Shown piece after piece: positions 1-64,000 of a stretch of 64,000 nucleotides of DNA. The number at the start of each line of letters is the position of its first letter. Positions within the stretch are counted from its first letter, which is position 1. The notes under the pieces were generated by a model. It saw only the letters and a program-made list of their open reading frames with translations. It ran no database searches and had not been told where the DNA came from. Position numbers and translations under genes: made by a program. Source of the stretch: Prolixibacteraceae bacterium. GTDB taxonomy: Bacteria > Bacteroidota > Bacteroidia > Bacteroidales > Prolixibacteraceae. Location: assembly GCA_019459525.1 (NCBI GenBank), contig JAIBEY010000072.1:62001-126000 (forward strand), written 5' to 3'.

Positions 1-1165
1 TGGCGGCCATAATCCAGTGCGTAAAACTTCCTAACGCCTGTCCTTTTGATCGCACACTGTTCGGAAAAACTTCACTGATATACACCCAAATTACTGCTCC
101 CTGCGAAAACCCAAAGAAAGCAATATAACTGATTAGCAGCCATACCAACAAATGCTGATGACTGTTGGTGAAAAAGATGAATGCCACCCCGGTTAGCGAA
201 ACCGCGGTACCAATTGACCCGATGAGCAGCAATATTTTTCGGCCAACTTTATCGATGATTGACATAGCCAGCATGGTAAACAGGAGGTTGGTGGCGCCAA
301 TAGCCACACTTTGCAAGTCGCCCGATACCTTGCTGAATCCGGCCTGGGCAAAAATGTCGTTGAGGTAATAAAGCAATCCGTTAATTCCGGTAAACTGGTT
401 GAATACGGCTATTGAAACCGCCAGAAAGATCGGATACCGGAATTTTTTGCTGAAAAGTACTTCTTTGCCATTTCTTTTTTCTGATTCGATGGATTCCAGG
501 ATTTCAGAAATTTCTTTCTCTACAAATTCCTCTCCGGTAGAATGGAGTACTGCCCTTGCCTCATCAATCAGCCCCATTTTGATCAACCAACGCGGGCTGC
601 GTGGAATAAAGAAAAGGGTGACGAAGAACAACACCGACGGAATAGCCATCACTCCCAGTTTCCACCGCCATTCCACCTCGCCCAAGCCAAAGAGGCCAAC
701 AATGTAGTTCGAGAAGTATGCGATCAGGATTCCGAGCACCACATTAAACTGAAACATCCCAACCAGTCTTCCACGGTATTTGGCCGGAGCTATTTCAGCA
801 ATATACATAGGCCCAACTACCGAAACCCCACCCACGGCAATTCCTCCAAGGAAACGGAAAAAGAGCAGCGAAATCCAACTGAAAGAGAATGCACAGCCGA
901 GAGCGGAGATGGCGTAAAATACGGCCAGAAAAAATAATATCCGCCTCCGGCCGTACAAATCGGCAGGTTTGCCAACCACCATTGTGCCGATGATTGTACC
1001 GATGAGGGCAATGGAAACGGTAAACCCGAGCCAAAATTTGTCAAGGTTGAACAGCTTTTCGAGCGCAGAAGTGGCCCCAGCTATAACAGCGGTGTCGAAT
1101 CCAAACAAAAAACCACCCAGAGCAGCAGTAAGGGTAATAAAAATTAACCGGTTATTTAATTTCAT
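1..1165 (-). CDS. MFS sugar transporter, sugar-porter family (3' end outside window)
   Basis: This is an inner-membrane sugar uptake permease of the major facilitator superfamily, probably proton-coupled. I translated the minus strand from the ATG at 1163-1165; the frame stays open to position 1, giving 388 codons without a stop, so the C-terminus lies outside the window. Sugar-porter landmarks are visible: a GRRR loop near residue 72, PRSPRWL near residue 195 (the family's PESPRWL) and NQFTGIN near residue 255 (the QQxTGxN substrate motif). Hydrophobic segments recur throughout. A candidate promoter element lies at 1201-1208. The substrate cannot be read from sequence; xylose, glucose or another hexose are all plausible. 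The gene is divergent from glmM. Confidence 0.88.
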   Translation of the reverse strand, partial: MKLNNRLIFITLTAALGGFLFGFDTAVIAGATSALEKLFNLDKFWLGFTVSIALIGTIIGTMVVGKPADLYGRRRILFFLAVFYAISALGCAFSFSWISLLFFRFLGGIAVGGVSVVGPMYIAEIAPAKYRGRLVGMFQFNVVLGILIAYFSNYIVGLFGLGEVEWRWKLGVMAIPSVLFFVTLFFIPRSPRWLIKMGLIDEARAVLHSTGEEFVEKEISEILESIESEKRNGKEVLFSKKFRYPIFLAVSIAVFNQFTGINGLLYYLNDIFAQAGFSKVSGDLQSVAIGATNLLFTMLAMSIIDKVGRKILLLIGSIGTAVSLTGVAFIFFTNSHQHLLVWLLISYIAFFGFSQGAVIWVYISEVFPNSVRSKGQALGSFTHWIMAA

Positions 1166-1200
1166 GAGTTTATAATTAGTTTTTAGTTAGTGTCAATCTC

Positions 1201-1208
1201 CAAATTTA
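1201..1208 (-). promoter_or_regulatory. Candidate Bacteroidota -7 element for the sugar porter
   Basis: Read on the minus strand the bases are TAAATTTG, a full match to the Bacteroidota TAnnTTTG element, 36 bp upstream of the sugar-porter ATG. No clear -33 TTTG lies at the usual distance, so the call rests on the -7 match and its placement. Confidence 0.35.
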
Positions 1209-1438
1209 ATTAAATAAAGATCATCCGGAAGTTTGTTTTCCGCAATTTGACCGGCCTGCTTTTATAGAATTGGCTTGTTTTTGTTAAAATAAGTTAAAAA
1301 CAGGGTGCTTCTCTTAAAATGCCCAAATAGGGGTAAGGGTGTTTCTTTTCTGAACTGTTATATAATCGTATTGCGGAATTTTTTTTCATAAGTTTGTTTT
1401 GGTTTTTGACTTAGACTTTTGGTCTGACAAAAAACTTT

Positions 1439-1473
1439 AAAGGGCGTGGGGTGAGATCCGATGCCCTTTTTAA
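1439..1473. terminator. Possible terminator hairpin inside a divergent intergenic region
   Basis: AAAGGGC (1439-1445) pairs with GCCCTTT (1463-1469) across a 17-base loop and is followed by a T-rich run. On the minus strand it is also followed by T-rich sequence. Its position between divergent genes, where no annotated transcript ends, is unusual. Confidence 0.35.
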
Positions 1474-1519
1474 TTTTCAATCTTTTCTTTCCCAAATAAA
1501 TTTTAGGCAACGAACTACT

Positions 1520-1527
1520 TATATTTG
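1520..1527 (+). promoter_or_regulatory. Candidate -7 element for glmM
   Basis: TATATTTG matches the Bacteroidota TAnnTTTG consensus 58 bp upstream of the glmM start. The -33 element is not obvious. Confidence 0.4.
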
Positions 1528-1585
1528 TATGGTTAACAATTGAAGCACTGTTTACATTTAATTTACACCATAACAAAACTAAATT

Positions 1586-2971
1586 ATGACATTAATTAAG
1601 TCAATATCAGGAATTAGAGGTACCATTGGCGGCAAACCCGGCGAAGGGTTAAGCCCGCTTGATGTGGTAAAATATACAGCAGCTTATGCCGAATGGGCAA
1701 AACAGCAGCATCCGGGACAAACAATTACCGTTGTAGTGGGGCGTGATGCCCGTATTTCTGGTCCCATGGTTCAGTCGCTGGTGGTGGCAACACTTTCAGG
1801 AATGGGATGTATGGTAGTCGATTTGGGGATGGCAACAACCCCAACTACCGAGATAGCTGTAAAAGAAGAAAATGCCCAGGGTGGAATAATTCTCACTGCG
1901 AGTCACAATCCAAAACAGTGGAATGCCTTGAAACTGCTCAATCAAAACGGCGAATTTTTAAATGCTGCTGAAGGTGCTTTGGTGCTTGAAATTGCTGAAA
2001 GCGAGTCGTATCGTTTTGCTGAAGTTGATGACCTGGGCGAAGTTTTTACTAAAAATTACTCAGACATTCATATTCAGCAGGTACTCGATTTGGCTTTAGT
2101 TGATGTGGAAGCCATCAGAAAAGCTGAATTTAAAGTGGCCATTGATGCAGTAAATTCGGTTGGTGGAATTGTAATTCCGGCATTACTGAAAGCATTAGGT
2201 GTTAAAGAAATTGTTGAAATAAACTGCGAGGCAACAGGTCATTTCGCTCATACTCCGGAACCACTTCCCGAAAACCTGTTGGAAACTTCGGCAATTATCA
2301 GGGAATCGGGGGTTGATGTCGGTTTTGTGGTCGATCCCGATGTTGACCGTTTGGCAATCATCAGCGAAGACGGTTCGATGTTTAACGAAGAATATTCGCT
2401 TGTTTCCATTGCCGATTACGTGTTGAGCCAAACTCCCGGAAATACGGTTTCCAACCTTTCGTCGTCGCGTGCTTTGCGCGACATTACCGAAAAGCATGGC
2501 GGAACCTATGCCGCGGCTGCGGTTGGAGAAGTAAACGTAGTTGCCAAGATGAAAGCCACCCAGGCTGTTATTGGAGGTGAAGGTAATGGCGGAATTATTT
2601 ATCCTGCATCGCATTATGGTCGCGATTCGCTGGTTGGAGTGGCGTTGTTCCTGTCTTTACTGGCCAAATCAGGTATGAAATGTTCTGAACTGCGCCAAAC
2701 CTATCCGGATTATTTTATTTCGAAGAATAAAATTGAACTTACCCCTGAAATTGATGTGGATGGTATTTTGGTTAAAATGAAAGAGAAGTACCAGCATGAA
2801 CAAGTAACCGATATTGATGGTGTGAAAATCGATTTTGCTGATCGGTGGGTTCACCTTCGCAAATCGAATACCGAACCAATCATACGGATTTATGCCGAAG
2901 CTCCTTCGATGGCTGAGGCGGATTTGTTGGCAAATACGATCATTCATGATATAAAGATGTTGATTGCATAG
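1586..2971 (+). CDS. glmM: Phosphoglucosamine mutase
   Basis: This cytoplasmic alpha-D-phosphohexomutase most likely interconverts glucosamine-6-phosphate and glucosamine-1-phosphate for UDP-GlcNAc, peptidoglycan and LPS synthesis. All four landmarks are visible: the phosphoserine loop TASHNP at 104-109 (Ser106), the metal loop DPDVDR at 250-255, the sugar-specificity loop GEGNGG at 331-336 and the C-terminal phosphate-binding loop RKSNTEP at 425-431. The length of 461 residues fits Bacteroidota GlmM. The ATG start follows a candidate promoter and the gene ends just before a strong terminator, so it is monocistronic. The phosphomannomutase/phosphoglucomutase relatives share these motifs, so substrate choice is inferred. 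Confidence 0.87.
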   Translation: MTLIKSISGIRGTIGGKPGEGLSPLDVVKYTAAYAEWAKQQHPGQTITVVVGRDARISGPMVQSLVVATLSGMGCMVVDLGMATTPTTEIAVKEENAQGGIILTASHNPKQWNALKLLNQNGEFLNAAEGALVLEIAESESYRFAEVDDLGEVFTKNYSDIHIQQVLDLALVDVEAIRKAEFKVAIDAVNSVGGIVIPALLKALGVKEIVEINCEATGHFAHTPEPLPENLLETSAIIRESGVDVGFVVDPDVDRLAIISEDGSMFNEEYSLVSIADYVLSQTPGNTVSNLSSSRALRDITEKHGGTYAAAAVGEVNVVAKMKATQAVIGGEGNGGIIYPASHYGRDSLVGVALFLSLLAKSGMKCSELRQTYPDYFISKNKIELTPEIDVDGILVKMKEKYQHEQVTDIDGVKIDFADRWVHLRKSNTEPIIRIYAEAPSMAEADLLANTIIHDIKMLIA

Positions 2972-2976
2972 AACAG

Positions 2977-3013
2977 AAAAAGGTCAGTCCGGCGAAACGG
3001 ACTGACCTTTTTT
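2977..3013 (+). terminator. Rho-independent terminator of glmM
   Basis: AGGTCAGTCCG (2981-2991) pairs perfectly with CGGACTGACCT (2998-3008) around a six-base loop and is followed by T residues. Flanking A and T tracts lengthen the stem and could let it work on both strands, ending the convergent gene at 3035 as well. Confidence 0.9.
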
Positions 3014-3034
3014 CTTTCCAACGTAACTTTTGTG

Positions 3035-4006
3035 CTATTGGATGTTCGTTTTCTTTTGTGTCAGTTGCTCAACTATCAACCCTTTTTCCTGGATAACCAT
3101 TCGCTGATGAACGAGCTTCAACTCATTATCTGCAATTTTTCCCTGAGCCGATTTAATATCCTGTTCTTTCGATTTGATTTTCTCTTTCAACGATTTGACC
3201 TTGTTAAAATATTTCGATTTTTCCTTAGTCAAAACTTTTAGTTCTTTTTTTGCGGTACCATATTCGGGTGTTTTTTTTGATAAGGTTGTGAAGGTAACTT
3301 TCTTTGCCGTAATTACTTCGTCGAGCCTTACAATGTCGCTTTCCACTTCAAATACCCCGGCATTTAATTCTTGAATGTCTGCTTCGTAACGGGTGATGGA
3401 TTTCTCTTCTTTTTTGTTTAGCGACTCGATATCTTTCAGTACATCTTCCTGGCTCGAAACTTCTTTTTTTGCTTCTTTGATTTGATTGTCAACCTCACTT
3501 TTGTAGGCTTCAACTGCAAAATCACGAATGTAGTTTTTCATGTTCTGGATTCGTTCCGGGTCGGCGTTTGATTCGTTTATAAACGTAGAATCGGTATATT
3601 GGAAAAACGCATGGAACTGGCATCCATCGGGCTGTTCAGTCATTCGAGCATAAATGTCCATCGAATGTTTGGTGATTGTTGCCTCTTCAATGGAACGAAC
3701 ATACCATTCATCTTCTTTCTTTTCTACTTTGAGCTTGTCGCGGCTGGACATGTTCTCTTCGCTTTTAAAGATATTGCCAATTTGTGTAGCCAAATTACCT
3801 ACACGTTCACCAAAACCGCGATTGTTGACATATTTTTTCCAGAGCGGTTCAACAGTGCTAAGCTTGGCTTCCGGGATTAATACGGTTACAGCCATTTGCT
3901 GGCCTTTCGACATGTTTTTTTCACCGGTCTCAACTTCAATTTTTTGTTGAGAGCTTACCAGTAAACTGAAGAAAATGAATGCGGAAAGTAAAACTAATTG
4001 TTTCAT
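3035..4006 (-). CDS. Secreted coiled-coil protein of unknown function
   Basis: I do not recognise this 323-residue protein. An N-terminal signal peptide (about residues 1-20, ending VSSQQ) predicts export to the periplasm. Residues 30-160 form a compact domain carrying short motifs such as GFGERVGN. From about residue 165 to 310 the sequence is dense in Lys, Glu and Gln with heptad-like spacing, which indicates a long coiled coil and a rod-like or oligomeric shape. It follows the 207-residue secreted protein at 4073-4696 on the same strand, 66 bp away, so the two are probably co-transcribed. A structural or adaptor role at the envelope is possible but nothing seen proves it. Confidence 0.75.
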   Translation of the reverse strand: MKQLVLLSAFIFFSLLVSSQQKIEVETGEKNMSKGQQMAVTVLIPEAKLSTVEPLWKKYVNNRGFGERVGNLATQIGNIFKSEENMSSRDKLKVEKKEDEWYVRSIEEATITKHSMDIYARMTEQPDGCQFHAFFQYTDSTFINESNADPERIQNMKNYIRDFAVEAYKSEVDNQIKEAKKEVSSQEDVLKDIESLNKKEEKSITRYEADIQELNAGVFEVESDIVRLDEVITAKKVTFTTLSKKTPEYGTAKKELKVLTKEKSKYFNKVKSLKEKIKSKEQDIKSAQGKIADNELKLVHQRMVIQEKGLIVEQLTQKKTNIQ

Positions 4007-4072
4007 CTTTTTTCTGTCAATTACGATTGGAACACCTTTTTTGTTCCCGTTTAAGCTGTAAAGATGAATTCC

Positions 4073-4696
4073 TTACTGTTTGGCTGGACTTTTTTTCTTT
4101 CTTTTTACCAAATGATAATGCGAAGTCTCTTCTTTGAGCCGCTGGTGTCGCCCCAGTTTCGAAATTACCTGCACAATGTTTCCTATAGGGATACGAACTG
4201 TTGGACCGAAGAAGGGCGAGAATCCTTTGTTGTGAGAACCGTTTTCTTCGATGAATCGTGTTTGTTTTGATTTCAGATCATAGCCCGACAGCTTTTCCAT
4301 CGGCGCAATTCGTTTAATGTCATCCATCGTCTGCTCCAGGTTTTTCTTTTCTTGCTCAAGGTCCGTAATGTCTATTTGCATCAATTCCTGAATTTCAGGC
4401 TCTACTACAATTGACCGGCCGTTGTGTTTCTCGTTGATGAATTGCTTTTTAAAGGCAATGTGATAAATAAGCAACGAGTCGCCAGATGTAATTTCTGTTT
4501 GAAAAAATCCGTTGATTCCCGACCTGACTGTTTTTCCGGTCCGGGCGTTTATAATTGCAACATCCGTCACAGGCACCGAATCGGTATCCAGAATAATACC
4601 CGACAGCGAAATCTGAGTTGGATATTGAGCCAAAGCAGGCAATGCAATGAAAATGGCAATAACTAAAACTAGTATCCGCATGATCTGTGATTTCAT
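4073..4696 (-). CDS. Secreted protein with carboxypeptidase-regulatory-like N-terminal domain
   Basis: A signal peptide (about residues 1-23, ending ALAQ) is followed by a beta-sandwich region near residues 27-95. Its pattern ISLSGIILDTDSVPVTDVAII and later NGFFQTEITSGDSLLI is typical of the CarboxypepD_reg-like domain found at the front of many Bacteroidota envelope proteins. Residues 100-130 are a charged, probably helical stretch, and the C-terminus is very basic (LVKRKKKSPAKQ). There is no TonB-dependent barrel after the domain, so this is a short stand-alone version. It heads a probable two-gene unit with the coiled-coil protein downstream. Its role is unknown. Confidence 0.72.
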   Translation of the reverse strand: MKSQIMRILVLVIAIFIALPALAQYPTQISLSGIILDTDSVPVTDVAIINARTGKTVRSGINGFFQTEITSGDSLLIYHIAFKKQFINEKHNGRSIVVEPEIQELMQIDITDLEQEKKNLEQTMDDIKRIAPMEKLSGYDLKSKQTRFIEENGSHNKGFSPFFGPTVRIPIGNIVQVISKLGRHQRLKEETSHYHLVKRKKKSPAKQ

Positions 4697-4996
4697 TTCT
4701 ACTCGCTAATTTACAGCCTTTTTAGTTTAATAAATCATAAAATTCTATAAGAAAACTTTAAGTGAAACCCGGGTGTTGATTTAGAAATGATAAAAAATAT
4801 CAGCCGAATCCTAAAAAAATGTAATAGAACATATGTTTTGACTACCTATTTGGCATAAATATTGACTAACAGTCTAGTCATTATTTAGGAATGTCCGGTA
4901 GTGTCCTGAATTTTAACCAGGTGATAAAACGTAATTCTTATATATGTACGCCAGTTAAATTTAAGCGTTAATGAAATAACCCAACAACTAAAAACC
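4697..4996. other. Intergenic region upstream of the export operon
   Basis: This 300-bp AT-rich gap separates divergent genes. The clear feature is the dyad at 4862-4880. The heptamer TTGACTA occurs twice (4838-4844 and 4862-4868), 24 bp apart. I see no coding sequence. Confidence 0.55.
4862..4880. promoter_or_regulatory. Candidate TetR-type operator upstream of the export operon
   Basis: TTGACTAACAGTCTAGTCA contains the dyad TGACTA-N6-TAGTCA, a size and symmetry typical of TetR-family operators. It agrees at 13 of 19 positions with the dyad in front of the TetR gene at the right end of the window. It lies about 115 bp before the first adaptor gene. Confidence 0.45.
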
Positions 4997-6385
4997 ATGA
5001 ATAACAAAAGAATTCTTGTTGTAGCAATTTCTGCTGTCGTGTTAATCTTACTGTATTTTTTTCTCAGGGGAGGGGAGACCGATTTTAATCAGGTAACCTC
5101 CACTGTTAAACGTGGCGAATTCTCTTCGCTTATTTTTTCGTCGGGTCAGCTCGAATCTGAAAAATCTGAATCGATTGACATTCCCGAAAAGCTGAAAGAC
5201 CGCAATCTGCGTATTTACGAGTTGACCATCACTCATATGGTTGATGAAGGCACCGTGGTCGATTCGGGCGACTACGTGGCTACCCTTGATCACAAGGCAG
5301 TTGAAGAACAGATTAAACTGGCGCAAGACGATATGGAGAAGACCTTGTCGGAATACGAGGACAGCAAAATTGACTCGAACCTGAATCTGAGCAACCAGCG
5401 CGATGTGATTGTAAATGCACGGCTCGATCTGGCTGAAAAGAAAATAATCATGGAAGAGTCGGTGTACGAATCACCGTCAATTCAGAAAAAAGCCAGTATG
5501 GATTTAGATAAGGCTACCCGAAAACTAGATCAGGAGCAAAAAGCTTATCTGCTGAAGAAAAAGCAGGAAGTCAATCGTGTTGACCGGAAATACATTAGCT
5601 ACCGTCAAATTCTTGAAAGGTCGGAAGAGCTTCAGAAGTTATTTAACTCACTCGAGATAATTGCTCCGAAGGCGGGTATTGTTACTTATTTCAAATTTCC
5701 GTGGGGCGAGATCATTAAAACCGGTTCAAAGGTTGGTCCTTACAACTCGGTTATCGCCAGTATTCCTGAAATGTCAAACCTGATTTCGAGAACGTACATC
5801 AACGAAATCGATATTTCAAAAGTAAAAGTGGGGCAAAATGTAAAATTGGGAATCGATGCTTTTCCGGCAAAACAGTTATCCGGACAGGTTATTTCGGTTG
5901 CTAATATTGGTCAGGCGATGCCAAACAGCGATGCCAAAGTTTTTGAAGTTAAAATTAAGATTTTCGGGAAAGATAAAGATTTGAAACCTGCCATGACCAC
6001 CAGTAATGCGATTGAGGCAGGAACTTTTGCCGATACCATTATGGTTGCAAGCGATGCTGTTTTTGAAAACGATAGTTTGCGTTTTGTATATCTGGGGGCA
6101 AAAAATCCGGTAAAACAAGTGGTTTGGTTGGGCGATGAAAACGAGAACAACGTTTTGATTAAAAAAGGTTTAAAAGAAGGCGATGTGGTTTGGTTAACCG
6201 AACCAGAAAACAGTGCTGACCTGAAACTTGTTGGAGTGGAAATATTTGCGGAAATTAAAAAGGAAAAAGAAGATGCAAAGTTGAAGGCTGAAAAAGAACG
6301 GGAAGATATGCAGAAGAAGCAGCCTGAAGCTATGCCAGCGGGCGGGATTGGAGCAATGTCGCCCAAAACGATACAAACCAAATAA
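4997..6385 (+). CDS. Periplasmic adaptor (HlyD/MacA-like membrane fusion protein), export operon gene 1
   Basis: This protein should bridge the inner-membrane permease and the outer-membrane channel of a tripartite exporter. An N-terminal anchor helix (about residues 5-24) leads into a beta-barrel and lipoyl-like half near residues 35-100. A long charged helical hairpin (about 100-215) follows, then the second lipoyl half (IIAPKAGIVTYF, about 220) and further beta-barrel domains. The last 40 residues are rich in Lys, Glu and Met and look disordered. It is 462 residues long and is followed after 27 bp by the permease gene. The second adaptor at 9347-10603 shares the same layout and motifs such as NLRIYEL/QLRIYQL, so the two are paralogues. 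Confidence 0.85.
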   Translation: MNNKRILVVAISAVVLILLYFFLRGGETDFNQVTSTVKRGEFSSLIFSSGQLESEKSESIDIPEKLKDRNLRIYELTITHMVDEGTVVDSGDYVATLDHKAVEEQIKLAQDDMEKTLSEYEDSKIDSNLNLSNQRDVIVNARLDLAEKKIIMEESVYESPSIQKKASMDLDKATRKLDQEQKAYLLKKKQEVNRVDRKYISYRQILERSEELQKLFNSLEIIAPKAGIVTYFKFPWGEIIKTGSKVGPYNSVIASIPEMSNLISRTYINEIDISKVKVGQNVKLGIDAFPAKQLSGQVISVANIGQAMPNSDAKVFEVKIKIFGKDKDLKPAMTTSNAIEAGTFADTIMVASDAVFENDSLRFVYLGAKNPVKQVVWLGDENENNVLIKKGLKEGDVVWLTEPENSADLKLVGVEIFAEIKKEKEDAKLKAEKEREDMQKKQPEAMPAGGIGAMSPKTIQTK

Positions 6386-6412
6386 TCAGCACAAAATCTA
6401 AAACAAGAAAAG

Positions 6413-7765
6413 ATGATTTTTAAAAAATATTTTCACGATATCGTTATTGGTTTTGAGGCTATTATCGATAATAAACTCAAGTCGATTCTGACAGCATTGG
6501 GGATTATTTTTGGTGTTGCCGCGGTAATCAGTATGCTGGCGATTGGTAACGGAGCCGAACAGGAGATTTTGGAGCAAATTAAAATGGTTGGGGTTAATAA
6601 CATCATTATCACTCCAATAGAATCTGCCGGTAACGAAAATTCTTCTGAAACTCAGGACGACAAGGCCGGAGGGAAAAAGTTCTCGAGAGGCTTAACCTTG
6701 CTCGATTTGCAAGCCATTGAAGAGGTTGTCCCCACGGTAAATATGCTGAGTCCCGTAATTTCGTACAATTACTCTGCTATTATCGACGGCAAAAGTAAGC
6801 CGGTGGTACTTGAGGGTGTTAATACCAATTATTTCAAATTGTTTAATATCAGTCTTCAGTCGGGCGAGATTTTTAACAAAATGCAATCGGAGGCCGGTTT
6901 GCCGGTTTGTGTGATTGGTGATAATATTAAAACCGTATTCTTTAATCAGGAGAATCCGATAGGCAAACACATCAAGTGTGGTCAGATCTGGCTGAAAATA
7001 GTTGGAGTTATTGAGCGACGTGATTTTACGGCTTCGGCATCCGATGAAATGGGGATAAGCAGTTCTGACAATAAAATATTTATTCCGGCACAAACCATTT
7101 TAATGCGGTTTAAGAACCGGGCGCTCGTTCGTGCTGATGAGGTGGAGAAATCGTCGGCACGCCGCCGGATTATTGTGTCCGATTCAGATTCACAGTCGGC
7201 AACTGAAGACAAAAACCCCAATCAGTTGGATAAAATTATACTTCAGGTGAAAGAAACCGAACAGTTGGGTGCAACCGCCAATATTGTGAAACGCATTCTT
7301 TTGCGCCGTCATTCAGGACTTTACGATTTTGAAGTTACCATTCCCGAACTTTTGCTTAAACAACAACAACGGACCAAGAAGATTTTCAATGTTGTACTGG
7401 GTGCAATTGCAGGTATTTCACTGATTGTGGGAGGTATTGGAATTATGAACATTATGCTCGCCTCGGTGATGGAGCGAATTCGTGAAATTGGTACACGGCA
7501 AGCCATTGGAGCTTCGCGTAAAGACATTGTTGCACAATTTCTTGCTGAGTCAACATTAATTAGTATTTCCGGAGGAATAATTGGTATTATTCTGGGAGTG
7601 GCGCTTTCGAAAATTATTACAGTCTTTTTTGATATCAAAACCATCGTTTCACTTTTTAGTATTGTGATTGCTTTTGGTGTTTCGGCTTTGGTGGGTATCA
7701 TGTTTGGCTACATGCCGGCCAAAAGGGCTGCCGATAAAGATCCGGTTGAATCGTTACGTGCCTAA
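6413..7765 (+). CDS. MacB-like ABC transporter permease, export operon gene 2
   Basis: This is an inner-membrane permease of the FtsX/MacB type. A first transmembrane helix (about residues 25-45, in KLKSILTALGIIFGVAAVISM) is followed by a large periplasmic core of about 270 residues. Three C-terminal transmembrane segments follow (about 325-350, 375-395 and 400-430), then the typical end DPVESLRA. The conserved ERIREIGTRQAIGA loop is present. At 450 residues it lacks the nucleotide-binding domain that is fused in Proteobacterial MacB. No separate ATPase gene occurs in the operon, which is unusual. Exported substrates could be lipids, peptides or drugs. Confidence 0.87.
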   Translation: MIFKKYFHDIVIGFEAIIDNKLKSILTALGIIFGVAAVISMLAIGNGAEQEILEQIKMVGVNNIIITPIESAGNENSSETQDDKAGGKKFSRGLTLLDLQAIEEVVPTVNMLSPVISYNYSAIIDGKSKPVVLEGVNTNYFKLFNISLQSGEIFNKMQSEAGLPVCVIGDNIKTVFFNQENPIGKHIKCGQIWLKIVGVIERRDFTASASDEMGISSSDNKIFIPAQTILMRFKNRALVRADEVEKSSARRRIIVSDSDSQSATEDKNPNQLDKIILQVKETEQLGATANIVKRILLRRHSGLYDFEVTIPELLLKQQQRTKKIFNVVLGAIAGISLIVGGIGIMNIMLASVMERIREIGTRQAIGASRKDIVAQFLAESTLISISGGIIGIILGVALSKIITVFFDIKTIVSLFSIVIAFGVSALVGIMFGYMPAKRAADKDPVESLRA

Positions 7766-7852
7766 TGCGGAATGATGAACTGTGAAAATTTAAATCCGGA
7801 TGGTTTCGGGTGCTGAATAAAACAATCAAATTGCCATTTAATTAAAAATACA

Positions 7853-9340
7853 ATGAAAAACACAATATTATTCCTGATTATCTTTTGTTTCGGATTTTTC
7901 TGGCAGGCAAATGCCCAGAAAGGAGATTTGAGTTTGAGTTTAAATGAGGTAGTTACCATTGCATCGCAGAAATCGCTCGATGCATTCAGGTACAAAAATA
8001 TGTACCTGGCAAGTTACTGGGAGTTTCGGTATTATAAGGCCGATAAATTGCCAAGCCTGAGCCTGAGCACAACTCCGCTCGATTTCAATCATTACCGTAA
8101 ACGCGAGTATAACTTTCAGACGAACGAAGAAGAATACGTTTTGCGCGATTATTTTAACTCGGATGTGGCCGTTCAGTTAAATCAAAAAATTGGATTGACA
8201 GGTGGTAGCTTATTTTTAAGCTCCGAGCTGGGGATGGTTAAAAACCTGAGTGGCGATCAAAAAACTTCCTATCAGGCAACTCCGGTGAGTATCGGTTATT
8301 CCCAAGCGCTAAACGGGTATAACGAATTGCGGTGGCAATCGAAAATTGAACCGGTAAAATTTGAGAAAGCAAAAAAAGAGTTTGTCCAGTCGCAGGAAAC
8401 CCTGGCGATGAAAAGTACATCGATGTTTTTTGAATTGGTCGATGCACAAATTCAACTAAAAATTGCACAAAATAACATGGCCAATGCCGATACGCTGTAT
8501 AAAATCGGGAAAGGCCGTTTCCAGGTAGGTACAGTTACTCAAGACGAATTGTTAAATCTGGAATTGGGTCAGTTGAATGCGCAACAGGCCTTAAGCAGCG
8601 CCAAACTGGAAGTTCAAAGAGCACAATCGGGGCTAAATTCTTACCTTGTGATGGATAAGGAAACCCAGATTAATTGCCAGGTTCCATCTGTAATTCCGAC
8701 CTTACAAGTTCGGGCTGACGAAGCTTTAGACCTGGCTTTAAAAAATAATCCGGATATTCTGGATCAGGAACAGCAACGGCTTGAACAAGATAAAGCTGTG
8801 GCTCAGGCGAAATCCGAAACAGGGTTAAATACCAGTTTGTATGCCGTTTATGGATTGAACCAATCGGCGGAAAATTTCGATATGGTTTACGATCAACCCG
8901 ATCAAAGTCAGCGGTTACGTTTTGGGGTGAATGTTCCGCTGGTTGACTGGGGGCGACGCAAAGGACGGTTAATGATGGCCGAATCAACGCGCGAAGTAGC
9001 CAATGCCCGCATTCGCCAATCGCGGATTGATTTCGAACAGAATATTTTTCAGTCAGTCATGGAATTTAACCTTCAGGCGGAACAAGTGAGGAATGCGGCA
9101 AAGGCCGACACCGTGGCACAAAAAGGATTTGAAGTTACCTTTCAGCGTTTCCTGATCGGAAAGGTTGATGTTATTAAACTCAATATTGCCAGGAACGACA
9201 GGGAATCGGCGCGTAAATCATATATTACTGCTGTAAAAACGTACTGGAATTACTATTATCGTTTGCGCATGCTCACGCTCTTCGATTTTGTGAAAAAAGA
9301 AAATCTTACTGCCGAATACGATAAAATTATTCATAACTAA
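7853..9340 (+). CDS. TolC-family outer-membrane efflux protein, export operon gene 3
   Basis: This should form the outer-membrane channel of the tripartite exporter. A signal peptide (about residues 1-22, ending NAQ) is followed by two related halves of long amphipathic helices. Repeated motifs include LSLNEVVTIA near the front, TLYKIGKGRFQVGTVTQDELLNLEL in the first half and VTFQRFLIGKVDVIKLNIARND in the second, which are the typical OEP repeat signatures. Its 495 residues fit the family. It lies 87 bp after the permease and only 6 bp before the second adaptor, so the genes are clearly one operon. Confidence 0.88.
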   Translation: MKNTILFLIIFCFGFFWQANAQKGDLSLSLNEVVTIASQKSLDAFRYKNMYLASYWEFRYYKADKLPSLSLSTTPLDFNHYRKREYNFQTNEEEYVLRDYFNSDVAVQLNQKIGLTGGSLFLSSELGMVKNLSGDQKTSYQATPVSIGYSQALNGYNELRWQSKIEPVKFEKAKKEFVQSQETLAMKSTSMFFELVDAQIQLKIAQNNMANADTLYKIGKGRFQVGTVTQDELLNLELGQLNAQQALSSAKLEVQRAQSGLNSYLVMDKETQINCQVPSVIPTLQVRADEALDLALKNNPDILDQEQQRLEQDKAVAQAKSETGLNTSLYAVYGLNQSAENFDMVYDQPDQSQRLRFGVNVPLVDWGRRKGRLMMAESTREVANARIRQSRIDFEQNIFQSVMEFNLQAEQVRNAAKADTVAQKGFEVTFQRFLIGKVDVIKLNIARNDRESARKSYITAVKTYWNYYYRLRMLTLFDFVKKENLTAEYDKIIHN

Positions 9341-9346
9341 CCTGAT

Positions 9347-10603
9347 ATGTTAACGAACAAAAAATACATCGCCGGTATTGCAGTTGTGGCTGTAATCGGA
9401 TTGGTCATTTTTATCCTGCTCCGGATAAAACCCGAGAATGATAAAAATTACAAAGTAAAAAGAGGTAACCTGGAGGTAGTTGTTAATTGTAAAGGTGAAG
9501 TAAAAGGCGAGAAATATACCGAGATCAATCTTCCGGAGGAGGTTCGTGACCAGCAGTTGCGTATTTACCAGCTAAAAATTGTTGATGTAATTCTTGAGGG
9601 AAAATCGGTAAAGAAGGGCGATTATATTGCCAAACTTGACGATAGCCAGATTGCTACTTTAATGCGTAACAATATGCAGGAAAAGGAAAAGTTTGATGCC
9701 GATTTGCGTAACGCGGTACTCGACAGTGCGGTTAATCTTTCAGGAAAAAGAGAGGCAATAAATAATGCGAAACTCGATTTGGAATACCTGAAAATTGATC
9801 TTGAACAATCCAAGTACGAATCGGAAGCTTACCAGCGCAAAACTCAGATGAGATATCAAAAAGCTGAAATTGAGGTGGATAAAATCAGGCGAGACTACCT
9901 TCTCGACCGGAATAGGCTTAAAATACAAGTGGGAAGGTATGAGGAGCGGGTGGCTGAGTTTAAAGACCGCATTGCAAAATACCAGATGGCACTTGCGGCA
10001 ACCACCATTCGGACTCCTGAAGATGGCATAGTGATGTTCGCCAAGGATTGGTCGGGTAAAACCTATGGAAAAGACTCGGATATTAATATTTGGAGACCAT
10101 TAATTGCTACACTTCCTGATATGTCGGTAGCTATTTCGGAAACCTATATCAGGGAGATTGATATAGCGAAAGTTGGAGTTGGCGATAGCGTGAGGATCAC
10201 CATTGATGCACTTCCCGATAAGATCTTCTGGGGGAAGGTGATTAATATTGCAACCATAGGCGAAGATCATAAAGACTTCGATATGAAAGCGTTTAAAGTG
10301 CTGATTCGTTTCGAGCGGTCAGATAAAGACATGAAACCCGGCATGAGCGCCAATAATGATATCATCATTGCATCGTATCAGGATAAACTGTTGCTGCCGA
10401 TGAAAGCGGTATTTGCTAAAAATGGGAAACAGATTGTTTACCTTAAACATGGAGGAAACATCACCGAGCAGGAAATTGAATTGGTGGGAGAGAATGAAGA
10501 GTTTGGCGTTGTCGAAAAAGTAATACAGGAAGGTGATGTGGTTTTACTCTATCAGCCCGATGAGTTTAAAACGACTACTGCAACTGTTGCTGCCAAAGAA
10601 TAG
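9347..10603 (+). CDS. Second periplasmic adaptor (HlyD/MacA-like), export operon gene 4
   Basis: A second membrane-fusion protein of 418 residues with an N-terminal anchor helix (about residues 8-27), split lipoyl domain, a charged helical hairpin (about 95-215) and a C-terminal beta domain. It resembles the adaptor at 4997-6385 in order and length but lacks that protein's Lys/Glu-rich tail. It starts 6 bp after the TolC-like gene and ends before a strong terminator. Two adaptors in one operon suggest a hetero-oligomeric adaptor ring or two alternative assemblies; which of these applies cannot be read from sequence. Confidence 0.84.
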   Translation: MLTNKKYIAGIAVVAVIGLVIFILLRIKPENDKNYKVKRGNLEVVVNCKGEVKGEKYTEINLPEEVRDQQLRIYQLKIVDVILEGKSVKKGDYIAKLDDSQIATLMRNNMQEKEKFDADLRNAVLDSAVNLSGKREAINNAKLDLEYLKIDLEQSKYESEAYQRKTQMRYQKAEIEVDKIRRDYLLDRNRLKIQVGRYEERVAEFKDRIAKYQMALAATTIRTPEDGIVMFAKDWSGKTYGKDSDINIWRPLIATLPDMSVAISETYIREIDIAKVGVGDSVRITIDALPDKIFWGKVINIATIGEDHKDFDMKAFKVLIRFERSDKDMKPGMSANNDIIIASYQDKLLLPMKAVFAKNGKQIVYLKHGGNITEQEIELVGENEEFGVVEKVIQEGDVVLLYQPDEFKTTTATVAAKE

Positions 10604-10625
10604 GCAACAATTGTTTTATAAGCGG

Positions 10626-10675
10626 AAAAGAGAAAGACAGGGTTCATGTGGAGTCCTGTCTTTCTCTTTTTTTTT
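10626..10675. terminator. Bidirectional terminator between the export operon and the GH9 gene
   Basis: AGAGAAAGACAGG (10629-10641) pairs perfectly with CCTGTCTTTCTCT (10655-10667) around a 13-base loop and is followed by nine T residues. The flanking AAA gives T residues on the minus strand, so it can also stop transcription of the convergent glycosidase gene. Confidence 0.9.
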
Positions 10676-10689
10676 ATGTTCTGATTAGT

Positions 10690-12327
10690 TTATTGACTGA
10701 TAAATCCGGCGAGTGCAAATACCAATGCCCCTTGCCAGTTGATTGCAATTTCATTGGTTCGGTAATCTTCTTCTTTATCGAACCAACCGGTAGCCGAATG
10801 TCCGCCACCAACGATATAGCCTGGCCATGGTTCAGTTGCCTGATCAGATCCGGACCGACGGTCGTGTGGGTTCATTGCCGGGTTGATTCCCAGACCGGTA
10901 ACATACGAACGGTTGTAATAATTCCTGCCAAAGATGTGTGCGATGGCATCGAGCGAGGTCGCTGTAAATGCGGGGTCAGGTGCAATCCGGTTGGCTACCT
11001 GGAGATTCAGTACTTGTCGTGCGATCGTTCCATTGCATCCCCAGTAGTATCTTTTTAATGGACGGCCATAAACATCAGCATGAGCATTCTTCACAATTGA
11101 ATTGGCTCCTTCTATGATTTTTTTGCGTATTGCTTCCAGAATTTCGGGATTCTTCCCTGATTTTTTGGATAAGGCATATTGAAACATGCCCAGGTTGGAT
11201 ACGTCGCCCCAGTCCCAATCTTCGTCAATCTCAAAATTCATAGCTTTGGCCTGTGCTTCAAAATCTTTCAGGTATGCTGTGTCTCCCGTGGTTTCCCACA
11301 TTTCGGCTGCAGCCCAAATCCGGTCGTCTTTATCGCCCGACTGGTAGCCTCCGGTTTTAAATTCTCCCTGAACGAACCGCTTCTCTTCAGGATTTTCTTT
11401 CAGGAATTGGTAGCTCAGTTTAGCGGCAGCCAGGCATTTTTGCGAATAGATTTTGTCGTAAGGCTCGAAATGGCGGGCGGCTTGCGCCATCGTTGCTACA
11501 AAATTGGCAACTGCATCAGAGCTCCAATCAGTGAAATACCTTTTTTGCTTATCGTCTTCGGGTTTACAAAAAGGTTCGAAATTTTTCGCGGTTAATTTGT
11601 GCGACACCTTTCCTGAACCATCCGTATAAGGCATGGTCAGCAACCAATCGGTTTCCCATTTCAATTCTTTCAGAAAGTCCGGATAACCTTTGGCCGTTTC
11701 TGGCAAATCGAGCGAAAATTCTTTCAGCTTTTGCCCGAACTGATCCCAGGCCATAAACATCATTCCAACAGTAATGCCTGCATTGGTTACATATTTTCCA
11801 TAATCGCCTGCATCGTGCCAGCCCCCGGTTCCGTTGCGTTTTGCCCCTGGTTTGTTCTGGTAATCTTCAAATCCATCGTCCAGATGACAGGCTTCGTGGG
11901 CAAAATGATGTCCGTTGTGCGAGCCTTCTACAGGAGTTCCGCAGCGCCACAGATAAAATGCCCTCATGCTGGTATAAAATGCTTGGTTATAAGCCCGGTG
12001 AGACACCTCAAACCCTGTAGATTTGATTCCTTCTGCTGTTTCGAGGTAATAGTTGCCCTGTTGGGTTAACCCGGAGAAATCGGCAACTGTAACCATTTGA
12101 TTGACATCTTTCTGGAAAACAGGTTCTGATAATTTGCCATGAAATACGACTTTTTGATCGGAAACCTGTTTGACAACAACCGACTTGGTTTGGCCTGTAA
12201 TGGAGGCCTTTTTCGATTGGTCGGGTAAAAATCCCAGCGAATTTAAATGAATACTTTGGGGTTGTGCGCAGATTGAAATATAACCAAATGTAAAGAACAC
12301 AAATACAAGCAGAAAAGTAGATTTCAT
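10690..12327 (-). CDS. Glycoside hydrolase family 9 endoglucanase-type enzyme
   Basis: This is a secreted inverting beta-glucanase. A signal peptide (about residues 1-21) is followed by an N-terminal Ig-like domain typical of CelD-type GH9 enzymes (about 24-110) and then the (alpha/alpha)6 catalytic domain. The catalytic motifs are clear: GGWHDAGDYGKY at 168-179, with Asp172 and Asp175 as base candidates, HDRRSG at 488-493, and the proton donor Glu526 in TNEIAIN. Length is 545 residues with no carbohydrate-binding module or sorting domain. The next gene upstream on the same strand is the phosphatase, 139 bp away, with a promoter element between, so the gene is probably transcribed alone. Cellulose, lichenan or xyloglucan-type glucans are the likely substrates. 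Confidence 0.9.
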   Translation of the reverse strand: MKSTFLLVFVFFTFGYISICAQPQSIHLNSLGFLPDQSKKASITGQTKSVVVKQVSDQKVVFHGKLSEPVFQKDVNQMVTVADFSGLTQQGNYYLETAEGIKSTGFEVSHRAYNQAFYTSMRAFYLWRCGTPVEGSHNGHHFAHEACHLDDGFEDYQNKPGAKRNGTGGWHDAGDYGKYVTNAGITVGMMFMAWDQFGQKLKEFSLDLPETAKGYPDFLKELKWETDWLLTMPYTDGSGKVSHKLTAKNFEPFCKPEDDKQKRYFTDWSSDAVANFVATMAQAARHFEPYDKIYSQKCLAAAKLSYQFLKENPEEKRFVQGEFKTGGYQSGDKDDRIWAAAEMWETTGDTAYLKDFEAQAKAMNFEIDEDWDWGDVSNLGMFQYALSKKSGKNPEILEAIRKKIIEGANSIVKNAHADVYGRPLKRYYWGCNGTIARQVLNLQVANRIAPDPAFTATSLDAIAHIFGRNYYNRSYVTGLGINPAMNPHDRRSGSDQATEPWPGYIVGGGHSATGWFDKEEDYRTNEIAINWQGALVFALAGFISQ

Positions 12328-12377
12328 ATGGATTAAGTTTTAGTTTAGTAGTTTATTGTAGTATTTACAATATGCGA

Positions 12378-12385
12378 CAAATTTA
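12378..12385 (-). promoter_or_regulatory. Candidate -7 element for the GH9 gene
   Basis: On the minus strand the bases read TAAATTTG, matching TAnnTTTG, 51 bp before the GH9 start codon. No clear -33 box. Confidence 0.35.
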
Positions 12386-12466
12386 AAACATTAGTTTCAA
12401 GATAAATGTGCGTTATCTAAAAAAGATACAAGATTAAAGCCATCTCTTTAGCAGAAGAAAACAGAA

Positions 12467-13690
12467 TTAAACCAATTCCACTGTAACCTTTTTCAGGAAA
12501 CGGCCTTCGAGCAAACGAACGACCCGCTTTACTACTGATTTCCGTATTTCAAGTTCTACAGGTTGGTCCGGATCCTGATGTGCCCAGTTAATTCGGGTGC
12601 CTACTATAATGTGGATAATGTCGTGCTGGGTTAATAGTTTAACTACTTCTTCAGGCGGGCTATCGCCTAAGCGCATATCACTGGTGTAAATTTCAAGTAT
12701 TTCTTCAACTCGTCCCAAGGTCAGTATTCCTTCAGTAACCATTTCAAAACCTTCCATTTTAGCAGCCGGAGGCAATGTTTTTTCCGAAAACCGATGCTGA
12801 ATGTCAATTTCCAGATCCAGTTCGCGCGCAATGATCTCGGCGGTTGTGCCACCACAAATAATCTTTTTCCCAGGGAATTCCTGAATCCGTTTTACGAAAT
12901 CGGCATCTTTAATCTTGTAGAATGGAGGGCCGGTAATCAGCATGAATTCTCTTGGCTGCCTAAAATAAACCACGCCGCAAGTGGCGTCGTCACGAATTTC
13001 GAAAGCATCGTTCATAGCTGCCTGATTCAATATTTTGCGTGCCAGCTTTGTTGCCGATATTTCAGATTCACGGGCGATTTGACTTTCAGCAAATTGGGCA
13101 ATCTGATCGAGTCCCCAGCCTGTAGGGAACCGGGTACTACCTAGTCCTGATTGATTAATTCCATCGGTCATGAAGATGATCCGATCTTCGAGCATTGGAG
13201 TAAATTCCCTGATTCGCAATATTTTTCCGGCATTCTCTTCCCCCCTGATCGGAATCTGGAATTCTTTTGGATCATAAATTTGGCCACGGCGAAAAATGAC
13301 AGATCTTGGATTGTCGTAATTAATAATCCTGACGAGTGAATCTTCTTCAATTTCGATGATCGTGAAGGTGGCATAACTTTCTTTCCCGTCGATACTTTTG
13401 GGCAGGGCGCGCATAAAAATATTCGCTGCAACCTCGGGCTTGGTGTGAAAAGACGTATAATTTAAAGCCATCGATGCGGTGAGTGTAGCCAGAACATTGG
13501 CTTTGACACCATGCCCGATGCCGTCTGAAAGGACTAAAATTGTTCTTCCTTCGGCTTTAATCCGGCGCGTATGAAAAACATCGCCACAAACAACCTGTCC
13601 GTGTCGTTTTAGCTGCTGAACATCAACTTCAATGTGGTAATCGGCCATTGGTATGCTTTTTAGCTCGTTGTTAACTTTCATCATCACCAT
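12467..13690 (-). CDS. SpoIIE-type PP2C serine phosphatase, likely hydrogenase-regulatory
   Basis: Residues about 18-245 form a SpoIIE/PP2C domain. The metal-binding patterns are visible: CGDVF near 35, VLSDGIGHG near 53-61 and FMTDGIN near 172, plus DDATCGVV near 238. A C-terminal domain of about 160 residues (from FMLITGPP to the end) is not one I can name. Such phosphatases remove phosphate from serine on anti-anti-sigma-like proteins in partner-switching pathways, and this long form is known to me from [FeFe]-hydrogenase gene clusters. The gene overlaps the PAS sensor upstream by 20 bp, so the two are translated together. The matching RsbW-like ATPases are encoded about 7 kb away in the hydrogenase operon. 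Confidence 0.82.
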   Translation of the reverse strand: MVMMKVNNELKSIPMADYHIEVDVQQLKRHGQVVCGDVFHTRRIKAEGRTILVLSDGIGHGVKANVLATLTASMALNYTSFHTKPEVAANIFMRALPKSIDGKESYATFTIIEIEEDSLVRIINYDNPRSVIFRRGQIYDPKEFQIPIRGEENAGKILRIREFTPMLEDRIIFMTDGINQSGLGSTRFPTGWGLDQIAQFAESQIARESEISATKLARKILNQAAMNDAFEIRDDATCGVVYFRQPREFMLITGPPFYKIKDADFVKRIQEFPGKKIICGGTTAEIIARELDLEIDIQHRFSEKTLPPAAKMEGFEMVTEGILTLGRVEEILEIYTSDMRLGDSPPEEVVKLLTQHDIIHIIVGTRINWAHQDPDQPVELEIRKSVVKRVVRLLEGRFLKKVTVELV

Positions 13691-14600
13691 ATTGGTACGA
13701 TTCTATAATGGAGTTCAACAATTCTTCTGTTAACGATGCATTATCGCCAAGCAAGAAAGCTATTTTTTGTACGGTTTCCAGATTTTGTTTGTTTACCCGT
13801 TGCGCCCGGCTGATGATTTCTTCGCGAACCAGGGATGGTGCAGACATATCGCGCAGTAATGCCCCGACAACGCGGTGTTTATAAATGGTTATTACAGAAA
13901 TATGAAGCAGTTTATTCTGTATTTTTAAATCGCGTTCCATCAAATTTTCGCCGGACATTAAGGTTGAAGAGAACATTTTAAAGATCACATCGGGAACCAG
14001 TTCTTTCAGATCAGCTCCATGCAGCCCTGGTATTGTTTCGTAGAGTTCCTCAATTTCGGATCCGAAAAGTTTGGCAAATCCTTCGTTCGAATCAATTACT
14101 TTAAATTCACTGTCGATGATAATGATGCCTGCCCTGATTTTGTGCATCATGGCCGAAGCAATTACCGTGGCTTCCCGCGCTTTTTCCAGTTTACGCTCAG
14201 CCTTTTTCCTTTCCGTAATATCGAAAATGGAACCCACAATGCCCATGATTTCACCCATGTTGTTTCGAATGACCGCTTTGTTGAATACGACATCGTGCAG
14301 AACTCCGGAAACATCACGGAATTTGGCTTCATAATTTTGGTCGCCCGGACTATCAAATAACTCCTGATCGCGCTTGGCGTAGATTTCTGCAATTTCGTAT
14401 GGCTGGACATCAAAAACCGTCTTCCCAATTATTTGAGACTTAGGTAACCCAAGCAGCTTTTCCTGAGCCAGGTTGCATGCTTTGTAAATTCCTTGGGTAT
14501 CCCGGTAGAAAATTGGAATTGGTAAGGCATCAATGATTTTCTGATGCAATTCCGGATCGTCAATAAACTCCTGATTGAATGATTTTTCCTCGTAGATCAT
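13671..14600 (-). CDS. Two-PAS-domain sensor protein paired with the SpoIIE phosphatase
   Basis: A soluble 309-residue protein with no kinase, cyclase or DNA-binding domain. PAS1 covers about residues 18-130 (DALPIPIFYRDTQGIYKACN, then the PAC-like IMGIVGSIFDITERKKAE). PAS2 covers about 150-255 (IRAGIIIIDSEFKVIDSNEGFAKLFG). A helical tail follows (VNKQNLETVQKIAFLLGDNAS). In Firmicutes I recall this PAS-plus-tail arrangement fused to the C-terminus of the HsfB-type iron-sulfur protein. Here HsfB is encoded separately at 21991-23367, so this may be its detached sensor half. It overlaps the phosphatase gene downstream by 20 bp. The ligand is unknown; heme, flavin or a redox cofactor are possible. 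Confidence 0.8.
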   Translation of the reverse strand: MIYEEKSFNQEFIDDPELHQKIIDALPIPIFYRDTQGIYKACNLAQEKLLGLPKSQIIGKTVFDVQPYEIAEIYAKRDQELFDSPGDQNYEAKFRDVSGVLHDVVFNKAVIRNNMGEIMGIVGSIFDITERKKAERKLEKAREATVIASAMMHKIRAGIIIIDSEFKVIDSNEGFAKLFGSEIEELYETIPGLHGADLKELVPDVIFKMFSSTLMSGENLMERDLKIQNKLLHISVITIYKHRVVGALLRDMSAPSLVREEIISRAQRVNKQNLETVQKIAFLLGDNASLTEELLNSIIESYQYGDDES

Positions 14601-14968
14601 AGCTTTTAAATTTCGAAATTAATTTACGAAACCATTTGTAAATATTCCAGAAAAAAGTTGGAAAATTTATATTTGGTTGAGGTTTATTTGCACTGATAAG
14701 TGGATTGGAGCTTAAGTCGTTGCTTTTGGTGTTAAATATCAGCATGGAGGCGACATTTCCAGCGATTTATTGAATGGTGCCTCATTATCGATTGGATGAC
14801 TATAATAGGTCTCCAATCATTTTCGGTAACTCAACTAAATGAATGAATTTCGATTTTTGGGATTCAATATCATGCATTCTAATTTGTTGTATTTTTATTT
14901 AGAATCATCCTCTATAAATGTTAAAAATACAAGCTAAATCGATTTTTTTTATTATGTAAGCACTAAAA

Positions 14969-14982
14969 CTGGAAATTTCCAG
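14969..14982. promoter_or_regulatory. Perfect 14-bp palindrome, candidate operator
   Basis: CTGGAAATTTCCAG is its own reverse complement. It ends 10 bp before the -7 element at 14993, so a bound protein would block or contact polymerase there. Related half-sites occur near 14646 and 15118. Confidence 0.45.
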
Positions 14983-14992
14983 AAAATAGTAT

Positions 14993-15000
14993 TACTTTTG
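14993..15000 (+). promoter_or_regulatory. Candidate -7 element for the 15.3-21 kb operon
   Basis: TACTTTTG matches TAnnTTTG and sits directly after the palindrome. If used, it gives an untranslated leader of about 300 bases. A weaker alternative is TATTTTG at 15221-15227 with TTTG at 15195-15198. Confidence 0.35.
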
Positions 15001-15256
15001 AAATTGGAAATATACCCTTTAAATAAATGCTGTTTGTATTTATGTGTTGGTAGCATCTGAAAATCAGGTTTTATTTGTTGCTTTTTAAAATATAAGTGCT
15101 TTTATTTGTTGGGAAATACCAGAAAAACAATAGAATATAGTTTAGAAATTCTAAAATTGGTTCTAATTAATTCTCAATTGGATTTGCGTGTTTTTTTGAT
15201 GTAAAGAATCCCAAATTCATTATTTTGATAAATAGTAGTGGTGACTTATGAGAATT

Positions 15257-15290
15257 TTATTAACACTGATTTTGAATGTTATTAACATTG
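15257..15290. repeat. Direct repeat TTATTAACAYTG, 22-bp period
   Basis: TTATTAACACTG (15257-15268) and TTATTAACATTG (15279-15290) differ at one base and start 22 bp apart, about two helical turns. They end 22 bp before the GTG start of the next gene, so they may bind a regulator or shape the 5' leader. Confidence 0.45.
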
Positions 15291-15312
15291 GGTGTAAATT
15301 AACATAGAAATT

Positions 15313-16515
15313 GTGAAAAAAAAAGCAATAGTTTACCTTCTTGCTATAGTCCTTGGAATCCATAGCCTATATGGAATTGGAACGAGTGTTCAGGACGATG
15401 AAAACTCTATTGTTATAGGAACTTCTTTCTACATAGCCAAAGGAGAAGATGTAAATATCTCGGTAAACCTCGAAATTGAAGATAATGTGATTTTCCAAAA
15501 CTTTGGAAGATTATTTTTCAGCAGCTCTTTTGATAGTCAAATTACTTTGCCATCAGGCGACCTTGTTTCGAGCGAATTTATTTTTAACGGATCGAATGAC
15601 TATGAATTATTCATTACCGGCGAAAAACTTCTTATTGGGAAACTGACGATGAATGCGCAGGGTGCAACCGTTTCTCTTAATGGGAATTTAGTTGTTAAGG
15701 ATAGTTTGAATCTGGAATCTGGAATCATTAAAGTTAATGAAGAAAGCCAGTTGCTCGTTGAGAATTCTGCCGTCGATGCAATTAAATTTAATAACAGCCC
15801 GATTAATCAGGGATATGTTGAAGGTTTTTTGACACGTACTGTTTTAGCTGGTAAAAACTATATTTTTCCACTCGGTGATGCCGGTGGTTATCATCCCTTC
15901 TCGATTGATAAGGCTGACAATCCTGATGTTATAAGCGTTGCTTTTGATTCTACAGTGCCCGATGATTGTAATACTTACAATCCGAATCCTGTACGGATGA
16001 TTGAAAACCTGATAGGGTGGCGGGTTGAATCGGAATCCGTGGACCGGAATCACTTTTTTGCGGGTTTATCTATTTATAACTCTACACTGGCAGATAAGAT
16101 TTCTCAACTGGAGATCTATTATTTGTCTGATTTAGACTTTAACGGTTCAATAACCGCAAGCAGCCGAAAAATGCTTAAAAGTGCGACTGATGCCGATTTT
16201 ATTATGACATCAGAAATGAAATCATACGGTTTATATGCTTTCAGTCAGGTGTTTGGTAAGGATTTGATTAATTTTATTTATGTAGGAGCTGATAATCAGA
16301 CGAAATTTGAAGTGCCCAGTTCCGGCGATTTTTCGAATATTCGCTTAAATGTTTACAATCGGTTAGGTGGTCTTGTGTTTAAGGGAGACCATTATGGTAG
16401 TGAGTTTGATGCCCGTGATTATCCAGATGGTACCTATTTTTACGAATTAACCCTGGAGAAAGACAACAAGAGATCCTTTATTCGAAATTTCATCGAGATT
16501 AAACATGAAAAATAG
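15313..16515 (+). CDS. Secreted protein with gliding-motility-type C-terminal (CHU_C) domain
   Basis: The frame opens with GTG at 15313 followed by a basic-hydrophobic signal peptide (KKKAIVYLLAIVLGIHSLYG), which decides the start. Residues about 30-310 are Asp, Ser and Asn rich beta-strand material with no domain I recognise. The last about 80 residues match the CHU_C/gliding-motility C-terminal pattern: IRLNVYNRLGGLVFKGDHYG, then YPDGTYFYELTL. In Bacteroidota that domain is associated with type IX secretion substrates of the B sorting type. The next gene, a PorP/SprF-like protein, overlaps it by 11 bp; such pairs are commonly a substrate and its dedicated outer-membrane anchor. Confidence 0.82.
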   Translation: MKKKAIVYLLAIVLGIHSLYGIGTSVQDDENSIVIGTSFYIAKGEDVNISVNLEIEDNVIFQNFGRLFFSSSFDSQITLPSGDLVSSEFIFNGSNDYELFITGEKLLIGKLTMNAQGATVSLNGNLVVKDSLNLESGIIKVNEESQLLVENSAVDAIKFNNSPINQGYVEGFLTRTVLAGKNYIFPLGDAGGYHPFSIDKADNPDVISVAFDSTVPDDCNTYNPNPVRMIENLIGWRVESESVDRNHFFAGLSIYNSTLADKISQLEIYYLSDLDFNGSITASSRKMLKSATDADFIMTSEMKSYGLYAFSQVFGKDLINFIYVGADNQTKFEVPSSGDFSNIRLNVYNRLGGLVFKGDHYGSEFDARDYPDGTYFYELTLEKDNKRSFIRNFIEIKHEK

Positions 16516-17491
16516 ATACCATAAAATACTATTTATATTATTCCTGTTTCAATTGAGTTTGCCTGGATTTGCCCAGGATGCTTTGATGCACACTCAAAGT
16601 ATAATGAAACAAGAGTTTATGAATCCGGCGTATAGTTCGTTTAAAGATTTTACATCAATTAATCTGATGAGTCGTCATCAATGGTACAATAAGATTGATG
16701 GAGCTCCGGAGACCTTTGCCGCTAATGTTTACGTGCCGGTGAGTTTGTCTGGTTTTGGAGTAGGTTTTACTGCGGTTACCGAGTCGGTGGGGCTGCGGGA
16801 AAAGGTTTCGTTTACGGGTAGTCTTTCGCATAACCTGCGTATCAATTCATCGAACTACCTCGCATTTGGTTATGGTTTTGGATTTCAGAATGTTTCGTAC
16901 GACATGAACAGGCTTAAAACATATTCAGATGTAAATCCGGGTGATCTGGAATTGAATGCAACAAATTTGAGCGCAACGTTAGGTGTTTTTTATTTTGCTC
17001 CGGTTTATTTTGTTGGATTAAGTTCAAATACGTTGATTAATAAAAATAATTATTCCAGTGGGTTACTTCCTGGATTTGATTTTACAACCGGATTCATGTA
17101 CCGAATCAATGAGTCAGTCATATTTCGGCCAGATGTGGTTTTAAAATATTATCCGGTTAACGTATATGAAATGGAAAGTGGCAAACTTCAAAAGTCGTCA
17201 GTTGACCCGATAATTGATATTGCTGCAAATTTTCTATTGGCAGAAAAGGTATGGTTTGGAACCAGTCATCGGCTTGGACAAGCTCAAACTTTTTCGGCTG
17301 ATGTAATTGTCAGGCAAACTTTTAAATTCGGTTATACATTTGAATTAGGGATGGGGAAAGGAGTTAATAAGTTTAGCTCTCATGGATTCCGGCTTAATTG
17401 GAATATTATACCGAAGCGCGCTATGCAGGGATTTGGCCGTTCGGAACGGCATAATATCACAGGAATGTTGAGTTCATATTTATACAGATAG
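16505..17491 (+). CDS. PorP/SprF-family outer-membrane protein
   Basis: This 328-residue outer-membrane beta-barrel has a signal peptide ending near residue 23 (LPGFAQD). The family opening is clear: MHTQSIMKQEFMNPAYSSFKDFTSINLMSRHQWYNKIDGAPETFAANVY. Alternating strands follow and it ends with an aromatic residue near the C-terminus (SSYLYR). PorP/SprF proteins help deliver or attach particular type IX secretion substrates. The start overlaps the CHU_C-domain gene by 11 bp, and the next gene begins 4 bp after its stop. That tight coupling suggests the three proteins act together. Confidence 0.87.
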   Translation: MKNRYHKILFILFLFQLSLPGFAQDALMHTQSIMKQEFMNPAYSSFKDFTSINLMSRHQWYNKIDGAPETFAANVYVPVSLSGFGVGFTAVTESVGLREKVSFTGSLSHNLRINSSNYLAFGYGFGFQNVSYDMNRLKTYSDVNPGDLELNATNLSATLGVFYFAPVYFVGLSSNTLINKNNYSSGLLPGFDFTTGFMYRINESVIFRPDVVLKYYPVNVYEMESGKLQKSSVDPIIDIAANFLLAEKVWFGTSHRLGQAQTFSADVIVRQTFKFGYTFELGMGKGVNKFSSHGFRLNWNIIPKRAMQGFGRSERHNITGMLSSYLYR

Positions 17492-17495
17492 AATT

Positions 17496-19649
17496 ATGAA
17501 AAGCTTAAGTTTTTCCAGAAAACGGATGAGACTTATCATTATTGGTTTTGTCCTTTTTACCTTACCGATTTTATCCTATTCTGAAGAATCGCTTGTGAAA
17601 AAGTACTATCAGAAAAAAGATTTCGGACAGATTGTTGAGATTATTACTGCCAGAAAGAATAGTAAACTTACAGGGATTGATGATTACCGGATATGCGGGC
17701 AGGTTTCATTGATGTTTGGCCTCTATAAGGAAGCTGCAAACTATTACCAGCGGGTAATAGCGGGAAGCAAAAAAGGTTATAACGATCAGGATTTGATTAA
17801 TTATGCTTTTGCACTCATGAAATTGGGGAAAAGTGATCAGATTTTATCTAATTCCTGCTTTAAGCTGGGACCCAAATCATCTCCGTGGTTAAAGCACATG
17901 CGAAATATTGCTTCCACCAGGAACTTCTATACTCAAAAGAAAGATTCATTAGTGTCAATTAGCAATCTGGAAGTTGAATTTCTTCCACAATATGGGATCG
18001 ATTATTTTGAGAACCGAATATTCTATTCTTATTCACGTTATCCGGGAGAAGCCAATGGATCTTTATCTGAGAATGCTCTCATAAATGGCCGTTACGGCGA
18101 ATTGGCCGGAATAAAAAGTGCGACAATTGGAACAAATGGAATTGCTGTTTCCTCCGAGGTATTGAAAAAAAGTATAAAAGGTTCAGCCCGGATTGCTACT
18201 CTTAATATAATTGATAACAGTGAAAATTATTTTGCAACAACTGTTGGACGAAAAGGCGAACCAGAAAGAATTGTAGTTGGTAGCAGCACGCTTCCGGCGT
18301 TTCCGCACAATTCGGAAAAATATGCTTGTGCAATGCCTTTTTACGATAAAGCGGCGCAACGCCTGTATTTTTGCTCGGATATGCCCGGCGGACTGGGTGG
18401 CTGGGACATATATTACAGCGATTTTAGTAACGATAAATGGGGATTTCCTGTAAATCTTGGAATTAAGGTAAATACTCCGTTTGACGATTTATTTCCTTCC
18501 GTTTTTGAAGATTTGCTTATTTTCTCGTCCGAAGCTCGCGAAGGACTGGGCGGATTTGATAATTATGCCTATTCATTGACAACCAATTCCATTCAGAATT
18601 TGTGGTTCCTGAATACCACTGGCGACGATTTGAGCTTGCGGATCATTCAAACCAATCCACTTGAAGCTATTGGAGTTAATGCCAAAGTTGCAAATTATTA
18701 TTTATCCGAATACGATTTGGAATTTCTGTTGAATCCAGACGAAAAAAAGCTTGATGTAGCTCCAGAAATTAAACCTGAAGTTCTGCCGGTAGTAGCAGAA
18801 GCTCCAAAAGAAATAGTTAAAGGAGCAGTTCCTACAACTCCGGAGAAAGTGAATCCAGCGCCTGTTCAACTAGTAAAAGAAGAAGCGCCGGTAATTGAAA
18901 AGGCTAAAGTTGAAACACCCCCAATGGTTGTTGAAAATGTAATACCCAAAGAAATCATTACCCCAGCAACGCCTTCTCTTGCCGACTCGAAGACCGGTGA
19001 TGTTTTCCTAGGTGATTTGTATTATGACCTGAATGGTGCTGTGTTTAAAGCCATTCACTATTCAGTGTTAGATTCGATTGCAAATCGTATCAGCGCTAAG
19101 GATTACTTAAATATTGTAATCTGGAGTTTTACCGATCGTAGCGGTGCTGAGCGTGTTAATTCAAATCTTGCCTACCAAAGGGCATTGGGTGTGGCCGAGT
19201 ATTTGAAAAGTAAATTTCAGGACTCAAAAAATAGGGTTTATTTTACAGTTGCTGTTGGCGAATACTTTGCAAATACTACCCGCGAAAATAACGCATCCGA
19301 CCGTCGTGTAGAAGTTTATGCCAGTAAAAAAGGATTACCTTACAATATCGTTTATGCTTATCGGCGGCTAAAGGGTGAAACATCCGAGAGTATTGCCAGG
19401 ACTTTCAATAATAACCTTGTTACGCTAAAAGACTTGAATTCGAATACTCCGGAAAGTAAAACAAATCCTGATTATGTATATGTTGGAATACAGGGAATTC
19501 ATGTTGCCTCACCGGGTGAAACTGTTTTTCGGATTTCGCAAATATATAATTGTTCTGTAGATCAGTTATTGAGAGCTAATCACAAGATTGATAATAGATT
19601 GGAAATTGCTGAAAAAATAATTATTCCGATGCCTAATTCAATCATGTAA
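17496..19649 (+). CDS. TPR / PD40-propeller / OmpA / LysM envelope protein (PorE-like)
   Basis: Residue order is approximate. A signal peptide (1-28) is followed by a TPR-like helical region (30-135). A beta-propeller stretch with PD40-like motifs comes next (about 285-375: RLYFCSDMPGGLGGWDIYYS, later LLIFSSEAREGLGGFD). A Pro, Val and Glu-rich linker covers about 415-495. An OmpA-like peptidoglycan-binding domain lies at about 500-612, with the end NNASDRRVEVY. Two LysM-like modules close the protein (about 615-660 and 668-715). The front three parts resemble PorE-type T9SS proteins, which tie the machinery to the cell wall. The LysM ending is an extra peptidoglycan-binding element I do not associate with standard PorE. 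It follows the PorP-like gene by 4 bp. Confidence 0.82.
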   Translation: MKSLSFSRKRMRLIIIGFVLFTLPILSYSEESLVKKYYQKKDFGQIVEIITARKNSKLTGIDDYRICGQVSLMFGLYKEAANYYQRVIAGSKKGYNDQDLINYAFALMKLGKSDQILSNSCFKLGPKSSPWLKHMRNIASTRNFYTQKKDSLVSISNLEVEFLPQYGIDYFENRIFYSYSRYPGEANGSLSENALINGRYGELAGIKSATIGTNGIAVSSEVLKKSIKGSARIATLNIIDNSENYFATTVGRKGEPERIVVGSSTLPAFPHNSEKYACAMPFYDKAAQRLYFCSDMPGGLGGWDIYYSDFSNDKWGFPVNLGIKVNTPFDDLFPSVFEDLLIFSSEAREGLGGFDNYAYSLTTNSIQNLWFLNTTGDDLSLRIIQTNPLEAIGVNAKVANYYLSEYDLEFLLNPDEKKLDVAPEIKPEVLPVVAEAPKEIVKGAVPTTPEKVNPAPVQLVKEEAPVIEKAKVETPPMVVENVIPKEIITPATPSLADSKTGDVFLGDLYYDLNGAVFKAIHYSVLDSIANRISAKDYLNIVIWSFTDRSGAERVNSNLAYQRALGVAEYLKSKFQDSKNRVYFTVAVGEYFANTTRENNASDRRVEVYASKKGLPYNIVYAYRRLKGETSESIARTFNNNLVTLKDLNSNTPESKTNPDYVYVGIQGIHVASPGETVFRISQIYNCSVDQLLRANHKIDNRLEIAEKIIIPMPNSIM

Positions 19650-19667
19650 AATTTAATTCAACCTATA

Positions 19668-20963
19668 ATGAAAAAGTTATCATTCTTATTGTTTTGTTCG
19701 TTAATTGTTTGTTTGTCTGTTTCTTATGGGCAAAGTAGCGGGGGGGTTAGCATCGGGAAGGGTGATCAGCCGGCTAATCCTAAGTCTATTCTCGAATTGG
19801 TTTCTCAGGCAAAAGGTTTGTTGATTCCACGAATGACAACAGAACAGAGAAATGCCATTTTTACTGAAGCAGACCTAACCACTGCCGGGTTATTGGTTTA
19901 TGATTCAACTATAAATTCTTTCTTTTATTGGGATGGAACTACCTGGAAGAATATGGCTTCGATGGACAATACTATTTCGACAATAGCTCTTGAAGAAGCT
20001 AAAACGTTAAGTATAACAGAGGGAAGCCGAACCGTAACTGTTGACCTGAGTTCTTTGACAAATGCAGTGAAACGGTTTGAGGGTACTCCTGTTGCTGCGG
20101 GTCTTAATAATCAGTTGGGTTATGATGGCGTTAATGATGCCTTATATATTTATAAAACAGATAAATGGGTTTTGCTAAATGCCATAAAAGACAGTCAAAG
20201 GCTCAGCACGAGCGGCACCCAACTCGAAATTGAAAATGGTAATTCTGTTGAATTATTACCGATCCTGGGTAAAACACCAACTGGAGCTGTTAATCCGGAT
20301 GTTGCCACATCAAAAGAGGGAGATACCTTTTTGAATACAACCAATCATCGCTTGTATTTTTTTGATGGTACGACCTGGAAAATTATTAATCAGGGCAGTA
20401 TCGATAATCTGGCCCGAACGGTAGTTTCCGGAACTGTAAACCCAACAACAGGAAATACGATTGGAGACATATTCTATAATTTAACTGACAGCAAACTGTA
20501 TTCTTATAACGGGGCGGCATGGGTAGCCGTTGGCACAAATGCTGCCAGCCAGACTTTAGCTGCGATTTTGGGTGTGAATACCAGTGCAGGTAACCTGAAA
20601 ATTACCAATCTGGCAAATCCTGTTGACCTGCAAGATGCCGCCACCAAAAACTATGTGGACTTAACAGTTGCCGCCAATGCAAAAAAATGGACTAATCTTA
20701 CTACGTTAACTTATTCTCTGGCCGCTGACGATTATTATCTTTTAAATATGGTTCCTGCAGCAACTTCTGGTCCGGTTGTTATCACCTTGCCAGCAGCAAC
20801 GCTTGCTATACAGGGCCGGGAATTTTGTGTTTTAAACAATAACGGGACACAAATCATAACATTCAACATCGAACCTGTAGGTACAATAAAAAATGTTGCA
20901 CCAGGACAAAGTGCAAAGTTTATTTGTACCGGAACTTATTGGTTTTGCTCTACGGGAAATTAA
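19668..20963 (+). CDS. Secreted repeat protein with recurring FFDGTTWK-like motifs
   Basis: A signal peptide (about residues 1-22) leads to a protein of 431 residues. The opening GGVSIGKGDQPANPKSILEL, then LLIPRMTTEQRNAI, is known to me from many uncharacterised Bacteroidota surface proteins and resembles phage tail-fibre entry regions. Short repeats follow: SFFYWDGTTWKNM near 85, LYIYKTDKWVLL near 160, LYFFDGTTWKII near 230 and LYSYNGAAWVAV near 275. Near 320, DLQDAATKNYVDLTVA is again tail-fibre-like. Such proteins may be fibrous adhesins. The gene lies 18 bp after the OmpA-LysM gene and ends before a terminator. No type IX sorting domain is evident. Confidence 0.72.
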   Translation: MKKLSFLLFCSLIVCLSVSYGQSSGGVSIGKGDQPANPKSILELVSQAKGLLIPRMTTEQRNAIFTEADLTTAGLLVYDSTINSFFYWDGTTWKNMASMDNTISTIALEEAKTLSITEGSRTVTVDLSSLTNAVKRFEGTPVAAGLNNQLGYDGVNDALYIYKTDKWVLLNAIKDSQRLSTSGTQLEIENGNSVELLPILGKTPTGAVNPDVATSKEGDTFLNTTNHRLYFFDGTTWKIINQGSIDNLARTVVSGTVNPTTGNTIGDIFYNLTDSKLYSYNGAAWVAVGTNAASQTLAAILGVNTSAGNLKITNLANPVDLQDAATKNYVDLTVAANAKKWTNLTTLTYSLAADDYYLLNMVPAATSGPVVITLPAATLAIQGREFCVLNNNGTQIITFNIEPVGTIKNVAPGQSAKFICTGTYWFCSTGN

Positions 20964-20990
20964 TTTGTAACAGCATTAATTTGAGGAAAT

Positions 20991-21026
20991 GCTCCATAAG
21001 CTAACTGTTTATGGAGCGTTTTTTTT
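20991..21026 (+). terminator. Terminator of the 15.3-21 kb operon
   Basis: GCTCCATAA (20991-20999) pairs with TTATGGAGC (21009-21017) around a nine-base loop, followed by eight T residues (21019-21026). Confidence 0.9.
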
Positions 21027-21128
21027 GCCTTACCTATAACCATTTTAAATAAGGGTTAAGCACCGATTAAACGATCGCTTTTCGATAATTTTTTCGGAAA
21101 TTTGCCCTCAATCCCTTTAAAAAGAGAA

Positions 21129-21473
21129 ATGAAGTTAAGAGAAATCGCCGCAGTTTTAAATGCAACGATATCGTGTGGAGCTGAAAGGATAGATGATGAA
21201 GTGGAAATGGGTTACAGCTCTGACCTGATGAGTGATGTATTAACGCTTGATACAGATAATTTGGTGCTGATTACAGGTTTGGTTAACCTTCAGGCCATCC
21301 GTACAGCAGAAATGGCTGATATACGAGCCATTGTTCTGGTGCGCAATAAAAAGGCCACAGACCAAATGCTTGAACTGGCTTGCGAAAATGGAATGTGTAT
21401 CCTCGAATCACCTTATTCCCTGTTCAAATCCAGCGGACTTTTGTTTCAGGCTGGCCTGAAACCTATTTATTGA
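21129..21473 (+). CDS. DRTGG-domain protein 1, start of the hydrogenase operon
   Basis: A 114-residue soluble protein made only of a DRTGG-type domain, the small alpha/beta module also found in HprK and long phosphotransacetylases. Visible pattern: MKLREIAAVLNATISCG, then VEMGYSSDLMSDVL, then VLITGLVNLQAIRTAEMADIRAIVLV and a closing GMCILESPYSLFKSSGLL. I prefer the ATG at 21129, preceded by AAAAAGAGA, over an in-frame TTG at 21102. It opens the gene run that leads into HydB, HydA and HydC. A paralogue lies at 23354-23689. A ligand-binding or phospho-accepting role has been suggested for the fold; here the role is inferred from context only. Confidence 0.82.
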   Translation: MKLREIAAVLNATISCGAERIDDEVEMGYSSDLMSDVLTLDTDNLVLITGLVNLQAIRTAEMADIRAIVLVRNKKATDQMLELACENGMCILESPYSLFKSSGLLFQAGLKPIY

Positions 21474-21580
21474 TTTTAATAAAAAAAGTTACGGGTTACG
21501 AGATACGAGTTTCTGATTTCGATGTGGACATGCACGCAGAATAACACATAACTCGAAACTTGGACCCCGAAACACAAAGC

Positions 21581-21994
21581 ATGAAACTAACTTTTAATAT
21601 ACATGGAGGTGATTTTACCCACGCGGGGCAACCGTCGAGCGAGGTGAAAAAGGTTTTGAAGCAGTTGGGCATTGATGGAAAAACGATTAAAGGTATAGTG
21701 ATTGCGTTGTACGAAGCCGAAGTTAATGTGGTAGCCCATGCCTGGAAAGGAACTGTTGAAGTTGAAATTGATGAATCTAAGATAACCATTATCGTGCGTG
21801 ACGAAGGTCCGGGAATACCTGATATTGAATTGGCGATGCAGGCCGGGTATTCCACCGCGAGTAAAAAAGTTCGGGAGATGGGATTTGGTGCAGGGATGGG
21901 GTTGCCCAATATGAAGAAAAATACTGACGAATTAATAATTGAATCGGAAGTGGACAAAGGCACAACAGTAAAAATGATTAACTATTTTTTATGA
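21581..21994 (+). CDS. RsbW-like GHKL ATPase / anti-sigma-type serine kinase 1
   Basis: A 137-residue stand-alone ATPase. The N box is in ALYEAEVNVVAHAW, the G1 box in VRDEGPGIPD and the G2 region in GFGAGMGLPNMKK. There is no histidine phospho-acceptor domain, as in RsbW/SpoIIAB anti-sigma kinases that phosphorylate a serine on a partner protein. The ATG at 21581 follows the DRTGG gene by 107 bp; an in-frame TTG at 21560 is less likely. The stop overlaps the HsfB-like gene by 4 bp (ATGA), a sign of translational coupling. Together with the SpoIIE phosphatase at 12467-13690 it could form a kinase/phosphatase pair acting on an unknown target. Confidence 0.82.
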   Translation: MKLTFNIHGGDFTHAGQPSSEVKKVLKQLGIDGKTIKGIVIALYEAEVNVVAHAWKGTVEVEIDESKITIIVRDEGPGIPDIELAMQAGYSTASKKVREMGFGAGMGLPNMKKNTDELIIESEVDKGTTVKMINYFL

Positions 21995-23367
21995 GTGGTC
22001 TTCCTACATATCATGCCTTGAAAGTGGATGCGGTTAAATGCATTGGATGCACCCATTGCATGAAATCGTGCCCGACTGAAGCTATTCGCGTGATTGACGG
22101 GCTTGCCGTGATAGACCATGAACGTTGTGTTTATTGCGGTCAATGTCACCGGGCTTGTCCTACGCGCGCTTTTTATGTAGAGCAAGATGATCTGGAAATG
22201 ATCCGGTCGTTTAAATATCGGGTTATTCTGTTTCCTTCCATCATGATTGGTCAGTTTCCTGAAAAGTACAGCGAGGATCAGATTTATGCAGGACTGAAAA
22301 AAGTAGGGTTTACTCATGTTTATGAAGTTGAACAACCCATGCAAGTACTTATCGATTCTGTTCATGAAGTGCTTGAGGATCAGGAAACACATAAGCCAGC
22401 CATTTCAATTTATTGTCCGGCCATAGTCCGCCTTATTCAGGGGCGATACCCTTCTTTAACAGAAAACCTGATTCTCCGGAAAGCTCCTCATAACCTTGCT
22501 GCCCACTTTGCTATTGAGCAACTGATAGAAGAAGGTGCACGGAGGGAAGAAATTGGCCTTTTTTACGCTACCCCCTGTATCGCTAAAATTGCTGCGGTAA
22601 AAAGTCCTGTTGGCGAGCGGGAGTCGATTGTTGATGGTGTCGTTAATATGAACCAGTTATACAACGAGGTGATGAAGGTTATTGCAGACGGGGATGCAGA
22701 GGATAATTCCATTCAACGCGAAAACCTATCGGCCGAAGGTATCACCTGGAGTCTGACCCGAGGTGAATCGTGCCATTTCGGTTCCAGGAGCATAGCTATC
22801 GATGGCATTCATAATGCAGTTCGTTTTCTGGAACGACTTGAAAATGATCAGGTTCATGGAATCGATTTTATTGAAATGCGTGCTTGCGACCAAAGCTGTG
22901 CCGGAGGAATCTTGCTTACAGGCAACCGGTTTATGACTGTTGAAAGGCTTGAACGACGAGCCAAAAGGTACCCGGCAGCCAAAGATATAGCTCAAACGAC
23001 TATCAGGGTTGATACCGAAGAGTTGAAACAAAAACTAATTCTCGACCCCATAAAGCCAAAACCACACTTTATCTTTGGTAAAGATCGGGTTAAAGCGATG
23101 GAGAAGATGAATAAAGCACAACGGATTGTGTGCTTTTTACCTGGCATCGACTGTGGCTCGTGCGGAGCACCCAATTGTCATGCTTTGGCTGAAGATATGG
23201 TAAATAATAAAGCTAAAATGTCCGACTGTATTTACCTGCAGCAAATGTGGGTAGATGAAGGGCGGATTAAGGCAGAAAAAGCGTTCCTCAACGTTCAGAA
23301 AAAATGGGGAACAGATAGATTTAAAGCTGATTGTAATAAAAGAGGACGACGAAATGAAGGTTTCTGA
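21991..23367 (+). CDS. hsfB: HsfB-like iron-sulfur protein with degenerate [FeFe]-hydrogenase domain
   Basis: This 458-residue protein is a putative redox or hydrogen sensor, not an ordinary hydrogenase. Two [4Fe-4S] ferredoxin motifs occupy residues 17-27 and 46-56 (Cys17, 20, 23, 27 and 46, 49, 52, 56). A hydrogenase large-subunit-like domain spans about 70-345. Its L1 motif is reduced to IYCP (Cys142), L2 is TPCIAK (Cys196) and L3 is MRACDQSC (Cys299 and Cys303). The four H-cluster ligand cysteines therefore remain, but the proton-relay cysteine of TSCCP is Tyr141. A further iron-sulfur motif CGSCGAPNC (Cys388, 391, 396, with Cys413) closes the protein. The start overlaps the ATPase gene by 4 bp and the end overlaps the next DRTGG gene by 14 bp. 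The PAS domain seen in fused relatives is absent. Confidence 0.82.
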   Translation: MSGLPTYHALKVDAVKCIGCTHCMKSCPTEAIRVIDGLAVIDHERCVYCGQCHRACPTRAFYVEQDDLEMIRSFKYRVILFPSIMIGQFPEKYSEDQIYAGLKKVGFTHVYEVEQPMQVLIDSVHEVLEDQETHKPAISIYCPAIVRLIQGRYPSLTENLILRKAPHNLAAHFAIEQLIEEGARREEIGLFYATPCIAKIAAVKSPVGERESIVDGVVNMNQLYNEVMKVIADGDAEDNSIQRENLSAEGITWSLTRGESCHFGSRSIAIDGIHNAVRFLERLENDQVHGIDFIEMRACDQSCAGGILLTGNRFMTVERLERRAKRYPAAKDIAQTTIRVDTEELKQKLILDPIKPKPHFIFGKDRVKAMEKMNKAQRIVCFLPGIDCGSCGAPNCHALAEDMVNNKAKMSDCIYLQQMWVDEGRIKAEKAFLNVQKKWGTDRFKADCNKRGRRNEGF

Positions 23368-23689
23368 AATTGTTGAAAAATTGGGCTTGACCATCTTCTC
23401 CGGAAGAGAAGGTCTCGACCGGGAAATTACCGGTGGATATGTTTCTGATTTGTTAAGTGATGTGATGGGAAATGCACAGGAAGGACAGGCCTGGATTACC
23501 CTTCAGGTACACCAAAATGTGATGGCAATTGCCTCGCTGAAAGATATGGCCGCTGTTATCCTGGTTAATAACCTTGAGCCGCATGAAAATACAGTTCGGC
23601 ATTCCGACGACGAAAATATTCCAGTATTGGGAACCAGCCTGTCAACCTTCGAAATAGCAGGGAAGCTGTATCAACTCTTTAATCAGTAG
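23354..23689 (+). CDS. DRTGG-domain protein 2
   Basis: A 111-residue paralogue of the DRTGG protein at 21129-21473. Matching positions include MKVSEIVEKLGLTIFSG, then EITGGYVSDLLSDVM, then AWITLQVHQNVMAIASLKDMAAVILV and the end FEIAGKLYQLF. The ATG at 23354 is chosen because it matches the paralogue's beginning exactly; a longer in-frame opening at 23255 would run through HsfB coding sequence. It overlaps the HsfB gene by 14 bp and lies 2 bp before the PHP gene. Two different DRTGG proteins around one HsfB gene may form a heterodimer. Confidence 0.82.
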   Translation: MKVSEIVEKLGLTIFSGREGLDREITGGYVSDLLSDVMGNAQEGQAWITLQVHQNVMAIASLKDMAAVILVNNLEPHENTVRHSDDENIPVLGTSLSTFEIAGKLYQLFNQ

Positions 23690-23691
23690 TT

Positions 23692-24432
23692 ATGAAGTCG
23701 TTCAGGACTGATCTTCATATCCACACGGTTTTGTCGCCCTGTGGCGATTTGGAAATGAGCCCTGCACGCATTGTATCGCTGGCCAGCAAACGTGGATTGG
23801 ATATCATTGGAATAACCGATCACAATACCACCAAACAATGTGAATTGGTATGGAAGCTGGGGCAAAGATTCGGTCTGACCGTTATTCCCGGATGCGAAAT
23901 GACTTCGCGGGAAGAGGTTCACTGTTTGGGGCTCTTCTCTGATTTTGATGCTTTGAGGGAGTTTCAGCATTTTATCGATCAGCATTTAGCAATTATCCCG
24001 AACGATCCTGCGCTTTTTGGCTACCAGGTGGTGGTTGATGCGGACGATAATATTATTGAAATGCTGGATAATTATTTGGGTGCTTCGTTAAACGTGAGTA
24101 TAGAAGAAGTGGAACAGAAAGTGCACGACCTTTCCGGGATATTTATTCCGGCGCACATCGATAGGCCACGGAACAGCCTATACAGTCAATTGGGTTTTTT
24201 CCCGCCTGAATTAAAAGTTGACGCCTTGCAGATTTCGAAGCTGGCAAAAGAAATGGCCGTTCGCGAAAAATACAAAATCGATACTGAAATCACGTTGGTG
24301 CAATTCTCTGACGCCCATTATCCTGACGATTTAGGGAAAATATTCACCCTGTTTGAAATGGAAGAACCTTCTTTCGGAGAATTGAGAAAGGCATTGTTGC
24401 GGGAAGATGGAAGAAACGTTCGGATTCCTTAA
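23692..24432 (+). CDS. PHP-domain metal-dependent phosphoesterase
   Basis: A 246-residue PHP protein of the YciV/TrpH type. Metal-binding motifs are visible: DLHIHTVLSPCG with His9 and His11, GITDHNT near residues 40-46, a glutamate in GCEMTSREEVHCLGL and HIDRP near 160, plus SDAHYPDD near 205. Enzymes of this kind hydrolyse phosphate esters such as nucleotide 3',5'-bisphosphates or RNA 5' ends. In this operon, between DRTGG and ATPase genes, it may act on a phosphorylated regulator or nucleotide signal; that is inference from context. It starts 2 bp after the DRTGG gene. Confidence 0.83.
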   Translation: MKSFRTDLHIHTVLSPCGDLEMSPARIVSLASKRGLDIIGITDHNTTKQCELVWKLGQRFGLTVIPGCEMTSREEVHCLGLFSDFDALREFQHFIDQHLAIIPNDPALFGYQVVVDADDNIIEMLDNYLGASLNVSIEEVEQKVHDLSGIFIPAHIDRPRNSLYSQLGFFPPELKVDALQISKLAKEMAVREKYKIDTEITLVQFSDAHYPDDLGKIFTLFEMEEPSFGELRKALLREDGRNVRIP

Positions 24433-24495
24433 TATAGATCAAAAGTGGGTTTTCCAATTAGCAATTCAGTGCATCAGTAATTCAATCATTGGCAT

Positions 24496-25044
24496 ATGAA
24501 AGACCTTTCCCTCCATATTCTTGATATTGTCCAGAATTCGATCCGCGCAAAGGCTAAGTTAATCCGGATAGAAATTACAGAACGGCCCGGAGAAGATCAA
24601 CTGATTATCACGATTACCGACGACGGCTCGGGCATGAGCCCCGAACAACTGAAGCAAGCCATTGATCCGTTTTATACCTCGCGAACTACCCGAAAAGTTG
24701 GACTTGGACTATCACTTCTCAAGCAGAATGCCGAAATGACCAACGGTTCATTCCACATCGAATCAGATCCCGGTGTCGGCACAAAAGTTAAAGCTGTATT
24801 TGGGATGAATCATCTGGACCGGCCAATAATGGGTGATTTGACCGGCACTTTACTTCTCTTGATTTGCTCTCCCGAAGAAATAGATTATGTCTTTAAACAT
24901 CAAACTCCGATGGGCGAATTTGAACTTGATACCCGAACAGTTAGGCAAACACTTGAAAATGTTCCGATTACTCATCCTGATGTGAGATCCTTCCTGAAAG
25001 AAATGCTTCGTGGAAATTTAGAACAAATCCAAATAAGCGAATGA
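24496..25044 (+). CDS. GHKL ATPase / serine-kinase-like protein 2
   Basis: A 182-residue protein with a GHKL ATPase domain in the first about 105 residues: N box in HILDIVQNSIRAKA, G1 in ITDDGSGM and G2 in RKVGLGLSLLKQNA. The next about 75 residues (from LDRPIMGDLTGTLLLLI to the end) form a short domain of unknown role conserved in hydrogenase-linked homologues I recall. No phospho-acceptor histidine or sensor region is present. It lies 63 bp after the PHP gene and 89 bp before the [2Fe-2S] protein. As the second kinase-like protein in the operon it may act with, or oppose, the one at 21581-21994. Confidence 0.8.
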   Translation: MKDLSLHILDIVQNSIRAKAKLIRIEITERPGEDQLIITITDDGSGMSPEQLKQAIDPFYTSRTTRKVGLGLSLLKQNAEMTNGSFHIESDPGVGTKVKAVFGMNHLDRPIMGDLTGTLLLLICSPEEIDYVFKHQTPMGEFELDTRTVRQTLENVPITHPDVRSFLKEMLRGNLEQIQISE

Positions 25045-25133
25045 TGATAAAACTTAGTGATTGTCTGATTCAAAGTGCTGATCTTTAGATAATAATGATT
25101 AATGTCATTTAAAATATTCTTATCAACCTAACT

Positions 25134-25529
25134 ATGAATAAAATAAAATCGCTCGCTGACTTAAAGAAATTGCAGTCCGACGTTCAGTCTAAAATTAAAC
25201 TAAGGGAAAAAGGTGACCATTCCGAAAATCTGGTTCAAATCAAAGTATCGATGGCCACTTGCGGAATTGCTTCGGGCGCCAAAGAAACCATGACCTACTT
25301 CATCGAAGAACTCGATCATCAGGGCATTGATGCTGTTATTACTCAAACCGGCTGCATGGGTTATTGCTATGCCGAACCAACTATTGAACTGACGATGCCT
25401 GGTCAACCGCCTGTCGTTTATGGATTTGTAACTAAAGCAAAGGCGCTGGAAATCATTGAAAAACATATTAAACTAAACGAAATGGTTGACGGAATTATTC
25501 CGGTGACCTACAATTCTATTGAAAACTAA
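25134..25529 (+). CDS. Thioredoxin-like [2Fe-2S] ferredoxin-type subunit of the hydrogenase operon
   Basis: A 131-residue protein. Residues about 1-30 are a charged helix, and residues 35-115 form the thioredoxin-like ferredoxin fold. Cysteines are Cys43 in MATCGIASGAKE and Cys74/Cys78 in TGCMGYCYAEP. The usual domain uses four cysteines; the second one is missing here (Gly-Ala follows Cys43), so the cluster may have an altered ligand. It sits 19 bp before hydB and resembles the N-terminal domain of that protein. It is probably an electron-transfer or assembly partner of the HydABC complex. The family is commonly found beside NuoE/NuoF-like hydrogenase subunits. Confidence 0.82.
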   Translation: MNKIKSLADLKKLQSDVQSKIKLREKGDHSENLVQIKVSMATCGIASGAKETMTYFIEELDHQGIDAVITQTGCMGYCYAEPTIELTMPGQPPVVYGFVTKAKALEIIEKHIKLNEMVDGIIPVTYNSIEN

Positions 25530-25548
25530 AAATATTAAACGGACAATT

Positions 25549-27342
25549 ATGGCCGAATACAATATGCACATACTGGTTTGCGGTGGAACCGGATGCAAGG
25601 CTTCACAAAGCGAACTCATCAAAACGAATTTTAAAACGCGGCTGAACGAGTTTGGGCTTACCGATGAAATTCAGGTTGTTCTGACCGGTTGTTTTGGCTT
25701 TTGCGAAAAAGGTCCCATCGTTAAAATATTGCCCGACAATACTTTTTACACCCAGGTTACCCCCGAAGATGTTTCAGAGATCGTGGAAGAACACATCATA
25801 AAAGGTAGAAAAGTTGAACGTTTGCTTTATAAAGACCCGGAAACGAAAGCAGCCATTGGTGATGCGAAAGGCATGGATTTCTACAAAAAACAAATTCGGA
25901 TTGCTCTTCGGAATTGTGGGTTTATTAATCCTGAAAACATTGAAGAATATATCGGACGCGATGGTTATGCCGCACTCGGTACCTGCCTTTCAGAAAAAAC
26001 TCCGGATGAAGTCATTCAAATGATTAAAGATTCCGGTTTGCGAGGAAGAGGCGGCGGTGGTTTTCCAACCGGCCTGAAATGGGACCTGACGCGTAAATCA
26101 GAAAGCGACCAGAAATATGTGGTTTGTAATGCCGACGAAGGTGACCCCGGTGCATTTATGGATCGCTCTATTCTGGAGGGAGACCCGCACTCGGTGCTCG
26201 AAGCCATGGCTATTTGTGGTTATTGCATTGGTGCCGACAAAGGTTTGGTTTATATCAGGGCTGAATATCCGTTAGCGATCGAACGCCTGAAAATTGCAAT
26301 CAACCAGGCGCGCGAATATGGTTTGCTGGGTAATGATATCCTGGGAGCCGGTTTCAATTTTGATGTGGAAATTCGTTATGGTGCCGGGGCTTTTGTGTGT
26401 GGCGAAGAAACCGCACTCATCCATTCGATGGAAGGCAAGCGCGGCGAACCCACCGTAAAACCACCATTCCCGGCAGAAAAGGGATACAATGGCAAGCCAA
26501 CCAATGTGAACAATGTAGAGACTTTTGCCAATATACCGGTAATTATTAATAAAGGGGCAGAATGGTTCGCATCCATTGGAACCGCCAATTCAAAGGGAAC
26601 CAAAGTATTTGCTCTCGCCGGAAAGATCAACAATGTGGGTTTAATTGAAGTCCCGATGGGAATTACCCTCCGCGAAATTATATACGATATCGGTGGTGGA
26701 ATTAAAGACGGGCGCGAATTTAAAGCCGTTCAAACCGGCGGCCCTTCTGGCGGTTGCCTGACTAAGTCGTTTCTGGATACGCCTATTGATTACGATAATT
26801 TAGTTGCAGCCGGGTCTATGATGGGTTCTGGTGGAATGATCGTACTCGACGATACGGATTGTATGGTGGCCATCGCCAAATTTTACCTTGAATTTACCCT
26901 CGACGAATCGTGTGGAAAGTGTGCTCCCTGCCGCATTGGCAACAAACGATTACACGAGATTCTGGAAAAAATAACCGTAGGCGATGGTAAAATTGAAGAT
27001 TTAGATCGATTAAGAATGCTGAGTACGGTTATTAAAGATACTTCGTTGTGTGGATTAGGTCAAACATCGCCGAATCCGGTACTTTCTACACTCGACCATT
27101 TTTACGACGAATATCTGGCGCATGTCACTTCGCATAAATGTGTGGCTGGCCAATGTAAGGCCTTGATGCACTATTCTATTGATGCCGAACGCTGCACGGG
27201 TTGTACCCTTTGTTTCAGGAATTGCCCGGTTGGAGCTATTTCAGGAGAACGCCGGGCTCCACATTACATCGATCAGTCGCTGTGCATCAAATGCGGTGTG
27301 TGTTTCGAGAAATGTAAGTTTGATGCTGTATTAATTGCCTAA
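25549..27342 (+). CDS. hydB: HydB1: NuoF-like diaphorase subunit of [FeFe] hydrogenase
   Basis: This flavoprotein subunit exchanges electrons with NAD(H). Residues 1-90 are a thioredoxin-like [2Fe-2S] domain (Cys11, 16, 48 and 52). The NADH/FMN domain contains GRGGGGF at 166-172 and the CNADEGDPGAF region at 193-203. An SLBB-like part follows, then a [4Fe-4S] domain CGKCAPC at 455-461 with Cys501. Two C-terminal ferredoxin [4Fe-4S] motifs complete it (Cys549, 552, 555, 559 and 579, 582, 585, 589). The domain set equals the HydB of trimeric, electron-bifurcating enzymes. I prefer ATG 25549 over an in-frame TTG at 25519, which would overlap the previous gene. It lies 11 bp before hydA. Confidence 0.92.
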   Translation: MAEYNMHILVCGGTGCKASQSELIKTNFKTRLNEFGLTDEIQVVLTGCFGFCEKGPIVKILPDNTFYTQVTPEDVSEIVEEHIIKGRKVERLLYKDPETKAAIGDAKGMDFYKKQIRIALRNCGFINPENIEEYIGRDGYAALGTCLSEKTPDEVIQMIKDSGLRGRGGGGFPTGLKWDLTRKSESDQKYVVCNADEGDPGAFMDRSILEGDPHSVLEAMAICGYCIGADKGLVYIRAEYPLAIERLKIAINQAREYGLLGNDILGAGFNFDVEIRYGAGAFVCGEETALIHSMEGKRGEPTVKPPFPAEKGYNGKPTNVNNVETFANIPVIINKGAEWFASIGTANSKGTKVFALAGKINNVGLIEVPMGITLREIIYDIGGGIKDGREFKAVQTGGPSGGCLTKSFLDTPIDYDNLVAAGSMMGSGGMIVLDDTDCMVAIAKFYLEFTLDESCGKCAPCRIGNKRLHEILEKITVGDGKIEDLDRLRMLSTVIKDTSLCGLGQTSPNPVLSTLDHFYDEYLAHVTSHKCVAGQCKALMHYSIDAERCTGCTLCFRNCPVGAISGERRAPHYIDQSLCIKCGVCFEKCKFDAVLIA

Positions 27343-27353
27343 AAGTACACCCT

Positions 27354-29105
27354 ATGGAAATGATAAACCTAACAATAGATCAAAAACCGGTAGTTGTCCG
27401 CAAAGGAACTACAGTCCTGAAAGCAGCATCAAGCATAGGAATTGATATTCCGACACTTTGCTACATGAAGCTCGACGACATGAATATTGAAAATAAACCT
27501 GGAGGATGCCGTGTTTGCGTGGTAGAAGTTAAAGGTCGGCGAAACCTCGCTCCGGCTTGCTGTACCGAAGCTACCGAAGGAATGGAAATAAGTACCCATA
27601 CCATACGGGTGGTAAATGCCCGCAGAACGGTGGTTGAACTGATTCTTTCCGATCATCCGGCTGATTGCCTGATTTGTGCAAAATCGGGTAATTGCGAATT
27701 ACAGGATATGGCGCATCATCTGGGAATCCGGCAGATTCATTATCAGGGCGAACAGTCGATGTATCGCGAAGATACTTCGCCTGCAATTATCCGTGAAATC
27801 AATAAGTGCATCATGTGCCGCCGTTGCGAAACCATGTGTAACGATGTACAAACGGTTGGCGTTCTTTCTGCCGTCAACCGTGGATTTCAGGCTGTTGTAG
27901 CTCCTGCATTCGAGATGAATCTCGACCATTCTGTATGTACGTATTGTGGACAGTGTGTGGCTGTTTGTCCAACAGGGGCCTTAACCGAAGTTGACGAAAC
28001 CGGCGCTGTTATTCGTGCGCTTTCTGATCCGACTAAAACCGTGATTGTACAAACTGCCCCTGCTGTCCGGGCAGCTTTGGGCGAGGAATTTGGAATGCCT
28101 GCGGGGACATTGGTTACCGGGAAAATGGTTGCCGCCCTGCGTCGTCTGGGTTTCGATCACGTTTTCGATACCGATTTTGCCGCCGACCTCACCATTATGG
28201 AAGAAGGGACCGAATTGCTGACCCGTTTATCGGCTTACATGGCTGGCGATCAGAATGTGAAACTTCCGATTCTGACTTCCTGTTGTCCGGCATGGGTCAA
28301 ATTCTTCGAGCATCAGTTCCCCGAAATGAAAGATATTCCGTCAACGGCCCGTTCGCCTCAGCAAATGTTTGGCTCTATTGCCAAAACCTACTTTGCTGAT
28401 AAAATAGGAGTGAAGCGCGAAAATCTGGTGGTCGTTTCTATCATGCCTTGTTTGGCTAAAAAGTATGAAAGCAGTCGCCCGGAATTTTCGGTAAATGGAA
28501 ATCCCGATGTGGACTTTGCTTTAACCACCCGCGAACTGGCTCATCTGATTAATTTAGGGAATATCGATTTCAAGTCGTTACCCAACGAAGAATTTGATCA
28601 GCCTTTGGGAGAATCGACAGGCGCGGCAGTCATTTTCGGGACTACCGGCGGGGTAATTGAAGCTGCTGTTCGTACTGCCTACGAAATTTTTACCGGGAAG
28701 CCACTTCCCCGGATCGATTTTGAAGAATTGCGCGGAATGGATGGTTTGCGGAAAGCCACTATCGATTTTAACGGAACACCCATTAACATCGGTATCGCGC
28801 ACGGATTAGGAAATGCCAGAAAATTGTTGGAAGACATTCAGGCCGGAAACAGTGAGTTTCATGCCATCGAAATCATGTCGTGTCCTGGAGGTTGTATTGG
28901 TGGCGGAGGTCAGCCTTACCATCATGGTGATGCCGAAATTCTGAAAAAGCGCCAGCGGGCCATTTATTCCGAAGACAAAAATAAAACACTCCGGAAATCG
29001 CACGAAAATCCGTACATCACCAAACTTTACGATGAATTTTTAGGCGCCCCGATGAGCGAGAAAGCGCATCATTTGCTGCACACCAAATATTTTGACCGTA
29101 GCTAA
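27354..29105 (+). CDS. hydA: HydA1: catalytic subunit of [FeFe] hydrogenase
   Basis: This 583-residue subunit makes or consumes hydrogen at the H-cluster. Domain order: N-terminal [2Fe-2S] (Cys36, 52, 55, 69 or 70), His-ligated [4Fe-4S] (His101, Cys105, 108, 114) and two ferredoxin [4Fe-4S] motifs (Cys152, 155, 158, 162 and 195, 198, 201, 205). The H domain carries canonical motifs: L1 TSCCPAW at 308-314, L2 MPCLAKKYE at 364-372, and L3 EIMSCPGGCIGGGGQP from 506 with ligands Cys510 and Cys514. A C-terminal small-subunit-like extension ends in HHLLHTKY. It is a complete M3-type enzyme of the HydABC (group A3-like) class. HydC follows after 114 bp. Confidence 0.95.
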   Translation: MEMINLTIDQKPVVVRKGTTVLKAASSIGIDIPTLCYMKLDDMNIENKPGGCRVCVVEVKGRRNLAPACCTEATEGMEISTHTIRVVNARRTVVELILSDHPADCLICAKSGNCELQDMAHHLGIRQIHYQGEQSMYREDTSPAIIREINKCIMCRRCETMCNDVQTVGVLSAVNRGFQAVVAPAFEMNLDHSVCTYCGQCVAVCPTGALTEVDETGAVIRALSDPTKTVIVQTAPAVRAALGEEFGMPAGTLVTGKMVAALRRLGFDHVFDTDFAADLTIMEEGTELLTRLSAYMAGDQNVKLPILTSCCPAWVKFFEHQFPEMKDIPSTARSPQQMFGSIAKTYFADKIGVKRENLVVVSIMPCLAKKYESSRPEFSVNGNPDVDFALTTRELAHLINLGNIDFKSLPNEEFDQPLGESTGAAVIFGTTGGVIEAAVRTAYEIFTGKPLPRIDFEELRGMDGLRKATIDFNGTPINIGIAHGLGNARKLLEDIQAGNSEFHAIEIMSCPGGCIGGGGQPYHHGDAEILKKRQRAIYSEDKNKTLRKSHENPYITKLYDEFLGAPMSEKAHHLLHTKYFDRS

Positions 29106-29117
29106 AATCTCTGTGGT

Positions 29118-29145
29118 CTCTGTGGTTTAAAATTTTACCACAGAG
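29118..29145. repeat. Hairpin repeat between hydA and hydC
   Basis: CTCTGTGGT (29118-29126) and ACCACAGAG (29137-29145) form a nine-bp stem around TTAAAATTTT. Extra copies of CTCTGTGG or CACAGAG occur on both sides (from 29109 and near 29174-29181). Sequences of this type occur as dispersed intergenic repeats in Bacteroidota, from memory. There is no T tail, so it more likely affects mRNA processing or stability than termination. Confidence 0.55.
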
Positions 29146-29219
29146 TAAAAGGAGTTGATAACAGAGTTGCACAGAGAGAAAAAGACTGAATTATTTTTTT
29201 AAAGCGAAAATCTAACAAA

Positions 29220-29726
29220 ATGCCAAAAATAAAACTTTCAGAAAAAACCATCGGACTGATTAAAGACGTCTGCGCCGATTTTGGAAATCAGGGAAGTGAG
29301 CTGATTAATGTTTTGCATCAGGTTCAGGGGAAACTGGGTTACTTACCTGCTGAAGTGCAGGAGGTAATTGCCAAAGAGCTGAATATTTCGGTAGCTAAAG
29401 TTTACGGGGTTGTTACTTTTTATTCCTTCTTTACCATGATTCCCATGGGTGAATTCCCGATTTCCATTTGCATGGGAACGGCTTGTTATGTGCGGGGGTC
29501 TGAACAGGTGCTGGCCGAATTCAAACGACAATTAAGTATAGAAGTGGGGCAAAGTACGGCCGATAATAAATTTTCGCTCAATTGCCTGCGTTGTGTGGGC
29601 GCCTGCGGACTGGCCCCGGTGGTGATGGTTGGCGAAAAAGTGTATGGCCGCGTTTCTCCTCAAATGGTGAAAAATATTATTGCCGAATACAAAGAAGGTT
29701 GCGCAACCGAATCAAAAAGTGCATAA
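29220..29726 (+). CDS. hydC: HydC1: NuoE-like [2Fe-2S] subunit of [FeFe] hydrogenase
   Basis: A 168-residue NuoE-type subunit. An N-terminal helical part (about residues 1-75, with the family string VYGVVTFYSFF) precedes the thioredoxin-like [2Fe-2S] domain. Cluster ligands are Cys84 and Cys89 in CMGTACYVRG and Cys125 and Cys129 in CVGACGLAP; Cys122 is additional. It completes the HydABC trimer with the two genes upstream and is the last gene of the operon, ending before a strong terminator. The 114-bp gap before it, holding a hairpin repeat, is the longest gap in the operon and may tune its dose. Confidence 0.92.
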   Translation: MPKIKLSEKTIGLIKDVCADFGNQGSELINVLHQVQGKLGYLPAEVQEVIAKELNISVAKVYGVVTFYSFFTMIPMGEFPISICMGTACYVRGSEQVLAEFKRQLSIEVGQSTADNKFSLNCLRCVGACGLAPVVMVGEKVYGRVSPQMVKNIIAEYKEGCATESKSA

Positions 29727-29743
29727 CTCCTTCATTATTCTTT

Positions 29744-29790
29744 AACCAAAGGATCCGATTTTAGTAAAAGATCGGATCCTTTGGTTTTAC
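29744..29790 (+). terminator. Terminator of the first hydrogenase operon
   Basis: AACCAAAGGATCCGAT (29744-29759) pairs over 16 bp with ATCGGATCCTTTGGTT (29771-29786), with an 11-base loop. Only a short T run follows. Confidence 0.85.
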
Positions 29791-29840
29791 TCGGTTCCAT
29801 TCAAAAGTTTTATCTTTAGCCAAACTCAAAACAAAAGGAA

Positions 29841-30650
29841 ATGACACGTATTTTTCTATTGGCATTATTTTTCATCGGTTTGGTATTCCAGGTGCAGGCT
29901 CAAAACAGTTCGGTTACATACAAAACCGAAAACAATATTTCGTACCGCTCCGGCGAAAATCTGGATGCATACATGAACGAAAGATGCAAACTGGATATTT
30001 ATTATCCTGAAAATGTGGATAGTTTTACTACGGTTGTCTGGTTTCATGGTGGAGGTTTAACCGGTGGCGAAAAATCAATTCCGGAGCGATTAAAAGACCG
30101 AAAACTCGCTGTTGTCGCGGTGAATTATCGTTTCAGCCCGAAAGTGAAAAGTCCGGTGTTTATTGACGACGCCGCAGCGGCTGTTGCCTGGACATTCAAA
30201 AATATACGAAAATACGGCGGTAATCCGAAGAAAATTGTGGTTTCTGGTCATTCGGCAGGAGGTTACCTGGCTTGTATGATCGGACTCGATAAGCAGTACC
30301 TGAGCGCATATGGTATTGATGCCAATGCCATTCAAAAGTTGGTTCCGTTCAGCGGACAGATGATTACGCATTTTATCATCAGAAAAGAACGCGGAATACC
30401 AGATACCCAACCTTTGGTTGATGAATTTGCACCACAGTTTCATGTGCGGGCCGATGCTCCACCGTTGTATCTGATTACCGGCGACCGGGAACTGGAAATG
30501 TTGGGGCGTTATGAAGAAAATGCCTACATGTGGCGCATGATGAAGATTGCAGGCCATAAACAAACTTTCTTGTACGAGTTGGATGGCTTCGATCATGGTG
30601 GAATGGCTGAACCCGGGTTTGATTTGCTGCTAAAGATCCTGAAAAAATAG
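29841..30650 (+). CDS. Secreted alpha/beta-hydrolase esterase
   Basis: A 269-residue carboxylesterase-like enzyme with a signal peptide (about residues 1-20, ending VQAQ), so probably periplasmic. The oxyanion motif is WFHGGGLTGG near residue 68, the nucleophile elbow is GHSAGG near 135, and His lies in DGFDHGGM near 252; an acidic residue near GDRE (about 215) fits the triad. It resembles BD-FAE/feruloyl-type and acetyl esterases that act on plant polysaccharide side groups. It stands alone between two hydrogenase operons, with a terminator on each side, so I see no functional tie to them. Confidence 0.82.
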   Translation: MTRIFLLALFFIGLVFQVQAQNSSVTYKTENNISYRSGENLDAYMNERCKLDIYYPENVDSFTTVVWFHGGGLTGGEKSIPERLKDRKLAVVAVNYRFSPKVKSPVFIDDAAAAVAWTFKNIRKYGGNPKKIVVSGHSAGGYLACMIGLDKQYLSAYGIDANAIQKLVPFSGQMITHFIIRKERGIPDTQPLVDEFAPQFHVRADAPPLYLITGDRELEMLGRYEENAYMWRMMKIAGHKQTFLYELDGFDHGGMAEPGFDLLLKILKK

Positions 30651-30732
30651 ACCACGCATTTCCGTAAATTTTTTATGGATATCCGATAGATAGTGTCCCT
30701 ACTTTAAAAATTGTTCGTCAATTGTCCGGACG

Positions 30733-30930
30733 GCCTTGTTCGGTGAGCCGAAAAACAAGAGAAGACGGCGCTAAAAAATCTTTTCTGTTTGAGCCGCAGG
30801 CGAGTTTAAAAGATTTTAGCCGTCGAACGCTAGTTTTTCGTGCGAAGCGAACGCAGCCTTGACTTTTTTTGATTCCTTTTTTGCGTCAAGACAAAAAAGG
30901 AATTGGGGTCACAGGGGCAAAGCCCCTCAT
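30733..30930. repeat. Structured intergenic element made of successive hairpins
   Basis: Several stems can be drawn: CTTGTT with AACAAG (30735-30759) enclosing CGG-TGAG-CCG; GACGGC plus TAAAAAATCTTTT (from 30764) with AAAAGATTTTA-GCCGTC (30808-30824); ATTCCTTTTTTG (30872-30883) with CAAAAAAGGAAT (30892-30903); and AGGGGC with GCCCCT (30913-30927). Strings of this type recur between genes in Bacteroidota genomes as I remember them, so I call it a dispersed repeat; a structured RNA is the alternative. Confidence 0.55.
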
Positions 30931-30970
30931 TAATTAGTTAGGCATAAATCCGGATATTCATTAAAATTTT

Positions 30971-31017
30971 AAGCCCATTCCGCAAGTATTGAATCGCGGG
31001 ATGGGCTTTTCGTTTTT
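30971..31017. terminator. Terminator-like hairpin after the esterase and repeat region
   Basis: AAGCCCATTCCGC (30971-30983) pairs with GCGGGATGGGCTT (one G-T pair), followed by a T-rich run. The upstream AAAATTTT also provides T residues on the minus strand. Confidence 0.6.
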
Positions 31018-31373
31018 CAGTTGTTGAATGAACTATAGTTCGTTTTAGTTGTGCTGTTTTACCATCATGGAAACATGCCGAAAAACAGGTGATTGTTGTA
31101 TTTTAATGATGGATATCAATAGTTTATCTGTATCTACTTCCTTAAATTTATAGAAATTGATCTGCACTCCTGTTCTTCTTTCCGTTTAGGAAAATACACT
31201 AAAAATGAAATCATCCTGCTGCTTGGGTAGCGCCTCTCAAAAGAATTAATTTACCTGTTTTGGCTTATTTTATCTGCATCACAAAGGCATTCTTCAATCC
31301 CCACATCCCGTTTGTTACGGTTGTGTTTTCAGGAGAATTACAACTATTCGTCAACTAACTAATTCATTACCTT

Positions 31374-31859
31374 ATGAATCCTGTTTCCGATCTTATCAGA
31401 AATCTGGCCGATCAATATGGCCGTAACAGGCACAACCTGTTACCTATTCTTCAGGGAGTTGTTGAGCAGGAAAAATACCTGTCGGAATTTTCGATGACCG
31501 AAATTGCGCGTGAATTGGATTTGCCTGCCGCCGATGTTTATGGTACTGCAACTTTCTATTCTTTTCTGGAACATAAAAAAATGGGGAAATACATCATTCG
31601 GGTGTGCAAAACCATTACCTGTTCCATGAAAGGGAAAAACCAAATTATGCTGGCTATTGAAGATATGTTGAAAATTAATGTCGGTGAAACCACTCCGGAT
31701 GGCAATTTTTCCTTGTTGCAGACCAATTGTCTTGGGTTTTGTCACAAAGCGCCTGCAATGCTTATTAACAATGAGGTTTATACCGAACTGACTCCTGAAA
31801 AGGTTCGTGAAATCCTGAGTTCCTACCTGAAAAAGAAAGGAGTACACAATGACAACTAA
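31374..31859 (+). CDS. HydC2: NuoE-like subunit, second hydrogenase operon
   Basis: A 161-residue NuoE-type [2Fe-2S] protein and first gene of the second hydrogenase operon. The helical N-terminus carries the family string DVYGTATFYSFLEHKKMGKY. Cluster ligands are Cys78 and Cys83 in VCKTITCSMKG and Cys119 and Cys123 in TNCLGFCHKAP. It is only distantly similar to HydC1 and is not a recent duplicate. The end overlaps the NuoF-like gene by 11 bp, a sign of coupled translation. Confidence 0.9.
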   Translation: MNPVSDLIRNLADQYGRNRHNLLPILQGVVEQEKYLSEFSMTEIARELDLPAADVYGTATFYSFLEHKKMGKYIIRVCKTITCSMKGKNQIMLAIEDMLKINVGETTPDGNFSLLQTNCLGFCHKAPAMLINNEVYTELTPEKVREILSSYLKKKGVHNDN

Positions 31860-33033
31860 TTATCAGCTGAAACGAGCCGATTTCATTTTCAAGAACGAAA
31901 ACGATTGGGAAGAAGTGCTGAGTAAAAACATTAACCGATCGCCGCAGGAACTAATTAACGAACTGATTAGTTCGGAGTTAAAGGGCAGGGGAGGAGCCGG
32001 TTTTCCTACAGGTTTAAAATGGAAACTATCAGCGGAGGCGGTTGATGAAACCAAATATGTGATTTGCAATGCTGATGAGGGCGAACCCGGAACATTCAAA
32101 GATCGTGAAATTTTGTCGCGTGTACCGTTTAAGGTTCTGACAGCAATGGCCGTTTGCGGGCATGTTATAGGCGCCAAAGAAGGCTATATTTATCTGCGGG
32201 GCGAATACTTTTTTCTTCAGCCCGAGCTGAATAAAGCTATTGGTGAGTTTGAATATTATTGCAAAGAAATTAACCTGGATTTTAAGATCAGGATATTTAT
32301 GGGCAGCGGCGCCTACATCTGCGGGGAAGAAACAGCGCTCTTTGAATCGATGGAAGGCAAACGCGGCGAACCACGCAATAAACCGCCGTATCCTTCGTCG
32401 TGCGGATACATGGGCAAACCAACTGTGATCAACAATGTGGAAACGCTGGCACATACTTTCACGATTTTTAAGTATGGCGCGAAACGTTTTTACGATTTAG
32501 GAGTTCAATATTCGCGCGGGTCGAAGTTGTTTTCGGTCTCAGGAGATACGCCTAAACCCGGAATTTACGAACTGGAACTGGGAATGAGCCTGGCCGATTT
32601 CGTCGATGAGTTTGGCGATGGCGATACCAAAGCTGTTCAGGTGGGTGGCGCTTCTGGTTTTTTGGTTCCCCGGAAAAGGTTTAGCGAAACAGCAATCGGA
32701 TTTCAGGGAAAACTTACCGGAATATCGTTGCCAACGGGAGGTTCCATGATGCTTTTTAACAGTTCCCGCTCCATGTTTAATGTACTCGATAATTACCTCG
32801 AATTTTTCCGTGAAGAATCGTGCGGGCAATGTACCCCGTGCCGGGTAGGTTGCCAACAGTTGCTGAAAGGAATTAAAGCGGTGAAACGGGGAGAAAAAAA
32901 TGCCCAATACCTCGACAAATTATTGCGTTTGGCCGAAACCATGCAATATACGGCAAAGTGTGGTTTGGGCCAGTCTGTGGCTAACTCGTTCTCATCTATT
33001 GTAGAAAACTTCAGGGAAGAAATGATTTACTAA
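31849..33033 (+). CDS. HydB2: short NuoF-like diaphorase subunit
   Basis: This 394-residue flavoprotein has the NADH/FMN core (GRGGAGF at 46-52, CNADEGEPGTF near 73-83), an SLBB-like stretch and the [4Fe-4S] domain CGQCTPC at 325-331 with Cys371. It lacks both the N-terminal thioredoxin-like [2Fe-2S] domain and the C-terminal double ferredoxin domain of HydB1. In published HydABC work these extra clusters are thought to matter for ferredoxin-linked bifurcation, so this version may only link NAD(H) to hydrogen; that is inference. It overlaps HydC2 by 11 bp and precedes HydA2 by 12 bp. Confidence 0.9.
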   Translation: MTTNYQLKRADFIFKNENDWEEVLSKNINRSPQELINELISSELKGRGGAGFPTGLKWKLSAEAVDETKYVICNADEGEPGTFKDREILSRVPFKVLTAMAVCGHVIGAKEGYIYLRGEYFFLQPELNKAIGEFEYYCKEINLDFKIRIFMGSGAYICGEETALFESMEGKRGEPRNKPPYPSSCGYMGKPTVINNVETLAHTFTIFKYGAKRFYDLGVQYSRGSKLFSVSGDTPKPGIYELELGMSLADFVDEFGDGDTKAVQVGGASGFLVPRKRFSETAIGFQGKLTGISLPTGGSMMLFNSSRSMFNVLDNYLEFFREESCGQCTPCRVGCQQLLKGIKAVKRGEKNAQYLDKLLRLAETMQYTAKCGLGQSVANSFSSIVENFREEMIY

Positions 33034-33045
33034 AACCAAGTTGTT

Positions 33046-34836
33046 ATGGCAAAAAATATAAAAATAACAATAAACGGGGTAACCGTCGAAATTGAACCCG
33101 GTACCACTATTTTGGAAGCTGCACGACAAACCGGGGTAATCATTCCAACCTTATGTTACCATAAAGATCTTTGCGTGGCCGGTAATTGCCGGGTTTGCGT
33201 AACCGAAATTGTTGGGCAGAAACGTTTGACCGCCGCCTGTGCGACACCTTGCGAGGAAGGGATGGAGGTATTGACTAATTCGCTGAAAGTGCGAAATTCC
33301 AGAAAGCATATCATCGAATTGTTGTTATCCGAGCATAATGCCGACTGTACCCGCTGCTATAAAAATGGGAACTGTGAGTTGCAATTACTTGCTTCTGAGT
33401 ATAAAATTATGACCCAGGATTTCATCAGGCTTGTTCCGTTTAAAAAATACAGCATCGATATGTTTTCGCCATCAATTATTAAAGACGACAGCAAGTGCAT
33501 CAGATGCCAGCGTTGCGTTCGCACCTGTGCTGAGTTGCAGGGCGTAAATGCACTGACGGTTGCCCATAAAGGAGATCAGATGAAAATAACGACCTTCTTC
33601 GAGAAAACGATGAATGATGTGGTTTGCACCAATTGCGGGCAATGCATCAATCACTGCCCCACCGGGGCTTTGGTCGAGAAAAATTACATTGAGGAAGTTT
33701 GGGATGCTATTGCTGACAAAACGAGGCACGTAGTGGTTCAAACGGCTCCTGCTGTTCGCGTTGGATTGGGCGAAGAACTGGGCTTTGAACCCGGGTCGAG
33801 GGTAACCGGCAAGATGGTTGCTGCCCTGAAAAGACTGGGTTTTGATGCCGTGATGGATACCGATTTTACTGCCGATCTGACCATCATGGAAGAAGGTACT
33901 GAATTGCTTACCCGGCTTAAAAAAGTTCTGGTCGATCGTGACGAGGAAGTAAAACTACCGATGGCAACTTCGTGCTCACCAGGTTGGATCAAATACATCG
34001 AACACATGTATCCCGATTACCTCGATCATTTGTCAACCTGCAAATCGCCTCAGCAAATGTTTGGCGCACTGGCTAAAACCTACTATGCCAAAGCCCGGAA
34101 TCTCGATCCTGAGAAGATTGTTTCTGTTTCAATTATGCCATGCACGGCTAAGAAATTTGAGGCCAACCGACCCGAGATGCACGACAGCGGCTATCGTGAT
34201 GTGGATTACGTATTAACCACACGTGAATTGGCGATCATGATAAAACAGGCGGGTATCGATTTTATGAAGTTGGAAGATATGCATTACGACAGGCTGATGG
34301 GTGAATCAACCGGGGCAGGAGTTATCTTCGGGGCTACCGGTGGTGTTATGGAGGCAGCGCTTCGGACTGCTTACGAATTGGTGACCGGCCGTGATGTGCC
34401 GTTTGAGAACCTGAATATTGCCCCGGTCCGTGGGATGGACGGTGTAAAAGAGGCTTCCGTAAAAATTGAGAATCCCTTGAAAGAATGGGCATTTCTGGAT
34501 GGAGTTGAATTGAAATGTGCAGTCGCTCATGGGCTGGTTAATGCTAAGAAAGTAATGGATTCCATTCGCTCCGGCGAAACCAGTTATCATTTTATCGAGT
34601 TTATGGCTTGCCCGGGAGGGTGCTTGGGTGGTGGCGGTCAACCGATTCCAACCAGTCCTGAAATCCGGAGGAAGCGGGCTGAGGCCATTTATGCTGAAGA
34701 CGAAGGGATGCCTTTGAGAAAATCGCACCTGAATCCGGAAGTGATTAAGATTTATAAAGATTTTCTGGACAAGCCTCTTGGCGAAAAATCGCATCAGTTG
34801 TTACACACCAAATATACAGCTCGCGAAAGATTTTAA
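33046..34836 (+). CDS. HydA2: catalytic [FeFe]-hydrogenase subunit with variant L1 motif
   Basis: A 596-residue M3-type hydrogenase. Clusters in order: [2Fe-2S] (Cys37, 48, 51, 65), His-ligated [4Fe-4S] (His97, Cys101, 104, 110) and two ferredoxin motifs (Cys151, 154, 157, 161 and 194, 197, 200, 204). L2 is MPCTAKKFE at 364-372 and L3 is EFMACPGGCLGGGGQP from 518 (Cys522 and Cys526). L1 reads TSCSPGW at 308-314: the proton-relay Cys310 is kept, but the cysteine that normally binds the [4Fe-4S] part of the H-cluster is Ser311. A cysteine at 332 (STCKSPQQ), where HydA1 has Ala, may replace it. It is clearly homologous to HydA1 along its whole length. Confidence 0.93.
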   Translation: MAKNIKITINGVTVEIEPGTTILEAARQTGVIIPTLCYHKDLCVAGNCRVCVTEIVGQKRLTAACATPCEEGMEVLTNSLKVRNSRKHIIELLLSEHNADCTRCYKNGNCELQLLASEYKIMTQDFIRLVPFKKYSIDMFSPSIIKDDSKCIRCQRCVRTCAELQGVNALTVAHKGDQMKITTFFEKTMNDVVCTNCGQCINHCPTGALVEKNYIEEVWDAIADKTRHVVVQTAPAVRVGLGEELGFEPGSRVTGKMVAALKRLGFDAVMDTDFTADLTIMEEGTELLTRLKKVLVDRDEEVKLPMATSCSPGWIKYIEHMYPDYLDHLSTCKSPQQMFGALAKTYYAKARNLDPEKIVSVSIMPCTAKKFEANRPEMHDSGYRDVDYVLTTRELAIMIKQAGIDFMKLEDMHYDRLMGESTGAGVIFGATGGVMEAALRTAYELVTGRDVPFENLNIAPVRGMDGVKEASVKIENPLKEWAFLDGVELKCAVAHGLVNAKKVMDSIRSGETSYHFIEFMACPGGCLGGGGQPIPTSPEIRRKRAEAIYAEDEGMPLRKSHLNPEVIKIYKDFLDKPLGEKSHQLLHTKYTARERF

Positions 34837-34841
34837 AGGAA

Positions 34842-34874
34842 AAAGTCCGGTGAAAGCCGGACTTTCTTATTTTT
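34842..34874 (+). terminator. Terminator of the second hydrogenase operon
   Basis: AAAGTCCGG (34842-34850) pairs with CCGGACTTT (34857-34865) around a six-base loop, followed by CTTATTTTT. The T tail overlaps a TATTTTTG string (34868-34875) that could act as a -7 element for the next gene. Confidence 0.88.
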
Positions 34875-34879
34875 GAGGT

Positions 34880-35359
34880 ATGCAATATCAAGTGTCATTC
34901 GATAGTCCTTTAGGTTTCCTGATTGCTAAATCTGACGGAAGTTCGGTAACTGAAATCTCCTTCTCGGAAAACGATTTGCCGGAACAGCTTTCGTGTGAGG
35001 TACTCGAAAGATGTAAGAGTCAATTGCTTGATTATTTCTCTGGCAAAATAAGGTTTTTTGATCTTCCGTTAAAAGCTGAGGGAACTCCATTCCAGCAAAG
35101 GGTATGGGCCGAATTGATGAAAATTCCGTTTGGCGAAACGATTACCTATATGGAATTAGCCGTCCGGCTGGGTGACCCGAAGTCTATCCGGGCAGCGGGA
35201 ACAGCCAATGGGCGAAACCCGATTGCCATAATTATTCCTTGCCATCGGGTAATTGGAGCCGGAAATAAACTGACCGGTTATGCCGGTGGTATCTGGCGAA
35301 AGAAAGGATTGCTCGAACTTGAAATGAAATACAATCCAAATAAACGTACACTTTTCTGA
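34880..35359 (+). CDS. ogt: Methylated-DNA-protein-cysteine methyltransferase
   Basis: A 159-residue DNA repair protein that transfers alkyl groups from O6-alkylguanine to its own cysteine. The active-site motif IIPCHRVIGAG is near residues 116-126 and GYAGGIWRK follows; the helix-turn-helix region around LGDPKSIRAAGTANGRNP is typical. The N-terminal about 60 residues form the short ribonuclease-H-like domain. It lies just downstream of the hydrogenase terminator and 1 bp before cutC, so the two form a small operon. Confidence 0.9.
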   Translation: MQYQVSFDSPLGFLIAKSDGSSVTEISFSENDLPEQLSCEVLERCKSQLLDYFSGKIRFFDLPLKAEGTPFQQRVWAELMKIPFGETITYMELAVRLGDPKSIRAAGTANGRNPIAIIIPCHRVIGAGNKLTGYAGGIWRKKGLLELEMKYNPNKRTLF

Positions 35360-35360
35360 A

Positions 35361-35996
35361 ATGACACAACCGCGTACTACTTTGATTTTTGAATCCTGCG
35401 TTGAAACACTGGAAGATGCACTAATTGCAGAGCGACAGGGAGCTAACCGAATTGAGCTTTGCTCGGCTCTTGATCAGGACGGTTTAACTCCGTCTCAGGA
35501 ATTGACCCGGCAGGGCCTTAAAAACCTCACAATCCCAATCATGGCAATGGTTCGTCCGCGTGGTGGAAATTTCGTGTATTCGGAAGATGAACTCGTCCAA
35601 ATGGAGCGTGAGATTGCGTTCTTCAAACAATTGGGAGTTGCCGGGGTGGTTTTTGGACTGCTTACCGGGCAGGGTGTCGTTGATCTGGAAAATACCCGTC
35701 GGTTGGCGGAATTGGCTAGTCCACTTGAAATTACATTCCATAAAGCCATTGATTATACTGGTGATGTGGTAGAATCTTTTCAAAAACTAAATCAGATTGC
35801 GGGTATTACCCGGGTACTGACTTCGGGAGGAATGGACACGGCCTGGAATGGACGCGAGATACTTAAAACGATGAATAATCTTCCGGATAGAAGGATTAAA
35901 ATTATTGCTGCCGGAAAAGTCCTTCCGGAAAACAGGTTACAGGTTGCGGAATATACCGGAGTGAGCGAACTACATGGCAAAAGGATTGTAGGATAG
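35361..35996 (+). CDS. cutC: CutC-family protein
   Basis: A 211-residue TIM-barrel protein of the CutC family, named for a proposed role in copper homeostasis; the enzymatic function is unproven. Family motifs are visible: ESCVETLEDALIAERQGANRIELCSAL at the start, MVRPRGGNFVYSEDEL near 59-74, TFHKAID near 127 and VLTSGG near 155. It is somewhat shorter than the usual about 240-250 residues. It starts 1 bp after the ogt stop. Confidence 0.9.
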   Translation: MTQPRTTLIFESCVETLEDALIAERQGANRIELCSALDQDGLTPSQELTRQGLKNLTIPIMAMVRPRGGNFVYSEDELVQMEREIAFFKQLGVAGVVFGLLTGQGVVDLENTRRLAELASPLEITFHKAIDYTGDVVESFQKLNQIAGITRVLTSGGMDTAWNGREILKTMNNLPDRRIKIIAAGKVLPENRLQVAEYTGVSELHGKRIVG

Positions 35997-36191
35997 CCTG
36001 ATCGCCCCCAAAAGCACATTACACGATTTCTTTATCCATGCGATAACGTAAAATTGTGCTTTAATGTTAATTTATTTGAATATTTTAGTCCTGAAGTCGA
36101 ATAAATTGATAAAACTCACCGTTGTTTTTTTGAAAATACCTAAAATTGTACTCAGAAAAATAATTAAAGTATTTCAAGAAAACATTTAAAA

Positions 36192-36749
36192 ATGAGAACA
36201 ATTAAACAGTTATCTGTGGTTGTGATCTTAAGCCTGATCACAACACTATCATGGGCTCAGTCGGCCCAGCGGTCAAACAAAAGCCTTTATAAAGCATTCG
36301 AAATGTCGGTAAGCGAAGGGTTAAACCTTCAGGCCGCGGCTAAGGTGGGAATTCAGCCGGTTTACGGAATTTTTGGTGTGGGGACTCAGTTTCTTTCCGA
36401 GGACTATAAATGGGCTTTCGGGTTGGGTATTGGAACGCACCTGATTAAGCAGGAGAATCATTCCCTAAATTTGGAATACATGATTTATCATGTTAACGAA
36501 AACGAAGTCTGGACAGATAATTATAACAATTATCAGCAACTTAAATTGCATTACAGCAAACGTTTGGGCGATAAAGTTAGCATCTTCGGGGGGCCGAGTT
36601 TAAATTTGAACATTGCAGAAAATAAAGAGAGTTTCGGTCATACGTTCGAAAGTACCTTTGCACCGTACGACATTTATTCGAATGTTGGCGACAACCACAC
36701 TGCCAAAGGATGGATTGGTTTTACCCTGGGTATCCGGTTTGATAAGTAA
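36192..36749 (+). CDS. Small secreted beta-rich protein, probably an outer-membrane barrel
   Basis: I do not recognise a named family. A signal peptide (about residues 1-22, ending SWAQ) is followed by 160 residues of alternating, aromatic-rich strands (VYGIFGVGTQFLSEDYKWAFGLGIGTHL, later KVSIFGGPSLNLNIAEN). The protein ends in GFTLGIRFDK, a pattern like small eight-strand outer-membrane barrels. It has its own 195-bp upstream gap and a terminator after it, so it is monocistronic. Confidence 0.68.
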   Translation: MRTIKQLSVVVILSLITTLSWAQSAQRSNKSLYKAFEMSVSEGLNLQAAAKVGIQPVYGIFGVGTQFLSEDYKWAFGLGIGTHLIKQENHSLNLEYMIYHVNENEVWTDNYNNYQQLKLHYSKRLGDKVSIFGGPSLNLNIAENKESFGHTFESTFAPYDIYSNVGDNHTAKGWIGFTLGIRFDK

Positions 36750-36777
36750 ATCAAGTGACCAATTCGTATAAAACATT

Positions 36778-36817
36778 AGCCCCGCCAGATACTGAATCTG
36801 ACGGGGCTATATTTTTT
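36778..36817. terminator. Terminator between convergent genes at 36.8 kb
   Basis: AGCCCCGCCAGAT (36778-36790) pairs with ATCTGACGGGGCT (36796-36808), one mismatch, followed by ATATTTTTT. It separates the barrel-like gene from the convergent Gfo/Idh/MocA gene. Confidence 0.82.
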
Positions 36818-36848
36818 AATGACTGTCAATCAAAAAGTGCCGCACAGG

Positions 36849-38222
36849 TTATTTCCAAAGGTCTTCACCGTACGAAAATCCTTCGCGCATAGGTTCTTTG
36901 ATGAATACATCCAGCTCCGGATGATTCGTAATTTTCATGTTGGCTGCATCATATTCAATTCGGGTATTGAAGCGCTGCGCCAGCACACCAGTGAGCGACA
37001 TTTCCACGAGTTTGGTTGCATAATCGAAATTCGAACCAGGTAAAGTTCCGTTTTTAATGGCATCAATCCATTCGCGCTGTGGATTTTCTTCGGTAACTCT
37101 CGGAATGGTTTGTGCGGGAAGGTTGTTCTGAAAAGCTTTCCACTCTTCGTCGGGCATTAATAATCTGGGCTCATTCGGACGTCCGCCGGTCATCAGGCAT
37201 TGTTTATCGCCAACCATAATCATTCCGCTTCCGGGCAGTTTGTCCATGTTCCATTCCGGACGGATTTCAGGTTTTAGTCCTCCTTCGTGCCAGCGCATGG
37301 TAATTGGCGTTTTGTTGCCGCGTGCCGGAAAATCCCAGCGAATAACAGCCTGATCCGAAACAAATCCGGTATCGGGAACGGGCGATTTAAATTCAGCTTC
37401 AACCACGGTTGGCATGCCCATATCTAACGACCAGAAAGGTGCATCCAGGGTATGGCAACACCAGTCGCCCAATTCTCCGTTTCCAAAATCGAACCAGCTA
37501 CGCCATGTTTTCGGCACATAAATTTCATTATACGGGCGGAAAGTTGCAGGCCCTAACCACAAATCCCAGTCGAGATGCTCCGGAACAGGCTGTTCGGCTG
37601 GCGGAAAACTTTCCGGCTTGTTGAAATATTTTCCCGGTCCAAAAGTTGGTCCGTCAAACCAGGCAATTACTTCAGTAACGTTGCCTAAAAGTCCGGCTTC
37701 ATACCATTCTTTTACCAGCCTGATCCCATTTGTTGCATGTCCCTGATTGGCCATTTGAGTGACTACGCCATAGTGTTTGGCGGCCTTCTGTAAGGTCCTC
37801 AACTGCCAGATGTTGTGGGCCAGAGGCTTTTCAACGATTACATGTTTGCCCAATTGCATGGCGGCCATAGCAGCCGGGAAATGGGTATGGTCGGGGGTAC
37901 AGACCATTACGGCATCAATTTCTTTGTGCATTTGGTCGAACATTACCCTGAAATCCTTGAAGCGCTTGGCATTCGGCATTACTTTGTAGGCGTTGGCTGC
38001 ACGTTTATCGTCCACATCGCAAAGGGCCACGATGTTCTCGTTCCATTTGGGATCTTTCTGATTGATCAGTTTACTCCAGTTCGATTCGCCTTGGCCGCCA
38101 ACACCAATAACGGCAATATTCAGTCGGTCGGATGGAGAGCAACTCATTAAGTTTGGAATGAAAATAGCGCCGGCAGACAATACTGAAGCCGATTTGAGGA
38201 AATCTCGTCTTGTTGGTTTCAT
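36849..38222 (-). CDS. Tat-exported Gfo/Idh/MocA-family oxidoreductase 1
   Basis: This 457-residue NAD(P)-dependent enzyme acts on a sugar or polyol. It has a twin-arginine signal (TRRDFLKSASVLSAGAIF) with a lipobox-like LMSC near residue 28, so it is probably periplasmic or membrane-tethered. The Rossmann motif is VIGVGGQG near 36-43 and the catalytic EKPLAHN lies near 131. A C-terminal alpha/beta domain follows. Exported Gfo/Idh/MocA proteins of this kind include GH109-type glycosidases that use NAD+ in catalysis, so a glycosidase role is possible. It lies 49 bp after hydE on the same strand and may be read from that transcript. Confidence 0.87.
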   Translation of the reverse strand: MKPTRRDFLKSASVLSAGAIFIPNLMSCSPSDRLNIAVIGVGGQGESNWSKLINQKDPKWNENIVALCDVDDKRAANAYKVMPNAKRFKDFRVMFDQMHKEIDAVMVCTPDHTHFPAAMAAMQLGKHVIVEKPLAHNIWQLRTLQKAAKHYGVVTQMANQGHATNGIRLVKEWYEAGLLGNVTEVIAWFDGPTFGPGKYFNKPESFPPAEQPVPEHLDWDLWLGPATFRPYNEIYVPKTWRSWFDFGNGELGDWCCHTLDAPFWSLDMGMPTVVEAEFKSPVPDTGFVSDQAVIRWDFPARGNKTPITMRWHEGGLKPEIRPEWNMDKLPGSGMIMVGDKQCLMTGGRPNEPRLLMPDEEWKAFQNNLPAQTIPRVTEENPQREWIDAIKNGTLPGSNFDYATKLVEMSLTGVLAQRFNTRIEYDAANMKITNHPELDVFIKEPMREGFSYGEDLWK

Positions 38223-38271
38223 TGTTGGTTTAGTATTTATTGGTTTATGATCTAAAAGTAAACAAACTAAA

Positions 38272-39345
38272 TTACTTTAAGTAATGTTTCGAGTCGCCCC
38301 ATTCCCCGTAGCCTATTTCGCATCCAGCCAGCTCAATACGGGCTTCGAGACAGTTGCGGCACAATTCAGCATCCTCATCCAGACAAGGTTTGTCTTCGTA
38401 AAGCTGGTATTCTTTCCGGTAATCACAAGGTGTCAGGTTTGGCATCAGGATGTTGGCTCCAATGGTTAGCGCTTTCTCGCGTCCTGAAGGATCAATTGCC
38501 TGAAGGGCTGTTGCTGCGGCAATGTTAATGTCGGGCATCAGCAAACGCAGGGTGGCCACCATTTTCAGGGCAAGATCAAAACGCTCCTGTTTGGTTTTTA
38601 TCCGGTTCCGGAATTCATACAGTGGCGTATCTTCGTGTTCAATGTACGGCCCCATGCCAACCATATCTACGTCTATTTGCTTGAGAAATAGCAAGTCGTC
38701 GGCTAAATCGTCAATGGTTTGAAATGGAAATCCGATCATTACTCCGGTGCCTACCTGATAACCGGTAGTTTTTAAATCTTTCAATGCCTGAAGTCGCCGG
38801 TCAAAACGGTGAAATTCATTTTCCGGATGAATTTTCCGATACAGTTCGGGGTTGGAACTCTCGATCCGAAGCAAATAACGGTGAGCGCCGCTTTTCCGCC
38901 ATTGCCGGTAAGTTTCAATCGTTTGTTCCCCGCACGAAAGGGTAATTCCGAGTTCTCCGCTGGATAGTTCCTTGATTTTTCGGAGGAGCAAATCGACCCG
39001 CTTCACAAACGCCGGTGATGATAATTCGCCAGATTGCAATACCACCGAGCCAAACCGGTTAACCCAGGCAAACCGGCAGGCTTCCAGAATTTCATCATCA
39101 GTAGCTTCGTAGCGAATTACTTTTTCGTTGCTTTTACGAATTCCGCAGTAGAGGCAATCTTTGGCACAAATGTTCGAGAATTCAACCAGTCCGCGAAAAT
39201 AGACTTTGTTGCCAACAGTCTCCAGTTTAACTGTTTGTGCCCGTTGAAAAAGTTGCTGGCGTTCATCGCCTTCGGAGCTTAAAAGTTGCACCAATTCGGC
39301 ACGGGTAAATTCCTGGTTTTTCAGTATTTCTGAGAATGGTTTCAT
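38272..39345 (-). CDS. hydE: [FeFe]-hydrogenase maturase HydE (radical SAM)
   Basis: This 357-residue radical SAM enzyme takes part in building the H-cluster diiron subunit. The SAM-binding [4Fe-4S] motif is CAKDCLYC at 60-67 (Cys60, 64, 67). A second cluster motif, C-x7-C-x2-C, is present near the C-terminus (Cys321, 329, 332), as in Thermotoga HydE. Flanking family text such as YFRGLVEFSN before the cluster and GYQVGTGVMIGFP near 200 supports HydE over biotin synthase. It is encoded 3.4 kb downstream of HydA2 on the opposite strand; hydF and hydG are not in the window. Confidence 0.9.
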   Translation of the reverse strand: MKPFSEILKNQEFTRAELVQLLSSEGDERQQLFQRAQTVKLETVGNKVYFRGLVEFSNICAKDCLYCGIRKSNEKVIRYEATDDEILEACRFAWVNRFGSVVLQSGELSSPAFVKRVDLLLRKIKELSSGELGITLSCGEQTIETYRQWRKSGAHRYLLRIESSNPELYRKIHPENEFHRFDRRLQALKDLKTTGYQVGTGVMIGFPFQTIDDLADDLLFLKQIDVDMVGMGPYIEHEDTPLYEFRNRIKTKQERFDLALKMVATLRLLMPDINIAAATALQAIDPSGREKALTIGANILMPNLTPCDYRKEYQLYEDKPCLDEDAELCRNCLEARIELAGCEIGYGEWGDSKHYLK

Positions 39346-39436
39346 GGATTACGAAGATAAAAAATAGTCATCCACGTCCAACGTTTCAGTTAAAATCTCT
39401 TTCGCTTTATTGCCGCCGGAATAAAACAAAAAAAGA

Positions 39437-39482
39437 AAACCGCCGGAAGCATTTTATTTTTATATGCTTCCGGCGGTTTCGT
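39437..39482 (-). terminator. Terminator of the isomerase-glycosidase operon
   Basis: AAACCGCCGGAAGCAT (39437-39452) pairs perfectly over 16 bp with ATGCTTCCGGCGGTTT (39464-39479). On the minus strand it is followed by CTTTTTTTG, which fits termination of the gene ending at 39495. Confidence 0.92.
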
Positions 39483-39494
39483 GGTAAGAACCAG

Positions 39495-42400
39495 CTATTT
39501 CACCATCATCAATTCAAACGGTTCCGTCAGTCCGTAGTCCATCAGGAAGTAGCCGGAGGCATCGGGCGCTTTTTCCGGCGCATAGTTCCACTCGTGCGGG
39601 CCATAAATCCATTTGTTGGCTTCTCTAAAGAAATAGCCAAACGTATTTTTCAGACTTCCCGCAATTTTTACGGTAATTTCGTTGTCGCCATCATTCAGCA
39701 GCGAAGTTACATCCAGTTCATTCGGTTGCCAGGCAATCAACCCGGCCTGCTGACCATTTACCAGCACTTCTGCAACGGAACCATTCCATTTATTTAATTT
39801 CACTTTAAAGGCTGTAGCATCGGTTTTCGTTACGCTGTACGTTTGGGAGTATGCTACTTTTTGCGAATAGAATGGCAAACCGGCTTCGCGCCATGAACCT
39901 AAACCGCTAATGTTTCCACCAGCAATTTCGAAACCTTGTTTGGCGGGTTTCACAAGGAAATCGCCAATAAAATAAACCGGCATCACTTCGGCCAGCACAT
40001 TCATTCGCGGCGCTTTCAGCGTCAGCGTATTTTTACCGGGTTTCAGGAATTGTCCTACCGCAAACTGTGGAAAACTTTTGTCGATCCAATAGCTGCCTTG
40101 AGTTTTCGAAACTTCCTTTCCGTTGATGCTCACGGTCCACATTTCGGGGCGTTCTACCACCGCGCGGATTGACTTCATAGCCTCATCACTCAGGTCTGCA
40201 TTGATCTGGAAATGGTAACTGGCTTCAAACCACGAATCGGCTTTAAACAAGGTATCGAGCTCCAGGTACGTTTTTTTATACTGAATTTTATGTTGCCAAG
40301 GATTGCCCATTTCCACACCATTTTCGTTGAACAGGCCAATCAGCGCATTCATAAAATAGACATCTTTTTTATCTGATTTAGCCGTTTTCAGATCGAGGTA
40401 ATTCACCATCATGATGTTGTCCGACTCGCGTTTTACCGAAACTGTACCTGTCGGTTCAACAGTTGTTTCTGTTCCTGATACCAGTGCATATTCCGGTTCG
40501 GTTGGCTTATCGTTTGAAATCGTAAACATGGCGCTTCCCGCAGCTTCCAGGTCAACCGAAAGGGTAATTTTTCCATCAGCTGGTTTAACGGGGTAGCTGT
40601 AAATTTTCCCATTAGTCAAATCAAGTTTCGAAACAGTTTTGCCTTCAACTGTAATTTCAGCGGATGCTTTTTTAGTTGGGTGCGAATTAACCACAAAAAG
40701 TACTTGTCCGTCATCGAGTATCCGGCGCTGATGATACGTCATGCCGTTTTTAGTCAGGTCGTTCATCGCAAATTCGTCGCGTTTCAGCAATGTTAAAGCT
40801 GTAGCATCAGTCAGGTTTTCGGCTATTACCCAATTTTCGCCTGATTTGCCGATTAACTCATTCACAGCGGCAGAAGTCTCGCCGTTGAGCATCGGCACAT
40901 CTTTCCTGAAAGCAAGTACTTTGCCACCATTATCCAGGTATTTCACCAACAAATCGAACGTTATTTGGTCAATATTCTCCATTTCCGCCGGAATAACTAC
41001 CAATGAATAGTCGCGTTTGCCTACTTTCAGCGTTTTGCCTTTTACGCTACCCAATTCCTTCAGCACATTTTCTGAGCCCAAATCGTATTCCAGATGCTGC
41101 TGTTCCATTCGGTAAACGAAATTTTTGAATCCGTCGCGAATACCATTGATGGCCGGATTTTTATCTTGCCGTGAGAAATACATCCACGCGGAAGTGTTCG
41201 GCTGAAGCACCAGCGTTTGGTTGATCTGTTCGCCGGAAGACATCGCCATGCTGATGCGCCCGATGTAATCGCCCATCAGTTTGTAATGTTCCCACCAAGG
41301 TTCGTGGTACGAGAACGATGGCGGATAATCGAATTTGCGTACGCCGTTCAGCGAATAATACGACAAGTGCTGATTTACAAAGTTGACACCCATCACCACT
41401 TCCCAATCAACCAGGCGTTTTTGTGTCTCAAAATTCATTTCCCAACCGCCACCACCGTATGTTTCGCTTAAAGTGCGTTTCCTTCCTGCCTGATTTGCGG
41501 CGCTCAGCAACTCACGCACAGCGCGGTCGTTACCAAATTGTCCGCCCAGACCAGCCGTATCGAGCCGGTTTCCCAACATATCCACGCCCGGCTGCTGATG
41601 CCAGATGTAAAAAGCAGATTCGTCGATTCCATCTCCCGGTATTGGCCAGCCGTGTTCCCAGTAGTGACCGGTCCAGTCGAGGTTCTTTTCATCGCAATAT
41701 TTGCTCCACGGTTTAGCCCAGCGATCGATAAAAAGTTCCAGAATCAGTTCGTAATAATCGTGGCGCACTTTCTTCCAATTGCCTGTTTCTTCAATTAACG
41801 AAGGTAAATTTACTTTCAGGTCGTAACCCCAGCGTTGCTGAAATACATCCCACAAATCGGGTGTCCAGCGCAACATGGTTCCTTTGCCCATAGCCGCTTC
41901 CAGATTGGGCTCATCGGTGAATATTCCCGGAAGGGTTTTGCCGAAATCTGCTACATTCTTCTCGTACCCTTTGGTCATTGTAACGTCCATAAATTTTTGG
42001 GTTACGCCGGGGTACAACAGATCGACATAAGAAAAACCACCATACCAGGCCGATTTGCCCGGATAGGTTTTCCTGAAAATATAGTATGTTCCTTTCTGCC
42101 CAATCTCCTGAGTTGCAGTAGCGGTAATATCAGCAAACCCAGCATCTGTTTTCTTCAGGATTACCCCGATGGTATCCGAAAGTTGCACATTTAATGTTTC
42201 CTGAATTTCCATGCTCAACCCGGCACCGTGTTTATAGGAATCGGGCATTTCAGCCGGAACATGACCACCGGCAAACCCCGAAGGGTAGGAATTCTCATCG
42301 TAGATCCAGACTTTCATGTCCAGTTCCTTGCCCTTCTGCACAGTGTAATCAAACAGATGAAACCAGTCTTCCGAAAGGTATTCTGTCAGCAAACCCGGAC

Positions 42401-42653
42401 GTGGATGTACAAACACCCCGCCAATTCCGGCTTTCTTGAATTCTTTCATCTGGAAGTCGATTCCTTCTTCGGAGATTTGTTCGTTCCAGTCCCAAAGTGG
42501 GGCACTCCGGTACTCCGATGGTGGATCAGCAAACAATTTTTTCAGTTCCGTGGAGGTGTAAATTCCTTCCTGGGCTGGCTTTTTCGTACAACTTATTGCA
42601 AAAAGAAGCAAAAGAGCCAATCCAACGCTAGCAAGTAAATAGATCTTTTTCAT
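39495..42653 (-). CDS. Secreted GH106-like glycosidase (candidate alpha-L-rhamnosidase)
   Basis: A 1052-residue lipoprotein-like enzyme (signal ends LLFAISCTKKP, lipobox Cys near 22). The catalytic-barrel opening APLWDWNEQISEEGIDFQMKEFKKAGIGGVFVHPR resembles the GH106/PF17132 family, with GHYWEHGWPIPGDG near 325 and SETYGGGGWEMNF near 395. Beta domains follow, and a beta-galactosidase-like jelly roll closes the protein (WTVSINGKEVSKTQG, later VLVNGQQAGLIAW). Family assignment is from the N-terminal pattern; the other GH106 protein at 46175-49216 shares it. It is the last gene of an operon with the beta-propeller enzyme (12-bp gap) and the isomerase. Confidence 0.75.
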   Translation of the reverse strand: MKKIYLLASVGLALLLLFAISCTKKPAQEGIYTSTELKKLFADPPSEYRSAPLWDWNEQISEEGIDFQMKEFKKAGIGGVFVHPRPGLLTEYLSEDWFHLFDYTVQKGKELDMKVWIYDENSYPSGFAGGHVPAEMPDSYKHGAGLSMEIQETLNVQLSDTIGVILKKTDAGFADITATATQEIGQKGTYYIFRKTYPGKSAWYGGFSYVDLLYPGVTQKFMDVTMTKGYEKNVADFGKTLPGIFTDEPNLEAAMGKGTMLRWTPDLWDVFQQRWGYDLKVNLPSLIEETGNWKKVRHDYYELILELFIDRWAKPWSKYCDEKNLDWTGHYWEHGWPIPGDGIDESAFYIWHQQPGVDMLGNRLDTAGLGGQFGNDRAVRELLSAANQAGRKRTLSETYGGGGWEMNFETQKRLVDWEVVMGVNFVNQHLSYYSLNGVRKFDYPPSFSYHEPWWEHYKLMGDYIGRISMAMSSGEQINQTLVLQPNTSAWMYFSRQDKNPAINGIRDGFKNFVYRMEQQHLEYDLGSENVLKELGSVKGKTLKVGKRDYSLVVIPAEMENIDQITFDLLVKYLDNGGKVLAFRKDVPMLNGETSAAVNELIGKSGENWVIAENLTDATALTLLKRDEFAMNDLTKNGMTYHQRRILDDGQVLFVVNSHPTKKASAEITVEGKTVSKLDLTNGKIYSYPVKPADGKITLSVDLEAAGSAMFTISNDKPTEPEYALVSGTETTVEPTGTVSVKRESDNIMMVNYLDLKTAKSDKKDVYFMNALIGLFNENGVEMGNPWQHKIQYKKTYLELDTLFKADSWFEASYHFQINADLSDEAMKSIRAVVERPEMWTVSINGKEVSKTQGSYWIDKSFPQFAVGQFLKPGKNTLTLKAPRMNVLAEVMPVYFIGDFLVKPAKQGFEIAGGNISGLGSWREAGLPFYSQKVAYSQTYSVTKTDATAFKVKLNKWNGSVAEVLVNGQQAGLIAWQPNELDVTSLLNDGDNEITVKIAGSLKNTFGYFFREANKWIYGPHEWNYAPEKAPDASGYFLMDYGLTEPFELMMVK

Positions 42654-42665
42654 CGTTCAGTTGGT

Positions 42666-43787
42666 TTATTGATTGGTATATGTGAGTTTACTTTTTCCGA
42701 TATTTTTTGACGTAGCAACAGCTATGCCTCGCTGATTTTTCTGATTCACGGCGCAATAGAAGTGATAAACAATGCCATCCCATTTCACCACAAACGATTT
42801 GTGTGCGTATTGGCTGTCATAATCCTCTGAAGACTGAATGAGATTCTCACCCGCCCAGTCGGTCCAGTTTACCAAATCGTAGGAGCAGGCAAACCGGTTA
42901 AATGCTCCTTTTTGGTTTTTCCAGAATGCTCCAAAATAAAACATGACCCACAGGTTATCTATTTTCCTGATTACAGCATCGCCGGTAATTCCTTCATGAT
43001 GGTTCAAAACGGGATCTTTTAGGTAGCGTTTCCAGTGAATCATATCATCAGACACAGCCATCCCAATTCGCTCCACATCCGGATTTGGGTTGATACTATC
43101 GCCTTTGGCGTTGTAATACATTATAAAAGGATAACCAAGCGTATTCGATTTGTCCCAAATAATGCTGCTTTTGTAAATGGTTGAATTTTCCCACCAGCGC
43201 ACATCCTTATCGGTTGACATCAGTACTGGTTTGCTTAAGCGTAGCCATTCATGCGCCTTTGCCGGATTTTTATCCGTATGGGCTATGCCTACAGAGAGCA
43301 ATCCTGCCTCGTAACCTTTATCGCTTCCACCAAGGTACGACATCCAGTATTTCCCCTGAAATTGTTCCCATTCGTAGTTCCCTTCCCATTCGGAATCCAG
43401 CAAACTGATATAACCGGCTTTTTGGGTACAGTCCCAGTCAGTATTGGTGGTGAAAGACATTAACTTTCCTTTGATTTGCCAGTCGAGCAGGTTTTTGCTT
43501 TGAGCCAGCCAGGTTTCGTACCCCGTGCCATCAAAAACAATGTAGGTCATGTACCAAATCGATCCTTTCCTGAAAACACTGGGAGAATCCAACATTTTTG
43601 AATCATCTTCAGGAGCCATGACTAAGCCATATTTATAGGGAGTTTTCACTTCTTGATAAATTTTTTCCATTTGTGCCGGAGGAACTTTGTTTTTGTCTGA
43701 CTGTGCATGTACGAGAAGGGCAAACAACATCAGCGAAAAGCTGGATGCTAGTTTTTTCAACGTACTATTATTTAGTTGCATTTTCAT
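42666..43787 (-). CDS. Secreted five-bladed beta-propeller glycosidase (GH43/GH32/GH117-like)
   Basis: A 373-residue enzyme with a signal peptide (about residues 1-30, ending VHAQ). Several blades show the typical opening: DSPSVFRKGSIWYMTYIVFDG, YETWLAQSKNLLDWQ, ERIGMAVSDDMIHWKRY, GDAVIRKIDNLWVMFYFGAF and RFACSYDLVNWTDW. These blade patterns are shared by GH43, GH32, GH68, GH117 and GH130 enzymes, so family and linkage cannot be fixed from sequence alone. It lies between the isomerase (24-bp gap) and the GH106-like enzyme, which suggests a role in releasing a sugar that the isomerase then handles. Confidence 0.78.
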   Translation of the reverse strand: MKMQLNNSTLKKLASSFSLMLFALLVHAQSDKNKVPPAQMEKIYQEVKTPYKYGLVMAPEDDSKMLDSPSVFRKGSIWYMTYIVFDGTGYETWLAQSKNLLDWQIKGKLMSFTTNTDWDCTQKAGYISLLDSEWEGNYEWEQFQGKYWMSYLGGSDKGYEAGLLSVGIAHTDKNPAKAHEWLRLSKPVLMSTDKDVRWWENSTIYKSSIIWDKSNTLGYPFIMYYNAKGDSINPNPDVERIGMAVSDDMIHWKRYLKDPVLNHHEGITGDAVIRKIDNLWVMFYFGAFWKNQKGAFNRFACSYDLVNWTDWAGENLIQSSEDYDSQYAHKSFVVKWDGIVYHFYCAVNQKNQRGIAVATSKNIGKSKLTYTNQ

Positions 43788-43811
43788 TTTTTTATCACGA
43801 GGAATATTGGT

Positions 43812-45224
43812 TTAGCAAACCTTCACTGTTTCAATTCCCAGAATGTTTCCCAATTTTTCAATTTTATCGGCAATGTGCCCGACGCCAATAGCGCAATGGT
43901 GGGCAGGACCTTGTTTCGACCATTCATTCATAAATCGTTTGGCACCAATCGAAAAGCGGTAGCGGCTGTTGGTATTCCCGATTTCAAGTACCGGTCCGGC
44001 AACAGACTCTCCTTCGGCAACAAGTAAAAAAACGCCATCTTTTCCTTCCACGACTGAAAGTAAAGTTACCGGTCCATGTTTTACGCTCATCTGAATCGAC
44101 AGTCCTTTGCCCGGTTTGCCGTGGTAAATGGGCAGCGGCACCAGTCTCACACGACCTTCGGCAATGGCAAAATGGGCAGGTCCGTCGTGTCCCAACATCA
44201 CCACATCGTCTTTGAAATCCATCAGGTAAAATTCGGAGAACGAACCTCCGGCGCCAAACTCAGCCATAATTTTCATGGCTTGTGCATTTTTCACCTCACA
44301 CTCACCCGCCACCGGAATATTCTTTCCCGTTAACAAGGTGTTTCCGGCAATAACCGAAGTCACTATATTTTCGTAAGCGTTTCCCGACTCGCCTTCGTAA
44401 TAGTAAGCCATCGAACCCAGATTACGGTTTTTGACTAATTTGTCTAAGGCAACGGAAGTCCGCGCAGCGCGCTCAATTTCGTAGGTTTCACATTCAGGTG
44501 CCACCTCAAAAGCAGCATGAAATTCCTGGATTTTTGATTGAACTTCGACATCAGTCACTTCGTCGCGGTATTTTTTCAGCTCGCACATTTCGAGCAGTTC
44601 GATGTGCGTGCCAAATACTGCCGATTGTTTGGTCAAGTCGGTATAAACATCAAGCATTCCGCCGTAATAATGGCCCAATACGCCCAGCCGATTGTTTCGC
44701 ATTGCAGCAGCCACACGAGCCGCTTCGGTCCAGGCTTCAATCTCTCGCCAGGCTTCCTCGTCCTGAAGATAACCCGTCACAAAGTCGTATTGAATTCCGG
44801 AGCGGTTAAACACGCTGGCAATCTCGGGAACTGAGCATGCCTGGCAATGTTCGAGCCATACTCCGGTCATTTTACCACGGTCACCCAGCTTGTTGAAAGC
44901 TTCGTAATCCAATTCGGCAACCGGCTGAAGGTTCAGGATAACCACCGGAACTTTCAGCTTTTGCGCTACAGGCAAAACCGTTGACGAAAGTGCGTAGGTG
45001 GAAACATACAGAAATACAATTTCCACATCCTGCGATTTCAGGTAATCGGCCGCTTCGCGCGCCTTAACTGGATTGTCAACCATTCCGGCATCGGCAACCT
45101 CAACGCCAAATCCGTCTATTTTGTTTTTGATTTGCTCCTGATAAGCTTTCAGATTGCCGAGCAATCCGTCGAATTGCGCCCAATAGGTGTCGAGGCCAAT
45201 TCCAAATAATCCAACTTTAGTCAT
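43812..45224 (-). CDS. L-arabinose/L-fucose isomerase-family protein
   Basis: This cytoplasmic 470-residue protein is of the arabinose/fucose isomerase superfamily (MTKVGLFGIGLDTYWAQFDGLLGNL; KLKVPVVILNLQPV; later LGHYYGGMLDVYTDLT). Metal-binding candidates lie near EFGAGGSFSEFY (about 305) and the His of AHHCAIGVGHI near the end. Many such proteins interconvert aldoses and ketoses in pentose or deoxyhexose catabolism. The exact sugar is unknown; L-rhamnose, L-fucose and L-arabinose all fit the neighbouring enzymes. It is the first gene of the operon that continues to 39495. Confidence 0.83.
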   Translation of the reverse strand: MTKVGLFGIGLDTYWAQFDGLLGNLKAYQEQIKNKIDGFGVEVADAGMVDNPVKAREAADYLKSQDVEIVFLYVSTYALSSTVLPVAQKLKVPVVILNLQPVAELDYEAFNKLGDRGKMTGVWLEHCQACSVPEIASVFNRSGIQYDFVTGYLQDEEAWREIEAWTEAARVAAAMRNNRLGVLGHYYGGMLDVYTDLTKQSAVFGTHIELLEMCELKKYRDEVTDVEVQSKIQEFHAAFEVAPECETYEIERAARTSVALDKLVKNRNLGSMAYYYEGESGNAYENIVTSVIAGNTLLTGKNIPVAGECEVKNAQAMKIMAEFGAGGSFSEFYLMDFKDDVVMLGHDGPAHFAIAEGRVRLVPLPIYHGKPGKGLSIQMSVKHGPVTLLSVVEGKDGVFLLVAEGESVAGPVLEIGNTNSRYRFSIGAKRFMNEWSKQGPAHHCAIGVGHIADKIEKLGNILGIETVKVC

Positions 45225-45581
45225 GTATAGCGGTTTAATTTATTTCAATCAGTGCTTTTCGTTGAGGCGCATACAGCTTTTTCTTTTCAATTTTGACTTC
45301 TGGATGCGCCTTGTTCTAACTCCTTTATTTGACCCCGGCTTAAAAGCCGGGGCTATTCATATTTGACTCCTCCGGAGTCACGATTGCTCATCAATGCACA
45401 AACCGTCAGAACCTTCACTGCACAAACTCCCTTCTCCACCGGAGAAGGACTGGGGATGAAGCAGCTTTAATTTACCCATCTTTTTTTTCTGCCCCCTAAA
45501 TCCCCCAAACGGGGGACTTTTCGTCCTGCAAACCGACAACGAATTCTTTTTAAAAAGAATCTGATCTGGAAATTCAGTCGC
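45225..45581. other. Intergenic region made largely of repeats
   Basis: Between the isomerase and the DUF559 gene the DNA holds two repeat copies: a diverged one (45331-45461) and a full one that starts at 45489 and runs into the DUF559 gene. A separate palindrome GACTCCTCCGGAGTC lies near 45365-45379. No coding sequence is seen. Confidence 0.65.
45331..45461. repeat. Composite palindromic repeat, diverged copy
   Basis: A C-rich hairpin (CCCCGGCTT 45333-45341 with AAGCCGGGG 45344-45352) stands 94 bp before the second arm AACTCCCTTCTCC-A-CCGGAGAAGG (45425 on), which continues ACTGGGGATGA. The second arm matches the other copies; the first arm has the same shape but a different sequence. Confidence 0.6.
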
Positions 45582-45622
45582 CTAACTCCCTTCACCGTTT
45601 GGGGAAGGGTTGGGGATGGGGT
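45489..45622. repeat. Composite palindromic repeat, copy 1 (overlaps the DUF559 3' end)
   Basis: Arm A is CTGCCCCCTAAATCCCCC, then AAACGGGGGA (hairpin CCCCC 45502-45506 with GGGGG 45511-45515). Arm B starts at 45584: AACTCCCTTCACC, then GTTTGGGGAAGG and TTGGGGATGGGG. The arms start 95 bp apart. Copies 2 and 3 have the same arms and spacing (96 and 95 bp). Confidence 0.75.
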
Positions 45623-46013
45623 TTTGTAATTTCAGAAAATCCTTAATCGATTTCATTACCTCCTTTGTCCGATCAATTACTTCTTCATTTGTAAACCTCA
45701 AAACGTTGATTCCAAATTCATTCAATTCATAGGTTCTGTTTTCATCCCATTCCCTTTGTGCTTCCTGATTATGAATCCCTCCATCAACTTCAATAGCCAA
45801 CTTCTTCTCATGGCAATAAAAGTCGAGGATAAAAATATCTACAGGATGTTGTCTTCTGAATTTCAAATCATTTAATTTTTTATTTCTCAATTTTTGCCAT
45901 AAAATCTTTTCTTCCACGGTCATGTTTTTTCTCAATTCCGCAGCCTGAGCCTTCGTTGTTGCCGAAGCTCCATAGTAAAAATCATATTCAAAAGAGTCAT
46001 TTAGCCTGACCAT
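45582..46013 (-). CDS. DUF559 / Vsr-like endonuclease-domain protein
   Basis: A 143-residue protein of the DUF559 family (PD-(D/E)XK nuclease fold related to Vsr). The expected motifs are ELRKNMTVEEKILWQKLRNKKLNDLKFRRQHPVDIFILDFYCHEKKLAIEVDGGIH, containing the D-I-F-I-L-D and E-V-D catalytic pattern, then GINVLRFTNEEV. The last codons (PIPNPSPNGEGS) are encoded inside arm B of repeat copy 1, and the stop codon coincides with the arm's first base. Repeat copy 2 begins 26 bp upstream of the ATG. Function is unknown; mismatch or repeat-associated nicking, or a selfish role, are possible. It interrupts an otherwise uniform glycan-degradation cluster. Confidence 0.85.
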   Translation of the reverse strand: MVRLNDSFEYDFYYGASATTKAQAAELRKNMTVEEKILWQKLRNKKLNDLKFRRQHPVDIFILDFYCHEKKLAIEVDGGIHNQEAQREWDENRTYELNEFGINVLRFTNEEVIDRTKEVMKSIKDFLKLQNPIPNPSPNGEGS

Positions 46014-46039
46014 ATTTTATTAATTGAGACATTCATTTT

Positions 46040-46171
46040 CTGCCTCCTAAATCTCCCACGAGAGGGGAGACTTCGGGCAGCATATATTCACCATATTTTC
46101 ACATTCAGCAAGAATGCTTTTGAAAACCAATACCCAACTCCCATCTCCCCGGAGAAGGGCTGGGGATGAGG
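46040..46171. repeat. Composite palindromic repeat, copy 2
   Basis: Arm A (CTGCCTCCTAAATCTCCC, then ACGAGAGGGGAGA, from 46040) and arm B (AACTCCCATCTCCCCGGAGA, from 46136, ending TGGGGATGAGG at 46171) are 96 bp apart. Arm B ends 4 bp before the stop codon of the minus-strand GH106 gene. Confidence 0.72.
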
Positions 46172-46174
46172 CTG

Positions 46175-49100
46175 CTATTTCACCAAAATCCTCACTGGTC
46201 CAATCAGTCCGGATTTTAATAGCTCCGAGTCTTTTTTGTAGAACTTTCCGGTAGTAAACGTGTACCGGCCGGAGGTTCTGTGTTGATGCTTAACAAGCCA
46301 TTCGGGCCATTGGCGATTTTTAATTCCGTCGTCGGGTTTTTGCTCATCGCCAATCAAACGGTTTGGCCAAAGGTTTGCCACTTCAATGTCGATTTGATTT
46401 TCGCCAGGAACGAGCGCATCCGAAATTTTTACCTGATACGGTGCAGTCCAGATCACACCCATATCCTTTCCATTAATATGAACACGGGCCAGATTATAGA
46501 CTTCACCCAGATCAAGGAAAATATCCGACTTTTTATCAGCAAATGTATTTTCTGCTAAGTTGATCGTTTGGTGATATATAGCTATTCCGGAATAGTATTT
46601 AATTCCATCTTCCGGTCGGCTCGTCCAATCGGTGAGTTTGTCAAAACTGATGCTTGTCGGACCGCCCCATTTCGGGTTGAATGACACTTTCCAGGAACCA
46701 TTAACCTCAGTCAAAACTTTCGAATCGGGGAAGTTTTTTTCTGATTTAATTTTGGCGGTTGGCGCAATTTCATTCCTGTTGAAGACTATAAAATAGCTTT
46801 GATAGGAATCAAACTGAAGGGAAATTTGCATCCGATCCTTCTCCAATTTAAAATCAGGAAGCAATCGGGTTTCGCCCGTCAGTGGATCCCACAATTCAGG
46901 CGTTCCCTCGCTCACACGAAATGTACAAAGGGTGTTTACTGCCTCTTTGGTTGTGTTGGACACAAAATAAATATCCAAATCTTTCAGTGTGCGGTGGGTG
47001 TAGCGAACAGGTCCATATGATTCAAAATCCTGGAGTACACCCATCTTTTTAAGTAATTCTGCTGTTTGATCGTAGTTCGGATAAAGTTCAGGTAGTTTAA
47101 TATTGGAGAGTTCTCCACCCCAATAAATCTTACCTTTTCCAAGCCGAATTTCGGCGATTTCGGTAGGGCTATCGGTTTTCCCCCACATGGTTTCGGCTTT
47201 TAAAGCAAGCTCACGATCACATTTGGGATAATCCATCAGACTTGGCGATTTGCGGGGAGGATTTCCAACTACAACAGCTCCGGCTTTTACCAATGATTCG
47301 ATTTTGTCCAGCAATTCAGGAGTCATCGTTTCCATAGTCGGCAAAACCAGCAAGCGATAAGTTGCTCCACCCGGAAAAACAACCCGGTTATCTTTTACAG
47401 TCGCAGTTTTCAGTTGCGAAGGCGAACATCCGTCGAAGTTGTAGCCTTTCCGGTCAGGAAGAACTTCATCGCCGGTTAATGCAGAAGCCGGAGCACGAAA
47501 CACATGAGGCGCGCCTTCCGGAGTCAGGTAAAGAATATCGGCTTCCGTTCGACCCTGCTGTAAAATATGTGAGCAGCGAGTAATATATTTGTGGTATCCG
47601 TCAGCCATTGGCCACCAGGTCTGACTGCGATCCCAGTGCACGCCGTACGGACCCATGGTCATTCCGGGTTTCAGGTCATCGTTGAGGTACTGATGTTGAA
47701 AAGTGTGATAAACGAACCGATTAATTCCGGCAGCAAAAGCCCAATCACCCTGATTTTTCATCGATCCCGGATTTTGTCTCCAGTCTTCTTTGTGGGCGGT
47801 AAACGCTTCGGCAGCCACAACAGGCTGTCCGTTAACATGTGCAATTGAAGCCGCCTGAATGCAGCTAAACGACGAATTGAACCCATAATCCTTACTCCAG
47901 AATTCGCACATCGGCACATCGGCCAAAGCGCCCAATTCCATATCTGCCGTCGGGTTCATGTCGTATGGCTCAATCGAAAAGCCTAGGTTATACTTTTGCC
48001 CGTATTTTTTCAGGTGCAGGGCATGATTTTCAATCACCAATTCCATTCCGGTTTGCCGTAAATCCCACAAAAAACGCTCACTTTTTTCCAGACTTTCAAC
48101 TACCAGCCCTGAATAAACCGGATAAAACGGTAGCGGATCGTAGCCTCTCCTTTTTTTGAATTCTTCACGGAAACGCGGAGTCCAGTTTTGTGCACCCATT
48201 TCCCAGCTGTCCATGTGAAGCATTTTCAAACCTCCCTGAAGATTTTTATCCGGAATACCAATCTTTTTGAACAGCTTTCCGGTGAAATTTTCCATGTGCG
48301 CATTGATGGCTGTGGTATCCATTTTGTCGGCTTCAAAACCCAGACCGGGTGCCGGAGCCGGACGTGTAACCGCACCGTTGTTTCGGCTTCCCAGGCGCAT
48401 AATGGTCCATTTCCCAGCCGGAACTTTCCAATCGAGCGTTCCATCCGGTTTCAGGAAACGGGTGACATCCATGATTTTATTTTTTGCAACAACAGCATCT
48501 TTTTGCGGTTCCCGATAATTAGCCAGCGATGGCAGAAACTGTTTCACATCCTTTGCCGAAGTATAAGGAGCGCGATAATAAAGTGCTTTTTCGTCAATGT
48601 CCTCAATTTGAACATCTCCCAGCGGCGTCGGAAATGCAAGCACTGCCACATCTTCATAATAATCGTTCCAGCGAACTTTCAGCTCATCTGTAAAACTTCC
48701 TTCGCCAAAATAGGGCTTTTTGGGTGCAGGCTTTGGTAACGTAATTATCTTTTTTTCACCTCCTGAAACCTCTATACTGGTGGAAACCAAATGCTGCATC
48801 GATTCTTGTCCTGAAACCCACGGTCCACCGCTTCCCGACCAGCCCGGGCCAACGCCCAAGGTAATGGCAATGCCCAAACGTTCGGCTTCACGCACCGCAT
48901 GTTTGAATAAATCCTGCCATTGTTCACTCAAAAAATCAACAGGACCGCGCGGAACACCGACATTCACTTCCAGAAAAACGAGGTTGCCGATACCGACCTT
49001 TTTCATCGATTCCAGATCGGCAGTCATGGCTTCTTTCGACATGTTTCCGTCCATAAAATACCAGTAAACACCCGGACGTGCTGCGTCAGGCGGATTTCGG

Positions 49101-49216
49101 AAATCGGCTTTCAGTTTCGTAATTTCCGGTTCATCTCCTGAGGGGTAATTAAAGCAGATGAAAGTAAAACTGGCAATTGCGAGCAAAACAGGAAGTATTA
49201 TTTTCGATTGTTTCAT
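46175..49216 (-). CDS. GH106-type glycosidase (candidate alpha-L-rhamnosidase)
   Basis: A 1013-residue secreted protein. I choose the ATG at 49214-49216 (MKQSKIILPVLLAI), which starts the signal peptide; an in-frame ATG at 49243 would overlap the next gene. The family opening is strong: FRNPPDAARPGVYWYFMDGNMSKEAMTADLESMKKVGIGNLVFLEVNVGVPRG, then GVGPGWSGSGGPWVSGQESMQHLV. This is the PF17132 alpha-L-rhamnosidase pattern. A C-terminal jelly-roll (NLARVHINGKDMGVIWTAPYQV) closes it. The stop lies 4 bp from repeat copy 2. The gene lies 13 bp after the WbsX-like gene on the same strand, so the pair is an operon. Confidence 0.85.
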   Translation of the reverse strand: MKQSKIILPVLLAIASFTFICFNYPSGDEPEITKLKADFRNPPDAARPGVYWYFMDGNMSKEAMTADLESMKKVGIGNLVFLEVNVGVPRGPVDFLSEQWQDLFKHAVREAERLGIAITLGVGPGWSGSGGPWVSGQESMQHLVSTSIEVSGGEKKIITLPKPAPKKPYFGEGSFTDELKVRWNDYYEDVAVLAFPTPLGDVQIEDIDEKALYYRAPYTSAKDVKQFLPSLANYREPQKDAVVAKNKIMDVTRFLKPDGTLDWKVPAGKWTIMRLGSRNNGAVTRPAPAPGLGFEADKMDTTAINAHMENFTGKLFKKIGIPDKNLQGGLKMLHMDSWEMGAQNWTPRFREEFKKRRGYDPLPFYPVYSGLVVESLEKSERFLWDLRQTGMELVIENHALHLKKYGQKYNLGFSIEPYDMNPTADMELGALADVPMCEFWSKDYGFNSSFSCIQAASIAHVNGQPVVAAEAFTAHKEDWRQNPGSMKNQGDWAFAAGINRFVYHTFQHQYLNDDLKPGMTMGPYGVHWDRSQTWWPMADGYHKYITRCSHILQQGRTEADILYLTPEGAPHVFRAPASALTGDEVLPDRKGYNFDGCSPSQLKTATVKDNRVVFPGGATYRLLVLPTMETMTPELLDKIESLVKAGAVVVGNPPRKSPSLMDYPKCDRELALKAETMWGKTDSPTEIAEIRLGKGKIYWGGELSNIKLPELYPNYDQTAELLKKMGVLQDFESYGPVRYTHRTLKDLDIYFVSNTTKEAVNTLCTFRVSEGTPELWDPLTGETRLLPDFKLEKDRMQISLQFDSYQSYFIVFNRNEIAPTAKIKSEKNFPDSKVLTEVNGSWKVSFNPKWGGPTSISFDKLTDWTSRPEDGIKYYSGIAIYHQTINLAENTFADKKSDIFLDLGEVYNLARVHINGKDMGVIWTAPYQVKISDALVPGENQIDIEVANLWPNRLIGDEQKPDDGIKNRQWPEWLVKHQHRTSGRYTFTTGKFYKKDSELLKSGLIGPVRILVK

Positions 49217-49229
49217 AAAATGATGGTTA

Positions 49230-50423
49230 CTAGTTGAATACATTTTTTACAGCTTCCAGATAGCCAAATTTATTTTTGGTATCGGGTTCCAGGTAGCTTC
49301 CTTCGGTCCATTCGTTCCAGCAGTTGATGTTCAGGATTCGCGGCCCGTTTGGATCTGCCAGCAACTTGTCTTTGGTCATCTGCAAGGCTTTTTGAAAGTT
49401 TTCGGGCGTGTTGTTCCCGATGATATTCATAAACGGATATCCGTAGTTTCCCCATTCCGATTTCAAATCGCAGCGCGGACTCGAATCCCAGCCCATAGAA
49501 ACGTTCGGGAAATACGGAATTGGATATTCGGTTTTGGCTTTGTCCCAATGCTTCATGTATTGGTCTCGAACCAGGTTGTAATCGGTTTGGCGGTCGGGCA
49601 AAGTGGCATGATGAATCCAGACGTATGATGTCGCGGAGTCGAAGCCTAACAATTTCATCAGTTCTGGAACATTGGCCGGAACTTTTTCAACGGGTAAAAT
49701 GGGTTGCCCCCAGGCCACCATGTTCCAGTGAATGCCTTTCAACCCGGCAGCAATTGCTTTTTTGTTCAGCCGTTCCATCGCTGCTTTGGTGGCTTCAATG
49801 CTCCCAAACCCTTCAATGAATTTCTGGATGTCGTACACCGAAAAGTAAGGTTTGCCGTCAATCTTCCAGTAATTGGGCTTCTTGAAATAGGTCGCGATTA
49901 ATTCATCTCCGATTTCTTCGAATCGTTCAGGCGATACTTTCCCAGGATAGAGCAGTTTTTGGTTGGTTCCCCTCGTGTATGGATGAATCTCCACCCAATC
50001 GTGGTTGGCCCACATGAATGCAAATTTGATTTTATTCGCATTCTTCGCTTTCAGAAAACCTTCGTCGATGCAGCGATTCAGGAAAGGCCCATCTTCGTAC
50101 ATGTACCAGTCAAAAATGAAACAATCGATGCCATAATTCGAAGCCGCTTTAATTTTTTGCTCCATCACTTTCGGATCTTTTTCATCGGTAAAGCCCCACA
50201 ATGGGATCTTGGGTTGATCATGGCCCGGAAAGCGCGGCTGAGCCGCTTTCACCAGTTCCCATTCCGACCAGCCTGCACCTTTGTTTTGAATGTTTCGGGC
50301 ATCATCGGTATGGTAGTTCGGGAAATAATAAGCTGCAACCGTAATTTTGCTATCCTTCTTTTGGGCAAAAAGAAATGCTGGCAGCAGGAAAAGTGCAAGC
50401 AGGAAAAGGAGTATGTTTTTCAT
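49230..50423 (-). CDS. GH99-like / WbsX-family protein
   Basis: A 397-residue secreted protein with signal peptide (about residues 1-20, ending FAQKK). The WbsX/GH99-like pattern is clear: VAAYYFPNYHTDD at the start, GWSEWELVKAAQPRFPGHDQPKIPLWGF, then YGIDCFIFDWYMYEDGPFLNRC, FAFMWANHDWVEIHPY and, near the end, ILNINCWNEWTEGSYLEPD. Such proteins are TIM-barrel glycosidase relatives found in Bacteroidota glycan clusters; the linkage they act on is not known to me. It is followed by the GH106 gene and preceded, beyond repeat copy 3, by the GH78 gene. Confidence 0.85.
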   Translation of the reverse strand: MKNILLFLLALFLLPAFLFAQKKDSKITVAAYYFPNYHTDDARNIQNKGAGWSEWELVKAAQPRFPGHDQPKIPLWGFTDEKDPKVMEQKIKAASNYGIDCFIFDWYMYEDGPFLNRCIDEGFLKAKNANKIKFAFMWANHDWVEIHPYTRGTNQKLLYPGKVSPERFEEIGDELIATYFKKPNYWKIDGKPYFSVYDIQKFIEGFGSIEATKAAMERLNKKAIAAGLKGIHWNMVAWGQPILPVEKVPANVPELMKLLGFDSATSYVWIHHATLPDRQTDYNLVRDQYMKHWDKAKTEYPIPYFPNVSMGWDSSPRCDLKSEWGNYGYPFMNIIGNNTPENFQKALQMTKDKLLADPNGPRILNINCWNEWTEGSYLEPDTKNKFGYLEAVKNVFN

Positions 50424-50452
50424 TTTAGATAGGTTTTATTTTATTCTATTTA

Positions 50453-50580
50453 TCGCCCCCTAAATCCCCCAAACGGGGGAATTTGGCGTTCTGCCAACTG
50501 ACATCAAATCCCCTCGTATGAGAATTTGTCTCTGGTTTTCAAGCCCAAACTTCCTTCCCTATTTTGGTGAAGGGGTGGAA
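50453..50580. repeat. Composite palindromic repeat, copy 3 (overlaps the GH78 3' end)
   Basis: Arm A is CGCCCCCTAAATCCCCC then AAACGGGGGA (from 50453). Arm B starts at 50548 (AACTTCCTTCCC, then GGTGAAGGGGTGGAA), 95 bp later. The GH78 stop codon (50559-50561) lies inside arm B, so the enzyme's last codons (TPSPK) come from the repeat. Confidence 0.7.
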
Positions 50581-53330
50581 CTTTCAAACGAAAATACGCC
50601 TGACCCGACTTTCAGAATTTTTCGTCCGTTTTCTTCGCCAATTACCTGAATGCCTTTTACTCCTGAAATGTCTTTCCCACTCTCTTTTATCACCGATCGG
50701 GAACTGAAAGGAATATAAATCAGCGCAGTAGTGTTGGCCGGAATGGTTACATTCATCTGAACTGAAGTTCCCGACTTTTGCCATTCCGAGCGGATTTCGC
50801 CGTAGGACGACTGGTAGTTTGCCTTTGCCCAGGTGAGGTCGCCTACCATTTCTGGCTTAATCACAATTTCTTTGTAAGCCACCGATTTTTCTGTCTGACT
50901 AATTCCGCCCAATCCGGCATAAAACCAATCCATCAAATGGCCCAACATTAGATGATTATTCGACACATTTTCCAGTGCAGGCCACGATTCGGTTAACGCA
51001 GTAGCGCCTTTTTTAAGTTGGAAACCGTACCCGGGAACATCGTCGCGGGCATTCATTTCGTAGAGCAACTGCGACTTTCCGCCGAAAGTCAACGCTTCAA
51101 CCAAATAGCGGAATCCAACATCTCCGGCTGTCAGCGGCTTGCCTTGGGCACGAATCGAATCTTCCAAATTCTGCATCACTTTGGTTTTGTACTGGTCGTC
51201 AATCAGACCCACGCACCACGGCATTGCCATCGCTGTTTGGCTTCCGGTGGAAATTACCCCGGTTGCCGGGTTAAAGAATTTCGCATTGAAAGCTGTTTTG
51301 ATTTCATCGGCCCATGCGGTCAATTTTGTTTGCTCGGTTGTCTTTTTCAGAACAGAAGCCATTTCTGACAGCAGTTTTACATCGTAATAATAGATGGAAG
51401 TTGCGGTCAACGCTTTGGGTGTCAACTGCGCTTCGCCGGGTTGTTTCGGACCATAGTCGAACCAATCGCCCAGACCGTGCGAAACGATGTGATGATCGGA
51501 TTTGCCTTTGAGGTATTCTGCGTACCGAATCATCATTGGCCAGGCTTTTTCCATCACCGAAACATCGCCGTACCATTTGTAAATCAGCCACGGCAGAATC
51601 ACCGAGGCGCTTCCCCATTCGGGCGAATCGCGAAATCCACCGCCAAAAGGAACGTATTCAGGCGCGATATCCGGAACCAGGCCGTTTTCGAGCTGGGCTT
51701 CCATCATATCGTCCACTTGCTTGCTGTACAATTGATACAGATCAAAATTGAAATGCACTGAGCTGCCCATCAGGAATGTTTGTTCGAGCCAGCCCAGTTT
51801 TTCGCGGTGCGGACAATCGGTGAGCACACTTTGCAGATTACTCTTAATTCCCCAATTGATCAGGTCAAAAGTGCGGTTGAACAAATCATACGAACAGGAG
51901 AAAGTTCCGGCGGAGGGCGTTGAATTGCGGTTGTGCAATAATTTTAAATCGAGCAGTTGAGCAGTTTCTCCATTGGCCTTTCCCGAAGCAGGAACAGCTC
52001 CTTCCACTTTCACATAGCGGAACCCGTAATAGGTAAATCGCGGACGCCAAATTTCTACGCCATCCCCTTTCAGGGTGTATGAAAACGAATACGGAGAACC
52101 TGATGCTGATTGGTTGGGCTGATTTTCTTTGGTTATCAGTTCCGAGGGAATCAGGCGCACGACCTGTCCCTTTTTACCTTTCACTTTTAACTCCACAATC
52201 CCGGATGCATTCTGCGCAAAATCATACAAATAGCCGCCATCGTCCAGTTTCCTTATCGTTTTTGCTGAAAAGGTTTCTTTGATTTCGAGCGGATAGTCTT
52301 TCTCTTCAATCAGTTTTCCGGAAGGAACTGTCATCAAAATCGCATTCTTCCAAGCCGAATCATTGAAGCCAGACTGATTCCAGCCGTTCTGTTCAAGCCG
52401 GGCGTCGTAATCTTCGCCGCCATAAATACTCGTAAAAGTAATAGGCGATGGTGCAGTTTTCCAATCGGGGCCAGTAACCAAAATTTGCTCCGTTCCGTCG
52501 GTAAAACGAATGCGCAGTTGCCCGATTAGCTTCGGGTTTCCCCAGGCAATGACCAGTTTGCGGTAGCGCTCGCGGTTGATGTTGTAAAAGCCATGGCCAA
52601 CGATGGCTCCAATTGCATTTTTGCCTTGCTGAAGTATTCCAGTCACATCATACGAATTGTAAAAAACGGTTTTGTCGTAATTGGTCCAGCCCGGAGCCAG
52701 AAAACTATTTCCTACTTTTTGACCATTGATCGAAGTTTCGTATTGCCCTAGTCCGGTAATGTACAAGGTGGCTTCTTTGATCTTTTTGCCGACTACAAAT
52801 TCTTTCCGGAACAGCGGAACCACAGGCCGGTCAACACATTTATCGCCCAGTTTGTCGCCATTGCCGTGTACTCCTGGAGTCATTTTTTTTCCGGTAGGCA
52901 TATCTTCATAGCCAATCCATTGGGCATTTTTCCAGTCTGATTCCTGAAACAATCCGGTTCTGAAAACGGCCGTTTCACTCCATTCCGATTCCTGATTTTC
53001 CTGATTCCAGATTTTTACCCGCCAGCAATAGGTTTGTGCCGGATTTAATTCAATGGCAGTGCCGGCAACTAAAACAGATTGCCCCGATTCTATTTTTCCG
53101 GAGTTCCAGATGATTTTTTTTGAAGCTTTTAGGTCCTCAGGATCATTTGCAATCTGAATTTGGTAGGCCGACTGTGATTGGTTACGCTGGCCGGAGCTGA
53201 GTTGCCAGCTAAATAAAGGAACTTTGCCAATAGAGGTTTGCAGGTTCTTAATGTTTAGGGCTGCCTTTCCGTTGGAGGTACAAGAAAGCAGCATGGCCAG
53301 TAGGGCAAGCAATAGTGTGTTGTGTTTCAT
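50559..53330 (-). CDS. GH78 alpha-L-rhamnosidase
   Basis: A 923-residue secreted enzyme (lipoprotein-like signal ending MLLSCTSNG) that removes terminal alpha-L-rhamnose. Domains in order: N-terminal Fn3-like domain with YQIQIANDPEDLKASKKIIWNSGKI (about 55-100), beta-sandwich domains with AQWIGYEDMP (about 135) and AQNASGIVELKVKG (about 375). The (alpha/alpha)6 domain begins with LTDCPHREKLGWLEQTFLMGS (about 505), PDIAPEYVPFGGGFRDSPEWGSA follows (about 560) and a C-terminal beta domain ends the protein. These strings match GH78. It is divergent from the AraC regulator gene, which probably controls it. Confidence 0.92.
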   Translation of the reverse strand: MKHNTLLLALLAMLLSCTSNGKAALNIKNLQTSIGKVPLFSWQLSSGQRNQSQSAYQIQIANDPEDLKASKKIIWNSGKIESGQSVLVAGTAIELNPAQTYCWRVKIWNQENQESEWSETAVFRTGLFQESDWKNAQWIGYEDMPTGKKMTPGVHGNGDKLGDKCVDRPVVPLFRKEFVVGKKIKEATLYITGLGQYETSINGQKVGNSFLAPGWTNYDKTVFYNSYDVTGILQQGKNAIGAIVGHGFYNINRERYRKLVIAWGNPKLIGQLRIRFTDGTEQILVTGPDWKTAPSPITFTSIYGGEDYDARLEQNGWNQSGFNDSAWKNAILMTVPSGKLIEEKDYPLEIKETFSAKTIRKLDDGGYLYDFAQNASGIVELKVKGKKGQVVRLIPSELITKENQPNQSASGSPYSFSYTLKGDGVEIWRPRFTYYGFRYVKVEGAVPASGKANGETAQLLDLKLLHNRNSTPSAGTFSCSYDLFNRTFDLINWGIKSNLQSVLTDCPHREKLGWLEQTFLMGSSVHFNFDLYQLYSKQVDDMMEAQLENGLVPDIAPEYVPFGGGFRDSPEWGSASVILPWLIYKWYGDVSVMEKAWPMMIRYAEYLKGKSDHHIVSHGLGDWFDYGPKQPGEAQLTPKALTATSIYYYDVKLLSEMASVLKKTTEQTKLTAWADEIKTAFNAKFFNPATGVISTGSQTAMAMPWCVGLIDDQYKTKVMQNLEDSIRAQGKPLTAGDVGFRYLVEALTFGGKSQLLYEMNARDDVPGYGFQLKKGATALTESWPALENVSNNHLMLGHLMDWFYAGLGGISQTEKSVAYKEIVIKPEMVGDLTWAKANYQSSYGEIRSEWQKSGTSVQMNVTIPANTTALIYIPFSSRSVIKESGKDISGVKGIQVIGEENGRKILKVGSGVFSFESSTPSPK

Positions 53331-53551
53331 TGGTATAGTTAGGTTTGTATTTCTAAATTGGAACCATTTCCGCAGCTGTTAACAACCACGTAACGCATTC
53401 AGCATTAAAAGCGACCTACCCCTTCATGTAAATTTGACACACCCAATTGCTTTTGTTGCATTTGCTGATGGTGCAAGTTATTAATATATTAGCAGCCTAA
53501 GTCATACGAATTTGACCGAATAACATGGAAATTTGACACAAAAAGCATTTT
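53331..53551. promoter_or_regulatory. Divergent control region between GH78 and the AraC regulator, with three direct repeats
   Basis: The motif CATgnAAATTTGACaca occurs three times on the plus strand: 53425-53442, 53503-53521 (CATACGAATTTGACC, one base shifted) and 53524-53541. The last two start 21 bp apart, two helical turns, as expected for AraC-family half-sites. A separate dyad TTGCA-N11-TGCAA lies at 53456-53476. The last repeat ends 10 bp before the regulator's ATG, so it could also repress that gene. Confidence 0.6.
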
Positions 53552-54424
53552 ATGCAACATGACCGCAATACGGAGGTTAGGTACTTGTCTCATCAGGAGA
53601 ATAACTATTGGAACACGAAAGTAAATACGATCGGGTTTGAGTCTATTCCGGAGTATTCCAGTTATCCAACCACCGGACATCCGCAGGCATACAGTTTTAA
53701 TTTTGATCGGGGACGGGTTCTTCCCGAGTTTCAGATCCTTTATGTTACCGCAGGGAAAGGGCAGTTTGCATCTCAACAGGTTCAGCTTTGCGATATTTCG
53801 GAAGGAACTGTTTTTTTACTAAAACCAGGAGAATGGCATACTTACCGGCCCGACAAAACCACCGGATGGGAATGTTACTGGGTAGGTTTTAGCGGATCGG
53901 ATACCGAAAATCTGGAATCGGAAAATTCATTGATCCATATCGGGTATGACGAGGAAATGGTTGGATTGTATCGTAAAATGCTGGAAGTCAGTAATGGCGA
54001 AAGGCCAGGTTACCGGCAGTTGTTGTCCGGAGTTTTAATTCATTTGTTGGCTTATCTTTTCTTCAGGGAAAAAGACAACAACTGGAAAGACAAAGAAGTA
54101 CTGAACAAAATTGACAAAGCCCGGTTAATGATTCGGGAGAAACTAAATAGTTCGGTTTCGCCCGAAGAGTTGGCGGCTGCATTAAACATGAGCTACACCT
54201 GGTTTCGCCGAATGTTCAGGCAATATACCGGATTGGCTCCTGCACAGTACATTACGCAATTAAAAATTCAGAAAGCCAGAGAATTGCTTTCGGTCACCTC
54301 CATGCCCATCAAAGAAATTGCTCTCGAACTGGGTTACGAATCGATTGATTATTTTTCGACGCTATTTAAAAAACAAACAGGCACAACACCCGGTCAGTTC
54401 AGGAATATGGGAAGAGGCATTTAA
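53552..54424 (+). CDS. AraC-family transcriptional regulator with cupin sensor domain
   Basis: A 290-residue activator of sugar catabolism. The N-terminal part (about residues 25-125) is the cupin-like ligand-binding domain (LPEFQILYVTAGKGQF; EGTVFLLKPGEWHTYRPD; WECYWVGFSG). The last about 100 residues carry two helix-turn-helix motifs (SPEELAAALNMSYTWFRRMFRQYTG and PIKEIALELGYESIDYFSTLFKKQTGTTPGQFR). It is divergent from the GH78 gene. The upstream direct repeats are probable binding sites. The probable inducer is a rhamnose- or fucose-type sugar released by neighbouring enzymes; this is inferred. Confidence 0.9.
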   Translation: MQHDRNTEVRYLSHQENNYWNTKVNTIGFESIPEYSSYPTTGHPQAYSFNFDRGRVLPEFQILYVTAGKGQFASQQVQLCDISEGTVFLLKPGEWHTYRPDKTTGWECYWVGFSGSDTENLESENSLIHIGYDEEMVGLYRKMLEVSNGERPGYRQLLSGVLIHLLAYLFFREKDNNWKDKEVLNKIDKARLMIREKLNSSVSPEELAAALNMSYTWFRRMFRQYTGLAPAQYITQLKIQKARELLSVTSMPIKEIALELGYESIDYFSTLFKKQTGTTPGQFRNMGRGI

Positions 54425-54452
54425 ATGGTTTATCACCTTAAATTTCAAAAAT

Positions 54453-56603
54453 ATGAAGCGTTATCAAAATTTATGGCCCATCACCGTTCTGGTGTTAAGC
54501 CTTTTTGCGTGTAATTCATCAGCCGACAAAAACATGAAAGTTACCTCACAAGACGATTTCGCCACGCCACCGGTTGCCGCGGCCAAACCAACCGAATTTA
54601 CCGAATTCGGGAACAAACGAACCGACAACTATTTCTGGATAAAAGATAAAACCAATCCGGAAGTGATTGAATACCTGAAAGCAGAAAATGCGTATTGCGA
54701 CTCGGTCATGGGCTCCACAAAAGCTCTTCAGGAAAAATTGTTCGCCGAAATGAAAGGCCGCATTAAAGAACAAGACGAAACGGTTCCGCAGCTTAATAAT
54801 GGATATTACTACTATTCCCGGACAGAAACCGGCAAACAGTACCGTATTTATTGCCGGAAAAAAGGTGATGTTTCGGCTCCTGAAGAAGTTATTTTTGATG
54901 TTAATAAAATGGCTGAAGGCAAACCGGCCTATATTTTTGCCACCTACAATGTAAGCCCGGACAATAAGCTGGCCGCTTACATGAGCAATGAAACGGGTTC
55001 GTATGCCGATTTTACCTTGCGGGTTTCTGATGTTACCACTGGAGCCGATCTGCCGATAGCTATTGATAAAGTGCAATCGTTCGTTTGGGCGAACGACAGC
55101 AAAACCTTGTTCTACACGGTTGGGAACGAAGCGCTTCGCTCGTGGAGGGTTTACCGGCATGTAATTGGTACTGCCAAAGCCGATGAACTTGTTTTTGAGG
55201 AGCCCAATGAACAATTTGTGGTTGGCCTTGACAAAAGCAAAACCGACGACTTTATTTTTGTTGTGACTGCCAGTTTTACCACTTCCGAATACTTGTTTTT
55301 ACCGGCTTCGGAGCCAAACGGGAAGTTCCAGGTTTTTATTCCACGGGTGAAAGATGTTACCTACAACGTAACCCATCACAAGGATAAATTCTTCATTCAG
55401 TACAAAGACCGCGAAAACCTCAATTCCCTGGTGTACGAAGCTCCGCTAAAGGGCTACGAAGACCGCAGTACCTGGAAAGTAGTCATTCCTCATGATGCGG
55501 ATGCCAAAATTGAAGGTATCGATGTTTTTCAGGATTATCTGTCGGCACAAATCCGCAAAAACGGGCTGCGCGAAATCCATATCCTCGGACTTAAAGACGG
55601 CCAGAAACAAAGCATTAATTTCCCTGAACCGGTTTATACGGCCTACCTGAGCGGAACTCCGGAATATACCTCGACAACTTTGCGTTACGGATACACTTCG
55701 TTGAACCGTCCTTCGAGCGTTTATGATTACGATATGACCAGCGGAAAAAGTACCCTGCTCAAACAACAGGAAATTCCGAGCGGCTTTAATCCGGATGATT
55801 ATGCGGTTGAACGTGTTTGGGCAACAGCTTCCGATGGCGTGAAAGTGCCCATGTCTGTTGTGTATAAGAAAACGCTGAAAAAAGATGGAAACAGTCCGGC
55901 CCTGCTTTATTCTTACGGGTCATACGGCTCCAGCTCCGATGCTTACTTTGTGTCGAATTTTTACAGCCTGATTGATCGCGGGTTTGTATTCGCGATTGCC
56001 CAAATCAGGGGTGGAAGCGATATGGGAGAACAATGGTACGAAGACGGGAAACTATTGAAAAAGAAAAATACATTCACCGATTTTATCGCCTGTGCCGAAA
56101 AACTGGTTTCCGACAACTTTACCAAATCCGACAAACTGGCCATTATGGGTGGAAGTGCCGGAGGTTTGCTGATGGGTGCTGTGGTTAATATGCGTCCGGA
56201 TTTGTTCCATACGGTTGTAGCCCAGGTTCCTTTTGTTGATGTAATTAACACCATGCTCGATGCCAGTCTTCCGCTTACCACGCAGGAATATGAAGAATGG
56301 GGAAATCCGAACGAAGAGGAATATTACAAATACATTCTCTCGTACTCGCCTTACGACAATATTAAAGCGCAGAATTACCCCAACATACTGGCCACTGGCG
56401 GACTCAACGATTCGCAGGTGGGGTATCACGAACCGGCCAAATTTGTAGCCAAACTCCGCTCAATGAAAACCGACAACAACATTCTGCTGCTTAAAACCAA
56501 TATGGAATCGGGTCACGGTGGGGCAACCGGACGTTTTGATGCACTTAAGGAAAGAGCCTTTGATATGGCATTTATCCTGAACCGGATAGGTATCTCGGAA
56601 TAA
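54453..56603 (+). CDS. Prolyl-oligopeptidase-family (S9A) lipoprotein peptidase
   Basis: A 716-residue serine peptidase of the prolyl endopeptidase/oligopeptidase B group. The ATG at 54453 begins a lipoprotein signal (MKRYQNLWPITVLVLSLFAC, lipobox Cys about 20); a longer frame from 54318 overlaps the AraC gene and lacks a reason to be used. A seven-bladed propeller covers about residues 65-410. The catalytic triad is Ser568 in GGSAGG, Asp653 in GLNDSQV and His688 in SGHGG. The gene follows the AraC gene by 28 bp on the same strand but has no obvious role in sugar use. Confidence 0.88.
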   Translation: MKRYQNLWPITVLVLSLFACNSSADKNMKVTSQDDFATPPVAAAKPTEFTEFGNKRTDNYFWIKDKTNPEVIEYLKAENAYCDSVMGSTKALQEKLFAEMKGRIKEQDETVPQLNNGYYYYSRTETGKQYRIYCRKKGDVSAPEEVIFDVNKMAEGKPAYIFATYNVSPDNKLAAYMSNETGSYADFTLRVSDVTTGADLPIAIDKVQSFVWANDSKTLFYTVGNEALRSWRVYRHVIGTAKADELVFEEPNEQFVVGLDKSKTDDFIFVVTASFTTSEYLFLPASEPNGKFQVFIPRVKDVTYNVTHHKDKFFIQYKDRENLNSLVYEAPLKGYEDRSTWKVVIPHDADAKIEGIDVFQDYLSAQIRKNGLREIHILGLKDGQKQSINFPEPVYTAYLSGTPEYTSTTLRYGYTSLNRPSSVYDYDMTSGKSTLLKQQEIPSGFNPDDYAVERVWATASDGVKVPMSVVYKKTLKKDGNSPALLYSYGSYGSSSDAYFVSNFYSLIDRGFVFAIAQIRGGSDMGEQWYEDGKLLKKKNTFTDFIACAEKLVSDNFTKSDKLAIMGGSAGGLLMGAVVNMRPDLFHTVVAQVPFVDVINTMLDASLPLTTQEYEEWGNPNEEEYYKYILSYSPYDNIKAQNYPNILATGGLNDSQVGYHEPAKFVAKLRSMKTDNNILLLKTNMESGHGGATGRFDALKERAFDMAFILNRIGISE

Positions 56604-56630
56604 CCGGATAATAGAAAATACGATTAAGGA

Positions 56631-56676
56631 AAAGCTTTCTGTCAGCAGTTTACTGAATCTGACAGAAAGCTTTTTA
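56631..56676. terminator. Bidirectional terminator overlapping the dehydrogenase 3' end
   Basis: AAAGCTTTCTGTCAG (56631-56645) pairs perfectly with CTGACAGAAAGCTTT (56659-56673) around a 13-base loop, then TTATATTTT. The convergent minus-strand gene's stop codon (56642-56644) lies within the first arm, so the hairpin contains that gene's last codons. Confidence 0.88.
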
Positions 56677-57556
56677 TATTTTCCAATACTTTTTCTGAAA
56701 GTCGCGATTGGGCTTCCAGCGTAAATCCTGAAGACCGGTCGGAAATAATAATGTTCGGGTATTTCGAGAATTCCGCAGCATATTCACCAACTCCGGGGCC
56801 ATCGAAAATGGCAAACGAAGTCGAATCATTTGCAATCCAGTTTACGAATGCGTTTTTATCGAAAGTCAGGCCAATGGAGGTATTTACCAAAATCGAATTT
56901 GGTTTTTTATTTCTGAATTCAGCTTCGCCCAGGACAATGGAGTTTTTGGGTAAATGCAGGCTGACGACATCACAACGTGCCATCAATTCATTCTGGGGTA
57001 GAAAACCGAAACCTTCTGCTTCCAGTTCAGGCTTGCGGCTCCGGTTGAAGTAAAAAACATTCATGCCAAAATGTTGGGCCGTACGGGCAACCATCGTACC
57101 TAAAGTACCCATTCCGATGATACCCATCGTTTTGCCACGCAGTTCCCGATTTTCGTTTTGCCATCTGAGATTTCCAAGTCCTTTCACCAGGTAAATCAGT
57201 TCAGCAAATATGAATTCGAGTGTTCCGTCGTCACCATAATCACGAACTCCCTTCACAACAATACTTTGCGAACGAGCCTGAACAATGTCAACGTTTGCCG
57301 CTTTTTCGTCGTACAAGCTGCAACACATGCCAATGTATTTCAAGTTCGGTGAAGCTTTAATCACTTCTGCATTAATTTTAGTACGCCAACTTACCAGAAT
57401 ACAATCCGAATCTGCAATCCGGCTAAGGATTTCGGCATCGTTGGCCGGATCATCGTAGTGAATGATGATTGGCTCAGTTGAAAGTAAGGTGATTTGCTCC
57501 GTCACCGGGCTTGTCAGTCCGCAGGAGTCGATGATGGTGATTTTCTGAAATATCAT
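56642..57556 (-). CDS. D-isomer-specific 2-hydroxyacid dehydrogenase-like protein
   Basis: A 304-residue NAD-binding protein. I chose the ATG at 57554-57556 (MIFQKITIIDSCG); a longer frame would overlap the upstream gene. The Rossmann motif is IGMGTLGTMVA near residue 145, and LHLPKNSIVLGEAEF, a phrase seen in this family, follows. The normal catalytic His of the family is not clearly in place: the region reads GVGEYAAEFSKYPNIIISDRSSGFTLEAQ, without the usual PHIG/H motif. It may therefore be a reduced or non-dehydrogenase member. It forms a tandem with the lipoprotein gene upstream (20-bp gap). Confidence 0.78.
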   Translation of the reverse strand: MIFQKITIIDSCGLTSPVTEQITLLSTEPIIIHYDDPANDAEILSRIADSDCILVSWRTKINAEVIKASPNLKYIGMCCSLYDEKAANVDIVQARSQSIVVKGVRDYGDDGTLEFIFAELIYLVKGLGNLRWQNENRELRGKTMGIIGMGTLGTMVARTAQHFGMNVFYFNRSRKPELEAEGFGFLPQNELMARCDVVSLHLPKNSIVLGEAEFRNKKPNSILVNTSIGLTFDKNAFVNWIANDSTSFAIFDGPGVGEYAAEFSKYPNIIISDRSSGFTLEAQSRLSEKVLENIKSFLSDSVNC

Positions 57557-57576
57557 TTTTGAGGGTTCCCACGCAT

Positions 57577-58143
57577 TTATTTTCCGGACATGGCCTGACG
57601 CAGTGCGTTTTCTTTTTCTCCGGTCCAATATTTACAATCCAGATTTAAAAATACCGATGAATAGGCAATGGTTCCTTCGGTTTTCAGCACCAAAACTTTA
57701 AAAAGCTTCGATGCTTCATCAATTTTTGTAAAAACTGAATCGTGTAAAATGGTTTGCGTATCGGCTCCCTGAAGTACATCCTGCAACGATTTTTTGAATG
57801 GCTCAATGCCCGATTCCAATTCAGGAGTAATAAAACTCAGTTCTTTATCGGTGTAAACGATTGGTTTAACATGCGTTGACTGCGAGATTTGTTCCAGGGC
57901 ATACTTCAGCACCGGAAGAAGCTCTTCTCCGGTATTTACCACATGAATTCCGGGTGCGTTTTGTGCCGGAAATGCTTTATCCACCACCAGAATCCAGTTA
58001 CGGTGGCCCAATAAAGGTAATTCTTCAGCTACAACTGTTTTCCAGTTGTTGGTTTCCGGAGCGGTTGTTTGTCCGGCAGGATTGGTACAAGAAGTTGACA
58101 TGCCAAATAAAATTATTGCGGTTAAAATCAGGTTTTTCATCAT
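57577..58143 (-). CDS. Lipoprotein with RbsD/FucU-like domain
   Basis: A 188-residue probable lipoprotein (signal with lipobox STSC near residue 19). The following domain begins EELPLLGHRNWILVVDKAFPAQNAPGIHVVNTG, resembling the RbsD/FucU mutarotase start (LGHGDxIVIADAxFP), with more helices after it. RbsD and FucU are small cytoplasmic sugar mutarotases; an exported relative is unusual and the function here is unknown. Its neighbours on the same strand (dehydrogenase downstream, Gfo/Idh/MocA upstream) agree with sugar metabolism. Confidence 0.72.
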   Translation of the reverse strand: MMKNLILTAIILFGMSTSCTNPAGQTTAPETNNWKTVVAEELPLLGHRNWILVVDKAFPAQNAPGIHVVNTGEELLPVLKYALEQISQSTHVKPIVYTDKELSFITPELESGIEPFKKSLQDVLQGADTQTILHDSVFTKIDEASKLFKVLVLKTEGTIAYSSVFLNLDCKYWTGEKENALRQAMSGK

Positions 58144-58206
58144 AGTTGCTCAATTTTGTTGATTGGATTTTCAATCGGGCTGTTGCCTTTAGTTTTTGAT
58201 TGAAAA

Positions 58207-58243
58207 AAGTATTCGGGGTGATACGTGATGTCACCCCCGTATG
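58207..58243 (-). terminator. Terminator of the second Gfo/Idh/MocA gene
   Basis: GGGGTGA (58215-58221) pairs with TCACCCC (58231-58237), with further pairing outside (TAT/GTA), around a nine-base loop. On the minus strand it is followed by CTTTTTTC, so it ends the transcript from the gene finishing at 58253. Confidence 0.75.
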
Positions 58244-58252
58244 CAGCAATAG

Positions 58253-59572
58253 CTATACTTTAGGCAACGACCATGGAGCGCGGTATTCAGCTTTAGTTAA
58301 AGCATTAGCCTCCGGATCATTTAAAAATTCCTGCTTTTCGCCATCCCAAACAATTTTTCGCCCTAAACGGAAAGCAATATTTCCCATTTGCGCGAAACGG
58401 GCAATGTGGGCGCCAATTTCAATATCACAATTGGGCTTGTTTCGCGTTTTCATACAATCAATAAAATTGGCGACATGTAAATCCAGTCCTTTGTTGGTTC
58501 CTTGTTTAATAGGGACGTCAACAAATCCAGCTTTGGCGCTGGTACTTTTATTTTCGGCCATTACTTCCCATCCGGCACGGTCAACAATCAATGTTCCGTA
58601 TTCACCGATAAAGGCAACTCCGTGTCCGCGGCGTTTGAACTGGGCGCCGTAAATGCCTATGGTGTGATCCCACAAAATACCAAAATCACCAAAATCATAC
58701 ATGGCCATCATGGTATCCGGTGTTTCCATGGCATCGGTGGGGAACGCATATTTTCCACCATTGGAACTGATTGATTTGGGTACATACTGGTTCATTCCAA
58801 ACAAGGCGTAATCCAACAGATGCACCCCCCAGTCGGTCATTACGCCACCGGCATAATCCCAGTACCAGCGCCATGTTGCATGAAACCGGTTTTGGTTGAA
58901 AGCCCGTTCAGGCCTTGGACCTAACCACATGTTGTAGTCAACGCCCGTGGGAGCTGAACCATCAGCAATAAGCGGGATCGATTTTTTCCAGCCCACGTAC
59001 GACCAGGCACGAACCGAGCGCACCCGTCCCAGGTTTCCGGCCTGAATATAATTGACCGCTTCGAGCCAATGCGGATCGCTGCGTTGCCACTGCCCCACCT
59101 GAACCACGGTTTTGTATCGTTTGGTAGCTTTCACCATCAAATTACATTCTTCAATCGTGTAACCCAGCGGTTTTTCACAATAAACGTCTTTCCCGGCTTC
59201 GGCAGCATAAATCATCGGAATACAATGCCAGTGGTCGGGTGTTCCAACAATCACCGCATCAATATCTTTTTGCTCCAGTACTTTTCTGAAATCGCCGTAA
59301 AGAGCAGGTTTCTTGCCGGTCATTTTTTCGAGTTCGGCAGCACGCTTATTTAGCACATTCTGGTCAACATCACACAAAGCGGCACATTCCACATTGGGTT
59401 GCTTCATAAACGAAACTAAATTCGTCCATCCCTGGTTATTACAACCTATTAATGCAACCACTATTTTTTCGTTGGCACCCACGCATCCGGCATTCATCAA
59501 TGTTGGGAAAACGCTCATGGCCGTTGCCACTGTAGCCGATTGTTTAATAAAAGTTCTTCGATCGTTAGTCAT
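58253..59572 (-). CDS. Tat-exported Gfo/Idh/MocA-family oxidoreductase 2
   Basis: A 439-residue NAD(P)-dependent oxidoreductase with a twin-arginine-like signal (NDRRTFIKQSATVATAMSV) and a Cys near residue 29, so exported. The Rossmann region reads VVALIGCNNQG and the catalytic EKPLGYT lies near residue 133. It shares the plan of the enzyme at 36849-38222 but they are not close copies. These exported members are common in Bacteroidota glycan clusters, where they may be NAD-using glycosidases or sugar dehydrogenases. It is divergent from the creatininase-family gene and ends at its own terminator. Confidence 0.87.
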   Translation of the reverse strand: MTNDRRTFIKQSATVATAMSVFPTLMNAGCVGANEKIVVALIGCNNQGWTNLVSFMKQPNVECAALCDVDQNVLNKRAAELEKMTGKKPALYGDFRKVLEQKDIDAVIVGTPDHWHCIPMIYAAEAGKDVYCEKPLGYTIEECNLMVKATKRYKTVVQVGQWQRSDPHWLEAVNYIQAGNLGRVRSVRAWSYVGWKKSIPLIADGSAPTGVDYNMWLGPRPERAFNQNRFHATWRWYWDYAGGVMTDWGVHLLDYALFGMNQYVPKSISSNGGKYAFPTDAMETPDTMMAMYDFGDFGILWDHTIGIYGAQFKRRGHGVAFIGEYGTLIVDRAGWEVMAENKSTSAKAGFVDVPIKQGTNKGLDLHVANFIDCMKTRNKPNCDIEIGAHIARFAQMGNIAFRLGRKIVWDGEKQEFLNDPEANALTKAEYRAPWSLPKV

Positions 59573-59839
59573 AGTATATTCTCTTAGTTGGTTTAGTCAT
59601 TTAACTCCGGAATAAAGAACGCCACTAATCCGGGATTTATTTTTATTTTTATTGACTTTAAAATTTGCCATAAAGGTAACCAACCACGGCAAAAGTAAAA
59701 AGGTAAAAATAGCTGTCTGGAAACATTTCATCGAAATATTTTTAGTTATGCACTCGATTGCACAAATTTGAACAATTTCACGCAAATCCAGAATCATAAA
59801 CCGACAAATAAAGACAATTTAAAACCAATAAACCCGATT

Positions 59840-60601
59840 ATGAGACCATATATTTTAGCCGAAACCAATTGGAAAACAGTAAAAGACGAACGTTATCAAC
59901 TCGTTGTATTGCCATGGGGAGCAACAGAAGCTCACAATTATCATTTGCCGTATTCGACCGATAATGTGGAAGCCGAAGCGATTGCCGCCGAATCAGCACG
60001 AATTGCATGGGAAAAAGGCGGTAAGGTGATCGTTTTACCAGGCATTCCGTTTGGTGTAAATACGGGCCAGTTCGATGTTCAGCTCGATATGAACCTGAAC
60101 CCATCCACGCAGTTTGCTATCCTGAACGACATTATCGAAACCCTTAACCGGCAGGAAATATATAAACTGGTGATTTTGAACAGTCACGGAGGTAACGATT
60201 TCAGGCAAATGCTGCGCGAACTGGGACTGAAATATCCGAAAATGTTCCTTTCTGAAGTAAACTGGTACAAGATGAAAGACGCCAATGCCATTTTCGAAGA
60301 TTTGGGCGAACATGCCGGCGAAGTGGAAACCAGCCTGATGTTATATCTAAAGCCCGAATGGGTTTTGCCTCTTTCGGAAGCTGGTGATGGTGCTGCAAAA
60401 AAGTATAAATTCAGCGCTATGCACGAAGGCTGGGGATGGGCCGAACGGCGCTGGACAAGCGTTACCGCCGATACCGGAATTGGCAACCCTGCAAAAGCAA
60501 CCGCAAAAAAAGGGGAGAAATTTTTCAAGCTCCTGACCGAAAAAATTGGTGAATTTATGTTTGAGATAGCAACTACCGGGCCGGAAGATTTTTACCGCTA
60601 G
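59840..60601 (+). CDS. Creatininase-family amidohydrolase
   Basis: A 253-residue cytoplasmic metallohydrolase. I chose ATG 59840; an in-frame TTG at 59768 adds 24 residues of low complexity. The family metal motif is LPWGATEAHNYHLPYSTD at 24-41 (Glu30, His32, Asp41), with LVILNSHGGND near 115 and EHAGEVETSLML near 165. Members hydrolyse cyclic or linear amides (creatinine, formylated pyrimidine intermediates, mycofactocin-type peptides). The substrate here is unknown. It lies beside a Gfo/Idh/MocA enzyme, a pairing common in Bacteroidota. Confidence 0.87.
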   Translation: MRPYILAETNWKTVKDERYQLVVLPWGATEAHNYHLPYSTDNVEAEAIAAESARIAWEKGGKVIVLPGIPFGVNTGQFDVQLDMNLNPSTQFAILNDIIETLNRQEIYKLVILNSHGGNDFRQMLRELGLKYPKMFLSEVNWYKMKDANAIFEDLGEHAGEVETSLMLYLKPEWVLPLSEAGDGAAKKYKFSAMHEGWGWAERRWTSVTADTGIGNPAKATAKKGEKFFKLLTEKIGEFMFEIATTGPEDFYR

Positions 60602-60847
60602 ATTGAGATTCCGGTTCGTTTGCGTAAACTTTTTCGTTTAAATTATTACAATTCGATTAATTTTTTGCTCTATAAACATAGTAATGTTGAAGGTTTTTTT
60701 TTGTTTTATTCGTCTTATTTTCAGTACTCTAATGTGGCAGATCGGTTGATTTTTGTTGTAAAGAATCAACGAGAGTTGCTGTAACGCTTTTTTAATACTT
60801 TTTGTATTGTATATCTTTGGCGCTTTACCGTAAAAACATGATTTTCA
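60602..60847. other. Intergenic region with inverted repeat and promoter
   Basis: A 246-bp AT-rich gap. GTTGATT (60745-60751) and AATCAAC (60764-60770) form an inverted repeat, which might be a weak terminator or an operator. A -7 element lies at 60812-60819. Confidence 0.5.
60812..60819 (+). promoter_or_regulatory. Candidate -7 element for the porin/lipoprotein operon
   Basis: TATCTTTG matches TAnnTTTG, 28 bp before the porin start codon. The -33 box is not evident. Confidence 0.45.
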
Positions 60848-61855
60848 ATGAAAAAATGGTGTGTTGGCCTGGTGCTTGGGGTACTGCTTTTATATCCGGA
60901 TTCTATTTTTGCTCAATCGAATGATGAGTTTAAACCATATGGCAGGGCCTTCGGGCGGATTTTTGCCAATTACCATGCCGGGATTAATGAGGCTTCTTCT
61001 GTCGATCAGGGATTTGAACTGGTAAGGGCGTATCTGGGATATGAACACTTTTTGAGTAATGAGTTTAGCGCAAGAATAAACCTCGACATTGGTAGTCCGA
61101 ACGACTTGTCGGAATACTCCAAGATCCGGCGATATGCTTATTTTAAGAATGCCTACGTTCAGTATAAAAAATCTGATTTGACGGTTCAGTTTGGATTGAT
61201 AAGCCTTAAACAGTTCGAACTTCAGGAGAAAATATGGGAACGGCGCTATCTGAAAAAATCGTTTGCCGACGAGTTCAAAATTGGCTCTTCTGCCGATTTG
61301 GGGATGATGGTAAGCTATAATTTCAACAAGCATTTGGGTGCCGATTTTACGGTGATGAATGGCGAAGGGTACAGCAGCCTTCAGGCCGATGACAAATATA
61401 AATATGGGCTCGGAGCCACTTTTAATGCTTCCAAATCTTTCTTAATCAGGGGATACGTGGATTTTATTAAAGATGAAGTTGCACAAACCACACCTGTACT
61501 TTTTTTATCTTATACCTATAAAGGAAATTTTAATATAGCCGGCGAATACAACTACCAGTATAACAATAACTTCAAAAGTGGACAGGATCTGTATGGATAC
61601 TCTGTTTTCAGTAAGTATAACCTGAATAAACAGATCCAGCTATTTGCCCGGTTCGATAAACTTCAGTCGAATACCCTTCCGGGGAAAACAACTCCGTGGC
61701 AATTGTCGAAAGACGGGAGCATGGTTATTGGAGGAATCCAGTATGCGCCGGTTAAAGGGATTAAAATTGCACTCGATTACCAGGATTGGTATCCCTGGGC
61801 AGCTAATTTATCGAACAAATCGTTTATTTACCTTGATTTGGAAGTAAGTCTGTAA
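60848..61855 (+). CDS. Porin-like outer-membrane beta-barrel protein
   Basis: A 335-residue protein with signal peptide (about residues 1-22, ending IFAQS). Alternating strands with aromatic residues (YGRAFGRIFANYHAG; LSNEFSARINLDIGS; KYKYGLGATFNASKSFLIRGYVDFI; VIGGIQYAPVKGIKIALDYQDW) fit a 14- to 16-strand barrel of the phosphate-selective or general porin type. The final residues (FIYLDLEVSL) look like the last strand. It starts the pair with the beta-helix lipoprotein, which follows after 2 bp. Confidence 0.8.
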   Translation: MKKWCVGLVLGVLLLYPDSIFAQSNDEFKPYGRAFGRIFANYHAGINEASSVDQGFELVRAYLGYEHFLSNEFSARINLDIGSPNDLSEYSKIRRYAYFKNAYVQYKKSDLTVQFGLISLKQFELQEKIWERRYLKKSFADEFKIGSSADLGMMVSYNFNKHLGADFTVMNGEGYSSLQADDKYKYGLGATFNASKSFLIRGYVDFIKDEVAQTTPVLFLSYTYKGNFNIAGEYNYQYNNNFKSGQDLYGYSVFSKYNLNKQIQLFARFDKLQSNTLPGKTTPWQLSKDGSMVIGGIQYAPVKGIKIALDYQDWYPWAANLSNKSFIYLDLEVSL

Positions 61856-61857
61856 GT

Positions 61858-63177
61858 ATGAAGACAAAATTTTATATACTGGTTGTTGCCTTGGTTGCAC
61901 TTTTGGGAGCTTGCAGAAAAAGTGATTATATAGTCGAATCAGGAGTTGTAAGCCTGAAAGATGATGGCAACGGAACCGGCACGGTTACCTGGACCAAAGA
62001 TATGCAGTATGTTTTGGAAGGGCTTGTTTTTGTAAACGATGGGCAAACATTAACGATTAAAGCTGGAACGGTTGTGCGATTTAAGTCGGGACAAGCCGAA
62101 AACAGCAGCGCGTTGATTGTTGCCCGCGGAGGTAAAATTATTGCAGAAGGAACCCGCGAAGAGCCTATTATTTTTACCGTTGATGGCGATGATCTGAACG
62201 GTTCCGTTCCGCTTGAAGCGCGTGGCTTATGGGGCGGACTGGTAATTTTGGGAAATGCGCCGTTAAATCTGGCCAGTGGCGAATCGTATATCGAAGGTAT
62301 TCCGCTGTCGGAACCCCGGATTGTTTACGGCGGGACCGATGAGCAGGATAATTCGGGTTCGTTAAAGTATGTTTCTATCAGGCATGGAGGCACCAACATT
62401 GGCGAAGGGAACGAGATTAACGGGCTTACGCTTGGAGGCGTTGGTAGTGGAACCAGTATTGATTATGTTGAAGTTATTTCGAATGAAGATGATGGCATTG
62501 AAATATTTGGAGGTAAAGTCAGCCTGAAACACATTGTGGTGGCCTACTGCGGCGATGATGCTTTCGACTACGACCTGGGTTGGAGTGGTAACGGGCAATT
62601 TTGGCTGGGATTGCAGTCGGCATATCAGGGCGACCGAATGATTGAAGCTGGCGGAGGGGTTGATCCGGTAATCGGGCAACCGTTTTCGATGCCTGATATT
62701 TTTAATGTGACTTTATACGCCAAAGGCAGTGGGAGCAACGTTCCGCTTCTGAGTTTCGATAACAATGCCGGTGGAACTCTGGCCAACTCCATTTTGATGA
62801 ACGGCGCCAAAGGAATTTCTATTCAGCAAACCGACAATCAGCATGATTCGTACCATCAGTGGGAACTGGGGAATCTGGAGGTAAAAAATAATATTTTCTA
62901 CCAGGTGGCATCCAATAACGAAAAAGATATTTTTTCGGTTTCGGGAAGTGCTACCGAAGAACAAAAAGCCAGATGGTCGGCCTATTTTTCGCTGGCAGCG
63001 AATCGGATTGCCGATCCGGGTCTCAACAACTACACCGATAATTTTGTACCGAAAACACCACTGGCAGGCAGTTTGGCGAATTACCCCAACAATTGGTTTC
63101 AGCAAGTGACTTTTTTTGGCGCTTTTGGCGAGGATAACTGGTTGACAGGCTGGTCGGCCCTGGATGCTTCCGAGTAA
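61858..63177 (+). CDS. Surface lipoprotein with parallel beta-helix domain
   Basis: A 439-residue lipoprotein (lipobox LGAC, Cys19). Residues about 45-300 repeat short strand-turn units (TLTIKAGTVVRFKSG; ALIVARGGKIIAEGTREEPIIFT; LKYVSIRHGGTNIGEG; IDYVEVISNEDDGIEIFGGKVSLKHIVVAYC), the layout of a right-handed parallel beta-helix. No catalytic polysaccharide-lyase motif is obvious. It begins 2 bp after the porin stop, so both proteins are surely made together. It may bind a substrate at the surface and pass it to the porin; that is inference. Confidence 0.8.
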   Translation: MKTKFYILVVALVALLGACRKSDYIVESGVVSLKDDGNGTGTVTWTKDMQYVLEGLVFVNDGQTLTIKAGTVVRFKSGQAENSSALIVARGGKIIAEGTREEPIIFTVDGDDLNGSVPLEARGLWGGLVILGNAPLNLASGESYIEGIPLSEPRIVYGGTDEQDNSGSLKYVSIRHGGTNIGEGNEINGLTLGGVGSGTSIDYVEVISNEDDGIEIFGGKVSLKHIVVAYCGDDAFDYDLGWSGNGQFWLGLQSAYQGDRMIEAGGGVDPVIGQPFSMPDIFNVTLYAKGSGSNVPLLSFDNNAGGTLANSILMNGAKGISIQQTDNQHDSYHQWELGNLEVKNNIFYQVASNNEKDIFSVSGSATEEQKARWSAYFSLAANRIADPGLNNYTDNFVPKTPLAGSLANYPNNWFQQVTFFGAFGEDNWLTGWSALDASE

Positions 63178-63249
63178 TTGAGCGGGAAGTTCAGCAAAAA
63201 TAAATCGAAGAAAAAAAGTAAAACGATGATTTTTTTATTCGATTTATTT

Positions 63250-63257
63250 TAACTTTG
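63250..63257 (+). promoter_or_regulatory. Candidate -7 element for the TetR gene
   Basis: TAACTTTG matches TAnnTTTG and overlaps the start of the dyad at 63255, so bound repressor would cover the promoter. Confidence 0.45.
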
Positions 63258-63273
63258 ACCGACCGTTCATTCA
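63255..63273. promoter_or_regulatory. Candidate autoregulatory operator of the TetR gene
   Basis: TTGACCGACCGTTCATTCA has dyad symmetry at 12 of 18 positions (taking TGA...TCA as the ends) and overlaps the -7 element. It lies 16-34 bp before the start codon. It resembles the site at 4862-4880. Confidence 0.5.
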
Positions 63274-63288
63274 TAAAATATCTAAACG

Positions 63289-63903
63289 ATGTGTCCTCGA
63301 ACATCACAGCAATTTGAAACCATCCGTCAGGAAAAGACCAAACTAATCCTCGATACCGCACTCGAACTGTTTGCAGAAAAGGGTTATCATATCACTTCAA
63401 TCAGCGACATTACTAAAAAAGCGGGTATCTCAAAAGGGTTGATTTATAATTATTTTGATAGCAAGGAAGCGGTGTTGCGCAGCATTATTCAAGTCGGTTA
63501 CGATACGGCCTACAATAATCTCGATATTAACCGCGACCATACGTTGGCAAGAGAAGAGTTTATTCATTTTCTCCGGATTACTTTTCGTTCTGTCAGGGAA
63601 AACCCGCGGTTTTGGAAGTTGTATAGCGCACTGGTTTTGCAACCCGGAATTCAGGATATGTTTGTGGCTGAGTATGGTGGAAAAGGGCAGGAGATACAGA
63701 AATTGTTGCTCGACTTCATAAAAATATCGGGAAGCACTGCTCCCGAGAATGATTTGATTGCCATTTCGTCGCTAATAAAAGGCGCTCATCTCATCCTGAT
63801 CACCGCACCCGATTTTTTCCCGGCCGGACAGTTCGAAGAAACCATTATCGATGCATGTTTCCGGCTGATACAAAAGACTGAAGTGGATAGTCTCAGTGCT
63901 TGA
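63289..63903 (+). CDS. TetR/AcrR-family transcriptional regulator
   Basis: A 204-residue repressor. The N-terminal helix-turn-helix is typical: KLILDTALELFAEKGYHITSISDITKKAGISKGLIYNYFDSKEAVL (about residues 18-62). The C-terminal helical ligand-binding domain is variable. The dyad at its own promoter suggests autorepression. No efflux genes follow within the remaining 97 bp of the window; the targets could lie beyond the edge or include the export operon at 4997-10603. Confidence 0.92.
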   Translation: MCPRTSQQFETIRQEKTKLILDTALELFAEKGYHITSISDITKKAGISKGLIYNYFDSKEAVLRSIIQVGYDTAYNNLDINRDHTLAREEFIHFLRITFRSVRENPRFWKLYSALVLQPGIQDMFVAEYGGKGQEIQKLLLDFIKISGSTAPENDLIAISSLIKGAHLILITAPDFFPAGQFEETIIDACFRLIQKTEVDSLSA

Positions 63904-64000
63904 AAGTATTTCCTTCGATACGCTAAGTTGTTCAGGGATTGGAGCTTTCAGTGAGAATGTTAATTGTAAACAGAACGAATAACTAAATACATCACCGCTC

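Follow-up and report, generated by a model that had tools for sequence, protein, structure and literature searches.

The locus raises the question of what is done by the six co-directional genes (21129-25044) that stand ahead of the structural genes of an [FeFe] hydrogenase. All six genes placed there by the original prediction were found in the window (the whole analysed stretch of DNA, 64,000 nucleotides), followed in 5′ to 3′ order by the genes of a 2Fe-2S protein, HydB, HydA and HydC. The features are as follows.

12467..13690, - strand: SpoIIE-family PP2C phosphatase (PF07228, 2.4e-14), non-obligate for the six-gene unit
13671..14600, - strand: PAS protein paired with SpoIIE, non-obligate for the six-gene unit
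21129..21473, + strand: DRTGG1, 114 aa, predicted partner of HATP1, with Ser35 and Thr49 conserved
21581..21994, + strand: HATP1, SpoIIAB/RsbW-type GHKL ATPase, predicted Ser/Thr kinase and hub (PF13581, 4.7e-13)
21991..23367, + strand: HsfB, hydrogenase-like Fe-S protein, predicted sensor input
23354..23689, + strand: DRTGG2, 111 aa, paralogue of DRTGG1, its start overlapping the end of hsfB (PF07085, 4.5e-6)
23692..24432, + strand: PHP-family phosphoesterase (PF02811, PF13263), with metal-site residues conserved
24496..25044, + strand: HATP2, stand-alone GHL (MutL/GyrB-like) ATPase (PF02518, 2.1e-19)
25134..25529, + strand: FES2, small 2Fe-2S ferredoxin-like protein, a recurrent neighbour and candidate target
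25549..27342, + strand: HydB, NuoF-like bifurcating core, common to the enzyme contexts seen and a candidate target
27354..29105, + strand: HydA, group A6 [FeFe] hydrogenase (FeFe_hydrog_A6, NF040763, 906 bits against a curated cut-off of 765)
29220..29726, + strand: HydC, NuoE-like (PF01257, 4.5e-49)

The core of the six-gene unit is the trio of DRTGG1, HATP1 and HsfB. Among the module loci, every one of which was found via HATP1 or HsfB, all 112 distinct HATP1 loci had a DRTGG gene no more than 1.2 kb upstream of HATP1; HsfB lay downstream in 106 of the 112, and the median intergenic gaps across module loci were 1-11 bases. The DRTGG-HATP1 neighbourhood is beyond chance, because it was kept in all of the distinct loci with tight gaps. 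The relatives sampled were the best 80 of at least 408 confirmed, with other phyla under-sampled. The genes of DRTGG2, PHP and HATP2 were found in most module loci, not in all.

HATP1 was found to match PF13581 with 49.7 bits (cut-off 27.4) and spIIAB with 68.5 bits (5.2e-19), the latter below the curated equivalog cut-off of 135, and its best PDB matches were the SpoIIAB structures 1til and 1l0o. The GHKL motif residues E45, N49, D74, G76, G78, R98, G101, G103 and G105 (numbered from the ATG of HATP1) were conserved in 115 of 115 loci. HATP2 was found to match PF02518 with 70.4 bits and PF13581 with 14.4 bits, under the same cut-off, and its predicted model was closest to PMS2, MutL, Topo VI-B and GyrB (Z 11.3-13.2 over 124-155 residues), the top Foldseek row being the histidine kinase ZraS. 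MutL and GyrB are ATP-driven clamps rather than kinases. Two RsbW-like ATPases had been predicted; HATP1 was found to be one, whereas HATP2 was ruled out as a second RsbW kinase by its PF13581 score and its MutL/GyrB-like model. No relatives of HATP1 in viral contigs were found among the 31 pattern-matching stretches.

The partners of HATP1 were found to be joined to it in natural gene fusions. DRTGG1 and HATP1 formed a single polypeptide in four genomes (L153, L154, L222 and L223), and a CBS-CBS-HATP1 fusion was found in three genomes (L190, L191 and L224) with no HsfB in the stretch; L092 and L159 had neither HsfB nor a CBS pair in its place. Because of these fusions HATP1 looks like the hub of the unit, with DRTGG1 as its putative partner and an exchangeable sensor. 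At the level of sequence, HsfB (with its Fe-S clusters and hydrogenase-like domain) or the CBS pair was shown to be coupled to HATP1, and HATP1 to DRTGG1. The placing of a DRTGG protein in the STAS position beside a kinase-type GHKL protein, as had been proposed, is supported by the DRTGG1-HATP1 fusions and by the invariant GHKL residues.

HsfB itself was found to contain two 4Fe-4S motifs, a Fe_hyd_lg_C match of 80.9 bits and PF04060, in agreement with the predicted iron-sulfur HsfB-like protein. The cysteines C142 and C196 were conserved in 109 of 109 sequences, followed by C299 in 105 and C303 in 107 of the 107 that were read at those positions; we take these four to be the cysteines of the 4Fe-4S part of the H-cluster. 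Position 141 was occupied by F, Y, S or A in 109 of 109 sequences and not by cysteine, and this position, before the first cluster cysteine, is presumably the site of the proton-transfer cysteine of catalytic [FeFe] hydrogenases. HsfB also occurred in genomes that had no catalytic [FeFe] hydrogenase, such as G172.

Both expected DRTGG proteins were recovered, DRTGG2 by its PF07085 score of 26.9 bits, over the cut-off of 25.2, and DRTGG1, which scored 20.1 bits and so fell under it, by its predicted fold. The DRTGG1 model was found to contain the DRTGG fold of AF1212 (2ioj; Z 18.1, rmsd 1.7, 113 residues aligned) and matched the DRTGG domain of CBS-pyrophosphatase (3l2b) with Z 14.4. No STAS chain was present among the 50 structural matches listed for this model, a STAS-like fold still being possible. 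Ser35 and Thr49 of DRTGG2 were conserved in 91 of 91 sequences, and DRTGG phosphorylation could occur at either residue; the conserved Ser/Thr could instead be structural or ligand-binding. We know of no DRTGG domain that serves as a phospho-target. With respect to Ser35 in other DRTGG domains, the sequence alignment to 3l2b/3l31 covered the C-terminal half only, and the conserved Ser/Thr motif of DRTGG1/2 was not alignable by sequence to solved DRTGG chains. Weak matches were found between DRTGG2 and the transcription factor SpxR (18.5 of 600 bits) and between DRTGG1 and PucR (17.2 of 33.5 bits), from which a transcriptional output of the unit is possible; the profile searches of both proteins contained no DNA-binding domain over cut-off.

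The predicted PHP gene was confirmed by domain matches (32.1 bits). The PHP protein was found to contain H9, H11, D43, H44, E69, H77, H155, D207 and H209 in 88 of 88 sequences, nine residues that we take to be metal ligands. Its best PDB matches were endonuclease Q chains and its NCBIfam matches included nucleotide phosphatases. These matches, together with the CBS-HATP1 fusions and the presence of the pyrophosphatase CBS-DRTGG regulatory region (3l2b/3l31) among the closest solved DRTGG folds, would also suit a nucleotide-signal unit in which a (di)nucleotide is bound by DRTGG and hydrolysed by PHP, with HATP1 acting as an ATP-dependent transducer instead of a protein kinase. This reading is considered unlikely, as DRTGG1-HATP1 fusions with HsfB occurred in four loci that had no PHP or HATP2 label. 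No further conserved partner was found in the 23 loci without a PHP label, 4 of which had a membrane protein (about 295 aa) after the trio.

SpoIIE was found 7.4 kb upstream of the six genes, on the opposite strand and adjoining the PAS gene. It had been proposed as the phosphatase of the unit, but its distribution did not support a built-in role: SpoIIE was present in 15 of 115 module loci (11 of 64 among the long ones), and four of the 17 module-less stretches (L141, L143, L148 and L151) also had PAS-SpoIIE near a hydrogenase. SpoIIE as an obligatory phosphatase was dismissed on these counts, and PHP is the commoner phosphoesterase of the operon. The reported lack of a STAS protein held for the window, since the two matches of a PF01740 search of the genome both lay elsewhere; a stand-alone STAS ORF of 120 aa was found on contig C45 of the same genome. 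A classical RsbW-type switch, in which HATP1 would act on a STAS protein and a sigma factor encoded elsewhere with SpoIIE as phosphatase, could draw on this ORF, on the nearby SpoIIE and on the SpoIIAB-like character of HATP1. It is very unlikely, given the rarity of SpoIIE, the absence of a STAS match from the window and the identity of the fused partner of HATP1, which is DRTGG1 and not STAS.

Among the 198 genomes of the order, HATP1 was found in 62, and A6 HydA was present in 61 of these 62; of the 136 genomes lacking HATP1, 65 had it (Fisher p 3e-14), so that 65 of the 126 genomes with A6 HydA were without HATP1. The 61 include G368, whose A6 match was weak (3.1e-143) and whose module locus (L160) carried no HydA label, although its HydB was 77% identical to that of the window. 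The 62nd genome was found to contain HydB at a contig edge. G319 was dropped as a trio genome without hydrogenase, as HydB at a contig edge accounts for the absence. The trio stood away from a hydrogenase in 23 genomes, of which 18 contained a large HydA elsewhere; neither a large HydA nor a HydB match was found in the other five of the 23, whose completeness is unstated, and in one of these five (L099) the stretch had HydC and FES2 at its end. In Parabacteroides the six-gene unit was not adjacent to a hydrogenase.

The enzymes beside the unit were found to be of several kinds. HydA-like proteins without the [FeFe] domain were present in 13 of 13 loci tested, with [NiFe] subunits alongside, and molybdopterin subunits were present in 4 of 4 fused-form loci. 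The HydB and FES2 module was common to the [FeFe] A6, [NiFe]-Hdr-like and molybdopterin contexts, and in a HATP1 tree of 49 rows the changes between enzyme types numbered the minimum of 3. The description of a module inside a hydrogenase operon fits the present locus, beside A6 HydABC, but is too narrow for the family, and a hydrogenase-only role was ruled out by the [NiFe] and molybdopterin contexts. The unit is, as a prediction from these neighbourhoods, a widespread signalling unit that accompanies several kinds of electron-bifurcating enzymes.

HydA, HydB and HydC were all encoded in 17 of the 17 module-less stretches, which were picked by HydA matches and not at random. Because these stretches keep the three genes, the unit is not required for the enzyme. 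The same result bears on an assembly or repair role, in which the GHKL ATPases would be chaperones and HsfB an Fe-S scaffold or donor for cluster or flavin insertion into HydB/FES2. Such a role would agree with the clamp-type resemblance of HATP2, with the many cluster cysteines retained in HsfB and with the tracking of HydB across enzyme types; it is judged improbable, both from the HydABC genes that occur without the unit and from the CBS pair that can replace an absent HsfB, a better fit to sensing than to cluster delivery. The operonic, tightly spaced and Fe-S-rich arrangement would likewise be expected if the proteins belonged to a larger Bfu supercomplex as accessory subunits, with HsfB as an electron-transfer arm and no signalling. 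That explanation is highly improbable in view of the non-adjacent Parabacteroides unit and, again, of HydABC genes without the unit.

The preferred reading, to which we give a probability of about 0.6, is that the six genes encode a unit dedicated to the post-translational control of NADH-linked electron-bifurcating (Bfu/HydBC-type) enzymes, partner-switch-like and with DRTGG replacing STAS. HsfB or CBS would read the redox or adenylate state and set the kinase or binding activity of HATP1 toward DRTGG1/2, which would in turn bind, or let go of, the HydB/2Fe-2S core that the enzymes share, so that NADH/ferredoxin use would be gated. Reversal would be by PHP, with SpoIIE in addition in some lineages. 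DRTGG2, PHP and the MutL/GyrB-like HATP2 form a second tier. More tentatively, and at somewhat less than even odds, the unit may represent an unrecognised widespread class of post-translational governor of flavin-based bifurcating enzymes, in which HATP1 and DRTGG would act on the NADH/2Fe-2S core of [FeFe], [NiFe]-Hdr and molybdopterin Bfu enzymes with an exchangeable HsfB or adenylate-sensing CBS input, gating by redox or energy state and not by transcription.

Compared with SpoIIAB/RsbW-SpoIIAA/RsbV, the unit was found to contain a SpoIIAB-type GHKL protein with its motif residues kept and a small partner protein adjoining. The partner here has the DRTGG fold and not STAS, DRTGG or the CBS pair can be fused to HATP1, the likely target is predicted to be a metabolic enzyme, and SpoIIE is non-obligate. 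The HsfB core with its cluster cysteines is shared with the HsfB-PAS plus SpoIIE and HsfB-histidine kinase (group C/BfuT-like) sensors, whereas HsfB is here free-standing beside DRTGG1-HATP1 instead of PAS or histidine kinase. The same fold is found in the DRTGG domains from CBS-pyrophosphatase (3l2b) and from AF1212 (2ioj); in the present unit it occurs as a stand-alone protein with a GHKL protein as its partner.

PMC11406978 describes group C3 hydrogenases that carry PAS or histidine kinase domains and lie beside group A3 hydrogenases. The neighbouring enzyme is of the BfuABC/HydABC type, a family with several catalytic partners according to PMC9304861, matching the neighbours of the unit, whereas none of the six genes encodes a subunit of the enzyme; the main text of that paper does not contain 'kinase', 'DRTGG', 'PHP' or 'SpoIIE', although its Figure 3 marks regulatory genes by plain text. 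The Halanaerobium hydrogeniformans operon Halsa_1862-1871, as listed by annotation in an excerpt of PMC4237134, contains HydA, NADH dehydrogenase, a ferredoxin-like protein, a histidine kinase, NuoE, PHP, an iron-sulfur binding hydrogenase, an iron-sulfur protein, an anti-sigma-type kinase and an unidentified ORF, with no function given and no DRTGG named there; it is apparently the same unit in Bacillota. Three Desulfotomaculum genome papers name HsfB and hydrogenase. No published function of the six-gene unit was found in a text search of one open-access library, in line with the expectation of a largely undescribed system.

In gut and syntrophic bacteria, electron bifurcation determines the yield of H2 and the balance between NADH and ferredoxin, and its control by anaerobes is, to our knowledge, poorly known beyond transcription. 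If the preferred reading is true, a conserved sensor-kinase-partner unit that tracks the bifurcating core irrespective of the metal used in catalysis would open the control of bifurcation to direct testing, and partner switching would reach past STAS proteins and sigma factors to include metabolic enzymes. The full six-gene set was found in the human-gut commensal Parabacteroides distasonis, which makes a genetic test feasible.

The six genes of the putative regulatory unit were found upstream of the hydrogenase genes, in the following layout.

21129-25044, all in the same direction and in this order: DRTGG1, HATP1 (a SpoIIAB-like GHKL ATPase), HsfB, DRTGG2, PHP phosphoesterase and HATP2 (the second ATPase)
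Downstream of the six genes: FES2 (a small 2Fe-2S ferredoxin-like protein), HydB (the bifurcating core), HydA and HydC of a group A6 [FeFe] hydrogenase
12467-14600, strand opposite to the six genes: SpoIIE phosphatase and PAS protein

A second HydC-HydB-HydA copy, without a module of its own, was present just downstream at 31374-34836. A comparable second copy was found in loci L053, L066, L068, L073 and L090, followed by a PAS-labelled protein of 617-628 aa, judged by its length to be an HsfB-PAS fusion, and by SpoIIE.

The HATP1 search of the named genomes yielded at least 408 confirmed relatives, the best 80 of which, together with loci from other searches, formed a set of 115 loci (112 with distinct HATP1). 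Judged by these relatives, the window comes from a Prolixibacteraceae-like bacterium of the Bacteroidota. A DRTGG gene was found upstream of HATP1 in 112/112 distinct loci and HsfB downstream in 106/112; DRTGG2 and PHP were found in 90, HATP2 in 77 and HydB in 73, many of the loci being cut by contig ends. The median intergenic spacings within the unit were 1-11 bases. The GHKL motif residues were intact in 115/115 HATP1 and nine PHP residues were kept in 88/88, and Ser35 (110/111 DRTGG1, 91/91 DRTGG2) and Thr49 (111/111 and 91/91), both counted from ATG starts, were conserved. In L099, DRTGG2-PHP-HATP2-HydC-FES2 was located on the strand opposite to DRTGG1-HATP1-HsfB, which shows that the six-gene set can be divided between two blocks. 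In four of the loci containing only the trio DRTGG1-HATP1-HsfB (L043, L046, L048 and L152), the trio was followed by a gene for a membrane protein (about 295 aa).

The best PDB relatives of HATP1 were SpoIIAB structures and its top curated model was spIIAB (68.5 bits, under the cut-off of 135); a classical sigma switch is one rival reading of the unit. The original prediction of a partner-switching-like module had named both ATPases RsbW-like, which did not hold for HATP2, as it missed the cut-off set for the RsbW-type Pfam model and its predicted structure (pLDDT 88.8) resembled MutL/PMS2, Topo VI-B and GyrB (Z 11-13). The predicted model of DRTGG1 (pLDDT 95.4) was found to have the DRTGG fold, with a match to 2ioj at Z 18.1, rmsd 1.7 and 113 aligned.

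HsfB was found to retain four cysteines, which we take to be those for the 4Fe-4S part of the H-cluster, C299 being His in L222 and L223, and the presumed proton-transfer cysteine was replaced by F/Y/S/A in 109/109. Since the cluster cysteines are kept and the proton-transfer cysteine is replaced throughout, HsfB is hydrogenase-like but probably not itself a hydrogenase. Residue 20 (window about 22048-22050), the position of the second Cys in the first 4Fe-4S motif, was Cys in 91/109, but of the 20 loci that are [NiFe]-class or molybdopterin-associated (L153-L156, L189 and L209-L223), 18 had R/H/D/Q/E there (exceptions L216 and L217), and the first cluster may differ according to the enzyme partner. 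In L007, L015, L010 and L021, HsfB carried an added PAS-like region (about 590 aa) or histidine kinase (about 660 aa); these extensions, read by eye, would be additional sensor outputs of the same core.

DRTGG1 and HATP1 formed a single protein of 265-280 aa in L153, L154, L222 and L223, and both domains were seen by Pfam in the two fusions scanned, L154 and L222 (DRTGG 24.2 and 23.2 bits, cut-off 25.2). A CBS pair was fused to HATP1 in L190, L191 and L224 (PF00571, 93.0 bits in L190 and 98.8 in L224), and no HsfB label was found in these three stretches. The simplest reading of these sequences would place HATP1 at the hub, with DRTGG1 as its partner and an exchangeable input from HsfB or CBS; a nucleotide-signal unit is a rival to be set beside it. 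L092 and L159, where HsfB was missing with no CBS in its stead, are unexplained by the hub reading. L028 was also without HsfB, its stretch stopping at a contig edge.

HATP1 was present in 62/198 genomes of the window's order and A6 HydA (E <= 1e-100) in 126/198. A6 HydA was found in 61/62 genomes with HATP1 and in 65/136 genomes without HATP1 (Fisher p 3e-14). One of the 61, G368, gave a weak A6 HydA match (3.1e-143), and its module locus L160 contained HydB and HydC with no HydA label; the sole HATP1 genome without A6 HydA, G319, contained HydB cut by a contig edge. The trio was away from the hydrogenase in 23 genomes, 18 of which contained a large HydA elsewhere. The other five, of unstated completeness, gave neither a large HydA nor a HydB match, and one of them (L099) contained HydC and FES2 at the stretch end.

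In 17 stretches from HATP1-negative genomes, picked by HydA matches, HydA, HydB and HydC were all present (17/17) and no DRTGG, HATP1 or PHP label was found. An HsfB label fell on a 308-aa ORF in L138, and stricter labelling gave HATP2 in two stretches (596 aa in L143 and, well away from the enzyme, 145 aa in L146), the other labelling also marking a 691-aa protein of L151. That the unit proteins are accessory subunits, or that the unit is an assembly chaperone, are rivals to be read against this comparison. PAS-SpoIIE was found in 4/17 of these module-less stretches and therefore belongs to the hydrogenase neighbourhood, not to the module. In module-less G492 (L148, of the window's family), PAS-SpoIIE was divergent from the hydrogenase. 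The window PAS protein may be what is left of an HsfB-PAS sensor, its PAS half, after loss of the Fe-S part. Upstream of the module in L189 (1-3539), consecutive genes were read by eye as resembling those for an RsbU-type phosphatase, a STAS protein and a kinase of RsbW type, and L209, of the same family, contained similar-sized genes there.

Among 275 genomes from a different class of the window's phylum, 21 contained HATP1, with 16 having the separate-gene module, 3 the CBS form and 2 the fused form. Three of the 16 were cut by contig ends (L213, L216 and L217), and in 13/13 assessable loci the [FeFe] catalytic domain PF02906 was absent from the HydA-like protein, which was HdrA-type in both loci tested with NCBIfam (L155 and L212). 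A [NiFe] small-subunit-like ORF was found in 10/13 stretches (L155 by Pfam, nine by N-terminal letters), and [NiFe] large subunits were confirmed in L155, L218 and L224 (CBS form). The fused form, in two genomes of this class and two of the window's order, was adjoined in 4/4 loci (L153, L222, L154 and L223) by a molybdopterin NuoG/formate-dehydrogenase-like subunit. HydB and FES2 were common to the [FeFe], [NiFe] and molybdopterin contexts, FES2 being seemingly the N-terminus of HydB, by eye, in the fused-form loci. The HATP1 tree (49 sequences) needed no more than the minimum number of changes, three, to separate architecture and enzyme types, several deep branches being weak (fused-form clade support 29/93) and L159 and L103 being long branches. 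In L103, of the Bacillota species Subdoligranulum variabile, the unit was divergent from a HydC-HATP2-FES2-HydB-HydA run.

Beyond the observed composition, conservation, order, fusions and co-occurrence of the unit, HATP1 would be an active kinase, the phosphate acceptor would be Ser35 or Thr49 of DRTGG, PHP would undo the phosphorylation and the output would be directed at HydB/FES2. The output is more probably post-translational, since the unit tracks the enzyme core across differing catalytic subunits and the domain-model searches gave no DNA-binding domain that attained a cut-off. Against it, DRTGG2 weakly matched the transcription factor SpxR (18.5 of 600 bits), as DRTGG1 did PucR (17.2 of 33.5 bits).

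Apparently the same gene set is listed for Halanaerobium hydrogeniformans, with no function given in that listing (PMC4237134). The main text of the paper on the bifurcating (Bfu) enzyme family contains no mention of kinase, DRTGG, PHP or SpoIIE, and regulatory genes are marked in plain text in its figure (PMC9304861). In the open-access literature searched, the DRTGG domain is named in ten papers, and DRTGG was found together with hydrogenase only for an unrelated AAA-DRTGG protein. The unit resembles known GHKL-kinase switching in its predicted GHKL kinase but contains DRTGG in the place of STAS; this replacement is what is new, in a switch apparently aimed at bifurcating enzymes.
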